A DNA stretch of 64,000 nt. Origin: Bartonella krasnovii. GTDB taxonomy: Bacteria; Pseudomonadota; Alphaproteobacteria; Rhizobiales; Rhizobiaceae. Position numbers and translations under genes: made by a program. The first letter of the stretch is position 1; every line of letters starts with the position of its first letter. This document shows positions 1-64,000 of this stretch, in pieces. The stretch covers positions 806,001 through 870,000 of the forward strand of contig NZ_CP031844.2 in assembly GCF_003606345.3 (NCBI RefSeq), written 5' to 3'. The notes under the pieces were generated by a model, which saw only the letters and a program-made list of their open reading frames with translations, did no database searches and had not been told where the DNA came from.

Positions 1-419
1 GGATATGTTTGTATTTCTTACCAAATATTCGATATTCTTTCACTTATTATTGATTGTTTTTTGAGAGATTTTTTCTGTTCTTTGTTGATAGAGGTTAGTT
101 TTTACGGGAAGGCTTTTGCTTTTTTAAAACAAAGCAGTTTTTTCGGTAACTTGCATTTATCAGTTTTGTAGATTTTCATTTTGAATTAGATCTTTTATAA
201 AGTTTTTTAAATTTTTGAAGAAAATAAATATTTGTACTTTTAGGAATTTTGATTGAGAAAGCGGGGATAATTCTATTAGAAAAAAAGAGTGTGAAGGGAG
301 CAGGGGAGTTCTTTTGTTCTGATAGGTATCAGCATTCTTTGTGGTGCCAGTATTTTTTATATTGATTGGCACATCATTTAAACGATTTTTCAATAAAGAT
401 AGGGATCAGTGGTTAGATA
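1..419. other. AT-rich region upstream of hom, no gene seen
   Basis: I see no credible gene here. The only open frame is a short lysine/phenylalanine-rich one on the minus strand, typical of chance frames in AT-rich DNA. The last 30 bases form the leader of the homoserine dehydrogenase gene, with a weak purine-rich stretch (GGTTAGA) before its ATG. Promoter elements could not be assigned with confidence. Confidence 0.5.
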
Positions 420-1736
420 ATGGCAGAAGCTTTAAAAGTTGGCGTTGCGGGACTTGGTACGGTTGGTGCCTCAGTTGTTCGAGTTCTATGTGAAAAAGCG
501 AATAGTTTGGCTTGTCAGTGTGGGCGATCCATCAAAGTCGTTGCTGTTAGTGCGCGCGATAAAGGCCGTGATCGTGGAATTGATCTCAGTAATATAAGAT
601 GGTTTGATTCACCTGTGGAGATGGCTGCCTTTGATGAGATTGATGTTTTTGTCGAGTTAATTGGTGGTGAATTGGATATTGTATATACTGCTGTTAAGAG
701 TGCGCTTGAGGCAGGACATCATGTTGTGACAGCCAATAAAGCCCTTCTTGCTCGATATGGGGTAGAGCTAGCTATAATTGCAGAACAAAAAGGCGTTTTT
801 CTTCATTTTGAAGCAGCTGTTGCAGGGGGAATCCCTGTTGTTAAAGCGATGAGAGAATCGCTTGTCAGTAATCATATATCGCGGATTTATGGTATTCTTA
901 ATGGAACCTGTAATTATATATTAACACGCATGTTTACAGAAGGTTTTTCGTTCAAAGATTGTTTAGCAGATGCACAAAGACTGGGGTATGCTGAAGCAGA
1001 TCCAACTTTTGATATTGAGGGAAATGATACGGCTCATAAATTAGCTTTGTTAACAAGCTTGGCATTTGGAACAGCTATTTCGTTGGATGATGTTTATGTT
1101 GAAGGGATTCATAATATTTCGCAAATTGATATTCGGGCGGCTGATGAATTGGGATATCGAATTAAGCTTTTAGGGGTTGCTTTAAAAACGGATTCTGGAA
1201 TAGAGCAACGCGTTCACCCAACAATGGTTCCAACATCCTCAATGATTGCACAGATCAATGGTGTAACCAATGCGCTTTCTATTCAAAGTGATTTATTAGG
1301 TGAATTACTGTTTTCTGGTCCTGGCGCTGGAGGAATGGCAACAGCATCAGCTGTTATTGGTGATTTGGCTGATATAGCAAAAGCACGTTCTGGTTTTCAT
1401 TATGCACCTGTTTTAAGACGTCCAGCTTTAGAGCTTGCTCCTCATAAAAAAGCACGTATTTCTCATCATGCAGGGGGGTATTTTATACGTTTAAATGTTC
1501 ATGATCGTGCTGGTGTTTTTGCTGCGGTTGCAAGGCATATGGCTGATAATCATATTTCGTTAGAGTCGATTGTTCAAAGACCTTTTATAGAAAATCAGAT
1601 TGAAAAAACGATTATTTTAATCACGCATGAAACAACAGAAGTGAATGTACGACAGGCACTTGCAGAAATTGAAAAAGATGGACATCTTGTTGCAAAGTCT
1701 CAATTCATTCGTATTGAACGTATGGCAGAGAATTGA
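420..1736 (+). CDS. hom: homoserine dehydrogenase
   Basis: This enzyme reduces aspartate semialdehyde to homoserine with NAD(P)H, the branch step toward threonine and methionine. The 438-residue protein has the usual length of the ACT-containing form. An N-terminal Rossmann motif (GVAGLGTVGASVV, about residues 8-20) binds the nucleotide. The core carries NGTCNYIL and the GYAEADPTFDIEG segment characteristic of the family, followed by GPGAGGMATASAV. The last 80 or so residues (from about HDRAGVFAAVARHMAD) form an ACT domain, implying feedback control by a pathway amino acid. The ATG at 420 gives the canonical N-terminus. It is followed by glpX, an order seen in related alphaproteobacteria. Confidence 0.96.
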   Translation: MAEALKVGVAGLGTVGASVVRVLCEKANSLACQCGRSIKVVAVSARDKGRDRGIDLSNIRWFDSPVEMAAFDEIDVFVELIGGELDIVYTAVKSALEAGHHVVTANKALLARYGVELAIIAEQKGVFLHFEAAVAGGIPVVKAMRESLVSNHISRIYGILNGTCNYILTRMFTEGFSFKDCLADAQRLGYAEADPTFDIEGNDTAHKLALLTSLAFGTAISLDDVYVEGIHNISQIDIRAADELGYRIKLLGVALKTDSGIEQRVHPTMVPTSSMIAQINGVTNALSIQSDLLGELLFSGPGAGGMATASAVIGDLADIAKARSGFHYAPVLRRPALELAPHKKARISHHAGGYFIRLNVHDRAGVFAAVARHMADNHISLESIVQRPFIENQIEKTIILITHETTEVNVRQALAEIEKDGHLVAKSQFIRIERMAEN

Positions 1737-1872
1737 TATCTTATTTTGATAAGACAAGCTGGAATACTTTTATTTCTTGTGGAAAGTTTTCATCTTTGCC
1801 AAAAGCTTTATTCTTAGAGCTTAATTAAGGAATCATATTTTTTCTGGTATTTATTCGGTAGGATTTTTTCAT

Positions 1873-2859
1873 ATGCCCACAACTCAGAAGACTTTAAATG
1901 GACTTGATCGTATTTTGACACTTGAATTGGTACGTGTCACTGAACGTGCTGCTGTTGCTGCTGCACGCTGGCGCGGACGTGGTGATGAAAAGGCGGCGGA
2001 CCAAGCTGCTGTAGATGCAATGCGGCGGGAACTTAATCGATTACCTATTGAGGGTACAGTGGTGATTGGTGAAGGTGAGCGGGATGAAGCGCCCATGCTT
2101 TATATTGGAGAAAAAGTAGGTCTTCAAAATGGACTGGCGATCGATATTGCACTTGATCCACTGGAAGGAACAACACTTTGTGCTAAAAATCTTGCCAACT
2201 CTTTGGCAGTGATTGCCATTGCTGAAAAAGGTAACCTCCTTTATGCTCCTGATGTTTATATGAACAAAATTGCTATTGGTCCTGGTTATCCAAAGGGTGT
2301 GGTGGATATAGATGCTTGTCCTACCGATAATATTCATGCTCTTGCAAAGGCTAAAGGAGTGGCTGTTAATCAGATTACTGTTTGTATTATGGATAGACCT
2401 CGTCATGAAAAATTGATTAATCAAGTGAGAGCGACAGGAGCATCGATTCGCTTGATTGGTGATGGAGATGTTGCTGCTGTTATTGATACAACTGATCCAG
2501 AAGAAACAGGTATTGATATTTATATGGGAATTGGTGGAGCTCCAGAGGGTGTTTTAGCGTCTGCTGCTTTACGCTGTATTGGAGGACAGATGCAAGGTCG
2601 TTTGTTGCTTGATACAGAAGAGAAAATTGCTCGTGCAGCCAAAATGGGGATTAGTGATCCCAATAAGGTTTATACAATGGAAGAAATGGCAAAGGGTGAC
2701 GTTTTGTTCTCAGCGACAGGGGTGACAGATGGTAATATGCTATCTGGTGTTAAATTCACGCCTCGCTGCATTCAGACGGAAACTCTTGTCATGCGTTCTC
2801 ATACGGGGACAGTTCGTAATATTAAAGCAAAGCATAGAGATCATTCGAAATTTGATTAA
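1873..2859 (+). CDS. glpX: class II fructose-1,6-bisphosphatase GlpX
   Basis: It hydrolyses fructose 1,6-bisphosphate to fructose 6-phosphate in gluconeogenesis, using the Li-sensitive class II fold. The 328-residue protein shows the metal-binding family signatures: GEGERDEAPML near residue 66, DPLEGTTLCA near residue 94, and the MDRPRHEKLI and GDGDVAA segments. The length is normal for GlpX. It lies 136 bases after hom on the same strand and ends before a strong hairpin at 2914-2945, so it may be co-transcribed with hom or have its own promoter. GlpX being the only FBPase in this organism cannot be judged from the window. Confidence 0.95.
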   Translation: MPTTQKTLNGLDRILTLELVRVTERAAVAAARWRGRGDEKAADQAAVDAMRRELNRLPIEGTVVIGEGERDEAPMLYIGEKVGLQNGLAIDIALDPLEGTTLCAKNLANSLAVIAIAEKGNLLYAPDVYMNKIAIGPGYPKGVVDIDACPTDNIHALAKAKGVAVNQITVCIMDRPRHEKLINQVRATGASIRLIGDGDVAAVIDTTDPEETGIDIYMGIGGAPEGVLASAALRCIGGQMQGRLLLDTEEKIARAAKMGISDPNKVYTMEEMAKGDVLFSATGVTDGNMLSGVKFTPRCIQTETLVMRSHTGTVRNIKAKHRDHSKFD

Positions 2860-2913
2860 TGTTTTCTTTTTTCTCATTCCTAAAAATAGATCTCTCTGTT
2901 TTTAGTGCATACA

Positions 2914-2945
2914 CTTCCATGAAGGTTGATATATCTTCATGGAAG
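2914..2945 (+). terminator. hairpin after glpX, probable terminator
   Basis: An 11-base perfect stem (CTTCCATGAAG with CTTCATGGAAG) closes a 10-base loop and is followed by CTTTT. It lies between glpX and the convergent ilvE, 29 bases from the ilvE stop, so it can serve the plus strand and perhaps both. Confidence 0.65.
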
Positions 2946-2973
2946 CTTTTATAGATATGAGAATATCGTCTTA

Positions 2974-4080
2974 TTATGAGAGCTGGACAGAATGAACCCA
3001 GCCATTTTTATCTTCTATATTTCCTTTTTGAAGACCAACTAATTGTGTTTGAAGTTGCTTTGTGACTTCTCCAACTGTTTCATTTCCGATAATAAATTCT
3101 CCTCCTTTATATCTAAAACGGCCAATTGATGTGACAACGGCAGCTGTACCACAAGCAAAAACTTCTTTAAGGTGTCCACTCTTTGCATCTTCTTGAAGCG
3201 ATGCAAAAGAATAAGGACGCTCTTCTATCGTTAACCCTATTTGTTGAGCCAACTGTAGAATTGAATGGCGTGTTATTCCCGGAAGGATTGTTCCATTAAG
3301 GGGAGGGGTTACGAGTGTATTATTGTCCATAATAAAGCAGACATTCATACCGCCAAGTTCTTCAATCCATCTATGTTCAACCATATCAAGGAAGAGCACT
3401 TGGCTACAATTATTTTCAATTGCACTTTTTTGTGCAAGTAAGCTGGCTGCATAGTTTCCACCACATTTGGCAGCACCTGTCCCTCCTGGACCAGCACGAC
3501 TATATTCTGTTTCAATCCAGACGCTGACAGACTTTTCTTCTCCTTTGAAATAGGATTCAACTGGAGAGGCTATGATACAAAAAAGATATTCTTGAGAAGG
3601 ACGAACGCCCAAAAAGCTTTCATTACCAAACATAAATGGACGAATGTAGAGGCTTGCGTTAGGATGATCAGAAACCCACTTTTGATCAACTTTTACTAAT
3701 TGATGAACGGCATCCAGAAAAATATCTTTTGGTAATTCTGGCATGGCTAACCGGTGTGCTGACTCTATAAATCTTTGTGCATTGGCATCAGGACGGAAGA
3801 GCAAGATGCGTCCATCTTTTGCACGATATGCTTTTAAACCCTCAAAAATTTCCTGTCCATAATGCAAAACGGTACTTGCAGGGTTAATTTCTAAAGCTTT
3901 GTATTGAGAAATAACGGCGTTATGCCAGCCTTTGCCTTGCGTCCATTGAATAGTGCACATATGGTCTGTAAAGAATTGACCAAAACCAGGACTTTTTAGA
4001 ATTTCTTCACGTTTTTCTCTTGATAGAGGTGATGGGTGCTTTTCTATTGTAAAGGGAAGTGACGATATGGGAGATTTCAT
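2974..4080 (-). CDS. ilvE: branched-chain amino-acid aminotransferase
   Basis: This fold-type IV PLP enzyme catalyses the last step of valine, leucine and isoleucine synthesis and the first step of their breakdown. The 368-residue length fits the longer BCAT form typical of many alphaproteobacteria and eukaryotes. The Schiff-base lysine is probably K205 in TGAAKCGGNYAASL. Other family features are HYGQEIFEGLKAYR (about residues 73-86), RPFMFGNESFLGV, and the EELGGMNVCFI segment. It is monocistronic: glpX is convergent downstream and the 4390 gene is divergent upstream. A tandem 22-base repeat in that divergent region could be a control site. Confidence 0.95.
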   Translation of the reverse strand: MKSPISSLPFTIEKHPSPLSREKREEILKSPGFGQFFTDHMCTIQWTQGKGWHNAVISQYKALEINPASTVLHYGQEIFEGLKAYRAKDGRILLFRPDANAQRFIESAHRLAMPELPKDIFLDAVHQLVKVDQKWVSDHPNASLYIRPFMFGNESFLGVRPSQEYLFCIIASPVESYFKGEEKSVSVWIETEYSRAGPGGTGAAKCGGNYAASLLAQKSAIENNCSQVLFLDMVEHRWIEELGGMNVCFIMDNNTLVTPPLNGTILPGITRHSILQLAQQIGLTIEERPYSFASLQEDAKSGHLKEVFACGTAAVVTSIGRFRYKGGEFIIGNETVGEVTKQLQTQLVGLQKGNIEDKNGWVHSVQLS

Positions 4081-4389
4081 AAGAAAAACCTTTTGGGACT
4101 GTTTTATTTTTTATTTAATAAAAATAATGAAATATTCTGACCATAACTCTATTATTAGCAAATCCTTTGTGTCAATGTTTTATTGTAGAACTCAAAGGGT
4201 TTTATTATAGAGTTCAAAGGTTATGATAGATATTTTAATTCTATTCTCGGTTCTCTTTCCTCACTTTATAAAGGTATCTGGAACCTTTATCTCTCTTTAT
4301 CGTTTTCTCAAAATAAGTATCTGAATGATTTCATATATGCATATTTTCTAAAAATTTTAAGATTAAGGGGATGAGAAAAGGAATCCACT
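4081..4389. other. divergent intergenic region between ilvE and a small membrane protein
   Basis: This 309-base AT-rich stretch holds the promoters of two divergent genes. The only structure I see is a direct tandem duplication of 22 bases at 4178-4221, listed separately. The start of the 4390 gene is preceded by a purine-rich GGGGATGAGAAAAGGAA stretch that can serve as its ribosome binding site. Confidence 0.5.
4178..4221. repeat. tandem 22-base direct repeat
   Basis: Two adjacent copies start at 4178 and 4200. Each reads TTTTATT(G/A)TAGA(A/G)(C/T)TCAAAGG plus one base, so the copies differ at only a few positions. The repeat lies in the divergent ilvE/4390 control region, where it could be a double operator. 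This is inference; a chance duplication is equally possible. Confidence 0.5.
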
Positions 4390-4665
4390 ATGATTGATAA
4401 AAATTATCACACATATGAAGAACGTATGGCTGAAGAAAGAAAAAATCATGAACAGCGTGTTTCAATCGCTAAGGGTATTTTTGCTATTCTTCTTGCTTTG
4501 GTTATTATTTGGTTTGTTTTTGGTTTTTTAGGATCTTTTTTTGCGAGATCTCCTGAACATAGTTCACGTTATAATACTCCACAAACAAGTCAGAGCATAC
4601 CAGCGCCCCAAAAAGATTTAAATTCACCCCCTTCTGTACCTTATACCTATAAGAGTACGCAGTGA
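4390..4665 (+). CDS. small single-span membrane protein, function unknown
   Basis: A 91-residue protein that I do not recognise. It starts with a charged, glutamate- and arginine-rich N-terminus (about 26 residues, EERMAEERKNHEQR). One membrane segment follows (about residues 28-52, IFAILLALVIIWFVFGFLGSFF), then a polar, proline- and serine-rich tail. The pattern suggests an inner-membrane protein with the short N-terminus in the cytoplasm and the tail outside. The ATG at 4390 follows a GGAA-type ribosome binding site. It is divergent from ilvE and convergent with the SPOR gene. The clear hydrophobic segment and good start support a real gene. Confidence 0.7.
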   Translation: MIDKNYHTYEERMAEERKNHEQRVSIAKGIFAILLALVIIWFVFGFLGSFFARSPEHSSRYNTPQTSQSIPAPQKDLNSPPSVPYTYKSTQ

Positions 4666-4785
4666 TTTTTTGTAAACATAATCTTTTAAATAAGGCAAAA
4701 ATTGATGCAGATTACAAAATAAAGTCGGCTTAAATACATAAGCCAAAAAGATGGAGATGATTTTAATTTCTGAAGTTTCCGATAC

Positions 4786-4820
4786 AATCATGTAACGATT
4801 TTAACAACCGTTACATGATT
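4786..4820. terminator. long hairpin between convergent genes
   Basis: A perfect 12-base stem (AATCATGTAACG with CGTTACATGATT) encloses an 11-base loop. It sits only 3 bases beyond the stop of the SPOR-domain gene and 120 bases beyond the small membrane protein gene. A bidirectional terminator is the simplest reading, although neither side has a clean T-run. Confidence 0.5.
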
Positions 4821-4823
4821 AGT

Positions 4824-7337
4824 TTAGCGTGTTATGAAGCAACTTCCACCAGAGTTTTTAATGGTTTCACAAAGGATTACGGCTTCATCACGATTTTGTG
4901 TTTGAATACGAACACGGTAATAGGTTCCTTTTCCTGGTATAAAAGCCGACTGAATATTTAAAGGACGGGCCCCGATAATAAATCCGAATTTGGATTTCAT
5001 ATTTTTCAAAGAATCTCTAGCTAACTCATGCGTTGGTTGAGAGGAAAGTTGCACATAATAACTCTCTGAATTTTGTGATGCAACTCTATTTTCTGATGTG
5101 GGGCGAGTGGCGGCGTGCGTTTCGACTTCTGCATTTCTCTCTGCATGGGAAGGAATTGGGATAAATTTTTCTTCAATATCCGCATTAGAAGTATTTTCAG
5201 CAATTATTTTATCAATATTATTTTTGAGATCATAATCACTTTCTTGGTCATTTTTATCGGAATTATGCGACAAAACAGCTGATGACTCTTGAATCTCGTC
5301 AGGAGTTTGATCAATGGATTGAGTAGATTGATCAGCAGTTTTGCTCTCTGTTTGATGTACAGGAGCCAGTGTAACTGTACCATCTTGATTGACAATAACG
5401 GTTTGTACTTCTCGCGTTGGGATAGTGTGATTAATAGCTTCAGTGACTGCATCTTCAACATCAGATTCAGTGGAAGAAGCTGATGCGACATTTGGAGACT
5501 CTTCTGGATTTAATCCCTCTAAGCTATCAGGTTTCTCAGAGCTATCGATAAGAAATTGTTGTGTATTTTCTTGTTTGTCATTTTGCCCAGTTGTTTGTTT
5601 ATAGACATCTAAATTATGAGCAACATCACTTTTTGTCTCAGTTGCTTCTGGTTTGAATTTAAAAGGTGTATTATCAGCGTGGATAATGACCCTTTCTTCA
5701 TTTTTCTGTGATGACATGAAAAAATAATAATAACCAGTAAACCCAATGGCTACTAAAATAAGAAGAAAAATACCTTTGATGAAAACTTTACCCCAAATAG
5801 AATTTTTAAGGGGAGGCGGTGCTGAGGGAGGCGTAGGGTTTCCATCTGAGTTTGTGTATAGTGAATTCTCACTCAAAGAGGGAGAATTATATTCGATATC
5901 GGCATTAGAAAAATAGTCGACATTTTGTTCTTTAGAATTTATATAACCGCCTTCTTTTGAATTTTGCATAGTTTGATGAAAAATTTCATTGAAAGTTTCA
6001 TTTTTCTGTTGTTTTTGAGAAAAATTACTTGTTGGAACATGTCCTACATTGAGTACATCTGCAAATTCTTCTTCCAAACCACCTGTTGGTACATCGTATT
6101 CTGGGGCTTCATACGGGACTTCTGGAACCATAATAGGGCCAGTTTTTTCCACGATTTCTTCTGAAAATTTATAAGTATCAACATCGGGTGGGGGAGTATC
6201 CCTGTGTGTATAGTTATGGGGGAAAAAACTCTCTGTTTGTTTTGTATTAAGAGGTTTTGATGAGGAAAGATACTCATCTAAATTATTTTGGTTATATGAA
6301 ATTTCTCTGTTTGGGCTAGAGACATTTTCAGGCTTATTGATGTATTGGGTTTGAGCCTCATTAGATGTTGCAATTTTTTCACTGTAAGCTTCTTGTTGTG
6401 AGGGATTTTCTTCAAAAAAATGGGGATAATTGGCTGTATGATCTTCTTGTGAAGATTCCTCTAAATACGATTGTCTGTCAACGTGTGTAGAATTCAAAGG
6501 GGAGGAGAAGCCACTTGTTGTCTGATTTTTTGTTGTGTTTTGTTTTTCTGACACAAGGTTAGAAGATGAAAAAGACTTATTTGCTTCCGGAGAAGAGGAA
6601 ACATCCGTATAATTTTTGGGGGGCAAATTTTCTTGATCCGCTGAAATGTTATAGGGATGGGTTCTGGGAGGATCATAGAAGTTTTGATTAACATCATAAG
6701 TTTTTTGTATATTCGAAGTCTCAGGCTGTTGTGAGGTTGTTTGTGAAAAACGATTGGTTCTTTCAACAGTTTCTGTCTCATTTCTCTTATTTTCGCGTCT
6801 TTCAGATTCATTGAAAAAGAAATTTTCTGATTCTGATTGTGAGATAAAATTTCTTTTTTCAAAAAAAGGATGAGCACTTGTTGCTGCTTCTTTCTGTTGA
6901 GACAATTGATTCTTTTGGATCGGTAATGGGGAAAGCGCGTCTAAAATTTGTTCTTCATCATGACTGGTCGGTGAAGAATATTTTTCTTCAGATAAATTAT
7001 TTTGTTTTGAATGGTTGAAAGAACCAGTTTGTGCAATATCTGAGGCTGTTGCGTTGCTGGTTGCATGCAAGTTCCATTGCTTTTTTTGATCATCAAACGG
7101 TAAGTCATGTGTTAAATTATTTTCAAGTTCTTCTTCTAGAAAAGACAAATCAAAATCATCATCAGGGGATGATGTTTTAGAATGAGAGGTCGAGCGATCT
7201 GTCTGTAAAGAAGAGTGCTCATTTTGGTTTCCGCTTTGTTTGGTCGGATTAAAAATGCGCATAAGTCTTTCTAAAGAATCATGGTGTTCATGATCTCGTT
7301 TTGTTTCGTGCGGATTTTTGCGATCGTTATCGCTCAT
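4824..7337 (-). CDS. SPOR-domain membrane protein
   Basis: A protein of about 837 residues with a long polar N-terminal region (rich in Ser, Asn, Gln, Glu; over 500 residues, probably disordered and cytoplasmic). A single membrane span follows (IFLLILVAIGFTGYYYFF), then a Thr/Glu-rich periplasmic linker and a C-terminal SPOR domain of about 80 residues beginning SYYVQLSSQPTHELA. SPOR domains bind denuded peptidoglycan at division sites, so a role in cell division or wall remodelling is likely. I chose the ATG at 7337 over a TTG 36 bases upstream. It follows argS, the same order as in rhizobia and Brucella, where nagZ and scpAB come next; those are absent here. Confidence 0.85.
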   Translation of the reverse strand: MSDNDRKNPHETKRDHEHHDSLERLMRIFNPTKQSGNQNEHSSLQTDRSTSHSKTSSPDDDFDLSFLEEELENNLTHDLPFDDQKKQWNLHATSNATASDIAQTGSFNHSKQNNLSEEKYSSPTSHDEEQILDALSPLPIQKNQLSQQKEAATSAHPFFEKRNFISQSESENFFFNESERRENKRNETETVERTNRFSQTTSQQPETSNIQKTYDVNQNFYDPPRTHPYNISADQENLPPKNYTDVSSSPEANKSFSSSNLVSEKQNTTKNQTTSGFSSPLNSTHVDRQSYLEESSQEDHTANYPHFFEENPSQQEAYSEKIATSNEAQTQYINKPENVSSPNREISYNQNNLDEYLSSSKPLNTKQTESFFPHNYTHRDTPPPDVDTYKFSEEIVEKTGPIMVPEVPYEAPEYDVPTGGLEEEFADVLNVGHVPTSNFSQKQQKNETFNEIFHQTMQNSKEGGYINSKEQNVDYFSNADIEYNSPSLSENSLYTNSDGNPTPPSAPPPLKNSIWGKVFIKGIFLLILVAIGFTGYYYFFMSSQKNEERVIIHADNTPFKFKPEATETKSDVAHNLDVYKQTTGQNDKQENTQQFLIDSSEKPDSLEGLNPEESPNVASASSTESDVEDAVTEAINHTIPTREVQTVIVNQDGTVTLAPVHQTESKTADQSTQSIDQTPDEIQESSAVLSHNSDKNDQESDYDLKNNIDKIIAENTSNADIEEKFIPIPSHAERNAEVETHAATRPTSENRVASQNSESYYVQLSSQPTHELARDSLKNMKSKFGFIIGARPLNIQSAFIPGKGTYYRVRIQTQNRDEAVILCETIKNSGGSCFITR

Positions 7338-7488
7338 AGCTTTTCTCACATAATGATTTGCACTGTCGTGCAATCAATGGTTAATTTTGATTTATTATAT
7401 TAAAATTATAAATTTTCCCCCTCTCATGCAAGAATACATGAAAAAGTTTACCAATAAAGTACCTATTGTATGTATTTATAGAACTTTT

Positions 7489-9246
7489 TCAACGCATTTC
7501 TATTGGGGCTTCGACTCCTATGATGCTAAGTCCTGATGATAAAATATTGATAACAGCTTGTATCAAGCCCAATCTTGCAAAGGATAACTCTTTATCATTA
7601 GGCTGAATAAAGCGTAAATTGAGACTTTCGCTCCCTTTATTCCAATGGGTGTGAAAGCAGGAGGCAAGATCATAAAGATAAAACGCTAATCGATGGGGTT
7701 CTTTATGAATGACCGCTTGTTCAATAATACGCGGATATTCAGAAAGTTTGCGTATTAATAATATTTCATTGTCATCTGTTAGTTGATGAAGATGGGGGAT
7801 CAATATGTCCTCTGAAAAGCTCTCAATATGGAGCACTTCTTGTGCCTGACGAAAGACTGAGTGACAACGTGCACTTGCATATTGTACGTAAAAGATAGGG
7901 TTATCTTTTGATTGTTCTGTTACTTTTGCAAAATCAAAATCAAGAGGAGCTTCGCATTTGCGGTATAACATCATAAAACGCACTGGATCACGACCAACTT
8001 CCTCAACAACATCTCTTAGAGTGACAAATGATCCTGCTCTTTTTGACATGCGTACAGGTTGACCGTTGCGAAAGAGTTTTACTAATTGACATAAGAAAAC
8101 ACTCAGTCTGGCTTTATCCCCAGAAATTGCTTTTGCCATGGCTTCTAGTCGCTTTACATAGCCTGCATGGTCTGCGCCTAGAATATAAATCATTTCATCA
8201 AAATGACGATTAAATTTATCCCGAAAATAAGCAACATCAGCAGCAAAATAAGTGTAAGAACCATCGGATTTAACCAAAACACGGTCTTGGTCATCACCAA
8301 CATTTGTTGAACGAAACAAAGTTTGTTCGCTTGGTTCCCAATCTTCTATATTTTGTCCTTTGGGAGGGGGGAGTTTTCCTTTGTAGATATAACCATTTAA
8401 AGTGAGGTCATTAATGGTGTTACGAATAGCGCGGGCATTATCTGCGTAAAGCATTCGCTCAGAGAAAAAGATATCATGATAAATATTAAGAGCCGCCAAA
8501 TCTTCGCGAATCATGGACATCATTGCCTGAATTGCCCGTTCTTTTACAATAGATAAGGCTTTATCTTTATCCATGATGAGGAGTTGATCACCAAACTCTT
8601 GAGCTAATGATTGACCTAATGGTATCAAGTACTCTCCAGGATAGAGTCCCTCTGGAATTTCATTAATTTTTTGTCCAAGAGCTTCACGATAGCGCAACAG
8701 TACAGAGTGAGCGAGGACTTCGATTTGTTGACCAGCATCATTGATATAATATTCTTTCGTGATGTTATAGCCCGTAAATTGCAGCAAATTAGAGAGAACA
8801 TCTCCAACAACAGCGCCGCGACAATGTCCTACATGCATAGGGCCTGTCGGATTTGCTGAGACATATTCAACATTGACACGTTTTCCTTGTCCTATAGGGA
8901 TGCGACCATAGGAAAGGCCTAATTCAAGCATGGATTTTACAGCATCTTGCCAAAATAATTTTGTAAGCTTGATGTTGATAAAACCAGGACCAGCAACATC
9001 AATATTCTCGATAGAGGAATCATTTTTAAGCAGTTCTATGATTTTATCGGCAAGTATACGAGGACTCATCCCAACAGATTTTGCAAGCACCATAGCAGCA
9101 TTGGTTGATAAATGACCATGGGAGGAATCACGTGGGGGATCAACGGTGATTTTTGATAAATCTAGATCTTTTCCACTTTTTCCTTTTATATCAGATAATT
9201 CAATTAATTTTTTAATTTTTTTTTCGAAGTTTTTAAAGATATTCAT
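7489..9246 (-). CDS. argS: arginyl-tRNA synthetase
   Basis: This class I synthetase charges tRNA-Arg. The protein has about 585 residues from the ATG at 9246 ([10 protein letters not shown]); an in-frame upstream start at 9270 adds only eight unlikely residues and reaches toward dgt. The N-terminal Add1 tRNA-binding region is followed by the HIGH-type motif ([13 protein letters not shown]) and the KMSKS-type motif in [13 protein letters not shown]. An anticodon-binding DALR domain ends the protein ([22 protein letters not shown]). It lies 30 bases downstream of dgt and upstream of the SPOR gene, forming a likely three-gene operon on the minus strand. Confidence 0.96.
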
Positions 9247-9276
9247 ATTGAGCTTCCATGATGATGCCAAAAGCCA

Positions 9277-10479
9277 TTAAACGAAATTATCTGTATGGTC
9301 AAATAAACGGTGATATTCACGTAAAGCATAGTGATCAGTCATCCCTGAAAGAAAGTCAGCAATCAGACGTGCTAACTCTTGATTTTTTAAGTACACTGTT
9401 TTTTTGCACCAACTTTCAGGCATTGTATTTGGATTTTCATAATAACAATTGAATAATTTTTGTACAATGCATTTTGCCTCATTGCGACGACTAAGAACTT
9501 GTTCGTGGTAATAAAGATTTTTAAAAAGAAAGTTTTTTAGTTCTTTTTCGTAAATGCTCATTGATGGTGAAAAGGTAACAATAGTTTCTTTTGCTTGGTA
9601 AATATCGTTTATGCTGGTTGGTTTGATGCGTGCTAAGTTTTCATGTGATTGTTTGATAACATCTTCGACCATGGTTGTGATTTGTCTTCGTACAAGTGTA
9701 TAACCGCGTCGTGCTTGGTCGAGGTGGGGATGCTCATCTGTAATATCTTTTAAGATGGCTGCTGTTAGTGCTATGTTTTCAAATTGATCGAGTGTTAAAA
9801 ATTTCGATCGTAAACCATCATCAATATCATGGGCATTGTATGCAATATCATCTGCAATCGCAGCACATTGTGCTTCTAGTCCTGCAAAACAATCGAGTGC
9901 AAGATCTTGCTTTGCATTGTATTGTAAAATGTCGGTGGGAACCTCTTTATTCTTCGCGTGAGGACCTAAAAGGGGCCCGTTATGCTTTACAAGTCCCTCG
10001 AGGGTTTCCCATGTAAGGTTGAGACCATCAAAATTTGCATAGCGCTGTTCTAGTTTTGTAACAATGCGTAAGGCTTGTGCATTATGGTCGAAGCCGCCAT
10101 AATGAGCCATGGCTTCATTAAGAGCTTCTTCTCCTGCATGGCCAAAGGGTGTGTGCCCAAAATCATGTGCAAGAGCAATGGCTTCGGCAAGATCTTCATC
10201 AAGATACAGAGCCCGTGCAAGTGTTCGTGCAATTTGGGAAACTTCTATGGAATGGGTAAGGCGGGTGCGATAATGATCGCTTTCATCCGCAATGAACACT
10301 TGCGTTTTATGTTTAAGGCGTCGGAACGCATTAGAATGGATAATACGATCTCTATCTCGTTGAAAGGGTGAGCGCGTAGAGCTCATCGTTTCATGGAATA
10401 GTCGTCCACGGCTTGTTTGCGGGTGCACACTGTAGAGTGCTCGAGATTGGTAATTTAAGTTGATCGTGCCTATATCCAT
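9277..10479 (-). CDS. deoxyguanosinetriphosphate triphosphohydrolase-like protein
   Basis: This HD-domain hydrolase removes triphosphate from dNTPs and helps control nucleotide pools. The 400-residue protein matches the shorter, dGTPase-like family common in alphaproteobacteria. Metal ligands are visible as H76 ([12 protein letters not shown]) and H105-D106 ([14 protein letters not shown]), with the later [16 protein letters not shown] segment supplying another acidic ligand. It is first in the dgt-argS-SPOR operon. The divergent erpA gene starts 112 bases away. Its substrate preference is not evident from sequence. Confidence 0.93.
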
Positions 10480-10590
10480 TGCAAGCTGTCCATTATCATC
10501 TTAAAATTGAGAGTGGTTTATGATGAATAAATTTTCTCTTTAATAGTGTGAGATACTCTTTCTTGATGGTTTAATGCAAGGATATATAAA

Positions 10591-10914
10591 ATGAATGTGA
10601 AAATTTCAGATGCTGCAGCTCAGCAAATTGTACAGATACTTTTGCGTGAACCTGATAAAATAGCCTTACGCATTTCTGTTGAGGGTGGTGGATGTTCAGG
10701 TTTTTCTTATAAATATGACTTGGTTTCAGAAATGTGTAAAGATGACCTTGTTTTAAAAAAAGATGGGGCAATTGTGCTTATTGATTCACTATCGATTCCT
10801 TTCATGGAAGGAGCTGAGATTGATTTTGTTGATGATCTTATGGGGCAGTCTTTTCAGATTCATAATCCCAATGCTGTTTCATCATGTGGTTGTGGTGTAA
10901 GTTTTTCAATTTGA
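10591..10914 (+). CDS. erpA: A-type iron-sulfur cluster insertion protein
   Basis: A 107-residue A-type carrier that passes Fe-S clusters to target enzymes. The three conserved cysteines are present: C35 in GGGCSGFSY, and C99 and C101 in the C-terminal SCGCGVSF. The length and fold signature (VDDLMGQSFQIHNPNA) match ErpA/IscA/HesB. The divergent neighbour of dgt in rhizobia and Brucella is the ErpA-like member, so I favour that symbol; IscA-like is the alternative. The start ATG has an AGGA-type site upstream (GCAAGGATATATAAA). Confidence 0.92.
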   Translation: MNVKISDAAAQQIVQILLREPDKIALRISVEGGGCSGFSYKYDLVSEMCKDDLVLKKDGAIVLIDSLSIPFMEGAEIDFVDDLMGQSFQIHNPNAVSSCGCGVSFSI

Positions 10915-10927
10915 GAGTGGGGACTTT

Positions 10928-11938
10928 GTGATATTGTTTATTGAAAAAAATATCATGTTGGTCAACAATGTAAAAATGGCTAGTCTTATAAAAATAGCGC
11001 ATCGATGTGTGCAGTTATGCGTGGTGCTTACTTTATTGATCTGGAGCCACTATGCTTTTTGTGAAGAAGGAGTAGATCAGCAGCAGGGATCATCACGGAG
11101 TTTTATTCTAAAGCCCCAAGAGCAGGAAAAAGGGAGCTTAGAATCTCAAGCACAACTCATTTTGAATGCTCGATTAACAAATAGCCGTCAAGATATTGAG
11201 AAAGGGCTTGTTTGGCGGGTTTATGCTCCTATTCTAGGGATTGATAATAAATTACCGTTAGTGGCAACCCATAAGGGGGGAAGTGCGCGTTTTGATTTAG
11301 AGCCAGGAAGCTATCTTGTTCATGTTTCATTTGGTCATATGAGTGCTGTGCGCTATATTCGTCTAGAAAATGGGCAGAGTCTTGTGAAAAATTTTTATCT
11401 TGAGGCAGGTGGTCTTATTTTAAATGCGACACTGCTCAATGGTGAAATCAATGAAAAGGAATTACGTTTCACGATCTATGAGGATGAAAAAGAAAATGAT
11501 GATACCGGGATAATTTTATCAAATGTTAAACCTCAATCTGTTGTGCGTTTAAAAGCTGGCCGCTACCATGTTGCTTCCCATTATGGTTCCATTAATGCGA
11601 CGGTACGTTCGGATATTCAAGTAGAAGCTGGTAAAATAACGGAAGTTACTCTTGAGCATCAGGCTGCTCAAATTGTGTTAAAGCTGGTACGACAAGAAGG
11701 AGGAGAAGCGCTTGCCGATACAAGTTGGTCTCTTGCCAATGATTCTGGTGATATTGTTTATGAAACAGTTGGCGCTTATGTTTCACTCGTATTAGCGGAG
11801 GGAGAGTATATTGCCATTGCTAAAAATAAAGATAAAATTTATCAAAAGGTTTTTTCTGTCGTTTCTGGTCATGATGAAGATATAAGCGTGGTGGCGAATG
11901 AACAAAATATGCAACGAATTGATGAAGATATGGATTGA
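10928..11938 (+). CDS. secreted protein with three beta-rich repeats, unknown function
   Basis: I do not recognise this 336-residue protein. It begins with a signal peptide-like stretch (RCVQLCVVLTLLIWSHYAFCEEG), so it is exported. After that I see three repeats of about 85 residues, each with the pattern GxYxVxxxxGxxxxxxxxxVxxG: LEPGSYLVHVSFGHMS, LKAGRYHVASHYGSIN and LAEGEYIAIAKNKDK. This looks like PEGA-like or carboxypeptidase regulatory-like beta-sandwich units. The GTG at 10928 has a good site (GAGTGGGGA); an ATG at 10955 or 10976 is possible. It lies 13 bases after erpA and just before ccdA, so it is probably in that operon. Confidence 0.8.
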   Translation: MILFIEKNIMLVNNVKMASLIKIAHRCVQLCVVLTLLIWSHYAFCEEGVDQQQGSSRSFILKPQEQEKGSLESQAQLILNARLTNSRQDIEKGLVWRVYAPILGIDNKLPLVATHKGGSARFDLEPGSYLVHVSFGHMSAVRYIRLENGQSLVKNFYLEAGGLILNATLLNGEINEKELRFTIYEDEKENDDTGIILSNVKPQSVVRLKAGRYHVASHYGSINATVRSDIQVEAGKITEVTLEHQAAQIVLKLVRQEGGEALADTSWSLANDSGDIVYETVGAYVSLVLAEGEYIAIAKNKDKIYQKVFSVVSGHDEDISVVANEQNMQRIDEDMD

Positions 11939-11960
11939 TCGTTCTTCATAGAACTAAACC

Positions 11961-12770
11961 GTGATGAAAGATGGGGTGTGCGTTTTGATTGAAATTTCAA
12001 CAGTTGGTGTATTTTTTGCGGGGGCTCTCTCTTTTTTGTCGCCATGTGTTTTGCCATTAGTTCCTCCTTATTTATGCTATATGGCAGGGATTGGTATTGA
12101 TGATTTTCGGTCAGAAAAACATGATGCGAAAGTCTTTATACGGTGGGCTTTATTGTCTTCTGTTATCGCTTTTGTTCTTGGGTTTACCACTGTTTTTGTT
12201 GCTTTAGGTGCTAGTGCAAGTACAATTGGTAAATTCATCGGTTATTATCGTGATTGGTTTGCACTTGCTGCTGGAATAATCATTATTATTTTTGGTTTAA
12301 ATTTTTTAGGGCTTTTCAAGATTTCGTTTTTATTTCGTGAAGCCCGTTTTCAGACTCATAAAACACCTGCTGGTCCTTTAGGAGCTTATGTTATTGGGTT
12401 AGCTTTTGCCTTTGGTTGGACACCGTGTATTGGCCCCATTTTAGGGCCTATTATAACGCTTGCTGGAACAAAAGAAACTGTTGGTGAGGGCGCTATTCTA
12501 TTAGCAGTTTATGCATTAGGTCTTGCTGTTCCTTTTGTATTGGCTGCTTTATTTTCCAGTCGTTTTATGCGATTTTTAGCAGCTTTTCGTATTCATTTAG
12601 GAAAAGTTGAAAAAATTATTGGTGTTGTTCTTATTCTTACAGGGATTTTATTTTTAACAGGCTCTATGCAGGACCTTTCATTTTGGCTTTTAGAACATTA
12701 TCCTTCATTGAGTTATGTTGAAGATATTCGTTGGCATGATATTATGAACTTTTTGGGATTTTCTCGTTAG
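11961..12770 (+). CDS. ccdA: CcdA-type cytochrome c biogenesis / thiol-transport protein
   Basis: This integral membrane protein carries reducing power from cytoplasmic thioredoxin to periplasmic thiol proteins, as needed for cytochrome c maturation. About six membrane segments are visible in 269 residues. The two redox cysteines lie in matching half-repeat motifs, [16 protein letters not shown] and [12 protein letters not shown], which also reflect the inverted-repeat architecture of the family. The start is uncertain: GTG at 11961 and ATG at 11964 are available, and a TTG at 11985 would begin right before the conserved [11 protein letters not shown]. The gene sits between the secreted repeat protein and glmU. 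Confidence 0.92.
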
Positions 12771-12784
12771 TCTTATGTGTTTTT

Positions 12785-14149
12785 ATGGTTAGAAGTTGTC
12801 TTTCTATTGTTCTTGCTGCAGGTGAGGGGACGCGTATGAAGTCGTCTCTCCCTAAAGTGCTGCATAAAATTGCTGGATTGCCTCTTATATGTCATGTTCT
12901 AAAACAAATAGAATTGGCAGGATCTTCAAAATTGGCTGTCGTTGTGGGATTTGGTGCTCAAGAGGTTGTACATATTGTTCAGTCATTTGTAAAAGATGTG
13001 ATGATTTTTGAGCAAAAAGAGCGTTTAGGAACGGCGCATGCTGTTTTATCAGCTCGTTTAGCTTTGCAAAAGGGAGTGGATGATGTTCTCATTGTTTTTG
13101 GAGATACGCCTCTCATTCAGCAAGATTCTTTGTGTCAAATGCGTGCACAGCTTGCTGATGGAGCAGATGTTGTTTTTGCGGGTTTTCATACTCAAGATCC
13201 AACAGGTTATGGGCGCCTTCTCGAGAAAAATGGTCAATTGATCGCAATTGTTGAAGAAAAAGATGCGAGTAATGAAGAAAAAAAGATTTCTTTTTGTAAT
13301 GGGGGAATACTCGCTATACGTGGAAAACATGCCCTTTCTCTTTTAGAGAAGGTTGATAATAACAATATGAAAAAGGAATATTACTTAACCGATATTGCTT
13401 CTCTTGCTTCGCGTGAAGGATTAGATGTACGTGTTGTTGAAGTCCCTTTTGAAAATATTGTAGGAATTAACAACGGTCTTGAGCTTTCTGAGGCTGATTC
13501 TTTGTGGCAAAAACGTAAAGCGCGTGATTTAATGTTATCGGGTGTTATACTCTTAAAACCAGAAACAGTCTATTTTTCTTATGATACAGAAATTGAACCA
13601 GGGGTAGTGATAGAACCAAATGTTTATTTTGGATTAGGTGTGAAAGTACAATCTGGTGCTGTGATTCATGCCTTTAGTTATCTTGAAGGTTCTGTGGTTG
13701 GTCAAGATGCACAGATTGGTCCCTATGCACGTTTGCGTCCTGGAACAGAGTTGGCAAAATCCGTAAAGATTGGAAATTTTTGTGAAGTCAAACAGGCTAA
13801 GGTAGGGGAATCTTCTAAAATCAATCATTTAAGTTATATTGGTGATGCCGAAATTGGTACGCATACCAATATTGGAGCCGGTACGATTACGTGCAATTAT
13901 GATGGATTTAACAAATATAAAACCATGATTGGTGATCATGCTTTTGTTGGATCTAATACGGCGCTTGTTTCCCCATTGGTGATAGGGAATGGCTCTTACG
14001 TTGCTTCAGGAAGTGTTATTACTGAAAATATCCCTATGAACAGTATGGCTTTTGGGCGAGCACGGCAGGTTATAAAAGAGGGCTACGCAACAAAATTTCG
14101 GGCGCGTTTGTTAGAGAACAGCTTGTCAAAAAACAAACAGAAAAAATGA
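12785..14149 (+). CDS. glmU: bifunctional glucosamine-1-phosphate acetyltransferase / UDP-GlcNAc pyrophosphorylase
   Basis: It acetylates glucosamine 1-phosphate and then transfers UMP to it, giving UDP-GlcNAc for peptidoglycan and lipid A. The 454-residue protein has the two expected parts. An N-terminal nucleotidyltransferase carries [18 protein letters not shown] (about residues 11-28) and FGDTPLI. A C-terminal left-handed beta-helix of hexapeptide repeats carries the acetyltransferase site ([22 protein letters not shown]). It follows ccdA by 14 bases and precedes glmS, so two consecutive UDP-GlcNAc genes are together. Confidence 0.97.
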
Positions 14150-14322
14150 CCATTTTCAGTTTATTTCTTTGTTTTGTACGATCTAACGATGGAGAGGAGC
14201 GTTATTCTTAAAGATTGCCGTACTCCATGTTTAAATTATTTTATTATTTATCGTTTTAAATAAAGACTGTTAGATTGTTTTATGAGATTTAAATCTTAAG
14301 ATATGTGGGTTGGAGCTTTTAA

Positions 14323-16146
14323 ATGTGTGGAATTATTGGAATTCTTGGAAAGAGGTGTGTTGCGTCTTCTTTGCTTGAGGGGTTAAAACGCCTTGAATAT
14401 AGAGGGTATGATTCATCTGGGGTGGCAACAGTATATAATGGGCATCTTTATCGTGTACGTGCTGAGGGGAAGCTTGTTCATTTAGAAGAAAAATTAAAAA
14501 AAACGCCTCTGAAGGGAAATTTAGGGATTGGACATACCCGTTGGGCGACACATGGTGTTGCTGTTGAACGCAATGCGCATCCCCATGTAACCGAAAAGCT
14601 TGCGGTTGTTCATAATGGTATTATTGAAAATTTTGTAGAATTGCAAAAAGAACTCATCGAGGATGGTTATATCTTTGAAACAGAGACGGATACGGAAGTT
14701 ATTGCACATTTAATAACGCGTGCATTAAAAAGTGGTCTTTCTCCGCAAGAAGCTATGCGTACCAGTTGGAAAAGACTGCAGGGGGCTTTTGCACTTGCTC
14801 TTATTTTTGAAGGTGAAGATAACCTTATGATTGCGGCTCGCTCTGGTCCACCGTTGGCAATCGGTTATGGAAAAGATGAATTTTTTGTAGGATCAGATGC
14901 TATTTCTTTGGCTCCATTCGTTGATCATATTAGCTATTTGGAAGATGGGGATTGGGCTGTTCTTACACGGGAAGGCGTCACAATTTATGATGGAGATAAT
15001 CAACCGGTAAAACGTTCTGTGACAGCCTTACTTGAAGAAGCATTATTGATTTCTAAGGGAAATCATCGTCATTTTATGCACAAGGAAATGTTTGAACAAC
15101 CTGAAGTGATTTCTCATAATTTGGCGCATTATCTTGACCTTGGAAATTATACCGTTCGACCTTTTGAGAACTTGATTGATTGGACAAATATTAATCGGAT
15201 TATTTTTACAGGCTGTGGAACAGCTTATTATTCAACCTTAGTTGCGCGCTATTGGTTTGAGAAATATGCCGCTTTAAGTGTTGATAATGATGTTGCTTCG
15301 GAATTTCGTTATCGTGAATCCCCTATAACCTCTGATGTATTATCTCTGTTTGTTTCTCAATCTGGTGAAACAGCTGATACATTGGCTTCTTTGCGTTATT
15401 GTCGTGAGCGGGGTGTGAAATCAGCAACAATTGTGAACGTTGAGCAATCAACAATGGCAAGAGAGGCTGATTTTATTTTCCCAACACTTGCTGGACCGGA
15501 AATTGGTGTTGCTTCAACAAAAGCTTTTACCTGTCAATTGGCAACGCTTGCTTCCATAGCACTTAGTGCTGCTAAACAACGTGGCTATCTCACGGTTCAA
15601 GTGGAACAGCAATTGGTTCAACAGTTGGCAGAAGTTCCTCGTATTTTAAATGAGGTCTTAAAATTAGAAGGAAAAATTGAATCTCTTTGTCGTAATTTGG
15701 TGAATGCAAATAGTGTTCTTTATCTGGGACGTGGAACTTCTTATCCGATTGCTTTGGAGGGAGCCCTTAAACTGAAAGAGCTTTCTTATATTCATGCTGA
15801 GGGTTATGCGGCGGGGGAGTTGAAGCATGGACCAATTGCACTGGTGGATGAGACAATCCCCGTTATTGTTGTAGCACCTTATGATAGGTGGTTTGAAAAA
15901 ACTTTGTCTAATATGCAAGAAGTAGGAGCGCGTAATGGTCGTATTATTTTAATAACCGATGAAAAAGGAGCAGAAGCAGCTTGTCTTAAGACTTTATCAA
16001 CGATTACTTTGCCCATTGTTCCAGAATTTATTACTCCTATTATTTATGCGCTCCCCATTCAGTTAATCGCTTATCATACGGCTGTTTTATTAGGAACAGA
16101 TGTTGATCAACCACGTAATTTAGCAAAATCAGTCACCGTTGAATAA
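14323..16146 (+). CDS. glmS: glutamine--fructose-6-phosphate aminotransferase
   Basis: It makes glucosamine 6-phosphate from fructose 6-phosphate and glutamine, the first committed step of amino-sugar synthesis. The 607-residue protein begins MCGIIGILG, so after Met removal the catalytic Cys is N-terminal (Ntn glutaminase). The glutaminase domain carries GHTRWATHG and VVHNGIIENF. Two SIS domains bind sugar phosphate (FTGCGTAYYS, SQSGETADTLA, GRGTSYPIALEGALKLKE), and the protein ends in the conserved DQPRNLAKSVTVE. It lies 173 bases after glmU on the same strand. I see no glmS ribozyme in the leader. Confidence 0.97.
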   Translation: MCGIIGILGKRCVASSLLEGLKRLEYRGYDSSGVATVYNGHLYRVRAEGKLVHLEEKLKKTPLKGNLGIGHTRWATHGVAVERNAHPHVTEKLAVVHNGIIENFVELQKELIEDGYIFETETDTEVIAHLITRALKSGLSPQEAMRTSWKRLQGAFALALIFEGEDNLMIAARSGPPLAIGYGKDEFFVGSDAISLAPFVDHISYLEDGDWAVLTREGVTIYDGDNQPVKRSVTALLEEALLISKGNHRHFMHKEMFEQPEVISHNLAHYLDLGNYTVRPFENLIDWTNINRIIFTGCGTAYYSTLVARYWFEKYAALSVDNDVASEFRYRESPITSDVLSLFVSQSGETADTLASLRYCRERGVKSATIVNVEQSTMAREADFIFPTLAGPEIGVASTKAFTCQLATLASIALSAAKQRGYLTVQVEQQLVQQLAEVPRILNEVLKLEGKIESLCRNLVNANSVLYLGRGTSYPIALEGALKLKELSYIHAEGYAAGELKHGPIALVDETIPVIVVAPYDRWFEKTLSNMQEVGARNGRIILITDEKGAEAACLKTLSTITLPIVPEFITPIIYALPIQLIAYHTAVLLGTDVDQPRNLAKSVTVE

Positions 16147-16441
16147 AAATAGATTGTATATTTCTGAACTTTGAGAGAATAAAAAAATATTTTTTTAAGC
16201 AATCAAAAAATGGATCAGATGTATAAAGATAAGGGTTAAAAGAGCATATTATGCTTCTCCTCCTTTAATACAAGAGTTAATCCCCCAGATGGGGAGAGAA
16301 GGCGCTGCTGTTGGTTTGTTATTCTTTTATGAAGCATAAATGGTGTAGGGAGTGTGTTAGATCATTTATGAATGATCTAAGAAAGAAAAATATATTTGCA
16401 TGGGAAGTATTTTTATTTTTATCAAAATTTTTTTTCTATCA
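16147..16441. other. intergenic region between convergent glmS and recG
   Basis: No gene seen in 295 bases. The only clear structures are a short CCCC-AGAT-GGGG hairpin near 16281 and the longer hairpin at 16357-16380, listed separately. Confidence 0.5.
16357..16380. terminator. perfect hairpin between glmS and recG
   Basis: A perfect 10-base stem (TTAGATCATT with AATGATCTAA) with a TATG loop lies in the convergent glmS/recG gap, 62 bases from the recG stop. It lacks a T-run on either strand, so a terminator role is only suggested by position. Confidence 0.35.
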
Positions 16442-18550
16442 TTATCCTGCTCGTAAGAGGCGTGTAGCGTTGTCGTGTCCGAAAAGATAAAGGAGTAACC
16501 TTAAAGCTTGTCCTTGCTCAGAAGAAAGATGAGGATCACGTTGTAAAAATAAGCGTGCATCCTTTCTTGCTATTGATAAAAGATCACTGTGAACAGCAAG
16601 ATTTGCTATATGAAATTCAGGGGCCCCGGATTGTTTTGTTCCCAAAAGTTCTCCTTCGCCTCGCAAGCGCCAATCTTCTTCGGCGATTTCAAAACCATCT
16701 TCTGTATTACGGATAATATTCAAGCGTTTTGCTGCTGTTTTGGTGAGTGGATCTTTATAGAGCAAAATACAGGAAGATTTTTTATCGCCTCGTCCTACAC
16801 GTCCACGCAATTGGTGCAATTGTGAAAGGCCAAAATGTTCTGCATGTTCGATGATAATAATGGAAGCGTCTGGAATATCCACGCCTACTTCAATGACGGT
16901 CGTTGCAACTAAAATACGTGTATTTCCGCATTTAAAAGATGCCATAGCTGCTTCTTTTTCTGCTGTAGACATTTTACCATGGATCATCCCAACACGTGCT
17001 CCAAAGCGTTCATGAAGAAACGCAAAACGATTTTCAATTGAAGTGAGATCAAGAGCTGTCGATTCCTCCACTAAAGGACAAATCCAATAGAGTTTTTCTT
17101 CTTTTTCGAGTGCAATTGCGATTCGTTCTATAAGCTCATGCATACGTTTTAAAGAAAGCATTGCTGTTGTAATGGGTTGTCGTCCCATGGGTTTTTCTGT
17201 AATTTTGGATACATCCATGTCGCCAAAAGCTGTTAAGACAAGTGTGCGGGGAATGGGCGTGGCGGTCATGACCAGCATGTCCGGTTTATTGCCTTTTTCT
17301 GTAAGTGCAATACGTTGATGCACACCAAAACGGTGTTGTTCATCGATAATGGTTAAGGCGAGATTGTTATAAGTAACGCTGTCTTGTATAAGAGCATGGG
17401 TTCCAATGACAATAGAAACTTGACCTGACAAAATATCATTCAAAATATTTGTTCGCAATTTTCCTTTTTCTCGTCCTGTTAAAAGCGTTGTTTGTAAGCC
17501 TATCTTTTCGGCAAGAGGGGTAATGGTGGCAAAATGTTGCCGAGCAAGAACTTCTGTGGGGGCCATTAAAGCTGATTGACCTGCATTTTCAGCAATTTGT
17601 GCCATTGCCATTAATGCCACGATTGTTTTTCCTGCGCCTACATCGCCTTGGAGCAGTCTTAGCATCGGTTCTGGTGAAGAAAGATCATTGGCAATGTCTT
17701 CTATTGCTTTTATTTGTCCTTTTGTGAGTTGAAAGGGGAGAACATTAAGCAATTTTTTCGTATAAATTCCCGTTGATGGTCGAGGGGTCCCAACAAGAGA
17801 TTTGGTTTTCAAACGTACAAGACCTAGCGCCAATTGACAAGCGAGAAGTTCATCATAGGCAAGACGTTTACGTGCTGTACTTTCTAGAGCTAGATCATCG
17901 GGATTAATAGGGGCATGGATACGGCGTAAAGCAACAGAAAAGGAAGAAAAGTTTTGCTGTTTTTTAACATTTTCATCTATCCATTCTGGGAGAAGAGGAA
18001 TAAAATCGAGAGCGTTTTGTATAGCACGTCTTAACGTTTTTGAGGCGAGTCCAGCGGTAGAGGGATAAACAGGTTCGATGAGAGGAATCTGATTTGATTG
18101 TTCGCTCGGGATGATATGGTCGGGATGGGCCATTGAAAGTTGCCCATTAAACCATTCAACTTTTCCTGATACAATGACTTTTTTCCCCTCAGAGAGTTGT
18201 TTTTTGAGCCAAAGAGGCTGAGCATGAAAAAAAACTAAATTTATTTTTCCTGTTTGATCATGGGCAATAACACGATAGGGAATTCGATTATGACCACGGG
18301 GTGGAGGCTGGTGTTGATCAATGACAATTTCCAGCGTAACAGTCTCTCCTTCTTTTGCATCAGCAATGCTGGGACGCATTCTGCGGTCTATAACAGAATG
18401 GGGCATCAATTGAAGAAGGTCAATAAGCGTTGCTTCACGTTGTGTCGGATTAATATTTAAAAGTTTTGTCAGTAAGCCATAGACCTTAGGTGTAATACCA
18501 GAAAGGGTTCGAATGGAATTAAAAAGAGGGGTAAGAAGACTTGGAGGCAT
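16442..18550 (-). CDS. recG: ATP-dependent DNA helicase RecG
   Basis: RecG regresses stalled replication forks and branch-migrates Holliday junctions. The 702-residue protein has an N-terminal wedge/OB region, then SF2 helicase motifs: Walker A GDVGAGKT (302-309), DEQH box (403-406), MTATPIPRTL (motif III) and QLRGRVGRG (motif VI) near the C-terminus. Length is normal. It is transcribed alone, convergent with glmS and divergent from dnaE across a 373-base gap. Confidence 0.97.
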   Translation of the reverse strand: MPPSLLTPLFNSIRTLSGITPKVYGLLTKLLNINPTQREATLIDLLQLMPHSVIDRRMRPSIADAKEGETVTLEIVIDQHQPPPRGHNRIPYRVIAHDQTGKINLVFFHAQPLWLKKQLSEGKKVIVSGKVEWFNGQLSMAHPDHIIPSEQSNQIPLIEPVYPSTAGLASKTLRRAIQNALDFIPLLPEWIDENVKKQQNFSSFSVALRRIHAPINPDDLALESTARKRLAYDELLACQLALGLVRLKTKSLVGTPRPSTGIYTKKLLNVLPFQLTKGQIKAIEDIANDLSSPEPMLRLLQGDVGAGKTIVALMAMAQIAENAGQSALMAPTEVLARQHFATITPLAEKIGLQTTLLTGREKGKLRTNILNDILSGQVSIVIGTHALIQDSVTYNNLALTIIDEQHRFGVHQRIALTEKGNKPDMLVMTATPIPRTLVLTAFGDMDVSKITEKPMGRQPITTAMLSLKRMHELIERIAIALEKEEKLYWICPLVEESTALDLTSIENRFAFLHERFGARVGMIHGKMSTAEKEAAMASFKCGNTRILVATTVIEVGVDIPDASIIIIEHAEHFGLSQLHQLRGRVGRGDKKSSCILLYKDPLTKTAAKRLNIIRNTEDGFEIAEEDWRLRGEGELLGTKQSGAPEFHIANLAVHSDLLSIARKDARLFLQRDPHLSSEQGQALRLLLYLFGHDNATRLLRAG

Positions 18551-18923
18551 GAGGAAATTTAACCTGCTCTTTTTGTTTTTTCTAGACCTTTAGAAGAGCT
18601 TTTTTGGGGATAAATTCATAAAGAGAAAGTTGTTTTATTAACTTTATTGAGTGTTAGGGAAGAAAAATGAATATTTAATGAGAAATACAATAAAAGAATA
18701 CTAAAATTAAAGGGCTTATATGAGATATATTTTTCTTCTTTTTATTTTAGGCGTTTATTTGCTGTGAATAGAGGTCTTTTCTTGATAGAACTCTCTTATA
18801 AATATCAGTAAAATTGGGATATTTTCCTATGTGGGATGATAAATTTATAGCTTTAACGTTATGTTAGTGTGAAATTTTTTCTTTAAGGGGTGCTGTTTTG
18901 CATTTAGTTTGTAATAGGAAATT
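18551..18923. other. divergent region between recG and dnaE
   Basis: This 373-base AT-rich gap should hold the promoters of recG (-) and dnaE (+). I see no small gene and no strong inverted repeat. AATAGGAA just before 18924 serves as the dnaE ribosome binding site. Confidence 0.5.
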
Positions 18924-21900
18924 GTGAGAGTGATCAAAGATAAAAATAAACTGCAAAAAGACAAAAATTCTCTTCCTCGCTTTATTCATTTGAGAGTGCA
19001 TTCAGCTTATTCTTTGCTTGAAGGGGCTTTAAAAATCCCGCAAATTATTCAACAGGCGATTTCAGATCATGCACCAGCGGTTGCTATTAGTGATACCAAT
19101 AATTTATTTGGGGCTTTGGAATTTTCGCAGTATTGTCTTTCTCATGGGATTCAACCTATTATTGGTTGTCAGCTTACCGTTGATTTTTGTGATGAAAATA
19201 ATCATTCACGTTTGGTTAAAGGACGGAATGCTTCTGATTTTTGTTCTATCGTTCTGTTGGCTGCTAGTAAAACCGGCTATGCTCATTTGGTTCGTCTTGT
19301 AAGCCGTGCTTATCTTGATAAATGTGATACGGATCCTCCTCATATTAAAGCTGATTGGCTGGTGGCACACAGTGAAGGCATCATCGCTTTAACGGGTGGT
19401 AAGGGAGGACCTATTAATCTTTCCTTGGCAGAAGAAAAAAAAGAACGCGCTGTTGAGCGCCTAATTTATTTGAAAAAAACTTTCTCTGATCGTCTTTATG
19501 TGGAATTACAACGGCATGGCTCTTATGACAGAGGGGTAGAAGCAGATCTTATTGAATTAGCTTATGCGCATGAAGTTCCTCTTGTTGCAACGAATGAAGC
19601 TTTTTTTCTGAATAGAGAAGGGTATGAAGCTCATGATGCATTAATGGCTGTTTCAGAAGGACAAATCGTCTCTAATCCAGATCGCAAGCGGGTGACTCCA
19701 GATCATTATTTGAAATCACAAAATGAAATGGTTGCACTGTTTTCTGATCTTCCAGAAGCTTTAGAAAATAGTGTTGAAATTGCATTACGTTGTCATATTG
19801 CAACGCCTCTTCGAAAACCGATATTGCCTCGTTTTATAGAACAATCTGCTAGCTCAGAAACTACTTTAGAAGCAGAAGATAATGAGCTGTTAAGTCAAGC
19901 TAAAGCTGGTTTAGAGATGCGACTTAAAACGATTGGATTGGCTGAAGGGTATACGATCGCAGATTATGAACAGCGGCTTAATTATGAGGTCTCAGTTATT
20001 ACGCGTATGCAATTTTCTGGATATTTTCTTATCGTTTCAGATTTCATAAAATGGGCGAAGATTCATGATATTCCTGTTGGTCCAGGGCGGGGTTCTGGTG
20101 CTGGTTCACTTGTTGCTTATGCATTGACGATTACCGATGTTGATCCATTGCGTTTTTCTCTTCTCTTTGAACGTTTTCTCAATCCAGATCGTGTTTCGAT
20201 GCCAGATTTTGATATCGACTTTTGTCAAGAACGGCGTGAAGAAGTTATTCAATATGTTCAAAAAAAATATGGACGTGATCAAGTTGCTCAAATTATTACC
20301 TTTGGTAAGTTACAAGCCCGTGCGGTTTTGCGTGATGTAGGGCGTGTTTTAGAAGTACCTTATCGTCAGGTGGATTATCTTACAAAATTAATTCCTGCCA
20401 CACCAGGAAGTCAGGTAGAATTAGCGGATGCGATTAAGGATGAACCTAAATTTGAAGAGGAAAAGAAAAAAGATCCGCTCGTAGGACACGTATTAGATAT
20501 AGCACTTCAGTTGGAGGGACTTTATCGTCACGCTTCTACTCATGCTGCAGGGATTGTTATTGGAGATCGTCCGCTTTGGGAGCTTGTCCCAATGTATCGT
20601 GATCCTCGTTCTGATATGCCTGTTACACAATTTAACATGAAATATGTTGAACAGGCAGGGCTGGTAAAGTTTGATTTTCTTGGGTTAAAAACGCTTACTG
20701 TTTTGAAAATGGCCGTTGACTTTGTTGCTAGACAAGGGATCAAAATAGATTTGTCAAATATTCCTCTGAATGATGAAGCAACTTACGCTATGATGGCGCG
20801 GGGTGAAACGGTTGGCGTGTTTCAGGTGGAAAGTTCTGGTATGCGCAAGGCGCTGATTGGAATGAAGCCAGACTGTATTGAGGATATTATTGCGCTGGTT
20901 GCGCTTTATCGTCCTGGTCCAATGGAGAATATTCCAACCTATAACGCACGCAAACACGGGGAAGAGGAAATTGCTTCTATTCATCCTAAAATAGATCATC
21001 TGATTAAAGAAACACAAGGTGTTATAGTCTATCAAGAACAGGTGATGCAGATTGCTCAGGTGCTGGCTGGTTATTCGCTTGGAGAAGCTGATTTATTACG
21101 TCGTGCTATGGGGAAAAAAATTCATGCAGAAATGCAAAAACAGCGTACACGTTTTGTCAATGGAGCCGTTGCTGGTGGAGTTGATAAAGAGCAAGCTGAT
21201 ATTATCTTTGATCTTTTAGCAAAGTTTGCTGATTATGGATTTAATAAATCGCATGCTGCTGCTTATGCAATTGTTTCTTATCAAACAGCTTATATGAAAG
21301 CTAATTATCCCGTTGAATTTTTAGCTGCTTCAATGACGCATGATATGATGAATACCGATAAGCTCAATGATTTTCGGCGTGAGGCATTAAGGCTGGGTAT
21401 TGAAGTTATTGCACCTTCTATACAAACATCTCATCGTATTTTTGAGGTTGCTGGTAACTGTATTTATTATTCTCTTGCTGCCATTAAAGGGGTGGGAGAA
21501 ACAGTTGTCGATCATATCGTCGCTTGTCGTGGAAATAAGATTTTTAAGGATCTGGAAGATTTTTGTGCACGCGTTGATCTTCGTATTGTTAATAAGCGTG
21601 CAATGGAAAGTTTAGTTTGTGCCGGCGCTTTTGATTGTTTTAATATTGCACGTGAGGTTTTATTAGCCAATCTTGGAACACTTCATGCACGGGCACTTCG
21701 TATTCTCAATAACAGCTCTAGCGGGCAGGTTGATATATTTGGAATGGAAGGCGGATTAAAAGAACCATTAATTTTATCCCAAACGACTCCTTGGTTGTTG
21801 GCTGAAAAACTTTATAGAGAATTTCAAGCAATAGGCTTTTACTTTTCTGCTCATCCATTGGATGAGTATCAAGTTATTCTTACCAAAAAACGCGTTCAGA

Positions 21901-22418
21901 CTTGGAGCAATTTTGCCAATGCTGTTAAAGGAGGGGCAACAGCTGCACGGCTTGCTGGAACCGTTGTGGCAAAAAGTGTACGCAAAACAAAGTCTGGTAA
22001 AAAAATGGGAATTATTCATTTCTCTGATACAAGTGGGCAATATGAGGCTATTCTCTTTTCTGAAGTACTTTCGGATTATGAGGAGATGCTAGAACCTGGA
22101 AAATCTTTTATTATTACGGTGAGCGCAGAAAATCGCTCTGAAGGGATTAGTTTGCGAATTGAGACAATTCAGTCTTTGGAAAAGGAAGCATTACAGCAGC
22201 ATAAAATGATGCGTCTTTTTATAAAAACAGTTGATATGCTTCCACAAATTGAACAAAACTTAAAGCTTGGGGGACATGGAGAGGTTGGACTTATTTTAAT
22301 TCAAGAAGATGGATTGCGAGAAGTCGAAATTGCACTTCCAAAGCGATATAAGGTCAATTCACATGTTGCAAATGCTATGAAATTAATTCAGGGTATTGTC
22401 GATGTGGAATTGAGTTAA
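18924..22418 (+). CDS. dnaE: DNA polymerase III alpha subunit
   Basis: This is the replicative polymerase catalytic subunit. The 1164-residue protein begins with a PHP domain (HLRVHSAYSLLEGALKI). The polymerase core carries PVGPGRGSGAGSL and the metal-binding PDFDIDF (D428, D430, D432). A helix-hairpin-helix region and an OB fold (from about ARLAGTVVAKSVRKTKSGKK) occupy the C-terminal part. The start is GTG at 18924, with a second GTG at 18930 equally possible; AGGAA lies just upstream. The PHP, GRGSGAGS and length place it as DnaE1 rather than the error-prone DnaE2, which is shorter. Confidence 0.97.
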   Translation: MRVIKDKNKLQKDKNSLPRFIHLRVHSAYSLLEGALKIPQIIQQAISDHAPAVAISDTNNLFGALEFSQYCLSHGIQPIIGCQLTVDFCDENNHSRLVKGRNASDFCSIVLLAASKTGYAHLVRLVSRAYLDKCDTDPPHIKADWLVAHSEGIIALTGGKGGPINLSLAEEKKERAVERLIYLKKTFSDRLYVELQRHGSYDRGVEADLIELAYAHEVPLVATNEAFFLNREGYEAHDALMAVSEGQIVSNPDRKRVTPDHYLKSQNEMVALFSDLPEALENSVEIALRCHIATPLRKPILPRFIEQSASSETTLEAEDNELLSQAKAGLEMRLKTIGLAEGYTIADYEQRLNYEVSVITRMQFSGYFLIVSDFIKWAKIHDIPVGPGRGSGAGSLVAYALTITDVDPLRFSLLFERFLNPDRVSMPDFDIDFCQERREEVIQYVQKKYGRDQVAQIITFGKLQARAVLRDVGRVLEVPYRQVDYLTKLIPATPGSQVELADAIKDEPKFEEEKKKDPLVGHVLDIALQLEGLYRHASTHAAGIVIGDRPLWELVPMYRDPRSDMPVTQFNMKYVEQAGLVKFDFLGLKTLTVLKMAVDFVARQGIKIDLSNIPLNDEATYAMMARGETVGVFQVESSGMRKALIGMKPDCIEDIIALVALYRPGPMENIPTYNARKHGEEEIASIHPKIDHLIKETQGVIVYQEQVMQIAQVLAGYSLGEADLLRRAMGKKIHAEMQKQRTRFVNGAVAGGVDKEQADIIFDLLAKFADYGFNKSHAAAYAIVSYQTAYMKANYPVEFLAASMTHDMMNTDKLNDFRREALRLGIEVIAPSIQTSHRIFEVAGNCIYYSLAAIKGVGETVVDHIVACRGNKIFKDLEDFCARVDLRIVNKRAMESLVCAGAFDCFNIAREVLLANLGTLHARALRILNNSSSGQVDIFGMEGGLKEPLILSQTTPWLLAEKLYREFQAIGFYFSAHPLDEYQVILTKKRVQTWSNFANAVKGGATAARLAGTVVAKSVRKTKSGKKMGIIHFSDTSGQYEAILFSEVLSDYEEMLEPGKSFIITVSAENRSEGISLRIETIQSLEKEALQQHKMMRLFIKTVDMLPQIEQNLKLGGHGEVGLILIQEDGLREVEIALPKRYKVNSHVANAMKLIQGIVDVELS

Positions 22419-22601
22419 AATGAGATTAAAGATAGAGGCTATATGGGGGGCTTTTTTTGCTTTTGGAAAAGTTGAGCTTTAAAAATCAGATAGGTGATTT
22501 CGAAAGATCTTGCTTTTATTTTAGTAAATTATCATGGACTTTCAGTGCCATAAAGTCAAAAAATCTCTTTCTTTGGTAATATTCAAAATACTGAAAGAAT
22601 T

Positions 22602-23849
22602 TTATAATTTTTTATCATTATTTTTTATGGAATTCATCGCATCATACATATAAAGCCAATGGAGGCTTGACATAATGCTCTCAGGTGTACGAATTTTCAT
22701 CATGAGATTACGTGCAATGGCTATGGGGCCGATTGCATGATAAGCTAATCTGTTGAAATCTCCACGTTTTTTGACTGCTGCGATACGGGGAATACGTGTT
22801 GCTTCGTAAAGCAAAAGTGCTTTTGTTAATGAAAGATCTTTCAATGAAAGTACTTCTGCTAATGTGGCAGCATCTTCGATTGCCATAGCAGCCCCTTGCG
22901 CTGCAAAAGGTAAAGCTGCATGCGCACAATCGCCAACAAATACTTGTCTCTTTAAGCCTAGAAAACGATTTTGTTTCATGTGAAAGAGCGGCCAATATCT
23001 CCATTCATCAATATGATCAAAGATTCGTAATATTTTTGAATTCCAACCTTTAAAAAGAGATTTGAGTTTTTCTTTATCTCCTTTATGGGCCCATCCTTCT
23101 TTTGAATTTTCTCCATGCGTAATAGCGACAAAGTTAAAAACTTTTTCTGATGACTGAAGGGGATAGACAACAAGGTGATTGTTTGGTCCCATCCATGCTG
23201 TGATTGTCTTCATATTTTGTAACGAAGAACGAAAGTTTTGGGGAAGATTATCACATGCTGTTGTTGCACGCCAAGCAATAAAGCCACTAAAATTTGCTTT
23301 TTCATGAAAAGGAGATTGTTGCCGTAGTGTTGACCAAACGCCATCACATCCGATCAGGAGGGGCGTTGTATAAAGCTGTTTTATTGCTGTATCTGTTTTT
23401 ATTGTCGTTATTTTAATGTTGGTTGCAGAGTGGGTAGAAGATATGATTGTTTCGCCTGCTTTGTATTTAATCAGAGGATTTTCAATTACTGCATTATATA
23501 AAATTTTTTGTAAAGCCGCACGATGAATGGTCATATAAGGGGCTTTCCAATATTTTTTTGTTAGATTGATAAGATGAGCATGTAGATGTGTTTTTAAAGA
23601 TATTCCATCTTTTAACTCAAGAAAATCTGGGATTATTGCGACTTCAGTGAGTTTGTTAAGAAGGTTCCAGTGAGCAAAAATAGATGTTGCATTCGGAGTG
23701 AGTTGAATACCAGCACCTATCGTTTCAAGTTGCTTACACTTTTCGATAATGGTGCTTGCAATTCCTTTATGAGCGAGTGCTAAAGCGGTGCTTAAACCAG
23801 CAATTCCTCCTCCAACGATAATGGGTGATTGCTCCACAAATGATTTCAT
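22602..23849 (-). CDS. FAD-dependent monooxygenase (salicylate hydroxylase-like)
   Basis: A 415-residue class A flavoprotein monooxygenase. The FAD-binding GxGxxG motif is GGGIAGLSTALALA (about residues 13-26). The DG motif is in LIGCDGVWSTLR, and the second FAD motif is GDCAHAALPFAAQGAAMAIEDA. These place it near salicylate 1-monooxygenase and 3-hydroxybenzoate 6-hydroxylase, but the substrate cannot be inferred. Such a gene annotated as ubiquinone-type hydroxylase or salicylate hydroxylase occurs next to the zinc-finger gene in related genomes. Here the zf-CHCC gene lies 46 bases upstream on the same strand, so they may be co-transcribed. Confidence 0.88.
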   Translation of the reverse strand: MKSFVEQSPIIVGGGIAGLSTALALAHKGIASTIIEKCKQLETIGAGIQLTPNATSIFAHWNLLNKLTEVAIIPDFLELKDGISLKTHLHAHLINLTKKYWKAPYMTIHRAALQKILYNAVIENPLIKYKAGETIISSTHSATNIKITTIKTDTAIKQLYTTPLLIGCDGVWSTLRQQSPFHEKANFSGFIAWRATTACDNLPQNFRSSLQNMKTITAWMGPNNHLVVYPLQSSEKVFNFVAITHGENSKEGWAHKGDKEKLKSLFKGWNSKILRIFDHIDEWRYWPLFHMKQNRFLGLKRQVFVGDCAHAALPFAAQGAAMAIEDAATLAEVLSLKDLSLTKALLLYEATRIPRIAAVKKRGDFNRLAYHAIGPIAIARNLMMKIRTPESIMSSLHWLYMYDAMNSIKNNDKKL

Positions 23850-23895
23850 ACTAAATAAGAAAAACTAAAAGAATGGTAGAAAGCCCGATAACGCA

Positions 23896-24144
23896 TTATA
23901 CTAACTCTTCTGGATGATATAAACATCCTGTTGGGTTTGTTTGATCGTAGGAGAGTGAGGGAACATAACGATAAAGGGTTGAGCAATAAGGGCAGATTTT
24001 TTCATCAGCTGCCCCCATATCGATAAAGATATGGGGATGATCGAATGGTTGTGTCGCCCCTACACACATAAATTCTTTCACACCAATTTCGATTGTTTTA
24101 TATCCAAGATCATTTTGGAAATGGGGAATGTTATGATCAGCCAT
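23896..24144 (-). CDS. zinc-finger (zf-CHCC, NDUFS6-like) protein
   Basis: An 82-residue protein with the ligand pattern of the zf-CHCC family: C27 in EFMCVG, a His in the HPHIF segment, and CPYC at about 51-54. The family includes the mitochondrial complex I accessory subunit NDUFS6; bacterial members are small and found widely in alphaproteobacteria. It is therefore likely to support respiratory complex I assembly or stability, which is inference. It is followed by the flavin monooxygenase gene. An NDUFS4-like gene lies elsewhere in the window (54406). Confidence 0.85.
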   Translation of the reverse strand: MADHNIPHFQNDLGYKTIEIGVKEFMCVGATQPFDHPHIFIDMGAADEKICPYCSTLYRYVPSLSYDQTNPTGCLYHPEELV

Positions 24145-24469
24145 GGTGTATAAACTCCAGAATAAATTGTTTCATCAGCTATGATAAGGCTCTTCTATTT
24201 TACAAGCGTGAGTTTGTAATAATGCTTATAATAATGCAAGATGCTTTTTAAGGTAAAGTGCTCTTCTTTTATGCTATATAGAATAATTGTCATGTGTTTA
24301 GCACTTTGCATAGGGAACTTGTTTCTAAGTATTTTTAAATATTAAATGGGAAAATAATAATAAAAATGAGACATTGATGTATTATGAAGCTGATAACATA
24401 TTATAGAATGTTATGTGAGGTATTTCATCAAGGATTTTAGAAAGTATAAAATAAGCTTAATGAGCATAT
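24145..24469. other. divergent region between the zinc-finger gene and ppk
   Basis: This 325-base AT-rich gap holds no gene that I can support. It must carry the ppk promoter and that of the zinc-finger gene. I see no convincing Pho-box-like direct repeats. Confidence 0.45.
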
Positions 24470-26653
24470 ATGGAACAGAGGGTGACAGATAAAATTTCTA
24501 TATCAGATATAACAATGAAAAATCCGGTACGATTTATTAATCGAGAGTTTTCATGGCTACAATTTAATAATCGTGTTTTGATGGAAGCGGCTAATTCGAA
24601 ACATCCTTTATTAGAACGCTTACAATTTCTTTCGATTTCAGCAACAAATCTTGATGAGTTTTTTATGGTTCGTGTTGCTGGTCTTGTAGCTCAAATTCGT
24701 GCTCATGTTACAGCGCGCAGTGCAGATGGGTATACTCCACAAGAACAACTTGATGTTGTGTTAGCTGAGATTTCACAGTTGCAGGCTCATCAACTACGGG
24801 AATTGAATGTTTTACGTGGTGAATTAAAAAAGAATAATATTGAAATTATTTGTTCTGATGATCTTTCAGAAATTGAAAAATCATGGCTTGAAAAATATTT
24901 TCTTGATACAATTTTTCCTGTTTTAAAACCTTTACCTGTTGATTCTACACATCCTTTTCCCTTTATTCCTAATTTAGGGCTTTGTCTTGCGTTTCAATTG
25001 TTTGAAGAGGTAGATCAATACGCATATACAGTTTTATTGCCCATTTCAAAGCTTTTGAGGCGTTTTATTCTTCTTCCTCAAGAGGAAGGGCATCATTTTC
25101 GTTTTATTGCATCTGAAGATGTTATTTATCTTTTTATCAAATATCTATTTCCTCACTATGAGATTAATGAAATTGGTATATTTAGAGTGATTCGTGATAG
25201 CGATATTGAAGTAGAAGAAGAAGCGGAGGATCTTGTTCATTTTTTCGAAAAGGCCCTTAAAAGGCGGCGGCGTGGTCAGGTTATTCGTGTTGAATTTGAC
25301 GCAAAAATGCCAGAGAATTTACGCCAATTTATAGCAAATAGTCTTGCTGTTCCTGATAACTGTATTCATGTTCTTGATGGGCCTTTGGCACTTAATATGG
25401 TTTCAGAAATTGTTTCTATTCCCCGTGATGACCTCAAATTTATCCCCTATATTCCTCGTGTTCCGGAATCTCTTCGTAAACATAATGGAGATTGTTTTGC
25501 GGCTATTCGTGAAAATGATATTGTGATTCATCACCCTTATGAAACATTTGATGTTGTTGTCCAGTTTTTACGTCAAGCTGCCCACGATCCTGATGTTGTG
25601 GAAATCAAACAAACACTTTATCGCACATCAAATGATAGCCCAATTGTTAGTGCTTTGATTGAAGCCGCTAAACGGGGAAAGTCTGTGACTGCTTTGGTAG
25701 AACTTAAAGCACGTTTTGATGAGGAAGCAAATATTCGTTGGGCACGGGATCTTGAATGTGCTGGAGTTCAAGTTATTTTTGGTTTTATTACTTTAAAAAC
25801 ACATGCCAAGATGTCTCTGGTTGTGAGACGTGAGGGAAAACGTCTTTGTTCTTATGTTCATCTTGGAACAGGAAATTATCATCCCGTTAACGCTAAAACT
25901 TATACGGATCTTTCTTTTTTTTCCACGGATGATGATATCGCTCATGATGTTGTGTTATTGTTCAATTATATTGCGCAATATGAGCGTCCACATGAAACAA
26001 TGAAGATTGCGTTTTCACCCTTAACTTTGCGTGGTCGTATTCTTCAACATATTGAAGAAGAAATTGCTCATGCCCAACAAGGAAAGTTTGCTGCTATTTG
26101 GATGAAAGTAAATGCATTGGTTGATCCTGAAATTATTGATGCTTTATATCGTGCTAGTCAAGCAGGGGTACAGATTGATTTGGTTGTGCGGGGGATATGT
26201 TGTTTACGTCCTCGTATTCCAGGAATTTCGGATAATATTCGTGTAAAATCAATCGTAGGGCGTTTTCTTGAACATAGTCGTATTTTTTGTTTTGGGAATG
26301 GTCAAGATTTGCCTAACGAAAATGCACTTGTTTACTTAGGCTCTGCTGATATGATGCCTCGTAATCTAAATCATCGTATTGAAATATTGGTTCCAGTTTT
26401 TAATAAAATGGTGCGGCGGCAGATTCTTTTACAAATTATGGTAGCTAATCTCATTGATAATCAACAAAGCTTTGATATACTCAAGGATGGAACATCAAAA
26501 CGTATCATACCGCAGAGAGGTGAAAGTCCGTTTAATGCGCAGGAGTATTTTATGGCCAATACAGGTTTTGCGGGGGAGAATGAGTCTTTTGAATCTTCCA
26601 TTTCGCGCTTGGTTGCATTGCGTCGACAACAAGCTGAAATGTATAAAGACTGA
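24470..26653 (+). CDS. ppk: polyphosphate kinase 1
   Basis: It reversibly makes inorganic polyphosphate from ATP. The 727-residue protein shows the PPK1 order: N domain with [19 protein letters not shown], head domain, and two C-terminal phospholipase-D-like domains. The [12 protein letters not shown] segment contains the histidine region that is phosphorylated in this family, and [10 protein letters not shown] precedes it. [15 protein letters not shown] matches the C2 domain. It ends 6 bases before ppx, so the two form an operon. In many relatives hdaA lies directly upstream of ppk; here the upstream gene is a divergent zinc-finger gene instead. Confidence 0.97.
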
Positions 26654-26659
26654 AATCCA

Positions 26660-28177
26660 ATGACATATAGAGATGCTCAAGGCCGGTTAAAAGGGCGTAA
26701 GCCTGTTGCTGTTATTGATATTGGATCAAATTCTGTTCGTTTAGTTATTTATGAGGGGCTTGTTCGCTCACCAACGGTTTTGTTTAATGAAAAGATCCTT
26801 TGTGGTCTTGGTCATGGTGTGGCAAAAACAGGTTTTTTAGAAGAAAAAGCGATGAAAATGGCGTTGCGAACACTCAAGCGGTTTCGTACGCTTTGTCAAC
26901 AAATTGGGGCTGATGAGGTCTATACTTTAGCAACGGCAGCAGCACGAGATGCAAAAAATGGCGTCACGTTTATTCAAAGTGCTGAAGATATTTTACAAAA
27001 TAAAATACATCTGCTTTCAGGAAGTGAAGAAGCGATGTATTCAGCCTATGGGGTTGTTTCTACTTTTTATCAACCAAAGGGACTTTCTGGAGATCTTGGT
27101 GGTGGAAGTTTAGAACTTATTGATATTGATCATTCTGATGTCGGTGAAGGGATAACGCTTCCATTGGGTGGTTTACGACTACAATATATGTCAAATAATG
27201 ATAGTGCTATTGCTGCGAAAATTGTACATGAGCAATTTTATAAATCTTCTGTTTCACGTACACGTAAAAGTATGGCACGTCATTTTTATGCTGTAGGGGG
27301 GACATGGCGTAATTTGGCAAAACTTCATATGGCAATGAAACACTATCGGCTCCCTGTTATGCATGGCTATGAAGTTGATGCCATGGAAATGGAGAGTTTT
27401 TTACGTCTTGTCGCAGGCGGCAATATTGATAATATGAGGGGGATTGCGGCGGTTTCACAGAATCGTCGGAAACTTTTATCGTATGGAGCAATTGTCCTTA
27501 TTGAACTCATTCAGTGTATGGGATTTGAAAAGATAATCTTTTCTGGTGCTGGCGTTCGTGAAGGTTTTCTTTATTCACGCTTGCCACAGGCGATTCGGCT
27601 TTCAGATCCTCTCATTGCTGCCTGCACAGAAATGGCTATTTTACGGGCACGTTCTCCAAAACAAGCAGAAGAGCTTATTGATTTTACGACGAATGCCTTT
27701 GATGTTTTTGGAATTTCAGAAACTGAAAATGAATGCCGTTATCGTCAAGCGGCTTGTCTTCTTGCTGATATTGGTTGGCGTATACATCCGGATTATCGGG
27801 GTAATGAAGCAGCTAATCAGATAGCATTAGGGTCTTACCCAGGAATTTCTCATGAGGGGCGCCTTTATGCAGCGCTTGCTGTTTTTTTTCGCAATACGAG
27901 TGTACTGATTGATAAAGAATCTCTTCCTATTTTTCAATTAGCAAAGCAAAATCTCATTGAGAAAGCACGTATTCTTGGTGAAACCATGCGTATTGCTCAT
28001 CTGTTTAGTGCTTCTGTTGCAGGGATTTTACCTCATTTACTGTGGCTTAAAAAAGAAGATCATATTGTTTTGCAGATTCCAAAAAATTATGCTGGATTAT
28101 TAGGAGAACGTCCTCTTGGACGATTAAAGAAGTTATCAAAAATAATAAATCAACCTCTTGCTTTTGAAATTTCTTGA
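26660..28177 (+). CDS. ppx: exopolyphosphatase / Ppx-GppA family
   Basis: It degrades polyphosphate, or pppGpp in the GppA role. The 505-residue protein has the ASKHA-fold phosphate motifs AVIDIGSNSVRLVIYEG (about residues 17-33) and GDLGGGSLELIDI, plus a C-terminal helical HD-like part. The 6-base spacing to ppk gives the usual kinase/phosphatase operon, which implies control of polyphosphate as the main role. The stop is followed by a 499-base gap. Confidence 0.95.
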   Translation: MTYRDAQGRLKGRKPVAVIDIGSNSVRLVIYEGLVRSPTVLFNEKILCGLGHGVAKTGFLEEKAMKMALRTLKRFRTLCQQIGADEVYTLATAAARDAKNGVTFIQSAEDILQNKIHLLSGSEEAMYSAYGVVSTFYQPKGLSGDLGGGSLELIDIDHSDVGEGITLPLGGLRLQYMSNNDSAIAAKIVHEQFYKSSVSRTRKSMARHFYAVGGTWRNLAKLHMAMKHYRLPVMHGYEVDAMEMESFLRLVAGGNIDNMRGIAAVSQNRRKLLSYGAIVLIELIQCMGFEKIIFSGAGVREGFLYSRLPQAIRLSDPLIAACTEMAILRARSPKQAEELIDFTTNAFDVFGISETENECRYRQAACLLADIGWRIHPDYRGNEAANQIALGSYPGISHEGRLYAALAVFFRNTSVLIDKESLPIFQLAKQNLIEKARILGETMRIAHLFSASVAGILPHLLWLKKEDHIVLQIPKNYAGLLGERPLGRLKKLSKIINQPLAFEIS

Positions 28178-28676
28178 TTTCTTCTGCTAATTTATTCGCG
28201 TTTTAGATCTTAAAAGATTAGGTATTTTAGTTTTCATGCTCGCTCATTTTTAATGATTGGATTGCAATTTTGATTAAGATTTTTTTTTAAACTTTTATGA
28301 AAAGCTTTGTGTTTTTTAGATTTTTTTAACAAGATGGTTATTTGGTTGATTTGACAAAGATTAAGCTGTTCTCTTTAGTAAGCATAAGCATTTGCGATTT
28401 AAGTTTTTAAATTTGTCAGCAGCAGATTTTATTTATCTTATTTGTGTTATCCTATAAAGCATAGCAGTTGATGTGGATAATAAGGAGCGTAGAGGATTTT
28501 TTAATGAGAATATTTTAAATTCACTCAAAAAATTCTTTCATATTATTTCAAGTAAAATTGATTTAAGAAGATACGATTACAATTTTTTTAATCCTTTGAT
28601 TTTCCGCTCATCGTAATTACAATAAACCTCTTTTAGGAGATTTTATGGAAATCTTAGAATGTGGGGGAAATGTACA
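28178..28676. other. AT-rich gap between convergent ppx and rnd
   Basis: No gene seen in 499 bases. A very short frame (ATG at 28645, 11 codons, preceded by TAGGAG) ends at the rnd stop region but is too short to support. No clear terminator hairpin was found. Confidence 0.45.
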
Positions 28677-29846
28677 TTAAAGCTGTTTTGTGCTTATTTT
28701 TCCATCGTTAAAATAAAAACCTATCTGCCCCTTTAGAAGCTGTTCAGCTTTTTGACCAAATATTTCATAGCGCCAGCCATTCATAGCGGGGATATTTTTC
28801 TTTGTTCCTCCATTGGCAATTTTTTCTAAATCATTAGATGTTGCAATAATTTTAGGAGCAATGTTGTTTTCGTTTGCAACAAGTTTTAATAATACTTTAA
28901 GCAGATCAATAACAGCCGCTGTCGTATCATTGAGTGGATTATGTTTGGGAATGGGAGGTAAAGTAGAAAGGTCGACCTCTAAACCTTCATGGACAGCTTT
29001 TATTAATGATTGTGCAATTGAGCGTTTATCCCAATTTTTATTAAGACTGCGCAATCGTTTTAATGCAGTTTCATCTTTTGGTTGTTGGGTTGCTATTTCT
29101 ATAAGACATTCATCTTTCATGATATGGCGACGGGGCATATTGTATTTTCGTGCTTCACGTTCACGCCAAGCCGCTATCTTTTGTAATACAGCAAGTTCAC
29201 GTTGCTTTTTAACTTTTCCTTTCACTTTTTTCCATGCTTCATCTTCTGGCATATCATAGGTTTTAGGATTTAAAAGGATTGTAATTTCATCATTCATCCA
29301 GTGAGTCCGTTGATTTTTTTCTAACCTTTTTTTTAAGAGGAGGTAAACATCTCTTAGATGAGTGACATCAGCAAGGGCATAGAGCAGTTGTTTTTCAGAC
29401 AGCGGGCGACAACTCCAGTCTGTAAAGCGGGAGGATTTATCAAGATGATGTCCTGTGCAGCGTTGTACAATTTGATCATAGGAGATAGAATCACCAAATC
29501 CACAAATTGATCCTGCTATTTGTGTGTCGAAGAGAGGGGAAGGAATAACACCTCCAAGATGATAAATTGTTTCAATATCTTGGCGGGCAGCATGAAAAAC
29601 TTTGACAACTTTTTTATCGATCATAAGGTCAAAAAAGGGTTGTAAATCAATATTTGGTGCTATGGGATCAATGAGAACTGTAACATCTGGTGATGCGAGC
29701 TGAATTAAACACAGTTGAGGCCAAAAAGTTGTTTCGCGGATAAATTCAGTATCAACGGTTACAAAGTCAGAGGTACGTAGAGTGTTAAGTGCAATTTCAA
29801 GATCTGTTGTTTGTGTAATAAGATTCATCATTCTATTATAATTCAA
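28677..29846 (-). CDS. rnd: ribonuclease D
   Basis: A 3'-5' exoribonuclease that trims tRNA and other stable RNA precursors. The 389-residue protein carries the DEDD exonuclease motifs: Exo I in FVTVDTEFIRETTFWP, Exo II around KVFHAARQDIETIYHLGG, and Exo III in LLYALADVTHLRDVY. An HRDC domain follows (AAWREREARKYNMPRRHIMKD region). The gene is convergent with ppx and divergent from aspS. The ppk-ppx-rnd-aspS cluster is also seen in rhizobia and Brucella. Confidence 0.95.
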   Translation of the reverse strand: MNYNRMMNLITQTTDLEIALNTLRTSDFVTVDTEFIRETTFWPQLCLIQLASPDVTVLIDPIAPNIDLQPFFDLMIDKKVVKVFHAARQDIETIYHLGGVIPSPLFDTQIAGSICGFGDSISYDQIVQRCTGHHLDKSSRFTDWSCRPLSEKQLLYALADVTHLRDVYLLLKKRLEKNQRTHWMNDEITILLNPKTYDMPEDEAWKKVKGKVKKQRELAVLQKIAAWREREARKYNMPRRHIMKDECLIEIATQQPKDETALKRLRSLNKNWDKRSIAQSLIKAVHEGLEVDLSTLPPIPKHNPLNDTTAAVIDLLKVLLKLVANENNIAPKIIATSNDLEKIANGGTKKNIPAMNGWRYEIFGQKAEQLLKGQIGFYFNDGKISTKQL

Positions 29847-29964
29847 TAAATTTAAATTTGTATTTTATTGACTTTATTTTCGCGTTTTTATTGTCATATC
29901 TTGACAAATGGTTATTAAAAAGCGTTTGTAGCGCATGTGAATATTATAATCAAAGGCAAAAAAC

Positions 29965-31758
29965 ATGCACCGTTATCGCAGTCATCATTGTGCGGCCCTT
30001 CGTAGATGTGATGTAGGAACACAAGTTCGTCTTTCGGGATGGGTTCATCGTGTTCGTGATCATGGAGGAATTCTTTTTGTGGATTTACGTGATCATTTTG
30101 GAATCACACAAATTGTTGCGGATCCAGCTTCTCCGGCTTTTAAAGTTATTGAAAAAGTGCGTTCTGAATGGGTTATTCGTGTGGATGGGGAGGTATGTGC
30201 ACGGTCTGATGAGGTTATTAATGCAACGCTTCCAACAGGTGAGATTGAAATTTTTGCACAAGAGGTAGAAATTCTTTCAAAATCTGAAGAGCTTCCTTTA
30301 CCGGTTTTTGGTGAGCCTGATTATCCAGAAGATATCCGATTAAAATATCGTTTTCTTGATTTGCGTCGGGAGACTATGCACAAAAATATCATGCGTCGGA
30401 CTGAAATTATTGCGGCTATGAGACGGGCTATGCAAAATAATGGTTTTACGGAATTCACAACACCGCTTTTGACAGCCTCATCGCCGGAAGGTGCTCGTGA
30501 TTTTTTGGTTCCAAGTCGTGTTCATCAGGGAAAATTTTATGCACTACCGCAAGCACCACAGCAGTATAAGCAGTTGTTGATGATGTCAGGTTTTGATCGT
30601 TATTTTCAAATCGCACCATGTTTTAGAGATGAGGATCCACGGGCTGACCGTCTTCCTGGTGAATTTTATCAATTAGATATTGAAATGAGTTTTGTTGAGC
30701 AGGAAGATGTTTTAACAACTATGGAACCCATTATGCGTTCTATTTTTGAAGAATTTGCAGATGGAAAAACAGTGACACAAAACTTTCCTCGCATTTCTTA
30801 TGATGAAGCAATGCGGAAATACGGTTCTGATAAGCCGGACCTGCGTAATCCGATTATTATGGAAGATGTTTCTCAGCATTTTTACAATTCTGGTTTCAAA
30901 GTTTTTGCCCAGATTTTAGCGAATGATGAGAATGCACAAGTGTGGGCTATTCCAGCTAAAACGGGTGGAAGCCGTGCTTTTTGTGATCGTATGAATGTAT
31001 GGGCACAAGGTGAGGGACAACCAGGGCTCGGTTATATTTTCTGGCGTGAGGAGGACGGAAAATTTGAAGGAGCAGGGCCTATTGCCAAAAATATTGGTGA
31101 GCAGCGAACTGAAGCACTTCGTATGCAACTTGGACTTGAAAGTGGTGATGCTTGTTTTTTTGTAGCTGGAGATCCAAAAAAATTTGCATCTTTTGCTGGA
31201 GCAGCTCGCACACGGGTAGGAGAAGAATTAAATCTTGTCGATAGAGAGAGTTTTTCTTTAGCGTGGATTGTTGATTTTCCATTTTTTGAATGGAATGAAG
31301 ATGAGAAAAAGATTGATTTTGCCCATAATCCTTTTTCTATGCCTCAAGGAGGAGAAAATGCTCTTGAGTGTCAAGATCCTCTTACGCTTAAAGCTTTTCA
31401 GTATGATCTTGTTTGTAATGGTTATGAGATTGCATCCGGTGGAATTCGTAATCACTTACCTGAAATGATGCTTAAAGTTTTTGAACTTGTAGGACTTTCT
31501 AAGGAAGTTGTGAAAGATCGTTTTGGTGGTCTTTATCGCGCATTCCATTATGGAGCTCCACCTCACGGCGGTATGGCTGCGGGAATTGACCGCATCATTA
31601 TGCTGTTGCAAGGTGTTAAAAATTTACGTGAAGTTGCTTTATTTCCTATGAATCAACAGGCACTTGATCTTTTGATGAGTGCGCCATCTGATGTTTCCTC
31701 TACACAATTACGTGATTTAGGAATCCGCATGGCTCCTCCTCACAAAAATAATTCATAA
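29965..31758 (+). CDS. aspS: aspartyl-tRNA synthetase
   Basis: This class IIb synthetase charges tRNA-Asp, and in alphaproteobacteria often tRNA-Asn as well. The 597-residue bacterial-type protein has an N-terminal OB anticodon-binding fold ([23 protein letters not shown]), motif 2 ([19 protein letters not shown]), a GAD insertion domain (about residues 300-420), and motif 3 ([14 protein letters not shown]). The ATG at 29965 gives the standard N-terminus. Whether it is non-discriminating cannot be seen here. A 1.2-kb gap separates it from parC. Confidence 0.97.
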
Positions 31759-32984
31759 AGTCGATTTATGTCGTCTCTTTCTCAGTAGTGTGAAGTTTTG
31801 ATGCCTCTCGAGAGCATATCTGTTGTTTATAGACTTAGAGAGGTAAGAAACGCTATTGTATTAATCCTTCAAGAGGCATTATTTATAAAAAATATCTCTC
31901 AATGTAGGCGATCGCGTGTTATGATGCTCGCTTGTGAAGGATATAACTTAAAACATCATGAGTGGTATAAAGCCATTGCCATCTTTATTGATAAAGGATA
32001 AGTCGTCATTTTCCTTTTTAAGTTTTAATATTGCTGATAATTTTTGTATGCAAAGGGTTTCAGTGTTGTGGTTCCTTTCTTAGATAGTTGCTCTTCCCTT
32101 TGTGATAAGTAGGAAAATGATTGTTATTGATTTATCATGAATAAATTAAAAATGAGAAAAATTTAGAATATTGGGGATTTTATTTAAGTTATAAATGAAT
32201 AAATTATTTTATATATCAATATATTATTTATATTTTGTTGAAGTTTTTATAACATTATAAAATATAATTATCTCTCTTTGCGTTTATGAAAATAATGTAT
32301 TTTAGCTTCTTATGGACTTAAGCTTGAGCACTCTATAATTTTTGAATATTTTTTAAGTTTTTCATAGAAAAACGTGATGAAGTTGTTATACAATTTGCCT
32401 TTATACTAAAAGATGATTTTTAAAAGGTGCTTTTGTTATTCCTAAAAGGATGAAATAGCGCTTTATAGCCGTTAAATTATATCACTGGATTTAGTAAAGC
32501 TTTTGATAAGCTTTTTGTTGAGAATAATCTGTATTCAAAATATTTTTTGGAAGAAATTGTTGTTGTCGAAAAAATAAAAAAAATTTATTTCATATCGTTT
32601 TGAAAAATTATATCGTAACTCCAGCTTGCTTAATAATAATAGCATAGTTTTTTAGATTTTTATTTATTTAAAAATACTTGTTGCTTTCCTTAACAATGAA
32701 AATATTTTCTACTTCTTTTGGTTTATTTTGTTTTTTACCTTTTAAGGAGGATCTTGAAAGAAGTTTTCGATAATGTATTAAATATTTTCATATATTGTTT
32801 AGCATAATAGAGAAGAGATATGTATAAATTTTTCAAATTGATATAATTTTCTGTTCATGTTCTAATTACAACGTTTATTTTTATGTCGTTGACTTTTAAT
32901 AAAAAAGTTTACTCATAAAAGTTTGCATTAAATAAATCCTACACAATAATTTCTTATTATTGTGGGAATTTTTGTTCTAATATT
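31759..32984. other. 1.2-kb AT-rich gap between aspS and parC
   Basis: This is the longest gap in the core part. No frame has protein-like composition with a good start. The best one, 31801-32001 (66 residues from ATG, MPLESISVVYRLREV...), shows no family motif and I do not call it. The rest is very AT-rich with runs of A or T, consistent with a decayed gene or a neutral spacer. The final stretch just before 32985 should hold the parC promoter. Confidence 0.5.
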
Positions 32985-35234
32985 ATGTCTGATAAAATGA
33001 ATTTACCTTTTGATGATGAACATATTGAGCCAATAGAATTACGTTCTGCTTTACAGGAACGCTATTTAGCTTATGCACTTTCTACGATTACGCATCGTGC
33101 ATTGCCTGATGTGCGTGATGGATTGAAACCTGTCCATCGTCGGATTGTTCATGCAATGCGTCTTCTCAAACTGAACCCTGGACAATCTTATGCAAAATGT
33201 GCGCGGATTGTTGGTGATGTCATGGGAAAATTTCATCCTCATGGAGATGCTTCTATTTATGATGCTTTGGTGCGTTTGGCTCAAAGTTTTGCGGTTCGTT
33301 ATCCGTTGGTTGATGGACAAGGCAACTTTGGTAATATTGATGGTGATAATGCTGCGGCTATGCGTTATACTGAGGCACGCATGACTGAAGTAGCTGCGTT
33401 GTTGCTTGAGGGAATTAATGAAAATGCTATTGATTTTCGTTTGACCTATAATGAAGAAGATGAAGAGCCTGTTGTTCTACCAGGTGCTTTCCCTAATCTT
33501 TTAGCCAATGGTTCTTCAGGTATTGCTGTTGGTATGGCAACATCTATTCCTCCTCACAATGTTGCTGAGCTCTGTGATGCAGCGCTGCATTTGATTGCAC
33601 ATCCGGATACGCGTGATGAGGATTTAAACCAATTTGTGCTGGGACCTGATTTCCCAACCGGTGGTATTTTGGTTGAACCTAAAAGGAATATTGAGGAATC
33701 TTATCGTATAGGGCGGGGTTTTTTTCGATTACGTTCACGTTGGCATCAGGAAACTGGTAGCCGTGGTTCTTATGTGATTGTTGTAACTGAAATTCCCTAT
33801 CAAGTTCAAAAGTCACGCCTTATTGAAAAAACTGCGGAATTGTTGCTTGCGCGACGCTTACCAATGCTTGAGGATATTCAAGATGAATCAGCAGAAGATA
33901 TCCGCATTGTGCTTGTTCCTAAAAATCGGTCGGTTGATCCTGAACTTCTTATGGAATCCCTTTTTAAATTGACTGATTTTGAAGTAAGGTTTCCTCTTAA
34001 TCTTAATGTTCTATCTTTGGGAAAAAGACCCAATGTTCTCTCGCTGCGAGAAAGTTTGCAACAATGGCTTGAACATCGTCAAGAAGTACTTATTCGACGC
34101 TCTCACTATCGGCTTGATCAAATTGATGGCCGATTGGAAACTCTTCATGGCTATCTTATTGCCTATTTGAATCTCGATGAGGTTATTCAGATTATTCGTG
34201 AAGAAGATGAACCGAAAAAGGAGTTGATTAAGCGTTTTGAATTAACAGAAAATCAAGCTGAAGCTATTCTTAATATGCGTTTGCGCTCTCTACGTAAGCT
34301 TGAGGAATTTGAAATTCGTAAAGAATTTGAAAATTTAAAGGCTGAAAAAGAAAAACTACAGAATTTGTTAAGTTCTCCTATAAAACAATGGAAAATGATT
34401 TCAGAAGAAATTAAAAAAGTTCGTAATACTTTTGGTCCTGAAACGCTTTTAGGAAAAAGGCGTACGACATTTGAAGAAGCGCCAAGACATGATCTTGACG
34501 ATATTCAACAAGCAATGATCGAAAAAGAACCGGTGACTGTTGTTATTTCTGAAAAGGGATGGATGCGTGCTTTGAAGGGACATTTGAACGACTATAAAGC
34601 GCTTTCTTTTAAAGAAGGAGACCGTTTAAAGTTAGCATTTCCTGCGTTTACGACCGATAAGATTGTGCTGATAAGTACTGGTGGAAAGTTTTTTACACTT
34701 GGTGCAAATAGTTTGCCTGGAGGACGAGGACATGGTGAGCCCATTCGTCTTGTCGTTGATATGGATGATGAGCATGATGTTCTTACAGCTTTTGTGCATC
34801 ATGCAGAAGAAAAATTGCTCTTAATTTCATCTCAGGGCAATGGCTTTATTGTTCCTGCTACAGAAGTGATTGCCAATACACGAAAAGGAAAGCAAGTGAT
34901 GAATGTGAAGTCTCCTGATAAGGTAAAGCTTTGTGTTTCGGTCAATGGTGATCATGTTGCCGTGGTTGGTGAAAACCGCAAAATGCTTATTTTTTCTATA
35001 GAACAAATACCGGAAATGAATCGTGGTAAAGGAGTTCGTTTACAACGTTACAAAGAGGGTGGTATTGTTGATGCCAAGACTTTTAATTTATCAGAAGGCT
35101 TAAGTTGGCAGGATACCGCTGAACGAATCTTTAACCGTCAAGCTGGAGATCTCATTGAATGGATGGGAACACGTGCGGGTGTCGGACGTCTGGTTCCAAA
35201 AGGATTTCCAAAATCAGGAAAATTTACCAATTAA
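32985..35234 (+). CDS. parC: DNA topoisomerase IV subunit A
   Basis: With ParE it decatenates daughter chromosomes. The 749-residue protein has the type IIA breakage-reunion domain: [20 protein letters not shown] (about residues 38-57), [20 protein letters not shown], and the active-site tyrosine in [13 protein letters not shown] tower region, coiled coil and beta-pinwheel repeats follow. Length and the short pinwheel fit ParC rather than GyrA, which is longer with a canonical GyrA box. It is transcribed alone, downstream of the aspS gap. Confidence 0.95.
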
Positions 35235-35747
35235 ATAATAGAACGTTTTTATTTCAAGCCTATAAAAGCGTAAAAGAAATGCTTATGTGTTTTTAATATA
35301 TGATAATATATTGATTTATAATAATATTATTTTCATCTCAAATAAGAGGCTATAATATCTATAGGTTTTCTTATTTCAACCTTCTTGATGTTGAAACAAT
35401 CAAAATGATCTGTTTGTACACCACAAGTGAATTGGTATTATAAATAGAAATTTATAAAGAAAAGAATTAATTTTTTTATGAGTTTGTTTCAAGTACCAAG
35501 AGCTGTTGTAAGATTAGGAACAGTAAAAATAGGTTTACACGCTTCATAAGTGTGAAGATGGTAGAAAGTTTATATCATTCATAAAGGCTATCGTGAAATG
35601 ATTTGATGCTTTGAGAAGTGTATTATCTTTAAAACAAATATACAAATATTCAAGTCAAGGGTGTCCTATTTGGAGGCATTCTGTTTTGTGTGAAAGGCAT
35701 CTCTTTTTTGTTCAAAAGAGATTTTATTAATTTTTTCTTAAGCATGA
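35235..35747. other. gap between convergent parC and MFS transporter gene
   Basis: No gene seen in 513 AT-rich bases. Short inverted repeats occur near 35377-35395 (TTCAAC with GTTGAA) and at 35699-35722, the latter listed separately. Confidence 0.45.
35699..35722. terminator. hairpin after the MFS gene
   Basis: A 9-base stem (ATCTCTTTT with AAAAGAGAT) with a 6-base loop lies 25 bases beyond the stop of the minus-strand transporter gene and is followed by TTTTATT on the plus strand. Its position between convergent genes suggests a terminator; strength is modest. Confidence 0.4.
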
Positions 35748-37004
35748 TTATTCGTTAGGATTATGATGATATTGCCTGAAGAGATGACCACGTTCAGCCC
35801 ATAAGACAAGAAGGATAGCAATGAGACTGAGAAAGAAAAATCCTGCCGAGTTTGGAATGGTTGTTTCATTAAATTGTTGGGCTATAAAAAAGCTCAGTCC
35901 TGCACCGATCGATGTTTGGAGGAATCCGGAGACAGAAGAGGCTGTACCAGCAATTTCGCCCACAGATTCGAGAGCAAGTGTATTGAAATTGGCCATAATA
36001 CCACCGCAGGTAAACATTAATATACAATATAACGTCATATAAAAAGGAAAAGGAAGAACACCACCTGCTAAAATAGATCCAATAAACCAAATGCATGAAG
36101 AGCCACAAAAAAGTAGAAGCATCGTATGTGCAATACGCCGCATTCCAAGACGCCCAACAAGTTGAGAATTCATGAATGATGAAAAAGCTTGAAATGCAGC
36201 ACCGATGGCGAATGCTATCGGAAACCAAAAGCCTAAATTATAAATTCCTTCATAAGTTTGTTGTGATGTATTAACAGCAATAAAAATGCAGCCTAAAATG
36301 ATGGACGTTGCGAGTGTGTAGCAAAGTGTTGTACGATTTGTCACAACAACCCATAAGTTGTGTTTGACTGAAGAAAAGGAAAGAGGGCGTTGTTCATGTA
36401 GTGTTTCAGGCAAGCGAAATAGAATCCAAATCATCAACCCAAAACTAATCATTGCCATGAAAACAAAAATAAATTGCCAGTGCCCGAGCAGTAAAATGAT
36501 TTGTCCTGTTGCGGGACCAACCATTGGCGCAACAAGAAAAACCATCATAACAATAGACATGACTTCTGCCATTTTGCGACCACTGTAGAGATCACGGACG
36601 ACTGACACTGTAAGGACGCGCATAGATGCTCCTCCAATGCCTTGCAAGACACGCAAAATAAGTAAGAGAGAAAAATCAGTTACAAAGGCACAACCAATCG
36701 CCGTAAATGAATAAAAAGCAAGCCCAATAAGCATAAGTTTGCGTCGCCCATATCGATCACTGATTGGGCCAAAAAATATTTGAGCAATACCATAACTAAT
36801 AAGATAACTCGAAATGATATAATGTTGATCATTCTCGTTGAGAACATTTAAACCGTTCAAAATATCGGGCATAGCTGGTAACATGATATCTACAGCTATA
36901 GCGTTAATAGCCATGAGTGAAGCAATTAGGATAACAAATTCTTTATAACCAATTTTTTTTCTAATCGCATCACTATGCGTTTGTTCATCAACTGAATATG
37001 ACAT
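35748..37004 (-). CDS. Bcr/CflA-family drug efflux transporter (MFS)
   Basis: A 418-residue major facilitator protein of the DHA1 group with about twelve hydrophobic segments. The loop 2-3 MFS signature is GPISDRYGRRKLMLIGLA, and RVLQGIGGASMRVLTVSVVRDLY plus APMVGPATGQIILLLGHWQFIF match the Bcr/CflA antiporter motif C and neighbouring signatures. It probably exports drugs or small metabolites by proton exchange; the substrate is unknown. It is last in a minus-strand series after grxD, with a 71-base gap. Confidence 0.9.
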   Translation of the reverse strand: MSYSVDEQTHSDAIRKKIGYKEFVILIASLMAINAIAVDIMLPAMPDILNGLNVLNENDQHYIISSYLISYGIAQIFFGPISDRYGRRKLMLIGLAFYSFTAIGCAFVTDFSLLLILRVLQGIGGASMRVLTVSVVRDLYSGRKMAEVMSIVMMVFLVAPMVGPATGQIILLLGHWQFIFVFMAMISFGLMIWILFRLPETLHEQRPLSFSSVKHNLWVVVTNRTTLCYTLATSIILGCIFIAVNTSQQTYEGIYNLGFWFPIAFAIGAAFQAFSSFMNSQLVGRLGMRRIAHTMLLLFCGSSCIWFIGSILAGGVLPFPFYMTLYCILMFTCGGIMANFNTLALESVGEIAGTASSVSGFLQTSIGAGLSFFIAQQFNETTIPNSAGFFFLSLIAILLVLWAERGHLFRQYHHNPNE

Positions 37005-37075
37005 ATGGCATCCTTGAAATAAAAATCTCTTCTGAAAACAGCTCTTTTAAAGAGTCTGAATAAAATGAAAGATAC

Positions 37076-37408
37076 CTATGACTGATTACAAGGAATATTC
37101 TTTTCTTTCAAAAGTTTTTGTAATTCATTGTTTTGAAACATTTCTTTAACAATATCACAGCCTCCGATAAATTCACCTTTGATATAAAGCTGCGGAATTG
37201 TTGGCCAATTTGAATATTCTTTAATCCCTTGACGCAATTCGTCGGAAGTCAGAATATTAATCCCTTTATAACTTAATCCTAAATAGTTGAGGATTTGAAC
37301 AACCTGCCCTGAAAAACCACATTGTGGAGCATCAGGTGTTCCTTTCATGAATAAAATGACGTCGTTTGCTTTAATTTCGTTGTCAATAAAATCACGAATA
37401 GTGGTCAT
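37076..37408 (-). CDS. grxD: monothiol glutaredoxin, Grx4 family
   Basis: A 110-residue CGFS-type glutaredoxin that holds a [2Fe-2S] cluster with glutathione and delivers clusters. The CGFS motif is at residues 30-33 in [15 protein letters not shown], with the [19 protein letters not shown] segment providing glutathione contacts. It lies next to a BolA-family gene, and the pair forms a known heterocomplex in Fe-S trafficking. Together with erpA it is one of two Fe-S delivery loci in the window. Confidence 0.95.
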
Positions 37409-37503
37409 TTTTATCCCTCGATATTTAAGATTTTTATAAGTGCGTAATGTTCGTAGTATTTTTTAATCTTATTGAATGAATGAATGCAAGAAGAAATTTT
37501 AGA

Positions 37504-37740
37504 TTATTTTGGGATATTTGTTTGCAACATTAAGGCATGAAGTTCATTTCCCATATTACCTTTAAGCGCATCGTAGACCATTTTATGTTGCTGAACACGG
37601 GTTTTACCACGAAAACTTTCAGAAATAACTTCTGCAGCATAATGTTCCCCATCTCCAGCAAGATCACGAATTGTTACAATAGCATCAGGAATACCTTCAC
37701 GAATAAGCTTTTCAATTGCATGGGCACTCATTGCCATCAT
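37504..37740 (-). CDS. BolA family protein
   Basis: A 78-residue BolA/IbaG-like protein (IPDAIVTIRDLAGDGEHYAAEVISESFRGKTRVQQHKMVYDAL pattern with the conserved HY and RVxxHxxVY parts). Such proteins bind monothiol glutaredoxin and a shared Fe-S cluster. It lies 95 bases upstream of grxD and 59 bases after purL, all on the minus strand. Start: M1 at 37740, with a second in-frame ATG one codon on. Confidence 0.93.
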   Translation of the reverse strand: MMAMSAHAIEKLIREGIPDAIVTIRDLAGDGEHYAAEVISESFRGKTRVQQHKMVYDALKGNMGNELHALMLQTNIPK

Positions 37741-37799
37741 TATTCTCCTATGTCGTTCATTTTTTCGTAAGAGTTGTTTTTAAGAGAAAGAATAAATTT

Positions 37800-40010
37800 T
37801 TACGCTTCACCCATAAACTGTGGAAACCAGTTTTCATAAGCTTGTGTAAGATTTTCTACTGAAAGTGTGAATATCTCATCTATATTAAGGGAATCTCCTT
37901 CAACATGACCTAGCTCTATTAAAGAAACGGCATGGTTTTGTGCATGCTCTTTAAGACTATTGAGAGCATCAGGCTTGACGGCTAAAAGATAACGTCCTTG
38001 GTCTTCTCCAAACAGTTCTGCATGGTGGGGAGATTTATTGCTTAATTTTACCTTGATTCCTTTACCTGCTTTAATGACCATTTCTGCAAGTGCAATCGCT
38101 AGTCCTCCATCAGAAATATCATGAGCGGCATGAACAAAACCGTTATGAATGACATCTCGGACAAACTGACCATGCTTTTTTTCAAGTTGCAAATCTACAG
38201 GGGGAGGGGCACCTGCATCAATATTTAAAATGTCACGTGCATAGATTGATTGTCCTAAATGAGAGCCGCAATCTCCCACTAAAATGATGCTATCTCCATT
38301 TTGCATACCACTTATTGTTACCATTTTTGACCAATCACTTAGAAGTCCTACACCAGCAATTGTGGGGGTAGGAAGAATAGCTTCTCCATTTGTTTCGTTG
38401 TAAAGAGAAACATTGCCTGAAACGATAGGGAAGTCGAGGATTCTGCAAGCCTCTCCGATGCCTTTAATTGCAAAAACGAGTTGTCCCATGATTTCAGACT
38501 TTTCAGGGTTTCCAAAATTGAGATTATCTGTCGCAGCCAGTGGTGTTGCACCTGTCGTGCTAATATTTCTCCAGCATTCTGCAACAGCTTGTTTCCCTCC
38601 CTCATAAGGGTCTGCTTCACAATAACGTGGTGTTACATCAGAAGAAAAAGCAAGAGCTCTTTTACTCTTATTACTGACGCGGATAACGCCTGCGTCACTT
38701 CCTGGACAAATGAGGCTATTTCCTTGGATAAGCGTATCATATTGTTCATAAACCCATCGTCGTGAACTTTGATTAGCAGAATTTAATAAGGTCAAAAGCA
38801 CATCACCAAGATTCTCGACTTTTTTGACGTCTTCTGCTTTCAGAGGTGTTTTTTTTGCAGGTTCACTCCAAGGACGATCATAAACAGGTGCTTCATCACC
38901 AAGTTCTTTGATAGGAAGATTAACAACTTCTTCTCCCTGATGAAAGACACGGAAACGTAAATCATCAGTGGTTTTTCCAATAATGGAAAAATGGAGCCCC
39001 CACTTATGAAAAATCGCTGCTGCTTGTTTTTCTAGTTCTGGTTTAAGAACCATGAGCATGCGCTCTTGACTTTCAGAAAGCATCATTTCATAGGCTGTCA
39101 TGTTTTCTTCACGAACGGGAACTTTATCGAGATTAAGCTGTATACCTAGATTTCCTTTAGCACCCATTTCAACGGCAGAAGAGGTGAGACCTGCGGCCCC
39201 CATATCTTGAATAGCAACTACGGCTCCAAGTTCCATGAGCTCTAAACATGCTTCAAGAAGACATTTTTCTGTAAAAGGATCACCAACTTGAACAGTTGGG
39301 CGTTTTTCACTGATTGAATCATCAAATTCAGCAGAAGCCATTGTTGCTCCACCAACACCATCTCGCCCCGTTTTTGCACCAAGATAAACAACAGGGAGTC
39401 CGACTCCTTGTGCTTTGGAATAAAAAAGAGCATCTGTCTTTGCAATACCGGCGACAAAAGCGTTAACGAGGATATTGCCATTATAGCGCTCATCAAAATT
39501 GACTTCTCCACCAACTGTTGGAACACCAAAAGAATTGCTATAACCACCTATTCCAGACACAACACCAGAGACAAGGTGGCGTGTTCGAGGGTGATCAGGA
39601 GCACCAAAACGCAATGCATTCATCGCTGCAACAGGACGGGCACCCATTGTAAAGACATCACGTAAAATACCACCAACGCCTGTCGCAGCACCTTGATAAG
39701 GTTCAATATAAGAAGGATGATTATGACTTTCCATTTTGAAAACAACACATTTCCCTTCACCAATATCAACCACACCAGCATTTTCACCAGGACCTTGAAT
39801 AACACACTTTCCTTCTGTGGGAAGCGTTTTGAGCCATTTTTTAGAGGATTTATAGGAACAATGCTCGTTCCACATTGCAGAAAAAATTCCCAGTTCAGTA
39901 AATGTTGGCTCTCTCCCGATTAATGTCAGGATACGCTGATATTCATCCTCTTTTAAGCCGTGTTGTGCAATGAGCTCTGGTGTAATCATAATGTTATTAC
40001 AAGGATTCAT
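37800..40010 (-). CDS. purL: phosphoribosylformylglycinamidine synthase subunit PurL
   Basis: This is the ATP-grasp-like synthetase subunit of FGAM synthase, the fourth step of purine synthesis. At 736 residues it is the short form that needs separate PurS and PurQ subunits, and both genes lie just upstream. Motifs include [48 protein letters not shown] and [16 protein letters not shown] 289-base gap separates it from purQ, longer than expected inside one operon. The start may be the ATG at 40010 or one seven codons later. Confidence 0.96.
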
Positions 40011-40299
40011 GAGTATTTACCCGTCAAATTAATCGAAATTTAGCATTTTAATTTTTTTAACCTAGCAGCTTAGATTATGAAAAACTATGTGGTTTAATAA
40101 AAAATATTCATCTGTAAGCTGAAGATTTTGTTCGTTAGATTGAATGGGTTTCAAGACCAAAACAATCTTAAATAATTATGTTTTGAGAGAATAATATCCA
40201 TTGTTATTTGTATAGAATTTCTGTTTATAAGTTTATAACATGAAAAATGATATAGACCTTTGTTTTTTTAAGTTATCGAGCACAAGGATTTTTGTAGCA
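40011..40299. other. gap between purQ and purL
   Basis: No gene seen in 289 AT-rich bases within an otherwise compact purine cluster. It may hold a promoter for purL. No clear PurR-type or riboswitch structure was recognised. Confidence 0.4.
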
Positions 40300-40971
40300 T
40301 CACCTATTGACTAATTCTAAAGCACTTTGAAAAAATAAACGACCGTCAATCCCTCCATGAGCAGGTTCAATAAGATTTTCAGGATGAGGCATCATACCAA
40401 GAATATTACCAGCTTTATTAACAATACCAGCAATATCTTTTATTGAGCCATTAGGGTTTGTATTTTCTGCATAGCGAAAAACAATTTGTTCATTATCTTC
40501 CATCTGTTTTAATGTTTCGCTGTCAGCAAAGTAATTTCCGTCGTGGTGGGCAACAGGACAACGAATAATTTGTCCTTTAGAATAATATCGAGAAAATTTT
40601 GTCTTGGCGTTAACGACTTCAAGTTTGATTTCACGACAAACAAATTTTAAGGAAGCATTACTCATTAAAGTGCCTGGTAATAATCCAGCTTCCAATAAAA
40701 TTTGAAATCCATTACAAACACCTATTATCGTAATCCCTTTTTGTGCTTTTTCACGAATAGCTTTTAAGATGGGGGTTCGCGCTCCAATAGCTCCACATCG
40801 CAAATAGTCACCATAAGAAAAACCACCTGGAATAATAATAACATCTACATCTGGAATTGTTGTTTCTGTTTGCCAAATTTTTAAGGGCTCAGCTCCTGTT
40901 ATATGATGCAATGCTGCAACCATATCTCGATCACGATTTAATCCAGGAAATTGAATGATGGCAGTTTTCAT
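40300..40971 (-). CDS. purQ: phosphoribosylformylglycinamidine synthase subunit PurQ
   Basis: The glutaminase subunit that supplies ammonia to PurL. The 223-residue class I amidotransferase has [17 protein letters not shown], the nucleophile cysteine in [18 protein letters not shown], and a C-terminal HPE of the triad in [15 protein letters not shown]. It follows purS with an 11-base gap. Confidence 0.97.
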
Positions 40972-40982
40972 AGGTGTTCCAC

Positions 40983-41222
40983 TTAGAGAAGTTCGATAGT
41001 ATAATTTTCAATGACAGTATTTGCGAGTAATTCTTCACACATCTGCTCAAGTTTTTTCTTTGCTGTTTCAGAGGGGTGATCATCAAGAACAATATCAAAA
41101 ACTTTTCCTTGACGAATAGAGTGAATACCTTCGAAAGCTAAACTTTTTAAAGCACCGGCGATTGCTTCTCCTTGTGGATCAAGAACGCTTTCTTTTAAAG
41201 TAACTGTAATGCGTGCTTTCAT
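40983..41222 (-). CDS. purS: phosphoribosylformylglycinamidine synthase subunit PurS
   Basis: A 79-residue small subunit that bridges PurQ and PurL. Its sequence ([47 protein letters not shown]) is typical of the family and its presence confirms the three-subunit type of FGAM synthase. It lies between purC and purQ with short gaps. Confidence 0.95.
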
Positions 41223-41287
41223 TTTTTGCTTCCTGTTTTTAAAAGAACCTCTTCTTTGAAGAGAGGTGTATTGATAGAAAGGGGTAA

Positions 41288-42052
41288 TTATTTTACCAAG
41301 ACAGGACCACTTGGCCTAGTTGGTTCATTTTCATTCATAATACCAAGGCGTTTGGCAACCTCTTGATAGGCATTAATAAGTCCTCCCATATCACGACGAA
41401 AACGATCTTTATCCATCTTTTCTCGTGTTTGCATATCCCATAGTCGTGCAGAATCAGGTGAAATTTCATCAGCAAGAATAATGCGCATTGTTTCATCTTC
41501 CCACAGGCGGCCAAACTCCATTTTAAAATCAACTAACTGGATATTGACACCGGCAAAAAGCCCAGAAAGAAAATCATTAATACGGATTGAAAGTTGCATG
41601 ATATCTTCTAGCTCTTGTGGAACAGCCCACCCAAAAGCAGTGATATGTTCTTCTGTCACCATCGGATCATCGAGAGAATCATTTTTATAGTAGAACTCAA
41701 TGATAGATTGCGGGAGTGGGGTCCCTTCTTCTAGTCCTAAACGCTTTGCAAGAGAGCCAGCCGCGATATTGCGAACAACAACTTCCAGTGGAATAATTTC
41801 CACCGCTTTAATAAGCTGTTCGCGCATATTTATGCGTTTGATGAAATGTGTTGGGATACCCAAACGTCCAAGATGGCTAAAGATATGTTCCGAAATTCGG
41901 TTGTTTAAAACCCCTTTTCCGTCAATAATTTCATGTTTTTTTGCATTAAAGGCCGTGGCGTCATCTTTAAAAAACTGAATATAAGTCCCTGGTTCAGGCC
42001 CTTCATATAAAATTTTAGCCTTGCCTTCATAAATACGGTGGCGACGATTCAT
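41288..42052 (-). CDS. purC: SAICAR synthetase
   Basis: It joins aspartate to CAIR in purine synthesis. The 254-residue protein has the family signatures [48 protein letters not shown] and [10 protein letters not shown], with [12 protein letters not shown] near the ATP site. It heads the purC-purS-purQ-purL run. An alphaproteobacterial order purB-...-purC-purS-purQ-purL is preserved here. Confidence 0.97.
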
Positions 42053-42244
42053 TATAATTCTCTATTTATCTTGAGAGGTTTTTAATAACATTATAAGTGA
42101 TACTATCCTAATTGATCGAAATTCTCAATGATATTACTATGATACTCTTATAATTTTTGTCATAGTATATCGATTCAAAGAGAGAGATAGAAAGCAATGA
42201 GAAAAGGATACCTTCTTTGAGATCAAATTTCTGCAAGTCTTGGA

Positions 42245-42793
42245 TCAGATTTTTGCAAGAAATTGAGAAAGAACCATAAGCCCTTCAGGCCAAGGTCCGT
42301 GTCCAGATTCTGCGTTAATATGGCCAGAATAGCCGGCATCAACAAGGAGAGAACCCCAGTCATGGGCGATTTTTTCTGCTACTGAAAATTGACAAAATTC
42401 ATCGTTGCGGCTGGCTATAATAATAGAAGGAAAAGGTAACTTTTGACGATGATAAGGGCCAAATGTCATTAAATGTTTGGGACGTATTTTCTCATTAGCG
42501 ACATCGGGAGGCGCAACAAAGAAAGCGCCACAAATTTTTTCTGCATTTTGTACAGTTGCTTGAAGTGCGGTAGGAACGCCTAATGAATGAGCAATAATCA
42601 TAACGGGCCTTTGAGCTTGTGCAATGGCGGCTTTAACTTCATTAACCCATTCGTCACAAACAGGTTTTGACCAATGGGCTTGTTCTATACGGCGGGCTGT
42701 CGACAGTTTTTTCTCCCAACGTGTTTGCCAATGATCAGGGCCAGATCCTTTGTAGCCAGGAACAATAAGAATATCGAGTTGATTCGCTTTCAT
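42245..42793 (-). CDS. RBBP9/YdeN-family alpha/beta hydrolase
   Basis: A 182-residue small serine hydrolase. It shows VPGYKGSGPDHWQTRWEKKL near the N-terminus and the nucleophile elbow AHSLG around residue 68, with the later RNDEFCQF and SGHINAESGHGPWPEG segments providing the acid and histidine. Its physiological substrate is unknown. It sits between purB and purC on the same strand, an insertion also found in related genomes, but nothing ties it to purine synthesis. Confidence 0.88.
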   Translation of the reverse strand: MKANQLDILIVPGYKGSGPDHWQTRWEKKLSTARRIEQAHWSKPVCDEWVNEVKAAIAQAQRPVMIIAHSLGVPTALQATVQNAEKICGAFFVAPPDVANEKIRPKHLMTFGPYHRQKLPFPSIIIASRNDEFCQFSVAEKIAHDWGSLLVDAGYSGHINAESGHGPWPEGLMVLSQFLAKI

Positions 42794-42864
42794 GAATTAT
42801 TATTTTCTTTATTACAATAGTCTTGTGATCATAGAGGGAATAGATTTGGGCTTTCTATGCTGTT

Positions 42865-44172
42865 CTATTGTTGTTCAAAAACACGTTTAAAAATCGTGTT
42901 GATATGTTTGGTGTGATAAGAAAGATCAAATTTTTCTCGAAGCTCTGCCTCACTTAAAGCTTTGCTAACATCTTTGTCGTTGAGTAGTTCTTCTAAAAAA
43001 TCTTTTCCTTGTTCCCAAACCTTCATCGCATTTCGTTGTACAATCCGATACGCATCTTCGCGACTGATTCCTGCTTGTGTGAGTGCTAAAAGTACCCGTT
43101 GTGAGTGAATAAGACCACGGAATTTATTGAGATTTTTTTGCATATTTTCTGGATAGATAATTAAATTCTCAATGACGGATGTGAGGCGAGAAAGAGCAAA
43201 ATCAAGTGTAATCGTTGCATCAGGGCCAATATAACGCTCAACAGATGAGTGAGAAATATCGCGTTCATGCCAAAGTGCTACATTTTCCATGGCAGGGAGT
43301 GCAAATGCACGGACCATACGGGCTAATCCCGTTAAATTTTCTGTTAAAACTGGATTGCGTTTATGAGGCATTGCTGATGAACCTTTTTGCCCTGGTGAGA
43401 AATGTTCCTCTGCTTCGAGAACTTCTGTTCGCTGTAAATGGCGTATTTCTATTGCTAACCTTTCAATAGAGGACGCAATAACACCAAGTGTTGCAAAAAA
43501 CATCGCATGACGATCTCGTGGTATAACTTGGGTGGAAACGGATTCAGCACGCATCCTCAAGGCTTTTGCAACGTATTCTTCAACGCGTGGATCGATATTG
43601 GCAAAAGTTCCTACAGCACCTGAAATCGCACAAGTAGAAATTTCTTCGCGTGCAGCAAGAAGGCGTTTGCGACAACGGGAAAATTCAGCGTATGCGAGAG
43701 CGAATTTGACTCCAAATGTTGTTGGTTCAGCATGAATGCCATGACTTCGCCCAATAGTGATGGTTTCTTTATGCTCAAAAGCACGTCTTTTTAAAGCTTC
43801 AAGAAGTTGGTCTATATCCTTGAGCAAAATATCACTTGCACGCATCAATTGAATGCTCAGCGTTGTATCAAGAACATCAGATGATGTCATACCTTGGTGG
43901 ATAAAACGTGCTTCGGGGCCAATGAATTCAGCAAGGTGGGTTAAAAAAGCAATAACATCATGTTTGGTAATGGCTTCAATTTCATCAATACGATTGACAT
44001 CAAATTCAGCGGCCCTCCCTTTTTCCCAAATAACTTTGGCGGCTTCTTTTGGAATAACCCCCAGTTGAGCAAGAGCGTCACAGGCATGAGCTTCAATTTC
44101 AAACCAAATACGATATTTCGTTTCGGGAGACCAAATTGCTACCATTTCAGGGCGGGAATAACGTGCGATCAT
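42865..44172 (-). CDS. purB: adenylosuccinate lyase
   Basis: It cleaves SAICAR and adenylosuccinate, acting twice in purine synthesis. From the ATG at 44172 (MIARYSRPEMVAIWSPE) the protein has 435 residues, the usual length; an in-frame start at 44217 would add 15 residues and overlap rpe. The fumarase/lyase signature SSAMPHKRNPVLTEN is present, as is the catalytic GMTSSDVLDT segment. It follows rpe closely (10 bases), suggesting co-transcription. Confidence 0.96.
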   Translation of the reverse strand: MIARYSRPEMVAIWSPETKYRIWFEIEAHACDALAQLGVIPKEAAKVIWEKGRAAEFDVNRIDEIEAITKHDVIAFLTHLAEFIGPEARFIHQGMTSSDVLDTTLSIQLMRASDILLKDIDQLLEALKRRAFEHKETITIGRSHGIHAEPTTFGVKFALAYAEFSRCRKRLLAAREEISTCAISGAVGTFANIDPRVEEYVAKALRMRAESVSTQVIPRDRHAMFFATLGVIASSIERLAIEIRHLQRTEVLEAEEHFSPGQKGSSAMPHKRNPVLTENLTGLARMVRAFALPAMENVALWHERDISHSSVERYIGPDATITLDFALSRLTSVIENLIIYPENMQKNLNKFRGLIHSQRVLLALTQAGISREDAYRIVQRNAMKVWEQGKDFLEELLNDKDVSKALSEAELREKFDLSYHTKHINTIFKRVFEQQ

Positions 44173-44182
44173 TATTTTTTCC

Positions 44183-44857
44183 TTATTGTGAGAGAAGTGC
44201 GGCTTGGCGTAATGCACTCATGCGTGTTTTGTAAAGCTCTTTGTTTCCGTTTTTATAAATTGCAGAGCCTGCGACAAATACATTTGCACCAGCTTTTGCA
44301 GTTATTCCAATTGTATCAACGGTGATACCACCATCAACTTCAAGATCAATAGGGCGATTTGTAATCATACTTTTAACGCGCTTAATTTTATCTTTTATTT
44401 CTGGAATAAAACTTTGTCCACCAAAACCGGGATTGACCGTCATGATGAGGATGAGATCTAATTGATCAAGCAAATATTCAAGGACATGTTCAGGAGTGCT
44501 TGGATTGAGTGCAATTCCTGCTTTTTTACCCATTGCTTTGATTGTTTGGAGTGAACGATGAAGATGGGGACTTGCTTCAGCATGAATGGTTATAATATCT
44601 GCACCTGCTTTTGCAAAAGCTTCCAAATAAGGATCAACTGGTTTAATCATTAGGTGGACATCAAATATTACTTTTGTTAACGGACGCAGAGCTTTGACGA
44701 CTTCAGGGCCAAAGGTGATGTTAGGAACAAAGTGCCCATCCATAATATCGAGATGAAGCCAATCTGCACCAGCATCAACAACATCTAATATTTCTTGCCC
44801 AAGTTTAGAAAAATCAGACGCCAAGAGCGAAGGTGAAATGAGATGAGAATGGGGCAT
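44183..44857 (-). CDS. rpe: ribulose-phosphate 3-epimerase
   Basis: It interconverts ribulose 5-phosphate and xylulose 5-phosphate. The 224-residue TIM barrel has SPSLLASDFSKLGQE, the metal-binding HLDIMDGHFVPNITFG, VNPGFGGQSFIPEI and the phosphate-binding GGI and AGS segments. It precedes purB; pentose phosphates feed PRPP and purine synthesis, so the pairing is sensible. The divergent neighbour is a flavin reductase. Confidence 0.96.
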   Translation of the reverse strand: MPHSHLISPSLLASDFSKLGQEILDVVDAGADWLHLDIMDGHFVPNITFGPEVVKALRPLTKVIFDVHLMIKPVDPYLEAFAKAGADIITIHAEASPHLHRSLQTIKAMGKKAGIALNPSTPEHVLEYLLDQLDLILIMTVNPGFGGQSFIPEIKDKIKRVKSMITNRPIDLEVDGGITVDTIGITAKAGANVFVAGSAIYKNGNKELYKTRMSALRQAALLSQ

Positions 44858-45000
44858 AAAAATCTCCTTGATTGGCTATTTTAGCATGTCGCTGTGTATA
44901 CACAAATATCTTTTGTGTTATGACGAAAAAGAAAAATACGTATTATAGATTTTTTTATACAAAGATCGCTTGAAATTTTAAAGTTTGATAAGTGAAAGAT

Positions 45001-45534
45001 ATGTCGAATCATAAAACATGTTTGAAGCCTGAACTTCAAGATAATATTACTGTTTCTTCGCAAGAATATCGAGATGCGATGAGCTATTTTGCAGGCGCTG
45101 TGCATATTGTGACAACAGATGGCATTAAGGGAAAGCGTGGGGTGACTGTTTCGGCGTGTTGCTCTTTATCAGATGATCCTCCAACTCTTCTTGTTTGTCT
45201 CATGCGCCATAACCTGAAGAATCATGTGTTTATGGAGAATGGAATTTTTTGTGTTAATAGCTTGGCAGGAAAACATCGTCCATTAGCGGATATTTTTTCG
45301 AGGCGTTGCAATGTTACACAAAATGAGCGTTTTGATATGGCTCGATGGGGAACTTTGCAGACGGGGGCGCCTAGTCTTTCAGATGCTATAGCATCTTTTG
45401 ATTGCCGTTTAATTTGTTGGCATGAACATGCAACTCATTGTGTATTGATTGGTGAAGTTGTTGCAATCAACCGTAGTCAAGAAAAAGATGCTTTGATGTA
45501 TTTGAAGCGTGGATATCACACTTTGCCTTTATAA
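45001..45534 (+). CDS. flavin reductase-like FMN-binding protein
   Basis: A protein of about 177 residues of the flavin-reductase (HpaC/RutF-like) family. It shows YRDAMSYFAGAVHIVTTDG, GVTVSACCSLSDDPPTLLVCL and NGIFCVNSLAG, which form the FMN and NAD(P)H sites, and a C-terminal HCVLIGEVV segment. It probably supplies reduced flavin to a partner oxygenase or reduces flavins generally. I prefer ATG at 45001; GTG at 44992 adds three residues. No partner monooxygenase lies next to it, although a flavin monooxygenase of a different type is encoded at 22.6 kb. Confidence 0.87.
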   Translation: MSNHKTCLKPELQDNITVSSQEYRDAMSYFAGAVHIVTTDGIKGKRGVTVSACCSLSDDPPTLLVCLMRHNLKNHVFMENGIFCVNSLAGKHRPLADIFSRRCNVTQNERFDMARWGTLQTGAPSLSDAIASFDCRLICWHEHATHCVLIGEVVAINRSQEKDALMYLKRGYHTLPL

Positions 45535-45844
45535 AGATTTTTATTTTTTGCATGGATGAAATGATTCATTAGTGTTCCATTTAAATTTAGTGCACTGAAG
45601 AAGGAGGAGGGGGATGATTCTAAACTTTGAATTTTCTTCTTTTTGAGATCTCTCAATAAATGAGAAAGATGATTTTGGGATGATCTTTGATCAAAAGTCC
45701 AAACTTAGACAAAAAAGTAGTTAAAGCTAAATAAGAGCATTTGGACATATTTGTAGATTGTTATGAAAAATATTTTATTCTTGTGTTGATGGGTATTGCA
45801 CAATATATAGACCCCACAGAGCAGATGTGGAGGTTTTTTATTGC
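45535..45844. other. dksA leader and upstream region
   Basis: No gene seen in about 310 bases. The region ends in a hairpin (45812-45833) that overlaps the dksA ribosome binding site, listed separately. Confidence 0.5.
45812..45833 (+). promoter_or_regulatory. hairpin covering the dksA ribosome binding site
   Basis: CCACA (45814-45818) pairs with TGTGG (45826-45830), and with one bulged A the flanking CC (45812-45813) pairs with GG (45832-45833). The 3' arm holds GGAGG, the only good ribosome binding site for the ATG at 45845. Six T residues follow directly. The element could therefore hide the site (translation control) or act as an attenuator. It is inferred from sequence alone. Confidence 0.45.
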
Positions 45845-46261
45845 ATGAGCGAAGAGATTGATGGTCAATATCGCCCTAGTGAAGATGAGCCTTTTATGAA
45901 TGAACGGCAGAAGGCGTATTTTCGTGCTAAATTGGTTTCTTGGAAAAATGATATCTTAAAAGAAGCGCGTGAGACTTTGGAAAACTTGCAAGAAGAGAAT
46001 GTTGGTCAACCAGATTTGACTGATCGGGCATCTTGTGAAACTGATCGTACAGTTGAATTACGTGCTCGTGATCGTCAAAGGAAACTTATTGCAAAAATAG
46101 ATGCTGCCTTGGAGCGAATTGATAATGGGACATATGGTTTTTGTGAAGAAACTGGCGAGCCTATTAGTATAAAGCGTCTTGAGGCTCGGCCGATTGCCGT
46201 TTTGTCACTGGAAGCACAAGAGCGTCATGAACGACGTGAAAAAGTTTATCGTGATGATTGA
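45845..46261 (+). CDS. dksA: RNA polymerase-binding transcription factor DksA
   Basis: DksA works with ppGpp at the RNA polymerase secondary channel. From the ATG at 45845 the protein has 138 residues. A coiled-coil hairpin is seen (KAYFRAKLVSWKNDILKEARETL and ...RQRKLIAKIDAALERIDNG), with the DLTDRASCETDRT tip holding the acidic residues. The zinc-finger region reads YGFCEETGEPIS...ARPIAVLSLEA: only one of the usual four cysteines remains, a form known in alphaproteobacteria. An upstream start at 45827 would lie inside the leader hairpin and is unlikely. Confidence 0.94.
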   Translation: MSEEIDGQYRPSEDEPFMNERQKAYFRAKLVSWKNDILKEARETLENLQEENVGQPDLTDRASCETDRTVELRARDRQRKLIAKIDAALERIDNGTYGFCEETGEPISIKRLEARPIAVLSLEAQERHERREKVYRDD

Positions 46262-46321
46262 CAATTAAAGTCATGAGAACGATAAACGAATGAAGTTACA
46301 TGAGTAATCAAATTGTATATT

Positions 46322-46798
46322 TTATTTTGGAGTGGTGGGGATAAACAAAGATGGTTCTTGTCTCCCTTCAATTTCAGCCGTGATGGCAGAATCTTTTACT
46401 ACTTGATTCGTAAAAGAAGAGGAGATTTTATCTGGCATCTCGTTTTTTTCTGTGAGGGGGGGAGTAGGATGGGGGGGGATTTCTCTCTTTTCTGTTCTGG
46501 ATTCGCTGGTAATATCGGATTCTACAACCATATCTGTTAATCCACCAATAAGGAGTAAATGTTCTTTATTATCACAACGGACTAAAACAAGGCGGCGTGT
46601 TCGATCTATAGAAATTGATTCACATAATGCTAATCGTGATAGACTTTTTTTTCTATTACTGGTGAACCTTTTCATATTTAAACGGCGTAACAACAAGATA
46701 ATTACCATAAGAGCTATGATTGTTATTATAAAAAACAAAAAACTTATCGTTATGTTTTCAGCAGATACACCTATTTGGTCTGACAACCAGATAACCAT
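46322..46798 (-). CDS. FliO-like single-span membrane protein
   Basis: A 158-residue protein with a short N-terminus, one strong membrane span (about residues 17-38, ITISFLFFIITIIALMVIILLLRR), and a cytoplasmic part with LALCESISIDRTRRLVLVRCDNKEHLLLIGG. This last stretch is the FliO/MopB motif of a small beta-domain. In rhizobia and Brucella a FliO-family gene lies between dksA and cckA, as here. No other flagellar gene is in the window, so it may be an isolated homologue and not part of a flagellum. The tail is proline-rich and low in complexity. Confidence 0.75.
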   Translation of the reverse strand: MVIWLSDQIGVSAENITISFLFFIITIIALMVIILLLRRLNMKRFTSNRKKSLSRLALCESISIDRTRRLVLVRCDNKEHLLLIGGLTDMVVESDITSESRTEKREIPPHPTPPLTEKNEMPDKISSSFTNQVVKDSAITAEIEGRQEPSLFIPTTPK

Positions 46799-47013
46799 AG
46801 ATTTTCTCCCATTGTGGTATGGAAACTACCGTTTTTTATTGAGATAAATTTACAAACACCGTCTTATAAAAGATCCACTTAAAGACAAGAAATAAACTTT
46901 TTAACATTAAGTAAGCTTCCTTAGAGAGATGATATCATAGTATATATTTTATAACAATGAATATAAAGGAAGTTTCTTGATATAAGAAACAGCTAAATCT
47001 AAGGCAAAGAGAG

Positions 47014-49557
47014 ATGGATAAAGATTTTGAGAATAATGAAAGATCAGCATCTTCGTTTTCTGTTCGTCGAATAGTTGTGATTTTAGGTGTTATTTTTATC
47101 TTCGTTTTCCTTTTCACTGTGGGCATTTTAGATTTTTTTTATCCACAAAGTTATCTGCAAAAGGCTGTGGTGGCATCTTTTTTGATTCTAGCAACTATCG
47201 GTGTTGCAACACTTATTTTAAGTGGAATGGGAATTTTAAGGTACCACGCATTGTGGCTGCATGAGGATTTTGATTTTAACATCTTTAATAAGAGCGATGA
47301 TGCAATTGTAATCTCTGATCTTTCTGGTTTTGTTTATTATTCTAATCAAAACTATCAAAAAATTCTAACCTATAAGCCTGAAGGGTCTTGTTATAGGGTT
47401 ATTGCTGATCTTCCAGGAGCTGGTGCACTTTCCTATCGCTTAAAAGTTGCAGCCTGTAATAACTTTGCTGCGCAAGAAGAGTTAAGAGTAGAGCAACCAA
47501 TTTTTACCGATTCTACACAAAAAAAATCTGTTTGGTATAACATCTCTGTTCAACCTATTACAAAACAGAAAAAAAAGCTTTTATTTTGGCGCATTAGCGA
47601 TATTTCGCATTTACAACAAACCCGAGAAGTTTTTTTCTCTAACCTTCAAGAGGCGATTAATCACTTAGATCAAGCTCCTGTTGGTTTTATATCCGTTAAT
47701 ACACAAGGTACACTTCTTTATGCCAATGCGGTTTTTGCCGAATGGTTCTCACTTGATTTAGCAAATTTTTTGGTTGGCCAATATCATTTTGATCCATTAT
47801 TTGAGAGCGTTGGCGCTAAGAGTTCATGGAGTGATATTTGTTTACAAATCAACAGATATCAAAACTCAGGTTACTCTTTACCTTATAGATTTTCATTATG
47901 TTTAAATTCACAAACGATAGGAGAGAAAATATTTCATTGTTTTATTTCTGCTTCTTCTCTCTTAGAGGAGGAAGCCGTTTATCGTATTGTGATTATTCCA
48001 CAACAAATACAAAAAGAAGATGATGATCAATCAAAATTACCGAGCATATTAGAAGAATATTTTGATGCGAGTCCTTTTGCAATAGCTGTGGTAAATCAGG
48101 AGGGGCAATTGATTCACATGAATAATGCTTTTTCATCACTTACGGAATGTATGGATAAGACTATCAATTTTTATGATATTATTTCTCGTCGTGATTGTAT
48201 ACAGTTAGAGCGTGCCTTTCAAAAAATTGCGACCAATAAAAATTATTTTGTTTCTTTGGAAACGGTTTTAGAAAAGAATGAAGAACGCCATTTACGCCTC
48301 CATGTGATGTCTATACCACCCTATCATGGTGATACTCTACAAGATTTAGTTATTATCTCTGTCATTGAAACAACAGAACAAAAAACACTTGAAGATAAAA
48401 TGATGCAAAGTCAGAAGATGCAAGCTGTTGGACAATTGGCAGGCGGCATTGCTCATGATTTTAATAATGTTTTGACAGCAATTTTAATGTCATGTGATCT
48501 TCTTTTAAATACGCATCGTAGCTCTGATCCTGCTCATGCTGATCTGATCAATATTAAAAATAATGCTAATCGTGCAGCTGCTCTTGTCCAACAATTACTC
48601 GCTTTTTCTAGAAAGCAAACACTTAGACCTGAAGAGGTTGATTTTACAGAGTTTTTATCAGATATTCGCAATCTTATTTTACCACTTTTGGGGAATAATA
48701 TTCAGCTAAAAATTATCCATGGAAGAGATTTGTGGAGCGTTGAAGTCGATCAGGCATCTTTCCAGCGTGTGATTATGAATTTGGTTATTAATGCGCGTGA
48801 TGCCATGTTTGATGGAGGTATTGTTACGATTGCTACAAACAATGTTACAAAACAACAAAGTGCTGAATTTAATCATCTTGGTTTAGCAATTGGTGAATAT
48901 GTGCAATTGACTATTTCAGATACAGGAACTGGGATATCTGCTGCTATACAAGAAAAAATGTTTGAGCCATTTTTTACAACCAAAGAAGTTGGAAAAGGAA
49001 CAGGCCTTGGTTTATCTATGGTTTATGGAATTATCAAGCAGAGTGGTGGGTATATTTATTGTGAAAGTAAAGAGGGAGAAGGAGCAACATTTCATATTTT
49101 TCTGCCCCGTTATATCCCAGATGTAAAAGGAGAAACTTCTCAAAAGATTGAAAAAGAAGAAGAGAAAGATAAAAATATAGACTTAACAGGATCTGCGACT
49201 GTTTTATTGGTTGAAGATGAAGATGCGGTCAGAATGGGGGGGGTAAGAGCTCTTCAAATGAGAGGATATACGGTTTTAGAGGCGGCAAGTGGGGTGGAAG
49301 CCCTTTCTATTCTTGAGGAAAAAAAAGGCATTGTCGATATTATTGTTTCCGATGTGGTGATGCCAGAAATGGATGGGCCCACTTTATTGAAGGAAGTCCG
49401 TAAAAACTATCCTGATATCAAATTTCTTTTCGTTTCTGGATATGCAAAAGATGCTTTTGCTAAGAATCTTCCAAAAGATGCTGTTTTTGGTTTTTTATCT
49501 AAACCTTTTACACTCAAGCAGTTAGCTCTAACAGTTAAAGAAACACTTTCATCATGA
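47014..49557 (+). CDS. cckA: cell-cycle hybrid histidine kinase CckA
   Basis: CckA feeds phosphate through ChpT to CtrA and CpdR, which control cell-cycle genes in alphaproteobacteria. The 847-residue protein has two N-terminal membrane spans (about residues 23-44 and 50-72), three PAS-like segments, and a HisKA domain with H481 in [19 protein letters not shown]. The HATPase domain follows ([22 protein letters not shown]). A C-terminal receiver has D780 in [12 protein letters not shown]. The order kinase-receiver, the spans and the dksA/FliO neighbourhood match CckA of Brucella and Caulobacter. It has its own start 215 bases from the divergent FliO-like gene. Confidence 0.95.
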
Positions 49558-49833
49558 CACAAAAATAGATGCGATAAAAAAATTAGTATTTTAAGATTTT
49601 TTAGGGGAAATAGAGAGTATTTTGATCAATAGAGAGCGCATGGTTATATCCAAAAAACGAAATGAAGAAGAAAGATCTGGAAATTTAAATAAAACTCAGA
49701 AAAAACTGCACATTCTACGCAAGAACTTATGAAGAAATAAACTCACCCTGTAAACTTTAAGGTTTTTTTTATGATAGGCCTAAAGATAAACTGTATTTAT
49801 AACGTTAAAAAATGCTACAGATTACTGATACAT
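49558..49833. other. gap between convergent cckA and purN
   Basis: No gene seen in 276 bases. No clear hairpin terminator was found. Confidence 0.4.
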
Positions 49834-50445
49834 TCAAAAGGATAAGAGTTGTTGTTGCGCATCGACTATACCACTCTTTCCTTCAATAAATGCTTTTAAG
49901 GCTTCTGGATAGAGTTTATGCTCTGCTTTCAGAACTCTTTGCGCTAAGCACTCAGCGGTATCATCAGGATAGACTGGAACGGCTGCTTGGGCAAGGATTT
50001 TTCCAGCATCCATGTCTTCTGTAACAAAATGAATAGTGCAACCTGTGATTTTTACACCTGCTTGTAAAACTCTTTCATGCGTGTTTAAGCCTTTAAATGA
50101 AGGTAAAAGAGAAGGATGAATGTTTAAAATTCGTCCTTCATAAAGTTTTACAAAACGCGATGAGATAAGGCGCATATACCCCGCAAAGCAGAGAAAATCC
50201 GGCTTATATTGATCTAAAATCGTGAAAATATCTTCTTCATGCTCTTCTTTCGTTTTGTAGATTTTACGATCAACAATATGAATAGGTAAGTTATGATTTT
50301 GTGCTTTTTGAATACCGTTTGCACGTGGATTATCGCAAATAACTGCGACGATTTCAGCAGGATATCCCTTTTGTTGGCTCGCTTGAGCAAGGGCGACCAT
50401 ATTGGATCCATTACCAGAAATGAAAACGACGATTTGTTTTTTCAT
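49834..50445 (-). CDS. purN: phosphoribosylglycinamide formyltransferase
   Basis: It formylates GAR with 10-formyl-THF, the third step of purine synthesis. The 203-residue protein shows [24 protein letters not shown], and the catalytic [34 protein letters not shown]. It overlaps the end of purM by 4 bases (ATGA), so the two are translationally coupled. Confidence 0.97.
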
Positions 50446-51521
50446 AAATGCAGTACCCCTTTATAAAGTATTCCCTTACTTTGATCTTGACGTTTTGTTA
50501 AAATGCCAAGAGGAGTTACAGCTTCTCTATTTTTTTCAAGAGCTTGCGTAATTGTTTCAGCGGTATGCTGTGCTACGATAATGATCATGCCAATACCACA
50601 ATTGAATGTTCGTAACATTTCTGTTTCTTCTATGTTACCTTGTTTGGCAATCCATGAAAAAACGGAGGGAACATTGATATTAGAAAGATTAATTTCAGCG
50701 CAAAGAGAAGAGGGAATGACACGTGGAATATTTTCAAGAAAGCCTCCACCCGTAATATGCGCTAGAGCTTTAATTCCTTCGTATTCTCGCATGATGGGAA
50801 GAAGCGATTTCACGTAAATGCGTGTTGGTGTCAGGAGTGCTGTACCAAGGCTGTTTTGGGGGGCAAAAGGGGCAGGGTCATTCCATTTGAGATGATTTTG
50901 TTGAATGATTCGTCGAACAAGCGAAAAGCCGTTGGAATGAACTCCAGAGGAGCTTAGACCTAATATAATATCACCTTCTGTCAAGTCTTTTGAAGGGAGC
51001 AGCATGCTGCGTTCACATGCGCCTACAGCAAAACCTGCTAGATCATAATCTCCTTCTGCATACATTCCTGGCATTTCTGCAGTTTCTCCCCCAATAAGAG
51101 CAGCACCGGCTTGTTTACATCCTTCTGCAATGCCAGAAACAATTGCCACACCTTGTTCAGGATCAAGTTTTCCAGTTGCAAAATAATCCAGAAAAAAAAG
51201 AGGTTCCGCTCCTTGTACAAGTAAATCATTGACACACATAGCAACCAGATCAATACCTACAGTATTATGGTGACCACCTTCAATGGCAATCTTTAGTTTT
51301 GTTCCCACTCCATCATTGGCTGCGACTAAGATAGGATCTGTAAACCCGGCTGCTTTTAAATCAAAAAGTCCACCAAAACCACCAATTTCTGCATCTGCTC
51401 CGGCTCGTTTTGTCGCACGTATAAAGGGTTTAATTTTTTCTACCATAGCATTACCCATATCGATGTTTACACCGGCTTTTGCGTAGGTAAGATTATTATT
51501 TGTAAGATCTTGATTGCTCAT
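50442..51521 (-). CDS. purM: phosphoribosylformylglycinamidine cyclo-ligase
   Basis: AIR synthetase, step five of purine synthesis. The 359-residue protein carries [29 protein letters not shown], and [24 protein letters not shown]. It is coupled to purN. Both lie on the strand opposite to perM-hdaA, which start 160 bases away; this purN-purM/perM-hdaA order is the one known from rhizobia and Brucella. Confidence 0.97.
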
Positions 51522-51681
51522 TGGAGCCTTCCTTTAGTGGAAAATCAGGTTTTGATGTTATTCAATGCCATGATAGAGTTTTCTCTGCAAGAGATATTGG
51601 TAAGAAAATAAGCAACTTTACTTGTACCTTATTTTGAAGATGTTTATAATTTTTGTGAAGAATTTTTTTTTAGGATATTTT

Positions 51682-52896
51682 ATGAGCAAGATATCAGATA
51701 ATCATGGACAGTCTTCGTGGGAACTTATGAAAAAGAAAGGGAGTGAGAACACATCCCGTAACCGTTATAAGACTTATATGCCAGCATATACACAATTACC
51801 TTTGCCGAATAATATGAAAAGACAAATCTTTTTTTGGCTGGGAGCGCTGATTTTTTTTATTCTTTTTATGTTCGTTTTTGGATCAATTTTGCTTCCTTTT
51901 GTAGCAGGAATTGTATTGGCTTATTTTCTTAATCCAATTGTTCAATTGCTTGAAAAGTTTGGTATTCGTCGTGTTTTTGGTACTGTCCTCATTACCTTAT
52001 TTATTGTTATTATCTTTGTTGCTGCTTTAGTTATTCTGATTCCTATTATTAGTTCGCAAATACAGCAATTTGTGAGTGATGGCTTACCTGTTTATATTAA
52101 TCGTATTCAAACCTTTTTTGTTGAACATGATTTTGATTGGATAAGGCACTATTTTGGAAGTGATCCAAATGAATTACGGAGTAATATTAAAGGGCTTTTA
52201 GGAGAAGGTTCTGATTTTATTACATCTCTTTTGAATTCACTTTTGAAATCAGGAAAGTCTATCGTTAATATCGTTAGCCTATTTGTTGTGGCACCTGTGG
52301 TAACATTTTATATGTTATTAGATTGGCCACGTATGGTGACAGCAATTGATTCGTTAATACCACGAGATCATCTTGAAACCGTTCGAAGTATTTTTTATGA
52401 AATGGATAGAGCTATCGCTGGATTTGTTCGTGGACAAGGAACCGTTTGCCTTATATTGGGGGGATATTATGCTATTGGTTTAACGATTGCAGGGCTCAAC
52501 TTTGGTCTTTTGGTTGGTATGTTTATTGGCCTTATTAGCTTTATTCCCTATATTGGAACAATGAGTGGTTTTCTCCTTTCTGTTGGGATTGCATGGGTCC
52601 AGTTTTATCCCAATAATTGGGGGGGAATCATTATTGTGATGGTACTTTTTTTAATTGGTCAATTTATTGAAGGTTATATTCTTCAACCAAAACTTGTTGG
52701 TTCATCAGTGGGATTACATCCCGTGTGGTTGATGTTTTCGCTTTTTGCTTTTTCTTCACTCTTTGGTTTTACTGGTATGCTTGTTGCTGTTCCTGCAGCG
52801 GCGGCTGTGGGCGTTTTAGTTCGTTTTGCCCTTCATACTTATCTTAGTTCTCAGATGTATTCGCGAAGTGGAAAGTCGGAGCCGCTAATAAAATGA
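51682..52896 (+). CDS. AI-2E/PerM family membrane transporter
   Basis: An approximately 404-residue membrane protein with about eight spans. The family signature includes LVGMFIGLISFIPYIGTMSGF and GYILQPKLVGSSVGLHPVWLMF. Members include PerM and TqsA; the substrate here is unknown. I prefer ATG at 51682 (MSKISDN) with GGA upstream, over the extra 20 hydrophobic residues from 51622. Its stop overlaps the hdaA start by 4 bases (ATGA), so they are coupled. Confidence 0.9.
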   Translation: MSKISDNHGQSSWELMKKKGSENTSRNRYKTYMPAYTQLPLPNNMKRQIFFWLGALIFFILFMFVFGSILLPFVAGIVLAYFLNPIVQLLEKFGIRRVFGTVLITLFIVIIFVAALVILIPIISSQIQQFVSDGLPVYINRIQTFFVEHDFDWIRHYFGSDPNELRSNIKGLLGEGSDFITSLLNSLLKSGKSIVNIVSLFVVAPVVTFYMLLDWPRMVTAIDSLIPRDHLETVRSIFYEMDRAIAGFVRGQGTVCLILGGYYAIGLTIAGLNFGLLVGMFIGLISFIPYIGTMSGFLLSVGIAWVQFYPNNWGGIIIVMVLFLIGQFIEGYILQPKLVGSSVGLHPVWLMFSLFAFSSLFGFTGMLVAVPAAAAVGVLVRFALHTYLSSQMYSRSGKSEPLIK

Positions 52897-53582
52897 ATGG
52901 GCGAGAAACGCAATTATCTTTAAATTTCCCTCATGAACCGATTTTTCAATTTGATGATTTAATCGTGACGGATAGCAATCGTATGGCTTTTCAGCTTATT
53001 GATCATTGGCCCAATTGGAGCTTACCTATTGCTGTTTTAGTTGGAAAAGAAGGAGCTGGAAAAACGCACTTTTCGAGTATATGGCTGCAAAAAGCAAATG
53101 CATTCAGGATTCAGCATAATAAAATTGATCAGGCTGTTGCTATGGCTTCTTTAGGTAGATCATTTTTAATAGAGGATATTGATACTGGTGAAATTAGTGA
53201 AACAGAACTTTTTCATTTAATTAACAGTGTTAAGCAAGCAAATGTTGATGCACGACAAGCTACTTTATTGATGACAGCACGAACACTCCCTTCTGCTTGG
53301 AATCTAAAGTTAAATGATCTAAAAAGTCGTCTTAATTCTGTGATGTTCGTTGAAATTAATCAGCCTGATGATGCATTATTAACAGCCGTTGCCTTTAAGC
53401 TTTTTTCCGATAGACAGCTTATTGTACATCCAGATACAGTTTATTATCTTATCAGCCGTTGTGAACGTTCTTTATTTTCATTGAAGCATGTTATTGATTC
53501 TGTTGATCAATTGGCTTTACAAAAAAAAAGAAAAATAACGCGTGCTGTGATTGCCGAAGTTTTGAATAGAAAAAAAATGTAA
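52893..53582 (+). CDS. hdaA: DnaA-homologous regulator HdaA
   Basis: It promotes conversion of DnaA-ATP to DnaA-ADP with the sliding clamp, limiting re-initiation. The 229-residue protein starts with a clamp-binding-like QLSLNFPHEP (about residues 6-15). It has a Walker A segment VGKEGAGKTHF, a Walker B-like FLIEDIDTG, and lacks the DnaA DNA-binding domain. Overlap with the perM gene shows translational coupling. In many relatives ppk follows directly; here the next items are an orphan frame and a tRNA. Confidence 0.92.
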   Translation: MNGRETQLSLNFPHEPIFQFDDLIVTDSNRMAFQLIDHWPNWSLPIAVLVGKEGAGKTHFSSIWLQKANAFRIQHNKIDQAVAMASLGRSFLIEDIDTGEISETELFHLINSVKQANVDARQATLLMTARTLPSAWNLKLNDLKSRLNSVMFVEINQPDDALLTAVAFKLFSDRQLIVHPDTVYYLISRCERSLFSLKHVIDSVDQLALQKKRKITRAVIAEVLNRKKM

Positions 53583-54239
53583 ACATTTCTTATCATGGCT
53601 TTACATGTTCTTCCTTTTATTATTGTTTGAATATAAGGAAGGACAGGTCATTTAAGTTTTCTGCTTTTAATATCTGTTAAAAGTGAAGGATATTATTTTT
53701 ACTTTTTCATGCGTATCAGAAATGGCTTTGAGATTTTATTGGATGAGTATTCTTTTCATCACTTTTACAAGCTATATATTTTTGTATTTGAAAAAATGTT
53801 TATTGTTTATGGGCTTGAATTACAGAAAAAAAGAGATTTTTTCATCTTTGGGAGAATAGAAAAAGAGGGGAAAATACTTAATAGAGATGACTTTTATAGT
53901 GAGTATAGTGGAGATATTATATTTTCTTTAGGAGAGTCTTTTGTGACATTTAAGTCGTTTTTTCACTCTAGCTGTAGAATGTGTTCTGATACAGTGGATA
54001 GTTTGCTTAAAGAAAAATAAAATTATGAAATTCTTATAAGAGGTGCATTATTTTTTTATATCGATTAGATTTTTGTACAGATTCTATTTTCGCGAATAAA
54101 TGTATTATTGAGGAGAAAAAAATTTAAAAACATTCTTTTTTTGTAAAGAAATACAATAAAATTGAAAAAAAATGCGTTTTTCTCTTGCACTTCTATTATT
54201 AAAATTTTAGGAAATGTGCATCAAATAAATGTAAAATAG
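53583..54239. other. region between hdaA and tRNA-Pro
   Basis: An AT-rich stretch that holds one possible orphan gene (53709-54020, listed separately) and about 220 bases without features before the tRNA. It marks the break point where relatives have ppk after hdaA. Confidence 0.4.
53709..54020 (+). CDS. possible orphan protein, unknown function
   Basis: A 103-residue frame that I do not recognise. It is rich in aromatic residues and lysine and has no signal peptide, membrane span or known motif (FEKMFIVYGLELQKKRDFFIFGRIEKEGK, then two Cys in SSCRMCSD). The start has only a weak ribosome binding site. Composition is plausible for a soluble protein but such frames also arise by chance in AT-rich DNA. 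Low certainty. Confidence 0.35.
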   Translation: MRIRNGFEILLDEYSFHHFYKLYIFVFEKMFIVYGLELQKKRDFFIFGRIEKEGKILNRDDFYSEYSGDIIFSLGESFVTFKSFFHSSCRMCSDTVDSLLKEK

Positions 54240-54316
54240 CGGAGCGTAGCGCAGTCTGGTAGCGCACCTGATTTGGGATCAGGGGGTCGTAGGTTCGAAT
54301 CCTATCGCTCCGACCA
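54240..54316 (+). tRNA. tRNA-Pro (anticodon UGG)
   Basis: A full cloverleaf is seen. The acceptor stem CGGAGCG pairs with CGCTCCG, the anticodon arm is CCTGA-TTTGGGA-TCAGG with TGG as anticodon, the T arm contains GGTTCGAATCC, and CCA is encoded at the 3' end. Confidence 0.95.
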
Positions 54317-54405
54317 TATTTGATGAGGTATATGAGGATGAACCAGTTGGGTACGTGTGGTGAAAAACGATCATTAAAGTATTGTATAACCTGAAGGGAA
54401 AAGGC

Positions 54406-54711
54406 ATGATCGCACGTATTTATAGTCCTGCTAAAACAGCCATGCAGTCAGGTAAGGGGAATACAGGCTTTTGGATTCTACAGTATGAGCCGATAAAACC
54501 AAAAATGCTAGAGCCTCTTATGGGTTACACGGCAACGTCTGATATGAATAGCCAGGTAAGAATCCGATTTAATAGAAAGGAAGAAGCCATTGCTTTTGCA
54601 CGCAAGAATGCTATCCCTTATCGTGTAGAAAAAACACATATATCGATTCGGCGTGCTGTTTCTTATTCTGATAATTTTCGCAGTGATCGTCAGCAATCTT
54701 GGACACATTAA
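54406..54711 (+). CDS. NDUFS4-like (ETC complex I subunit) protein
   Basis: A protein of about 101 residues of the ETC complex I / NDUFS4 family. Typical segments are IARIYSPAKTAMQSGKG, WILQYEPIKPKMLEPLMGYT, MNSQVRIRFNRKEEAIAFARKNAI and the final SYSDNFRSDRQQSWTH. It is a likely accessory subunit of respiratory complex I, as in Paracoccus. I use ATG at 54406, preceded by AAGGGAAAAGG; a TTG at 54382 would extend it by eight residues. The gene lies between two tRNA genes. Confidence 0.9.
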   Translation: MIARIYSPAKTAMQSGKGNTGFWILQYEPIKPKMLEPLMGYTATSDMNSQVRIRFNRKEEAIAFARKNAIPYRVEKTHISIRRAVSYSDNFRSDRQQSWTH

Positions 54712-54757
54712 GTTAAAGATGCTATTTTAAATTGAGAAAATAATCAGTTGGGTGTTG

Positions 54758-54834
<77 letters not shown>

Positions 54835-54996
54835 TATTTAAAAAAATTAATAGATAGAAGTACTTGGGAGTTTTTCTTTGATTCTATTAATTTATTTTCT
54901 GTCAGCCCTAAATCTTTTTATAGATTATTTTCAACCGTTTTATCCAAATATGAAACTAAATTTGATTGTATAGCGTTTGACTCTTAATTTTTATTG

Positions 54997-55019
54997 ATCG
55001 TATAGTGACGATATACGAT
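54997..55019. promoter_or_regulatory. inverted repeat, likely operator of the toxin-antitoxin pair
   Basis: ATCGTATA (54997-55004) and TATACGAT (55012-55019) form a perfect 8-base inverted repeat with a 7-base spacer, directly before the ribosome binding site (AAGGGG) of the toxin gene. Autoregulation by the HTH antitoxin is the usual mode in HigBA systems; binding here is inferred. Confidence 0.55.
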
Positions 55020-55030
55020 AAGGGGCAGTA

Positions 55031-55312
55031 ATGGCAATTGTGAGTTTCAAACATAAGGGCTTAAAATTATTTTATACAACAGGGGCTACAAAAGCTATTA
55101 GAGCAGATCACGTAAAGAAATTACGCGTTATCTTAACGGCTTTAACAAGTGCTACGACGCCTGAAATGTTGAAAGCACCTGCCTTTAAAATGCACCCTCT
55201 TAAAGGTGAACTTACAGGATATTATTCTATATGGGTGAATGGAAACTGGTGTGTTACTTTTTGCTTTATAGGAACAGATGTGGAGCTTGTTGATTATCAA
55301 GACTACCATTGA
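55031..55312 (+). CDS. higB: HigB-type (RelE superfamily) toxin
   Basis: A 93-residue RelE-superfamily protein, probably a ribosome-dependent mRNA endonuclease. The pattern is typical of HigB: an N-terminal strand with FKHKGLKLFYTTG, a helical part with KLRVILTALTSATTPEML, KMHPLKGELTGYYSIWVNGNWCVTF, and the C-terminal VELVDYQDYH. It is followed 15 bases later by an HTH antitoxin, the toxin-first order typical of higBA. An inverted repeat precedes it. Full length, so likely functional. Confidence 0.88.
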   Translation: MAIVSFKHKGLKLFYTTGATKAIRADHVKKLRVILTALTSATTPEMLKAPAFKMHPLKGELTGYYSIWVNGNWCVTFCFIGTDVELVDYQDYH

Positions 55313-55327
55313 TGAAAGGAGCAAAAT

Positions 55328-55627
55328 ATGATGCATAATCCTGCACATCCGGGTGAAGTTCTAAAAGTAGCTTTCTTGGAAGAAATGGGGCTATCAATAC
55401 AAAAATTAGCCGACCACCTCCATATGACAAGAGCTTCTCTATCAAGAGTGATTAATGGGCATGCTTCTATGAGTACAGAGCTTGCAATTAAATTAGAATT
55501 AGCTGGTTTTAGTAAAGCTAAATTTTGGTTAGATATGCAAACAAACTATAATTTATGGAAAACAATGCAACAGACACAACCGCTTATTTCTCCTCTAGTT
55601 TCTGAGGATAATCAAACACCGCTTTGA
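55328..55627 (+). CDS. higA: HigA-type HTH antitoxin
   Basis: A 99-residue XRE/VapI-family protein that neutralises HigB and represses its own operon. It starts MMHNPAHPGEVLKVAFLEEMG, a strong HigA signature, and has the helix-turn-helix SIQKLADHLHMTRASLSRVINGHASMSTELAIKLELA. A start one codon downstream (55331) is equally possible; AAAGGAG lies upstream. It is convergent with the broken integrase gene. Confidence 0.9.
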   Translation: MMHNPAHPGEVLKVAFLEEMGLSIQKLADHLHMTRASLSRVINGHASMSTELAIKLELAGFSKAKFWLDMQTNYNLWKTMQQTQPLISPLVSEDNQTPL

Positions 55628-55682
55628 TTTTGTTTATAACTTTTATGGTGCTTTTCTTTGTTTTTAGCTGCTACCCATTGCC

Positions 55683-56721
55683 TTAGTTTTTTTGAAGTTT
55701 TTTAATTGCTTCTATTGCTAGGCGTTTTCTATCGGCTGTTTTGGTATAAAGGGATGCCATTTTATCTTCTGTCCAGCCAAATAGTGCTTTCATTTGTGAA
55801 ACTGTAGCACCAGCATTAGCAGCGCGTGTTGCTGCTAATTTTCGCAATCCATGTGCTGATTTTTTAATTCCCGCCGCATTACATGCTTCACGAAATAGAT
55901 TGCCAAAACTTTTTTTTACGAGTTTATTTCCGTTTTTTCCGTATATGAATGTTTCATTACCTATAGGACCAATTTTAAGAGTTTCTTCTAATTCAGGTAA
56001 AATTGGTAAAAAAAACGTCTGTTTTAAATTGGCTCTTTTCTGCTTTGAGATGAATAATATTATCTTTAACATCTTTCCAGCCAATGCGAACGGCATCACC
56101 ACGGCGTAACCCGGTATAAAGAAGAACATCAATCCATACGCGCTCATGGGTACCGACAGACCAATGTTGATAATATTTATCTATGTCCTCTTCTAGCCAT
56201 GGTCGCAATCCTTCAGTGTTAAGAGATTTCGGGGCTTTGATATTAAAAGCGGGGTTTCTGTTTAAAAGAGCATTATCAACCGCCCAATTAAAAAGACCAT
56301 TTAAAGCCGTTAAAAAGTGTCTTGCAGCTGCGGGAGTATTGCGTCTTCTTTCTACAGCATCAAGAATATGTTGTTTTTCTATGCTTTTATAGGCGCGATT
56401 ACCAATATGTTTAGAAACATTATTCAGAATTCGATATTTAACTTTTTTTGTTGACTCTGATTGATTATGCCATTGCATGCTTTGTAAATACTGATGCAAT
56501 AACCAGTCAAAAGACCCTTCTGTAAGCTTAGTGCGTTTCATTATCTTAGAAGAGCCATTTTGCGCTTGCTTAAGGGCAAGTGTATAATTGTCAACGAATT
56601 CTTGTGTTCCGTAAGTTCCTTCAATGCGAAACCGTGGTCCATGACCAATACGTACATACCATATGATTTTACCATGGCGTGTACGTTCACGAACAAGATA
56701 GGGTGGACGACGCTTTGGCAT
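55683..56721 (-). pseudogene. tyrosine-type phage integrase, frameshifted
   Basis: The frame from 56721 (MPKRRPPYLVRERTRHG) gives the arm-type and core-binding domains and the first catalytic Arg (R206 in YTGLRRGDAVRI). It shifts at a run of eight A on the plus strand (56008-56015). With seven, it would read on without a break into LPILPELEETLKIG... and reach HGLRKLAATRA, FGWTED and the nucleophile Tyr in MASLYTKTADRK, ending at 55683. All catalytic residues survive, so the lesion is recent, a sequencing error, or slippage-prone. It is probably the integrase of the lambdoid-type remnant whose YqaJ and ERF genes follow upstream. Confidence 0.85.
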
Positions 56722-56723
56722 GG

Positions 56724-56975
56724 TTAGAATTCTATGCCGTCAACAGAGGGGCAAGAAGGGTGATTACTACATTCTTCTTGTTCATTTTCAAGAGGAGGAA
56801 AATCTTCAATACTGTAAGCATTATTCCTTGTTGTTGGTGATGTTATAGTTTTATTGATATGAATTAATAATTCTCCGGTAGGTTTTATTTCTACAACCTC
56901 TGCGCCTTGTTTTTTGGCTTCTCTTAAAGCGTGCGCAATGGCTGGTTGTGTTATGGTAGGTGGGCGCTGTGCCAT
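56724..56975 (-). CDS. small prophage protein, unknown function
   Basis: An 83-residue protein from ATG at 56975 (MAQRPPTITQPAIAHALREAKKQGAEVVEIKP), preceded by AAGGGG. The N-terminal part looks like a helix-strand phage early protein (AREAKKQGAEVVEIKPTGELLIHI). The tail is acidic with two cysteines (ECSNHPSC). I do not recognise the family. An upstream start at 57083 would add 36 poorly conserved residues. It ends two bases before the integrase start, so it belongs to the same phage operon. Confidence 0.65.
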   Translation of the reverse strand: MAQRPPTITQPAIAHALREAKKQGAEVVEIKPTGELLIHINKTITSPTTRNNAYSIEDFPPLENEQEECSNHPSCPSVDGIEF

Positions 56976-57087
56976 GTCAGTTCCCCTTAAATTTAGGTGC
57001 AATTCACCCGTGTTGTGAATCATGATTTTTTTTGAAAATTGTGGTAAGAGGGTGGGGGTGCTGGGAGGAGAAAGCACCCCCATAACA

Positions 57088-57711
57088 TCAAGCGGCTTTC
57101 GCTAAAATCTTTTGCATCTCTTGGTCTATTTCTGCTAAAAAGATTTCGACCGCTTGATTGATTTGTTCGATTTGTTCTTCATCACGATTGATGCGTTTGA
57201 TCTTCATTCTCAAACCAGTGGATTTGCCTACAAAGTTTGGATTATAGCTCATGAAATCACACCATTTACGTCCCGTACAAGCCATTTGGAATTGCATTTG
57301 TGTGATATATTCGGGCTTGATATTACTATCTATAAAGAAGCGTAGATGATTTGATGATTGTGGGCATTTAATCTCAATTAAACCGTCCTCACCAATAAGC
57401 CCATCAGGACTAGCACCAGCCATTTGGATTGTAGGATGTTGAATGAAACCACACCTTGTGACCTCTGTATCATAAATGAATGCATATTCTCTCAAGGGAT
57501 CTTCTTCATAGTCAATGCCCCATTGCATAGCGGGCGTTATATAAGATTGGCTTATTTCTTCTGTTAATCGCTCTGTCATAAGTTTTATTTTGTAGTCTTC
57601 ATATTTGCTTGTAGGCATTCCCTTGGCTGTTTTACTGAGTACGTTATAAACGTTTGAAGCGGTGACTTTACCTAAACGGGCTTGAAACCATTCTGCTGTT
57701 CTTTGTTCCAT
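57088..57711 (-). CDS. YqaJ-type viral recombinase (lambda exonuclease-like)
   Basis: A 207-residue PD-(D/E)XK nuclease of the YqaJ family that resects double-strand ends for phage recombination. The start MEQRTAEWFQARLGKVTASNVYNVL is the family hallmark. The catalytic core is seen in ASPDGLIGEDGLIEIKCPQSS with the E-I-K of the motif, followed by QMQFQMACTGRKWCDFMSYNP. It follows the ERF gene by one base if the ERF frame is restored, so they were one unit. The two together form a single-strand annealing recombination system. Confidence 0.92.
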   Translation of the reverse strand: MEQRTAEWFQARLGKVTASNVYNVLSKTAKGMPTSKYEDYKIKLMTERLTEEISQSYITPAMQWGIDYEEDPLREYAFIYDTEVTRCGFIQHPTIQMAGASPDGLIGEDGLIEIKCPQSSNHLRFFIDSNIKPEYITQMQFQMACTGRKWCDFMSYNPNFVGKSTGLRMKIKRINRDEEQIEQINQAVEIFLAEIDQEMQKILAKAA

Positions 57712-57712
57712 T

Positions 57713-58380
57713 TCACACCGCCTTTTGTTGCTCTTGTTGTGCTTTATTCATTTGAGAGCGTTTCTTTTTTCTCAAAGCAAACAAAACGGTTTGGGCTTGT
57801 TTAAAGACATCTGTGTGAGATTTTTTACGCCTATAAAAGCAAGAATATCGTTTTCCTTTGTTTGTGTATGTTCTATTAATTCTTTGATTTCATTCATCTG
57901 TTCAGAAGAGATACCAGCAAGAATTGTGGCTCCATCTGTATCGTCTTCTTTTCTTGCTACATTAAGAAGCATGCCTAAGAGATATCTGCGTGCGTAGGTG
58001 ATAGTGGAGCCAACCGCTTGTATGCTGTTTTTGCTCCCTGTAGCGTCAAAGGGAAATGTTCCTTGTGTTGATATTTCATGTCCCAATATATGCTTTAAAG
58101 TCATTTCTACGGTTATACCGTTTGAATCCTGTTCTTTGATCTGAGAAAACAAGGCAAAGTGATGTTTTGCAAGAGTTTTCTTGATTGCATCAATATATTT
58201 ATCAAGCGTTGTATAGATACTTTTAGTATGTGTATTAAGGGCATTTTGTTCGATGTTTTTATATTCCATTTGCATAGTAGAAAGATCACGGACAAAGTTC
58301 TGGCGCTCTTGTCGTTCTATCTCCTTTTCTCGCAATTCGAGAAGGCTCTTGAGACGGTGTAGTTTGACACTAGGTTTTAT
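57713..58380 (-). pseudogene. ERF-family single-strand annealing protein, truncated and frameshifted
   Basis: The frame matches ERF (essential recombination function) proteins: LLELREKEIERQERQNFV, then YTTLDKYIDAIKKTLAKHHFAL and GSTITYARRYLLGMLLNVARKEDDTDG. Homology begins before any start codon: in-frame codons run back to a TAA at 58402-58404 without ATG or GTG, and only a TTG at 58335 could start translation. At the 3' end the frame stops at 57772. One extra base in the short run near 57800 would restore SLKQAQTVLFALRKKKRSQM and end at 57713, one base before the YqaJ start. I read it as cut at the 5' end, probably by the neighbouring Mu-like element. Confidence 0.7.
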
Positions 58381-58465
58381 ACTAAGTGGGATTAGGTGGG
58401 ATTAGATAGGAATACGTGATAATTTATTGTTTTTATGTATAAAATTTAGTATTAAATGTGTGTTT

Positions 58466-58485
58466 TGTCAAAATAGATTTTGACA
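58466..58485. promoter_or_regulatory. palindromic site near the prophage left end
   Basis: TGTCAAAAT (58466-58474), a 2-base spacer, and ATTTTGACA (58477-58485) form a perfect inverted repeat. A related TTTGACAC occurs at 58363. The site could be bound by a repressor or transposase. Confidence 0.4.
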
Positions 58486-58551
58486 CCTAAAATTGCAAAA
58501 AAGTGACAAAAAGAGCGAAAATCGGAATTTGAGCGTAAAAATGAGAAAAGG

Positions 58552-58638
58552 CTTTGAAAGGTTTTTGAAAACCCTTTGAAGATTTTTAAAAAGTCTGTGA
58601 AAGCCCAGAAAATCGCCTTTGAAGACCCTTTGAAAAAA
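58552..58638. repeat. array of about eight 11-base units (YTTTGAA-like)
   Basis: Units start at 58552, 58563, 58574, 58584, 58595, 58606, 58617 and 58628. They read CTTTGAAAGGT, TTTTGAAAACC, CTTTGAAGAT, TTTTAAAAAGT, CTGTGAAAGCC, CAGAAAATCGC, CTTTGAAGACC and CTTTGAAAAAA. Four carry CTTTGAA exactly. The period of about 11 bases is close to a DNA helical turn and is not a multiple of 3, so it is not a codon repeat. Confidence 0.65.
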
Positions 58639-58817
58639 ATCAATTCAAAAGTTCAATTGACTCCAAAATTAGCCAAAAATGATCAAAAAAGCAAAAAAGA
58701 TATGCGCCATATGGCGCGTTTCTATTTTTTGTAAAAATAATTATTTAAAAACAATGTGTTATTTAAGTTTCTTGATGTAAAGAGAAACGCGCCTGTATTT
58801 TTCCTTTTAAAGGAGCA

Positions 58818-59348
58818 TTAAGCCGTATCTTGTGTAGTTTTGGAATGTTCTTTTTCAGCTTCTATTTGGCGCTTTAAATGCAATTTTAGAAGAGGCAAGG
58901 TAAGCTCGACTTCTTCCATGTCGTTGATGTCTTGAACCAGCTCTTGCAGTTTTTTATAAAGTTCCGCCGCGAGTTCCGCTATATCTTCAGGGGGGAGTTT
59001 TATATTTTCATCGCGATAGGTTGTATAAGCGATGCGACCAAGTTTTTTCATGAGACCAGCAGGGATAGTTTGTGGTTTAAAGCCTGCTGCTTTTGCCTTT
59101 GCCATATCACTAAACATCTCGCCTTCTCCAGTGACGATCCAATGAGGATTAATGTTATAGGCTGTATAATAAGCATTAATTACTGAGGACGGTGGCTCAT
59201 GTGCTCCAATTTCGTAATTAGCAAGAGTACCTCGTTGTAAATTAAGGCGTTGCGCAAAAATACCCCGTTCTTCGTTTCCGAATATTCGTCTTATTTCACG
59301 CAACCGCTTTGCAAGTTCTGTTTGTGGTTCTCTTTCAGGACGTGCCAA
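58818..59348 (-). CDS. Mu-like prophage repressor (XRE HTH)
   Basis: A 176-residue protein with an N-terminal helix-turn-helix (AKRLREIRRIFGNEERGIFAQRLNLQRGTLANYEIGAHEPPSSVINAYY). It also has NPHWIVTGEGEMF, common to phage and alphaproteobacterial CI-like regulators, then a helical C-terminal part (LAAELYKKLQELVQDINDMEEVEL). It lacks a LexA/CI peptidase domain. Divergent from ner across 152 bases that hold a large inverted repeat. The position (left end, opposite strand to the transposition genes) is that of the Mu c repressor. Confidence 0.85.
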   Translation of the reverse strand: MARPEREPQTELAKRLREIRRIFGNEERGIFAQRLNLQRGTLANYEIGAHEPPSSVINAYYTAYNINPHWIVTGEGEMFSDMAKAKAAGFKPQTIPAGLMKKLGRIAYTTYRDENIKLPPEDIAELAAELYKKLQELVQDINDMEEVELTLPLLKLHLKRQIEAEKEHSKTTQDTA

Positions 59349-59362
59349 AAAAAATCACTCCA

Positions 59363-59401
59363 ATATCAAATATTTTATTTACAAAGTAAAATATTTGATA
59401 T
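59363..59401. promoter_or_regulatory. 39-base inverted repeat between repressor and ner (operator)
   Basis: ATATCAAATATTTTA (59363-59377) is exactly complementary to TAAAATATTTGATAT (59387-59401) around a 9-base centre. Each arm itself contains AAATATTT. It lies 15 bases beyond the repressor start and 100 bases before ner, so it can cover both divergent promoters. In Mu the operator region also acts as the transposition enhancer; whether that applies here is unknown. Confidence 0.7.
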
Positions 59402-59460
59402 ACACCTATTATTACCGCCCGATATAGAGGGCAGATATTTTACAATTAACCCCACAAAAA

Positions 59461-59480
59461 ACGGATGTGGGAGCATCCGT
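59461..59480 (+). promoter_or_regulatory. leader hairpin upstream of ner
   Basis: ACGGATG (59461-59467) pairs with CATCCGT (59474-59480) around TGGGAG. The run of A before and TTTG after make it a weak terminator-like hairpin, and it ends 7 bases before the AGGAG of ner. It may attenuate or stabilise the early transcript. Confidence 0.4.
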
Positions 59481-59500
59481 TTGAAGCAGGAGCGAAAGTT

Positions 59501-59806
59501 ATGACAACCACACAAACATGCATCCAAGTATGGGATCGCCATAGTATTTTAGCTGAGCTACGCCGCCGTAATATGACCTTGGCGGAGCTCGCGAAAGCTT
59601 ATCAACTCTCCTCATCCAGTGTTCAACATATCTGGACACGGTCTAACGAGAAAGCCGAACGCGCCATTGCCGATTTTATCGGTTTGCCCGTCGAGCAGGT
59701 TTTTAGCGACCGCTACCCCAAAAGTCGCCGTCGCATTTTTAAAGCAGCAAAACATGCCAATACAGATTCTGTTGTTTCTTCCCTATCACGCGGTAATGCT
59801 GCTTGA
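59501..59806 (+). CDS. ner: Ner-like HTH regulator
   Basis: A protein of about 101 residues with the Nlp/Ner-family pattern: WDRHSILAELRRRNMTLAELAKAYQLSSSSVQHIWTRSNEKAERAIADFIGLPVEQVFSDRYP. In Mu, Ner damps early transcription and repressor expression. I use ATG at 59501 with AGGAG at 59488-59492; an in-frame start at 59465 would sit in the leader hairpin. It is the first gene of the plus-strand early operon. Confidence 0.88.
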   Translation: MTTTQTCIQVWDRHSILAELRRRNMTLAELAKAYQLSSSSVQHIWTRSNEKAERAIADFIGLPVEQVFSDRYPKSRRRIFKAAKHANTDSVVSSLSRGNAA

Positions 59807-59873
59807 GCTTTAGGCTCTGCGTGTTAGCGCATTTGCCATGTATTTAGATACCATAAGATAAAAAGGTTTATCA

Positions 59874-60014
59874 ATGTCTAAAGATCAATACAAAATAGAC
59901 AAGAAAAATTGCATACTGTTGCCTCATCAAGCGGCCGATTGGATGGGTTGTTTTTTAGGTTTTTGTGGTCAAGTTTTCTTTATCGGGGGTGGTGGTTATG
60001 GTTGCGGCTTATAA
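59874..60014 (+). CDS. possible 46-residue peptide
   Basis: ATG at 59874 follows AAAAGG with an 8-base gap and opens 46 codons (MSKDQYKIDKKNCILLPHQAADWMG...). A hydrophobic, glycine-rich end follows (FLGFCGQVFFIGGGGYGCGL). It overlaps the next gene by 17 bases, which fits coupled phage genes. The family is not recognised and the gene is small, so support rests on the start site and position alone. Confidence 0.4.
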   Translation: MSKDQYKIDKKNCILLPHQAADWMGCFLGFCGQVFFIGGGGYGCGL

Positions 60015-60396
60015 TTTATGGACCCCAGATGTCAGACGCGATATCGTTAATCCTTATTCGGAAGTTGAACGATTACAAATTATGCTTTCCTGTTCTTTTA
60101 AGGCAGTGAGTGGTGGATTTCGGCATTTGCCAATCCGATATATTATTGACCCTCCACATGGCTTATTTGATGCGGCGTTAGCACGACAGATTGCTATTCA
60201 TATTTTGCATTATCAGTTTGAGGTTCCACGGCGGCGTATTGTCGCTATACAAGAACGGCAGCGGACTTCTATTTCTCTGTCACTTCAAGTGATTAATCGG
60301 CGATTAATGGAACCAGTCTTTGCTAGAGCTTATCGAAGATGGGCGGGGCGTGCGATGGATTTGTTTTTACGAGAAATGGACAAGGCGGTTGGATAA
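59998..60396 (+). CDS. DnaA domain IV-like phage protein
   Basis: A 132-residue protein. The segment ALARQIAIHILHYQFEVPRRRIVAIQERQRTSISLSLQVINRRL resembles the DNA-binding domain IV of DnaA (helix-turn-helix with a basic loop), without the ATPase part. It may bind DnaA-box-like sites or act as an early regulator; both are inference. ATG at 59998 follows GGGGGTGGTGG. Its stop overlaps the start of the parB-like gene (TAATG), so translation is coupled. Confidence 0.6.
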   Translation: MVAAYNLWTPDVRRDIVNPYSEVERLQIMLSCSFKAVSGGFRHLPIRYIIDPPHGLFDAALARQIAIHILHYQFEVPRRRIVAIQERQRTSISLSLQVINRRLMEPVFARAYRRWAGRAMDLFLREMDKAVG

Positions 60397-61256
60397 TGGC
60401 ACGGTTTCAAGAGATTGCTTTAGATTTGATTGTTGTACCGGAGCGTATACGCCCTGTAGATGATGAGCATGCCAAGGCGCTTGCGCAATCGATGGCACGA
60501 GAAGGGTTGATGAACCCGATTACAGTGCGCCATACACCCAATGCGAAAGAGGGGCATTACACGCTGATTGCTGGCGCGCACCGGTTACGGGCTGCGGAGC
60601 TTTTGGGGTATAGCGCCATTGATGCCGTTGTGGTGCAAGCCGATAAAGAAAATGCTGCGCTTTTAGAGGTTGCGGAAAACCTCTTTCGCAATGAATTGTC
60701 AGTGATTGACCGCGCTTTGTTTGTGCAGACGTATCGCGAATTGTGGGAAAAGAAGTATGGGGAGATTCAACGTGGTGGTGACCATGGTAATCAATATACA
60801 AAGGACAAAGTGGCAAAGGGTCAAGTTGACCCTTTGCCAAATGATGGTGACTTAAATGGCAAAGTGCAAAGTTTGCACTTTGCCAAACATGTAGCAGATC
60901 GTATTGGTTTATCGAAACGTGCAGTGCATTATTTAACGAAAATTTCCCAGCATTTACAGCCGGAGTTGCGGTCTGTTTTGCGGGGGACGGCATTGGCGGA
61001 TAATCAAGCGCAGTTGTTAAAGTTGGCGAAGATGGAGCCGGTTGCGCAACGGCGGGTAGCGATTGCTTTGCAACAGGTTGAAGGGGATTTACGGCGGGCT
61101 GTTGATTTGGTCAATGGGATTAATATACCCCCGAAAGTTAATGAGCAGGAACGGGTTTTTGCTCAATTGTTGGGGGTGTGGCAGAGAGCGGATGCACAGA
61201 CACGGGCGCGGTTTTATGATTATTTAAATAAGCAATCGGGGGAGGAGCAGGCATGA
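60396..61256 (+). CDS. ParB-like nuclease-domain protein
   Basis: A protein of about 286 residues with a ParB N-terminal domain: IRPVDDEHAKALAQSMAREGLMNPITVRH, GAHRLRAAELLGY (about residues 60-72) and NLFRNELSVIDRA. After a linker (about 130-165) comes a helix-turn-helix (HVADRIGLSKRAVHYLTKI). Mu-like phages of alphaproteobacteria often carry a ParB-like gene here; it may regulate or partition. The linker DNA holds two perfect 29-base palindromes that are translated in different frames. ATG at 60396 shares a base with the upstream stop; the stop overlaps the next gene by 4 bases. Confidence 0.85.
   Translation: MARFQEIALDLIVVPERIRPVDDEHAKALAQSMAREGLMNPITVRHTPNAKEGHYTLIAGAHRLRAAELLGYSAIDAVVVQADKENAALLEVAENLFRNELSVIDRALFVQTYRELWEKKYGEIQRGGDHGNQYTKDKVAKGQVDPLPNDGDLNGKVQSLHFAKHVADRIGLSKRAVHYLTKISQHLQPELRSVLRGTALADNQAQLLKLAKMEPVAQRRVAIALQQVEGDLRRAVDLVNGINIPPKVNEQERVFAQLLGVWQRADAQTRARFYDYLNKQSGEEQA
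60811..60839. repeat. perfect 29-base palindrome inside the parB-like gene (copy 1)
   Basis: TGGCAAAGGGTCAA, one G, and TTGACCCTTTGCCA. The two 14-base arms are exact reverse complements. It codes for VAKGQVDPLP in the linker, with T of the first TGG at codon position 2. Confidence 0.9.
60857..60885. repeat. perfect 29-base palindrome inside the parB-like gene (copy 2)
   Basis: TGGCAAAGTGCAAA, one G, and TTTGCACTTTGCCA. Arms are exact reverse complements. The first 8 and last 8 bases are the same as in copy 1; three inner differences per arm are all matched on the other arm. It codes for GKVQSLHFA with T of the first TGG at codon position 3, so it is in a different frame from copy 1. Confidence 0.9.
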
Positions 61257-61711
61257 AGACGCGTGGTTCTCATCAACTTGATTTTTTTCAACGTCCGGTT
61301 TTCCCCTGTCGTGAACCTGTTGCGCAGATTGATTTAGAGCGGTTTCGTTCTCGCATTAAGCGGGCGATGGCGCGGGCTTTTAGAGAATGCCGCTATGAGC
61401 GCAGTGAGGTTGCAGAGCGTATGGCGCATTATTTAGGCATTGGTTGTTTGAGTAAGGCAAGCTTGGATGCATATGTTGCGGAAAGTAAGCAGGTGGATAT
61501 TTCCTTGCCGCGGTTTAAAGCTTTTGTGCGGGCGACGGGCGCTTTTTGGCTTTGGGATGAGGTGGTGAGTGAGGATGGTTTGCTGTTGTTGCAAGGGGAT
61601 GAAGCGCGTTTGGCAGAAATTGCAAGATTGCAGCAGGAACAGCGTGAGATTGCGGCGCGGTTGAAAGCCATGCGTGCGGTTCCGGTTCGCATTAAAAGGG
61701 GGCAGCCATGA
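61253..61711 (+). CDS. phage protein with coiled-coil C-terminus, unknown function
   Basis: A 152-residue protein found between the ParB-like and transposase genes. The middle (SEVAERMAHYLGIGCLSKASLDAYVAESKQVDISLPRFKAFVRATG) looks like a small helical DNA-binding or regulator domain. A basic coiled coil ends it (ARLAEIARLQQEQREIAARLKAM). I do not recognise the family. It overlaps the neighbours by 4 bases on each side (ATGA), so all three genes are translationally coupled. Confidence 0.75.
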   Translation: MKTRGSHQLDFFQRPVFPCREPVAQIDLERFRSRIKRAMARAFRECRYERSEVAERMAHYLGIGCLSKASLDAYVAESKQVDISLPRFKAFVRATGAFWLWDEVVSEDGLLLLQGDEARLAEIARLQQEQREIAARLKAMRAVPVRIKRGQP

Positions 61712-63705
61712 AGGAATGGTTTAGTATTGCTGAGTTGGCTGAAGCGGCTTTGCCAGGATTGCCGCAAAGTAAGGGCGGATTGCGTAAAATTTTGGCGACC
61801 ACATGGCGTCATCAAAGTGAATTGATACGTAAAGTTAAAGGCGTTTCTCGTCCTGTTGTGGAGATTCATGTTTCCTTATTGCCGGAGGGGGCGCGGGCGG
61901 CGTTGTTGTTGCGGGCGGGTGGTGTTGATGTTTTGCGCAAGGCAGAGGAAAAGAGACAAAAAGAAGCGCTTTGGGTGCGTTATGAGGGGCTTTCAAAGGC
62001 GCATAAAAGCCGTTGTGAAGAGCGTTTGAAGGCGCTTTGTTTTTGGGAAGATTTACTCCATGCCGGTATGGGGGTGCATGATGGAGCAAGTTTGTGCGCG
62101 GTGCAGTTTGGGGTGAGCCGGATGTCGCTTTTTAATTGGCGGCAGATGGTTGAAGGGTATGAGAGGTGTGATTGGTTGGCAGCGCTGGCGCCTTGTTATG
62201 GTGAGGAGACTGTTTCGCCGTTTGCACCCTGTCATGAAGAGGCTTTTGAGGTTTTATGTTCGGATTATTTACGCCCTTCTCGCCCTGCATTTTCGGCATG
62301 TTATCGGCGGATGGTTTTGGTTGCGCGGGAGAAAGGTTGGGCGCCGATCCCTTCAGAGCGGGCGTTACGCCGTCGTTTTAAGGCGCAAGTTTCCAAAGCG
62401 GTTGTAGCGTTAGCGCGTGAGGGAGAGGAGACGGTAAAAAAGCTTTATCCCGCCCAACGGCGTGATCGGCGTGCCCTGCATGCAATGGAAGCGGTGAATA
62501 TGGACGGGCATAAGTTGGATGTTTTTGTGCGTGTTCCTTGGACAGAAAAGCCTGTGCGGCTTTATTTGATTGCCATTCAAGATCTTTATTCAGGCAAGAT
62601 TTTATCGTGGCGCCTATCGGATGCGGAGACTTGGGAAATCGTACGTTTGGTGATTGGGGATATGGTGGAGACTTATGGGATACCAGAGCGTATGACCTTG
62701 GATAATGGGCGTGCTTTTACCAGCAAATGGATTTCTGGGGGTGTCTCCAACCGCTTTCGTTTTAAGATTAAGGCGGATGAACCGCAGGGTCTTTTGACCA
62801 GTTTGGGTATTCAATTGCAATGGACGACCCCTTATAGCGGGCAGTCAAAGCCGATTGAGAGGGCATGGCGTGATTTGGCAGAAGCGATTTCCAAACACCC
62901 GTTATGTGCGGGGGCTTATACGGGCAATAAACCGGATGCAAAACCGGAAGATTATGGTAAGCGGGCGATGGGGTTGGCAGAATTTAAAGCCCATGTTGGG
63001 GCGCAGATTGTAGCGCATAATGCGCAAGCGGGGCGCAAAGCGCTGACATGTGCGGGGCGCAGTTTTGATGAGACTTTTGCGGAAAGTTTAAAGGCAGAAG
63101 GGACGATTGTTCGTCAAGCAAGTGCAGCACAGAGGGCTTTATGGCTTTTGACTTCAGAGGCATTGCGTACGCAAAAGGGCACGGGTGAGATTCATTTTTA
63201 TGGCAATCGCTATTGGGCGCGGGCGTTGAATAGCTATGCGGGAGAAAAGGTGATTGTGCGCTTTGACCCGGATAATTTACATCAAGATTTGCGGGTTTAT
63301 GATTTGAATAATCAGTTGCTTTGTATGGCGCCTTGCCTTGCGGATGTGGGTTTTTACGACCAACAGGCGGCGCGTTTGAATGGGCGTTTGCGTAAAGAAT
63401 ATGTGAAAGCTGTTAAAGCAGAAAAGCAGTTGGCGGCAAAACTTGCGCCGGATCAATTGGCGGATGTTTATGCAAAAGTTGCAAGGAGGGGGGATGATGC
63501 AAAATCCAAGCGTTCTGTTTCCCCAAAGGTAAGCCGTTTGATGCCAAAGAATGCGGGGAATCTGGCTTTAAAAGCCCCTGATGCAGTTTTAGGGGATGAT
63601 GAGGCTTTGGATTCGGGAGAGTTTAGTCAACATTTGCACCAAGCTTTAAGGCGCCTTAGCGCTTCAAGTGAGGTGCATGAAGTGATCAAGTTTCCTAGAA
63701 GATAG
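61708..63705 (+). CDS. Mu-type DDE transposase (MuA-like)
   Basis: A 665-residue transposase, near the length of MuA. An N-terminal winged HTH (MKEWFSIAELAEAALPGLPQSKGGLRKIL) and further DNA-binding region precede the RNase H-like core. The triad is D266 (NMDGHKL), D332 (LDNGRAF) and E384 (KPIERAW), a spacing close to that of MuA. A beta-barrel (YGNRYWARALNSYAGEKVIVRFDPDNLHQDLRVYD) follows, then a charged tail. It carries out strand cleavage and transfer for lysogeny and replicative transposition. The partner ATPase B is not in the window and may lie beyond 64000. Confidence 0.95.
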   Translation: MKEWFSIAELAEAALPGLPQSKGGLRKILATTWRHQSELIRKVKGVSRPVVEIHVSLLPEGARAALLLRAGGVDVLRKAEEKRQKEALWVRYEGLSKAHKSRCEERLKALCFWEDLLHAGMGVHDGASLCAVQFGVSRMSLFNWRQMVEGYERCDWLAALAPCYGEETVSPFAPCHEEAFEVLCSDYLRPSRPAFSACYRRMVLVAREKGWAPIPSERALRRRFKAQVSKAVVALAREGEETVKKLYPAQRRDRRALHAMEAVNMDGHKLDVFVRVPWTEKPVRLYLIAIQDLYSGKILSWRLSDAETWEIVRLVIGDMVETYGIPERMTLDNGRAFTSKWISGGVSNRFRFKIKADEPQGLLTSLGIQLQWTTPYSGQSKPIERAWRDLAEAISKHPLCAGAYTGNKPDAKPEDYGKRAMGLAEFKAHVGAQIVAHNAQAGRKALTCAGRSFDETFAESLKAEGTIVRQASAAQRALWLLTSEALRTQKGTGEIHFYGNRYWARALNSYAGEKVIVRFDPDNLHQDLRVYDLNNQLLCMAPCLADVGFYDQQAARLNGRLRKEYVKAVKAEKQLAAKLAPDQLADVYAKVARRGDDAKSKRSVSPKVSRLMPKNAGNLALKAPDAVLGDDEALDSGEFSQHLHQALRRLSASSEVHEVIKFPRR

Positions 63706-63746
63706 GAAAAGAGAGGGGGGGACTTACAAGAGTGCCTATAAGGAGG

Positions 63747-63770
63747 GCTGGTTTTGTATCGCGTACCAGC
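63747..63770 (+). repeat. hairpin copy 1 after the transposase
   Basis: GCTGGT (63747-63752) pairs with ACCAGC (63765-63770). The loop is TTTGTATCGCGT. Confidence 0.6.
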
Positions 63771-63934
63771 TTGAAGCGTTAACAAAGAAAGGGGGGAGGA
63801 GAAGTCTTAATTCATTTCAATATTTTAAATCAATACAATTAAGTTTTCAGGTGTCTTTGCCTTGATTTGAGCGCGGAGCCTTGAAGTTAGCAAGTTCCTC
63901 GATGTGTGAGAAAGAGAGGGGGATTTGTCAGGTT

Positions 63935-63959
63935 AGCCGTTTTAGTATTGCGTACGGCT
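63935..63959 (+). repeat. hairpin copy 2 after the transposase
   Basis: AGCCGT (63935-63940) pairs with ACGGCT (63954-63959). The loop is TTTAGTATTGCGT, nearly that of copy 1, while the stem differs but stays paired. Confidence 0.6.
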
Positions 63960-64000
63960 TTAAATGTTCATTGAAGACAAAAGACAAGGGGCAAGATTTT

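Follow-up and report, generated by a model that had tools for sequence, protein, structure and literature searches.

The locus and its genes

The window (the whole 64-kb stretch of Bartonella krasnovii DNA analyzed here) carries the early region of a Mu-like prophage in the order divergent repressor-like gene, Ner, small gene, ParB-like gene, PHROG 2345 gene, and MuA; a corresponding early gene order is found in phages Aussie and RcapMu. The c-repressor-like gene, near the left end of the prophage (58818 to 59348, minus strand), matches HTH_19 at 28.2 bits against a cut-off of 30.2, and by gene order its position is that of the annotated c repressor in Aussie and RcapMu. On the plus strand follow the Ner-like regulator of the early operon (59501 to 59806; HTH_35), a small early gene (59965 to 60396; PHROG 9734), the ParB-like gene (60396 to 61256; 286 aa; PF02195, E = 2.2e-12; PHROG 3264, E = 1.5e-106), an early gene of the transcription regulation category (61253 to 61711; PHROG 2345), and a MuA-type transposase (61708 to 63705; Pfam and PHROG profile matches). 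The four neighbors of the ParB-like gene scanned between 59501 and 63702 include no ParA-like product, that is, no adjacent parA of the kind that a ParABS system has. Same-strand genes after MuA match terminase, portal, minor head, major head, baseplate, tail sheath, tape measure, and tail functions (9 of the 10 ORFs tested gave a PHROG), and the last carries a Phage_GPD domain. We interpret this gene run as a single Mu-like phage whose tail is contractile. A set of integrase, YqaJ, and ERF genes (Pfam) occurs twice, flanking the prophage at 55993 to 58335 of the window and at G000:C1:900636-903441; the integrase frame of the window set is shorter and matches Phage_integrase weakly. At 55031 to 55627, a HigB-like toxin gene and, after it, an HTH_3 gene (both by Pfam) make up a type II toxin-antitoxin pair.

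The ParB-like protein consists of a ParB_N CTPase-type domain, a palindrome-bearing linker, a helix-turn-helix (HTH), and a C-terminal part. Codons 60 to 65 (GAHRLR; 60573 to 60590, plus strand) form what we take to be a ParB CTP-box-like motif, and codons 94 to 101 (ENLFRNEL; 60675 to 60698, plus strand) are presumably the second ParB box. G60 and R63 of the former and N95 and R98 of the latter are invariant in 62 sequences, which fits intact nucleotide boxes; the protein is presumably a CTP clamp. Membership of its N domain in the ParB/Noc/KorB family is supported by PF02195, by the conserved boxes, and by a profile match to Noc (7ng0; E = 8.5e-21). An HTH after the N domain, as that family has, is found by profile alignment, which places GLSKRAVHY on GKSRSYVAN; compared directly with the HTH of the solved Noc structure, the window protein scores a weak 5.1 bits, and a Pfam scan gives no HTH. 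Whole-profile comparison by hhalign with 15 chromosomal-type ParB sequences gives a probability of 99.6 to 99.8, due mainly to the N domain. Codons 174 to 179 (K R A V H Y; 60915 to 60932, plus strand) belong to the recognition helix, which was placed by profile alignment with chromosomal-type ParB; residues 175, 178, and 179 among them are singled out by the MI scan described below. The nearest relatives found for the gene are from Bartonella (71 to 86% identity), and one Bartonella MAG has a relative at 45%.

Within the linker, the first-pass annotation had described two perfect palindromes, and both are where it placed them, at 60811 to 60839 (arms 60811-60824 and 60826-60839) and at 60857 to 60885 (arms 60857-60870 and 60872-60885). 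Each is 29 nt long with 14-nt arms that are 100% complementary and a 1-nt center, and they start 46 nt apart in the linker of this ParB_N-HTH gene. The arms of palindromes 1 and 2 differ at three positions, each difference being matched by a compensating change on the opposite arm, and ORF 60396-61256 reads the two at different frame offsets (1 and 2), both as originally noted. Across the whole 64-kb window, a perfect palindrome with an arm length of 10 or more and a loop of at most 5 occurs three times, and those with arms longer than 10 are palindromes 1 and 2 alone. The outer motif, with at most 3 mismatches, matches these two and one further place in the window, the latter with 3 mismatches (shuffles, mean 0.63), and GGCAAAG-N5-25-CTTTGCC occurs in the 2.19-Mb genome at palindromes 1 and 2 and at one further place.

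The linker palindrome in related phage genes

Are these palindromes a peculiarity of one prophage? Related genes were gathered from family and class searches, GTDB genomes (80 of 98 relatives kept), IMG/VR (80 of 130 kept), and named phages. A set of 179 distinct genes leaves out those of chromosomal type (L091-L108), and a set of 150 also leaves out the Bartonella genes L109-L138 while keeping the window gene, L143, and L144. In the 179 genes, the linker accounts for 120 perfect palindromes (arms of at least 9, loop of at most 5), spread over 94 genes, and the remaining sequence for 8; one of the 8, in L132, belongs to the linker of a truncated gene. When the codons of the linkers were shuffled (20 times), such a palindrome turned up in 0.5 genes on average and in 2 at most, whereas the real linkers have one in 87 of 179, far more than chance would give. 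For arms of 11 bp, the best palindrome of the linker stays within 2 mismatches in 141 of the 150 genes (0, 1, 2, 3, and 4 mismatches in 58, 57, 26, 7, and 2 genes); the same limit is reached by 46 of the 554 windows that served as controls from these genes (1, 2, 3, 4, and 5 mismatches in 6, 40, 197, 254, and 57 windows). In 16 presumed chromosomal-type parB genes, no perfect palindrome reaches an arm length of 9. The first-pass annotation had regarded a conserved site as unlikely should the element be a one-off; instead, it recurs family-wide. Its proposal that symmetry rather than peptide is conserved is likewise borne out, in that the palindrome's sequence and frame vary across relatives while the symmetry persists. 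The window palindromes are thus one case of a general design in related phage genes.

Perfect symmetry and compensatory changes would also suit an RNA stem, and one earlier suggestion was an mRNA hairpin, the symmetry being kept for folding of the early transcript (in pausing, RNase, or translation control). A stem on the sense strand should tolerate G·U, but the mismatches in linker palindromes comprise 44 A·C/C·A, 49 A·A, and just 7 G·T/T·G, counts that coding constraint and shared ancestry also shape; among 100 distinct palindromes there are 33 CA, 28 AA, 13 AC, 3 TG, and 0 GT. The mismatch spectrum disfavors the hairpin, as do two further observations taken up below: folding predicts no covariation with recognition-helix residues, and the same sites occur outside coding sequence, after the gpD-type gene. 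We regard this explanation as extremely improbable.

Covariation of the site with the recognition helix

Bases 6, 8, and 9 of each half-site of the palindrome follow residues 178, 175, and 179 of the recognition helix encoded by the same gene, and they have switched together dozens of times. The covariation set of 132 genes goes back to 138 whose outer ten pairs contain no more than 2 mismatches; removed from these were four odd cases and all proteins with a length of 340 aa or above. The tests thus concern the better palindromes (9 of the 150 genes have more than 2 mismatches, and 4 of the 27 unseen genes described below are over the cut). With the rest of the protein removed in a partial Mantel test, palindrome distance correlates with HTH distance (r = 0.368; 0 of 500 permutations), and the corresponding values for two N-terminal parts and the C-terminal part are 0.047, -0.021, and -0.072. 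Simple linkage is a poor explanation, since segment 81 to 120 is at least as near the palindrome as the HTH and shows no covariation.

Which residues carry the signal? When protein columns outside the linker were scanned against the 11 half-site positions, the top three MI pairs were residue 178 with base 6, residue 179 with base 9, and residue 175 with base 8, followed by 203 with base 11 and 175 with base 7. The top 30 pairs are spread over the HTH (9 pairs, 36 columns), the N part (17 pairs, 107 columns), and the C part (4 pairs, 63 columns), so that below the leading pairs the ranking is largely background. Normalized MI with residues 175, 178, and 179 is 0.54 to 0.72 on the palindrome, compared with 0.14 to 0.22 in non-overlapping shifted windows; the window shifted by -15 overlaps the palindrome, and there MI is high for 178 and 175. 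By alignment, residues 175, 178, and 179 of the phage family correspond to residues 174, 177, and 178 of Caulobacter ParB, for which numbering, helix, and the N178 contact are given in the available part of PMC7383237.

The covariation can be read as a code. Over 124 distinct combinations, base 6 is G with K178 (51 of 52), C with E178 (35 of 35), and T with F178 (14 of 15), and base 9 is C with R179 (81 of 83) and A with any other residue at 179 (40 of 41). The lone Y179-C exception is the window gene itself, because its first, foreign palindrome had been scored. Base 8 is T with A, E, or P at 175 (22 of 22), G with D (5 of 5), A with K (4 of 4), and C with T (6 of 6); it is looser with R175 (C in 54 of 70, A in 8, mixed C/A in 7, T in 1) and S175 (C in 8, T in 7).

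That the pairs change together, repeatedly, is seen on a tree of the 132 tips built without linker and HTH: the counts of changes are 42 for the residue-178 class and 43 for base 6 (47 for the two jointly), 27 for residue 179 (R versus any other) and 28 for base 9 (29 jointly), and, in a looser relation, 47 for residue 175 and 39 for base 8 (54 jointly). Among disjoint nearest pairs, the base differs in 44 of 46 (178) and 32 of 33 (179) when the residue class differs and in 3 of 50 (178) and 1 of 55 (179) when it is equal.

The code also predicts sites in unseen genes. A phylum-wide search (22 of 398 genomes matched) and one IMG/VR scan yielded 27 such genes, 23 of which stay within the limit of 2 mismatches over the outer ten pairs. 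In these 23, the code was correct for base 6 in 21, for base 8 in 20 (R175 being allowed C or A), and for base 9 in 21. All three bases were correct in 20 of the 23, compared with a mean of 5.0 and a maximum of 12 in 10,000 shuffled pairings; the sequences are related, and part of the unseen set closely resembles training genes (L332 shares 72% identity with one over its best segment) or other members of the set. Base 8 alone is weak in this set (shuffle mean, 16.3; 39 of 10,000 reach the observed value). The code failed for L306 (one half only), L320, and L327. A parS-type relation, in which a palindrome is read by its cognate HTH, is in this way supported by covariation and prediction, from which we infer binding.

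Applied to the window gene, the code separates the two palindromes. The 23-bp site of palindrome 1 (60814 to 60836) has GGTC at bases 6 to 9, which is of the EERR type and not that of the window protein, and the 23-bp site of palindrome 2 (60860 to 60882) has TGCA and is the predicted own site (R175, H178, Y179). Since H178 is absent from the code, the fit of palindrome 2 rests on residues 175 and 179. Of the pair, then, palindrome 2 alone is predicted to fit the encoded protein, and palindrome 1 is predicted to fit another specificity group. An early proposal that both are parS-like sites for the encoded protein is accordingly strongly supported, for palindrome 2 alone. Palindrome 1, as a site of foreign specificity, was presumably either left by exchange or retained to load another phage's protein.

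The palindromes lie in the same early region as Ner and the c repressor, and an operator for one of these regulators had also been proposed. The covariation, which was run against the ParB-like protein, speaks against that proposal: across the family the bases track the ParB-like recognition helix, and many Bartonella loci have a different recurrent palindrome about 930 bp upstream of the ParB-like gene. We consider a Ner or c operator extremely improbable. The upstream element, the near-palindrome AAACGGATGGTTTGAGCATCCGTTT (e.g., in L115 and L116), is perhaps the operator between c and ner.

Bartonella linkers and right-end arrays

Bartonella linkers hold one to five sites, or cassettes, whose cores and outer arms are freely combined. 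An own-type site is present in 28 of the 28 Bartonella genes read, the window gene included, compared with a mean of 14.2 and a maximum of 22 for shuffled helices; this count uses wildcards for H178 (window) and V175 (L130) and leaves out three truncated genes. Own-type sites make up 40 of the 78 Bartonella linker sites, so self-binding alone does not account for the arrays.

A pattern search of the genus matched 24 of 62 genomes. Of the 24 loci (one per genome), 18 overlap the ParB-like gene, and the six outside it are site arrays. A gpD-type tail gene adjoins five of the six (gpD-type matches, 27 to 100% identity, the 100% being the query's own gene); beside the L296 array, such a gene was looked for and none was found. 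Homologous cassettes with shared flanks recur after the gpD-type gene, outside coding sequence. Eight chosen arrays contain 41 sites (at most 2 mismatches), of which 39 fall in six specificity classes if either half may match, with spacings mostly of 34 to 38, 47 to 48, or 71 to 73 bp. The window phage has a decayed array of this kind at C1:899254-899396, with one TGCA site. Because the gene run reads as one Mu-like phage, we take the gpD-side array to mark the right end of the phage. The shortened Mu-like prophage at L116:6388-7944, in which a transposase start is followed closely by a gpD end and an array, is consistent with this placement; in L116, no more than about 3 kb separates the ParB-like gene from the right-end array. 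Where a genome has at least two readable Bartonella copies, the specificities all differ in 4 of 7 cases (judged by eye, in these seven genomes only). Cassettes have evidently been exchanged between phages.

Is the palindrome, then, a mobile cassette, like the Rickettsia palindromic elements, that inserts in genes and covaries with the HTH as a by-product of linked exchange? Rickettsia palindromic elements are palindromic DNA within coding sequence. Linkers with one to five cassettes, exchangeable arms and cores, and homologous cassettes after the gpD-type gene are what such an element would produce, but outside the Bartonella set most genes have a single site at a fixed place, the N-terminal segment 81 to 120, which is no farther away than the HTH, lacks the covariation that linked exchange would bring, and specific residue-base rules foretell unseen genes. 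Nor is the searched motif dispersed in its own genome, where a look for copies in unrelated genes returned just the window pair, the decayed array after gpD, and one other motif match. The phage site, short and at a family-specific position, also differs from Rickettsia palindromic elements in covarying with the protein. A dispersed element of the Rickettsia type, as once suggested, fits poorly with a distribution in which 18 of 24 Bartonella loci are in the ParB-like gene and five of the other six are beside a gpD-type gene, and we judge the mobile-cassette reading very unlikely.

Sites near both ends of Bartonella phages, at the left in the gene and at the right after gpD, raise another prospect, namely, a self-binding site used for partition or end synapsis, with clamps at left and right pairing or protecting the phage ends. 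This reading is unlikely, although it deserves more weight than those above. Against it, no second site copy within 6 mismatches was found in 4 of 5 complete non-Bartonella phages, and no ParA-like product is among the neighboring genes scanned. Phage POA1180 (L337) has two weaker extra matches to its own linker site, at 27072 (5 mismatches) and at 35619 (4 mismatches); ten shuffles reached 7 to 8 mismatches at best.

Other ParB_N loci and further palindromes

How far does the design extend? A scan of viral contigs with the window protein alone as the query returned no relative; further scans returned 3 loci (P0001 query) and 5 loci (A5 query). An exact IMG/VR scan with the outer motif gave 38 stretches, mostly asymmetric inside, and a looser pattern, CAAAG-N14-16-CTTTG, proved uninformative. 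The ParB_N-methyltransferase-like fusion L035 has the same kind of linker palindrome (arms of 13, 3-nt loop). Among 13 further ParB_N loci, L350 (arms of 16) and L352 are positive, and 10 show no linker palindrome at the cut-offs used. Of these negatives, L342 and L345-L348 resemble ordinary ParA-type or chromosomal ParB; L341 (phage vB_ThpS-P1), L343, L344, L351, and L353 are phage type and thus count against a universal rule. In L349, a Methanoculleus virus, a ParB-methyltransferase-like gene has an even, 20-nt perfect linker palindrome at codon 122, TTTTGGAGAATTCTCCAAAA, which may be a variant of the same design.

Several other palindromes were encountered. The perfect palindrome TGGCAAAGCCTTTTGAAAAGGCTTTGCCA lies in a 233-aa frame unlike ParB at L005:885-913 and L037:2432-2460, two contigs with a similar protein, and a candidate in L038 (2 mismatches) is in no open frame above 82 aa. 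Phage RR1-B (L340) has near-identical perfect 23-bp palindromes, TGACCGGAACCGAGTTCCGGTCA, at 11530, 18994, 26071, and 31108, one with center G, which differ from the linker site of the same phage. A recurrent palindrome, AACATGCAA-TTGCATGTT, occurs at L336:321 and L339:322, near the left end of these two complete Sinorhizobium phages, and also in L164, L241, L255, and L256.

Proposed role and comparison with known systems

In total, the observations outlined above make it highly probable that the palindromes are DNA-level binding sites of a ParB-like, presumably CTP-dependent clamp, with a parS-like own site beside the codons that read it. In this model, which is built from sequence patterns and from the family to which the protein belongs, a dimer would bind the palindrome in its own gene as a parS-like loading site, close as a clamp on CTP, and slide over the early operon ner-parB-transposase. 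We posit that the protein is most likely a KorB-like local regulator of early transcription, not a partition protein. Because transposase genes adjoin, control of early transcription is our first guess and end pairing is our second; the regulatory step is itself a guess, since neither the window phage nor any of five others showed an own-type site close to the early promoter.

The KorB operator has a central G or C. KorB of plasmid RK2 is a ParB-type CTP clamp that regulates transcription from operator OB, with operators upstream of target promoters, according to the available part of PMC11790492; the phage site, in contrast, lies in the linker of the protein's own gene, and its regulatory role is one that we infer. 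With chromosomal ParB-parS, the phage system shares a ParB_N domain, an alignable HTH, and a palindromic site, but the phage site has an odd length of 23 bp, stands beside the helix codons, and changes with the helix, and no ParA-like neighbor is present. There is precedent for a parS inside a gene in B. subtilis, where parS-359 is within parB (PMC4442127, in the part available). ParB/Noc specificity is set by a few residues in or near the recognition helix; the switch residues in the available part of PMC7383237 are 173, 179, 184, and 201, whereas the covarying phage residues correspond to Caulobacter 174, 177, and 178. SGI1 carries parS mimics that hijack IncC ParB (available part of PMC10954446), and the Bartonella arrays similarly place foreign parS-like sites on another element; unlike SGI1, they combine several specificities, and hijacking would here be a hypothesis. 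A tasParB gene and palindromic stem arrays have been described with TIGR (PMC12045711, in the part available), and TIGR arrays were set aside since the sites fit the ParB-like helix.

A site that stands beside the helix codons and changes with them is unreported in the literature searched, which covered few subscription papers and no preprints, and no word starting with "palindrom" occurs in the available part of a PNAS 2025 survey of the ParB-CTPase fold (PMC12704722). In-gene parS is already known from B. subtilis; what is new, as far as that literature goes, is a site adjoining the helix codons and changing together with them.

What could such an arrangement be for? Site and helix codons lie within about 100 bp, so that one crossover can swap both. 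We tentatively suggest, as a possibility that we would not yet back, that the clamp and its in-gene site mark self and non-self among transposable phages: selection would favor divergence of protein-site pairs (about 40 co-switches on the family tree), the cassette of site plus helix would be the unit of exchange, and the poly-specific arrays of Bartonella phages, in the linker and at the right end, would load or titrate the clamps of rivals. If so, an incompatibility or immunity contest between phages would be written in about 100 bp. Placed beside the recognition helix, the site makes these genes a natural paired library of proteins and targets, one per gene, and as the code predicts the sites of unseen genes, sequence alone suffices to follow both protein-DNA recognition and its evolution in a ParB-type clamp family. 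This offers a handle on the function of ParB-like early genes in transposable phages and on their fast specificity switching.
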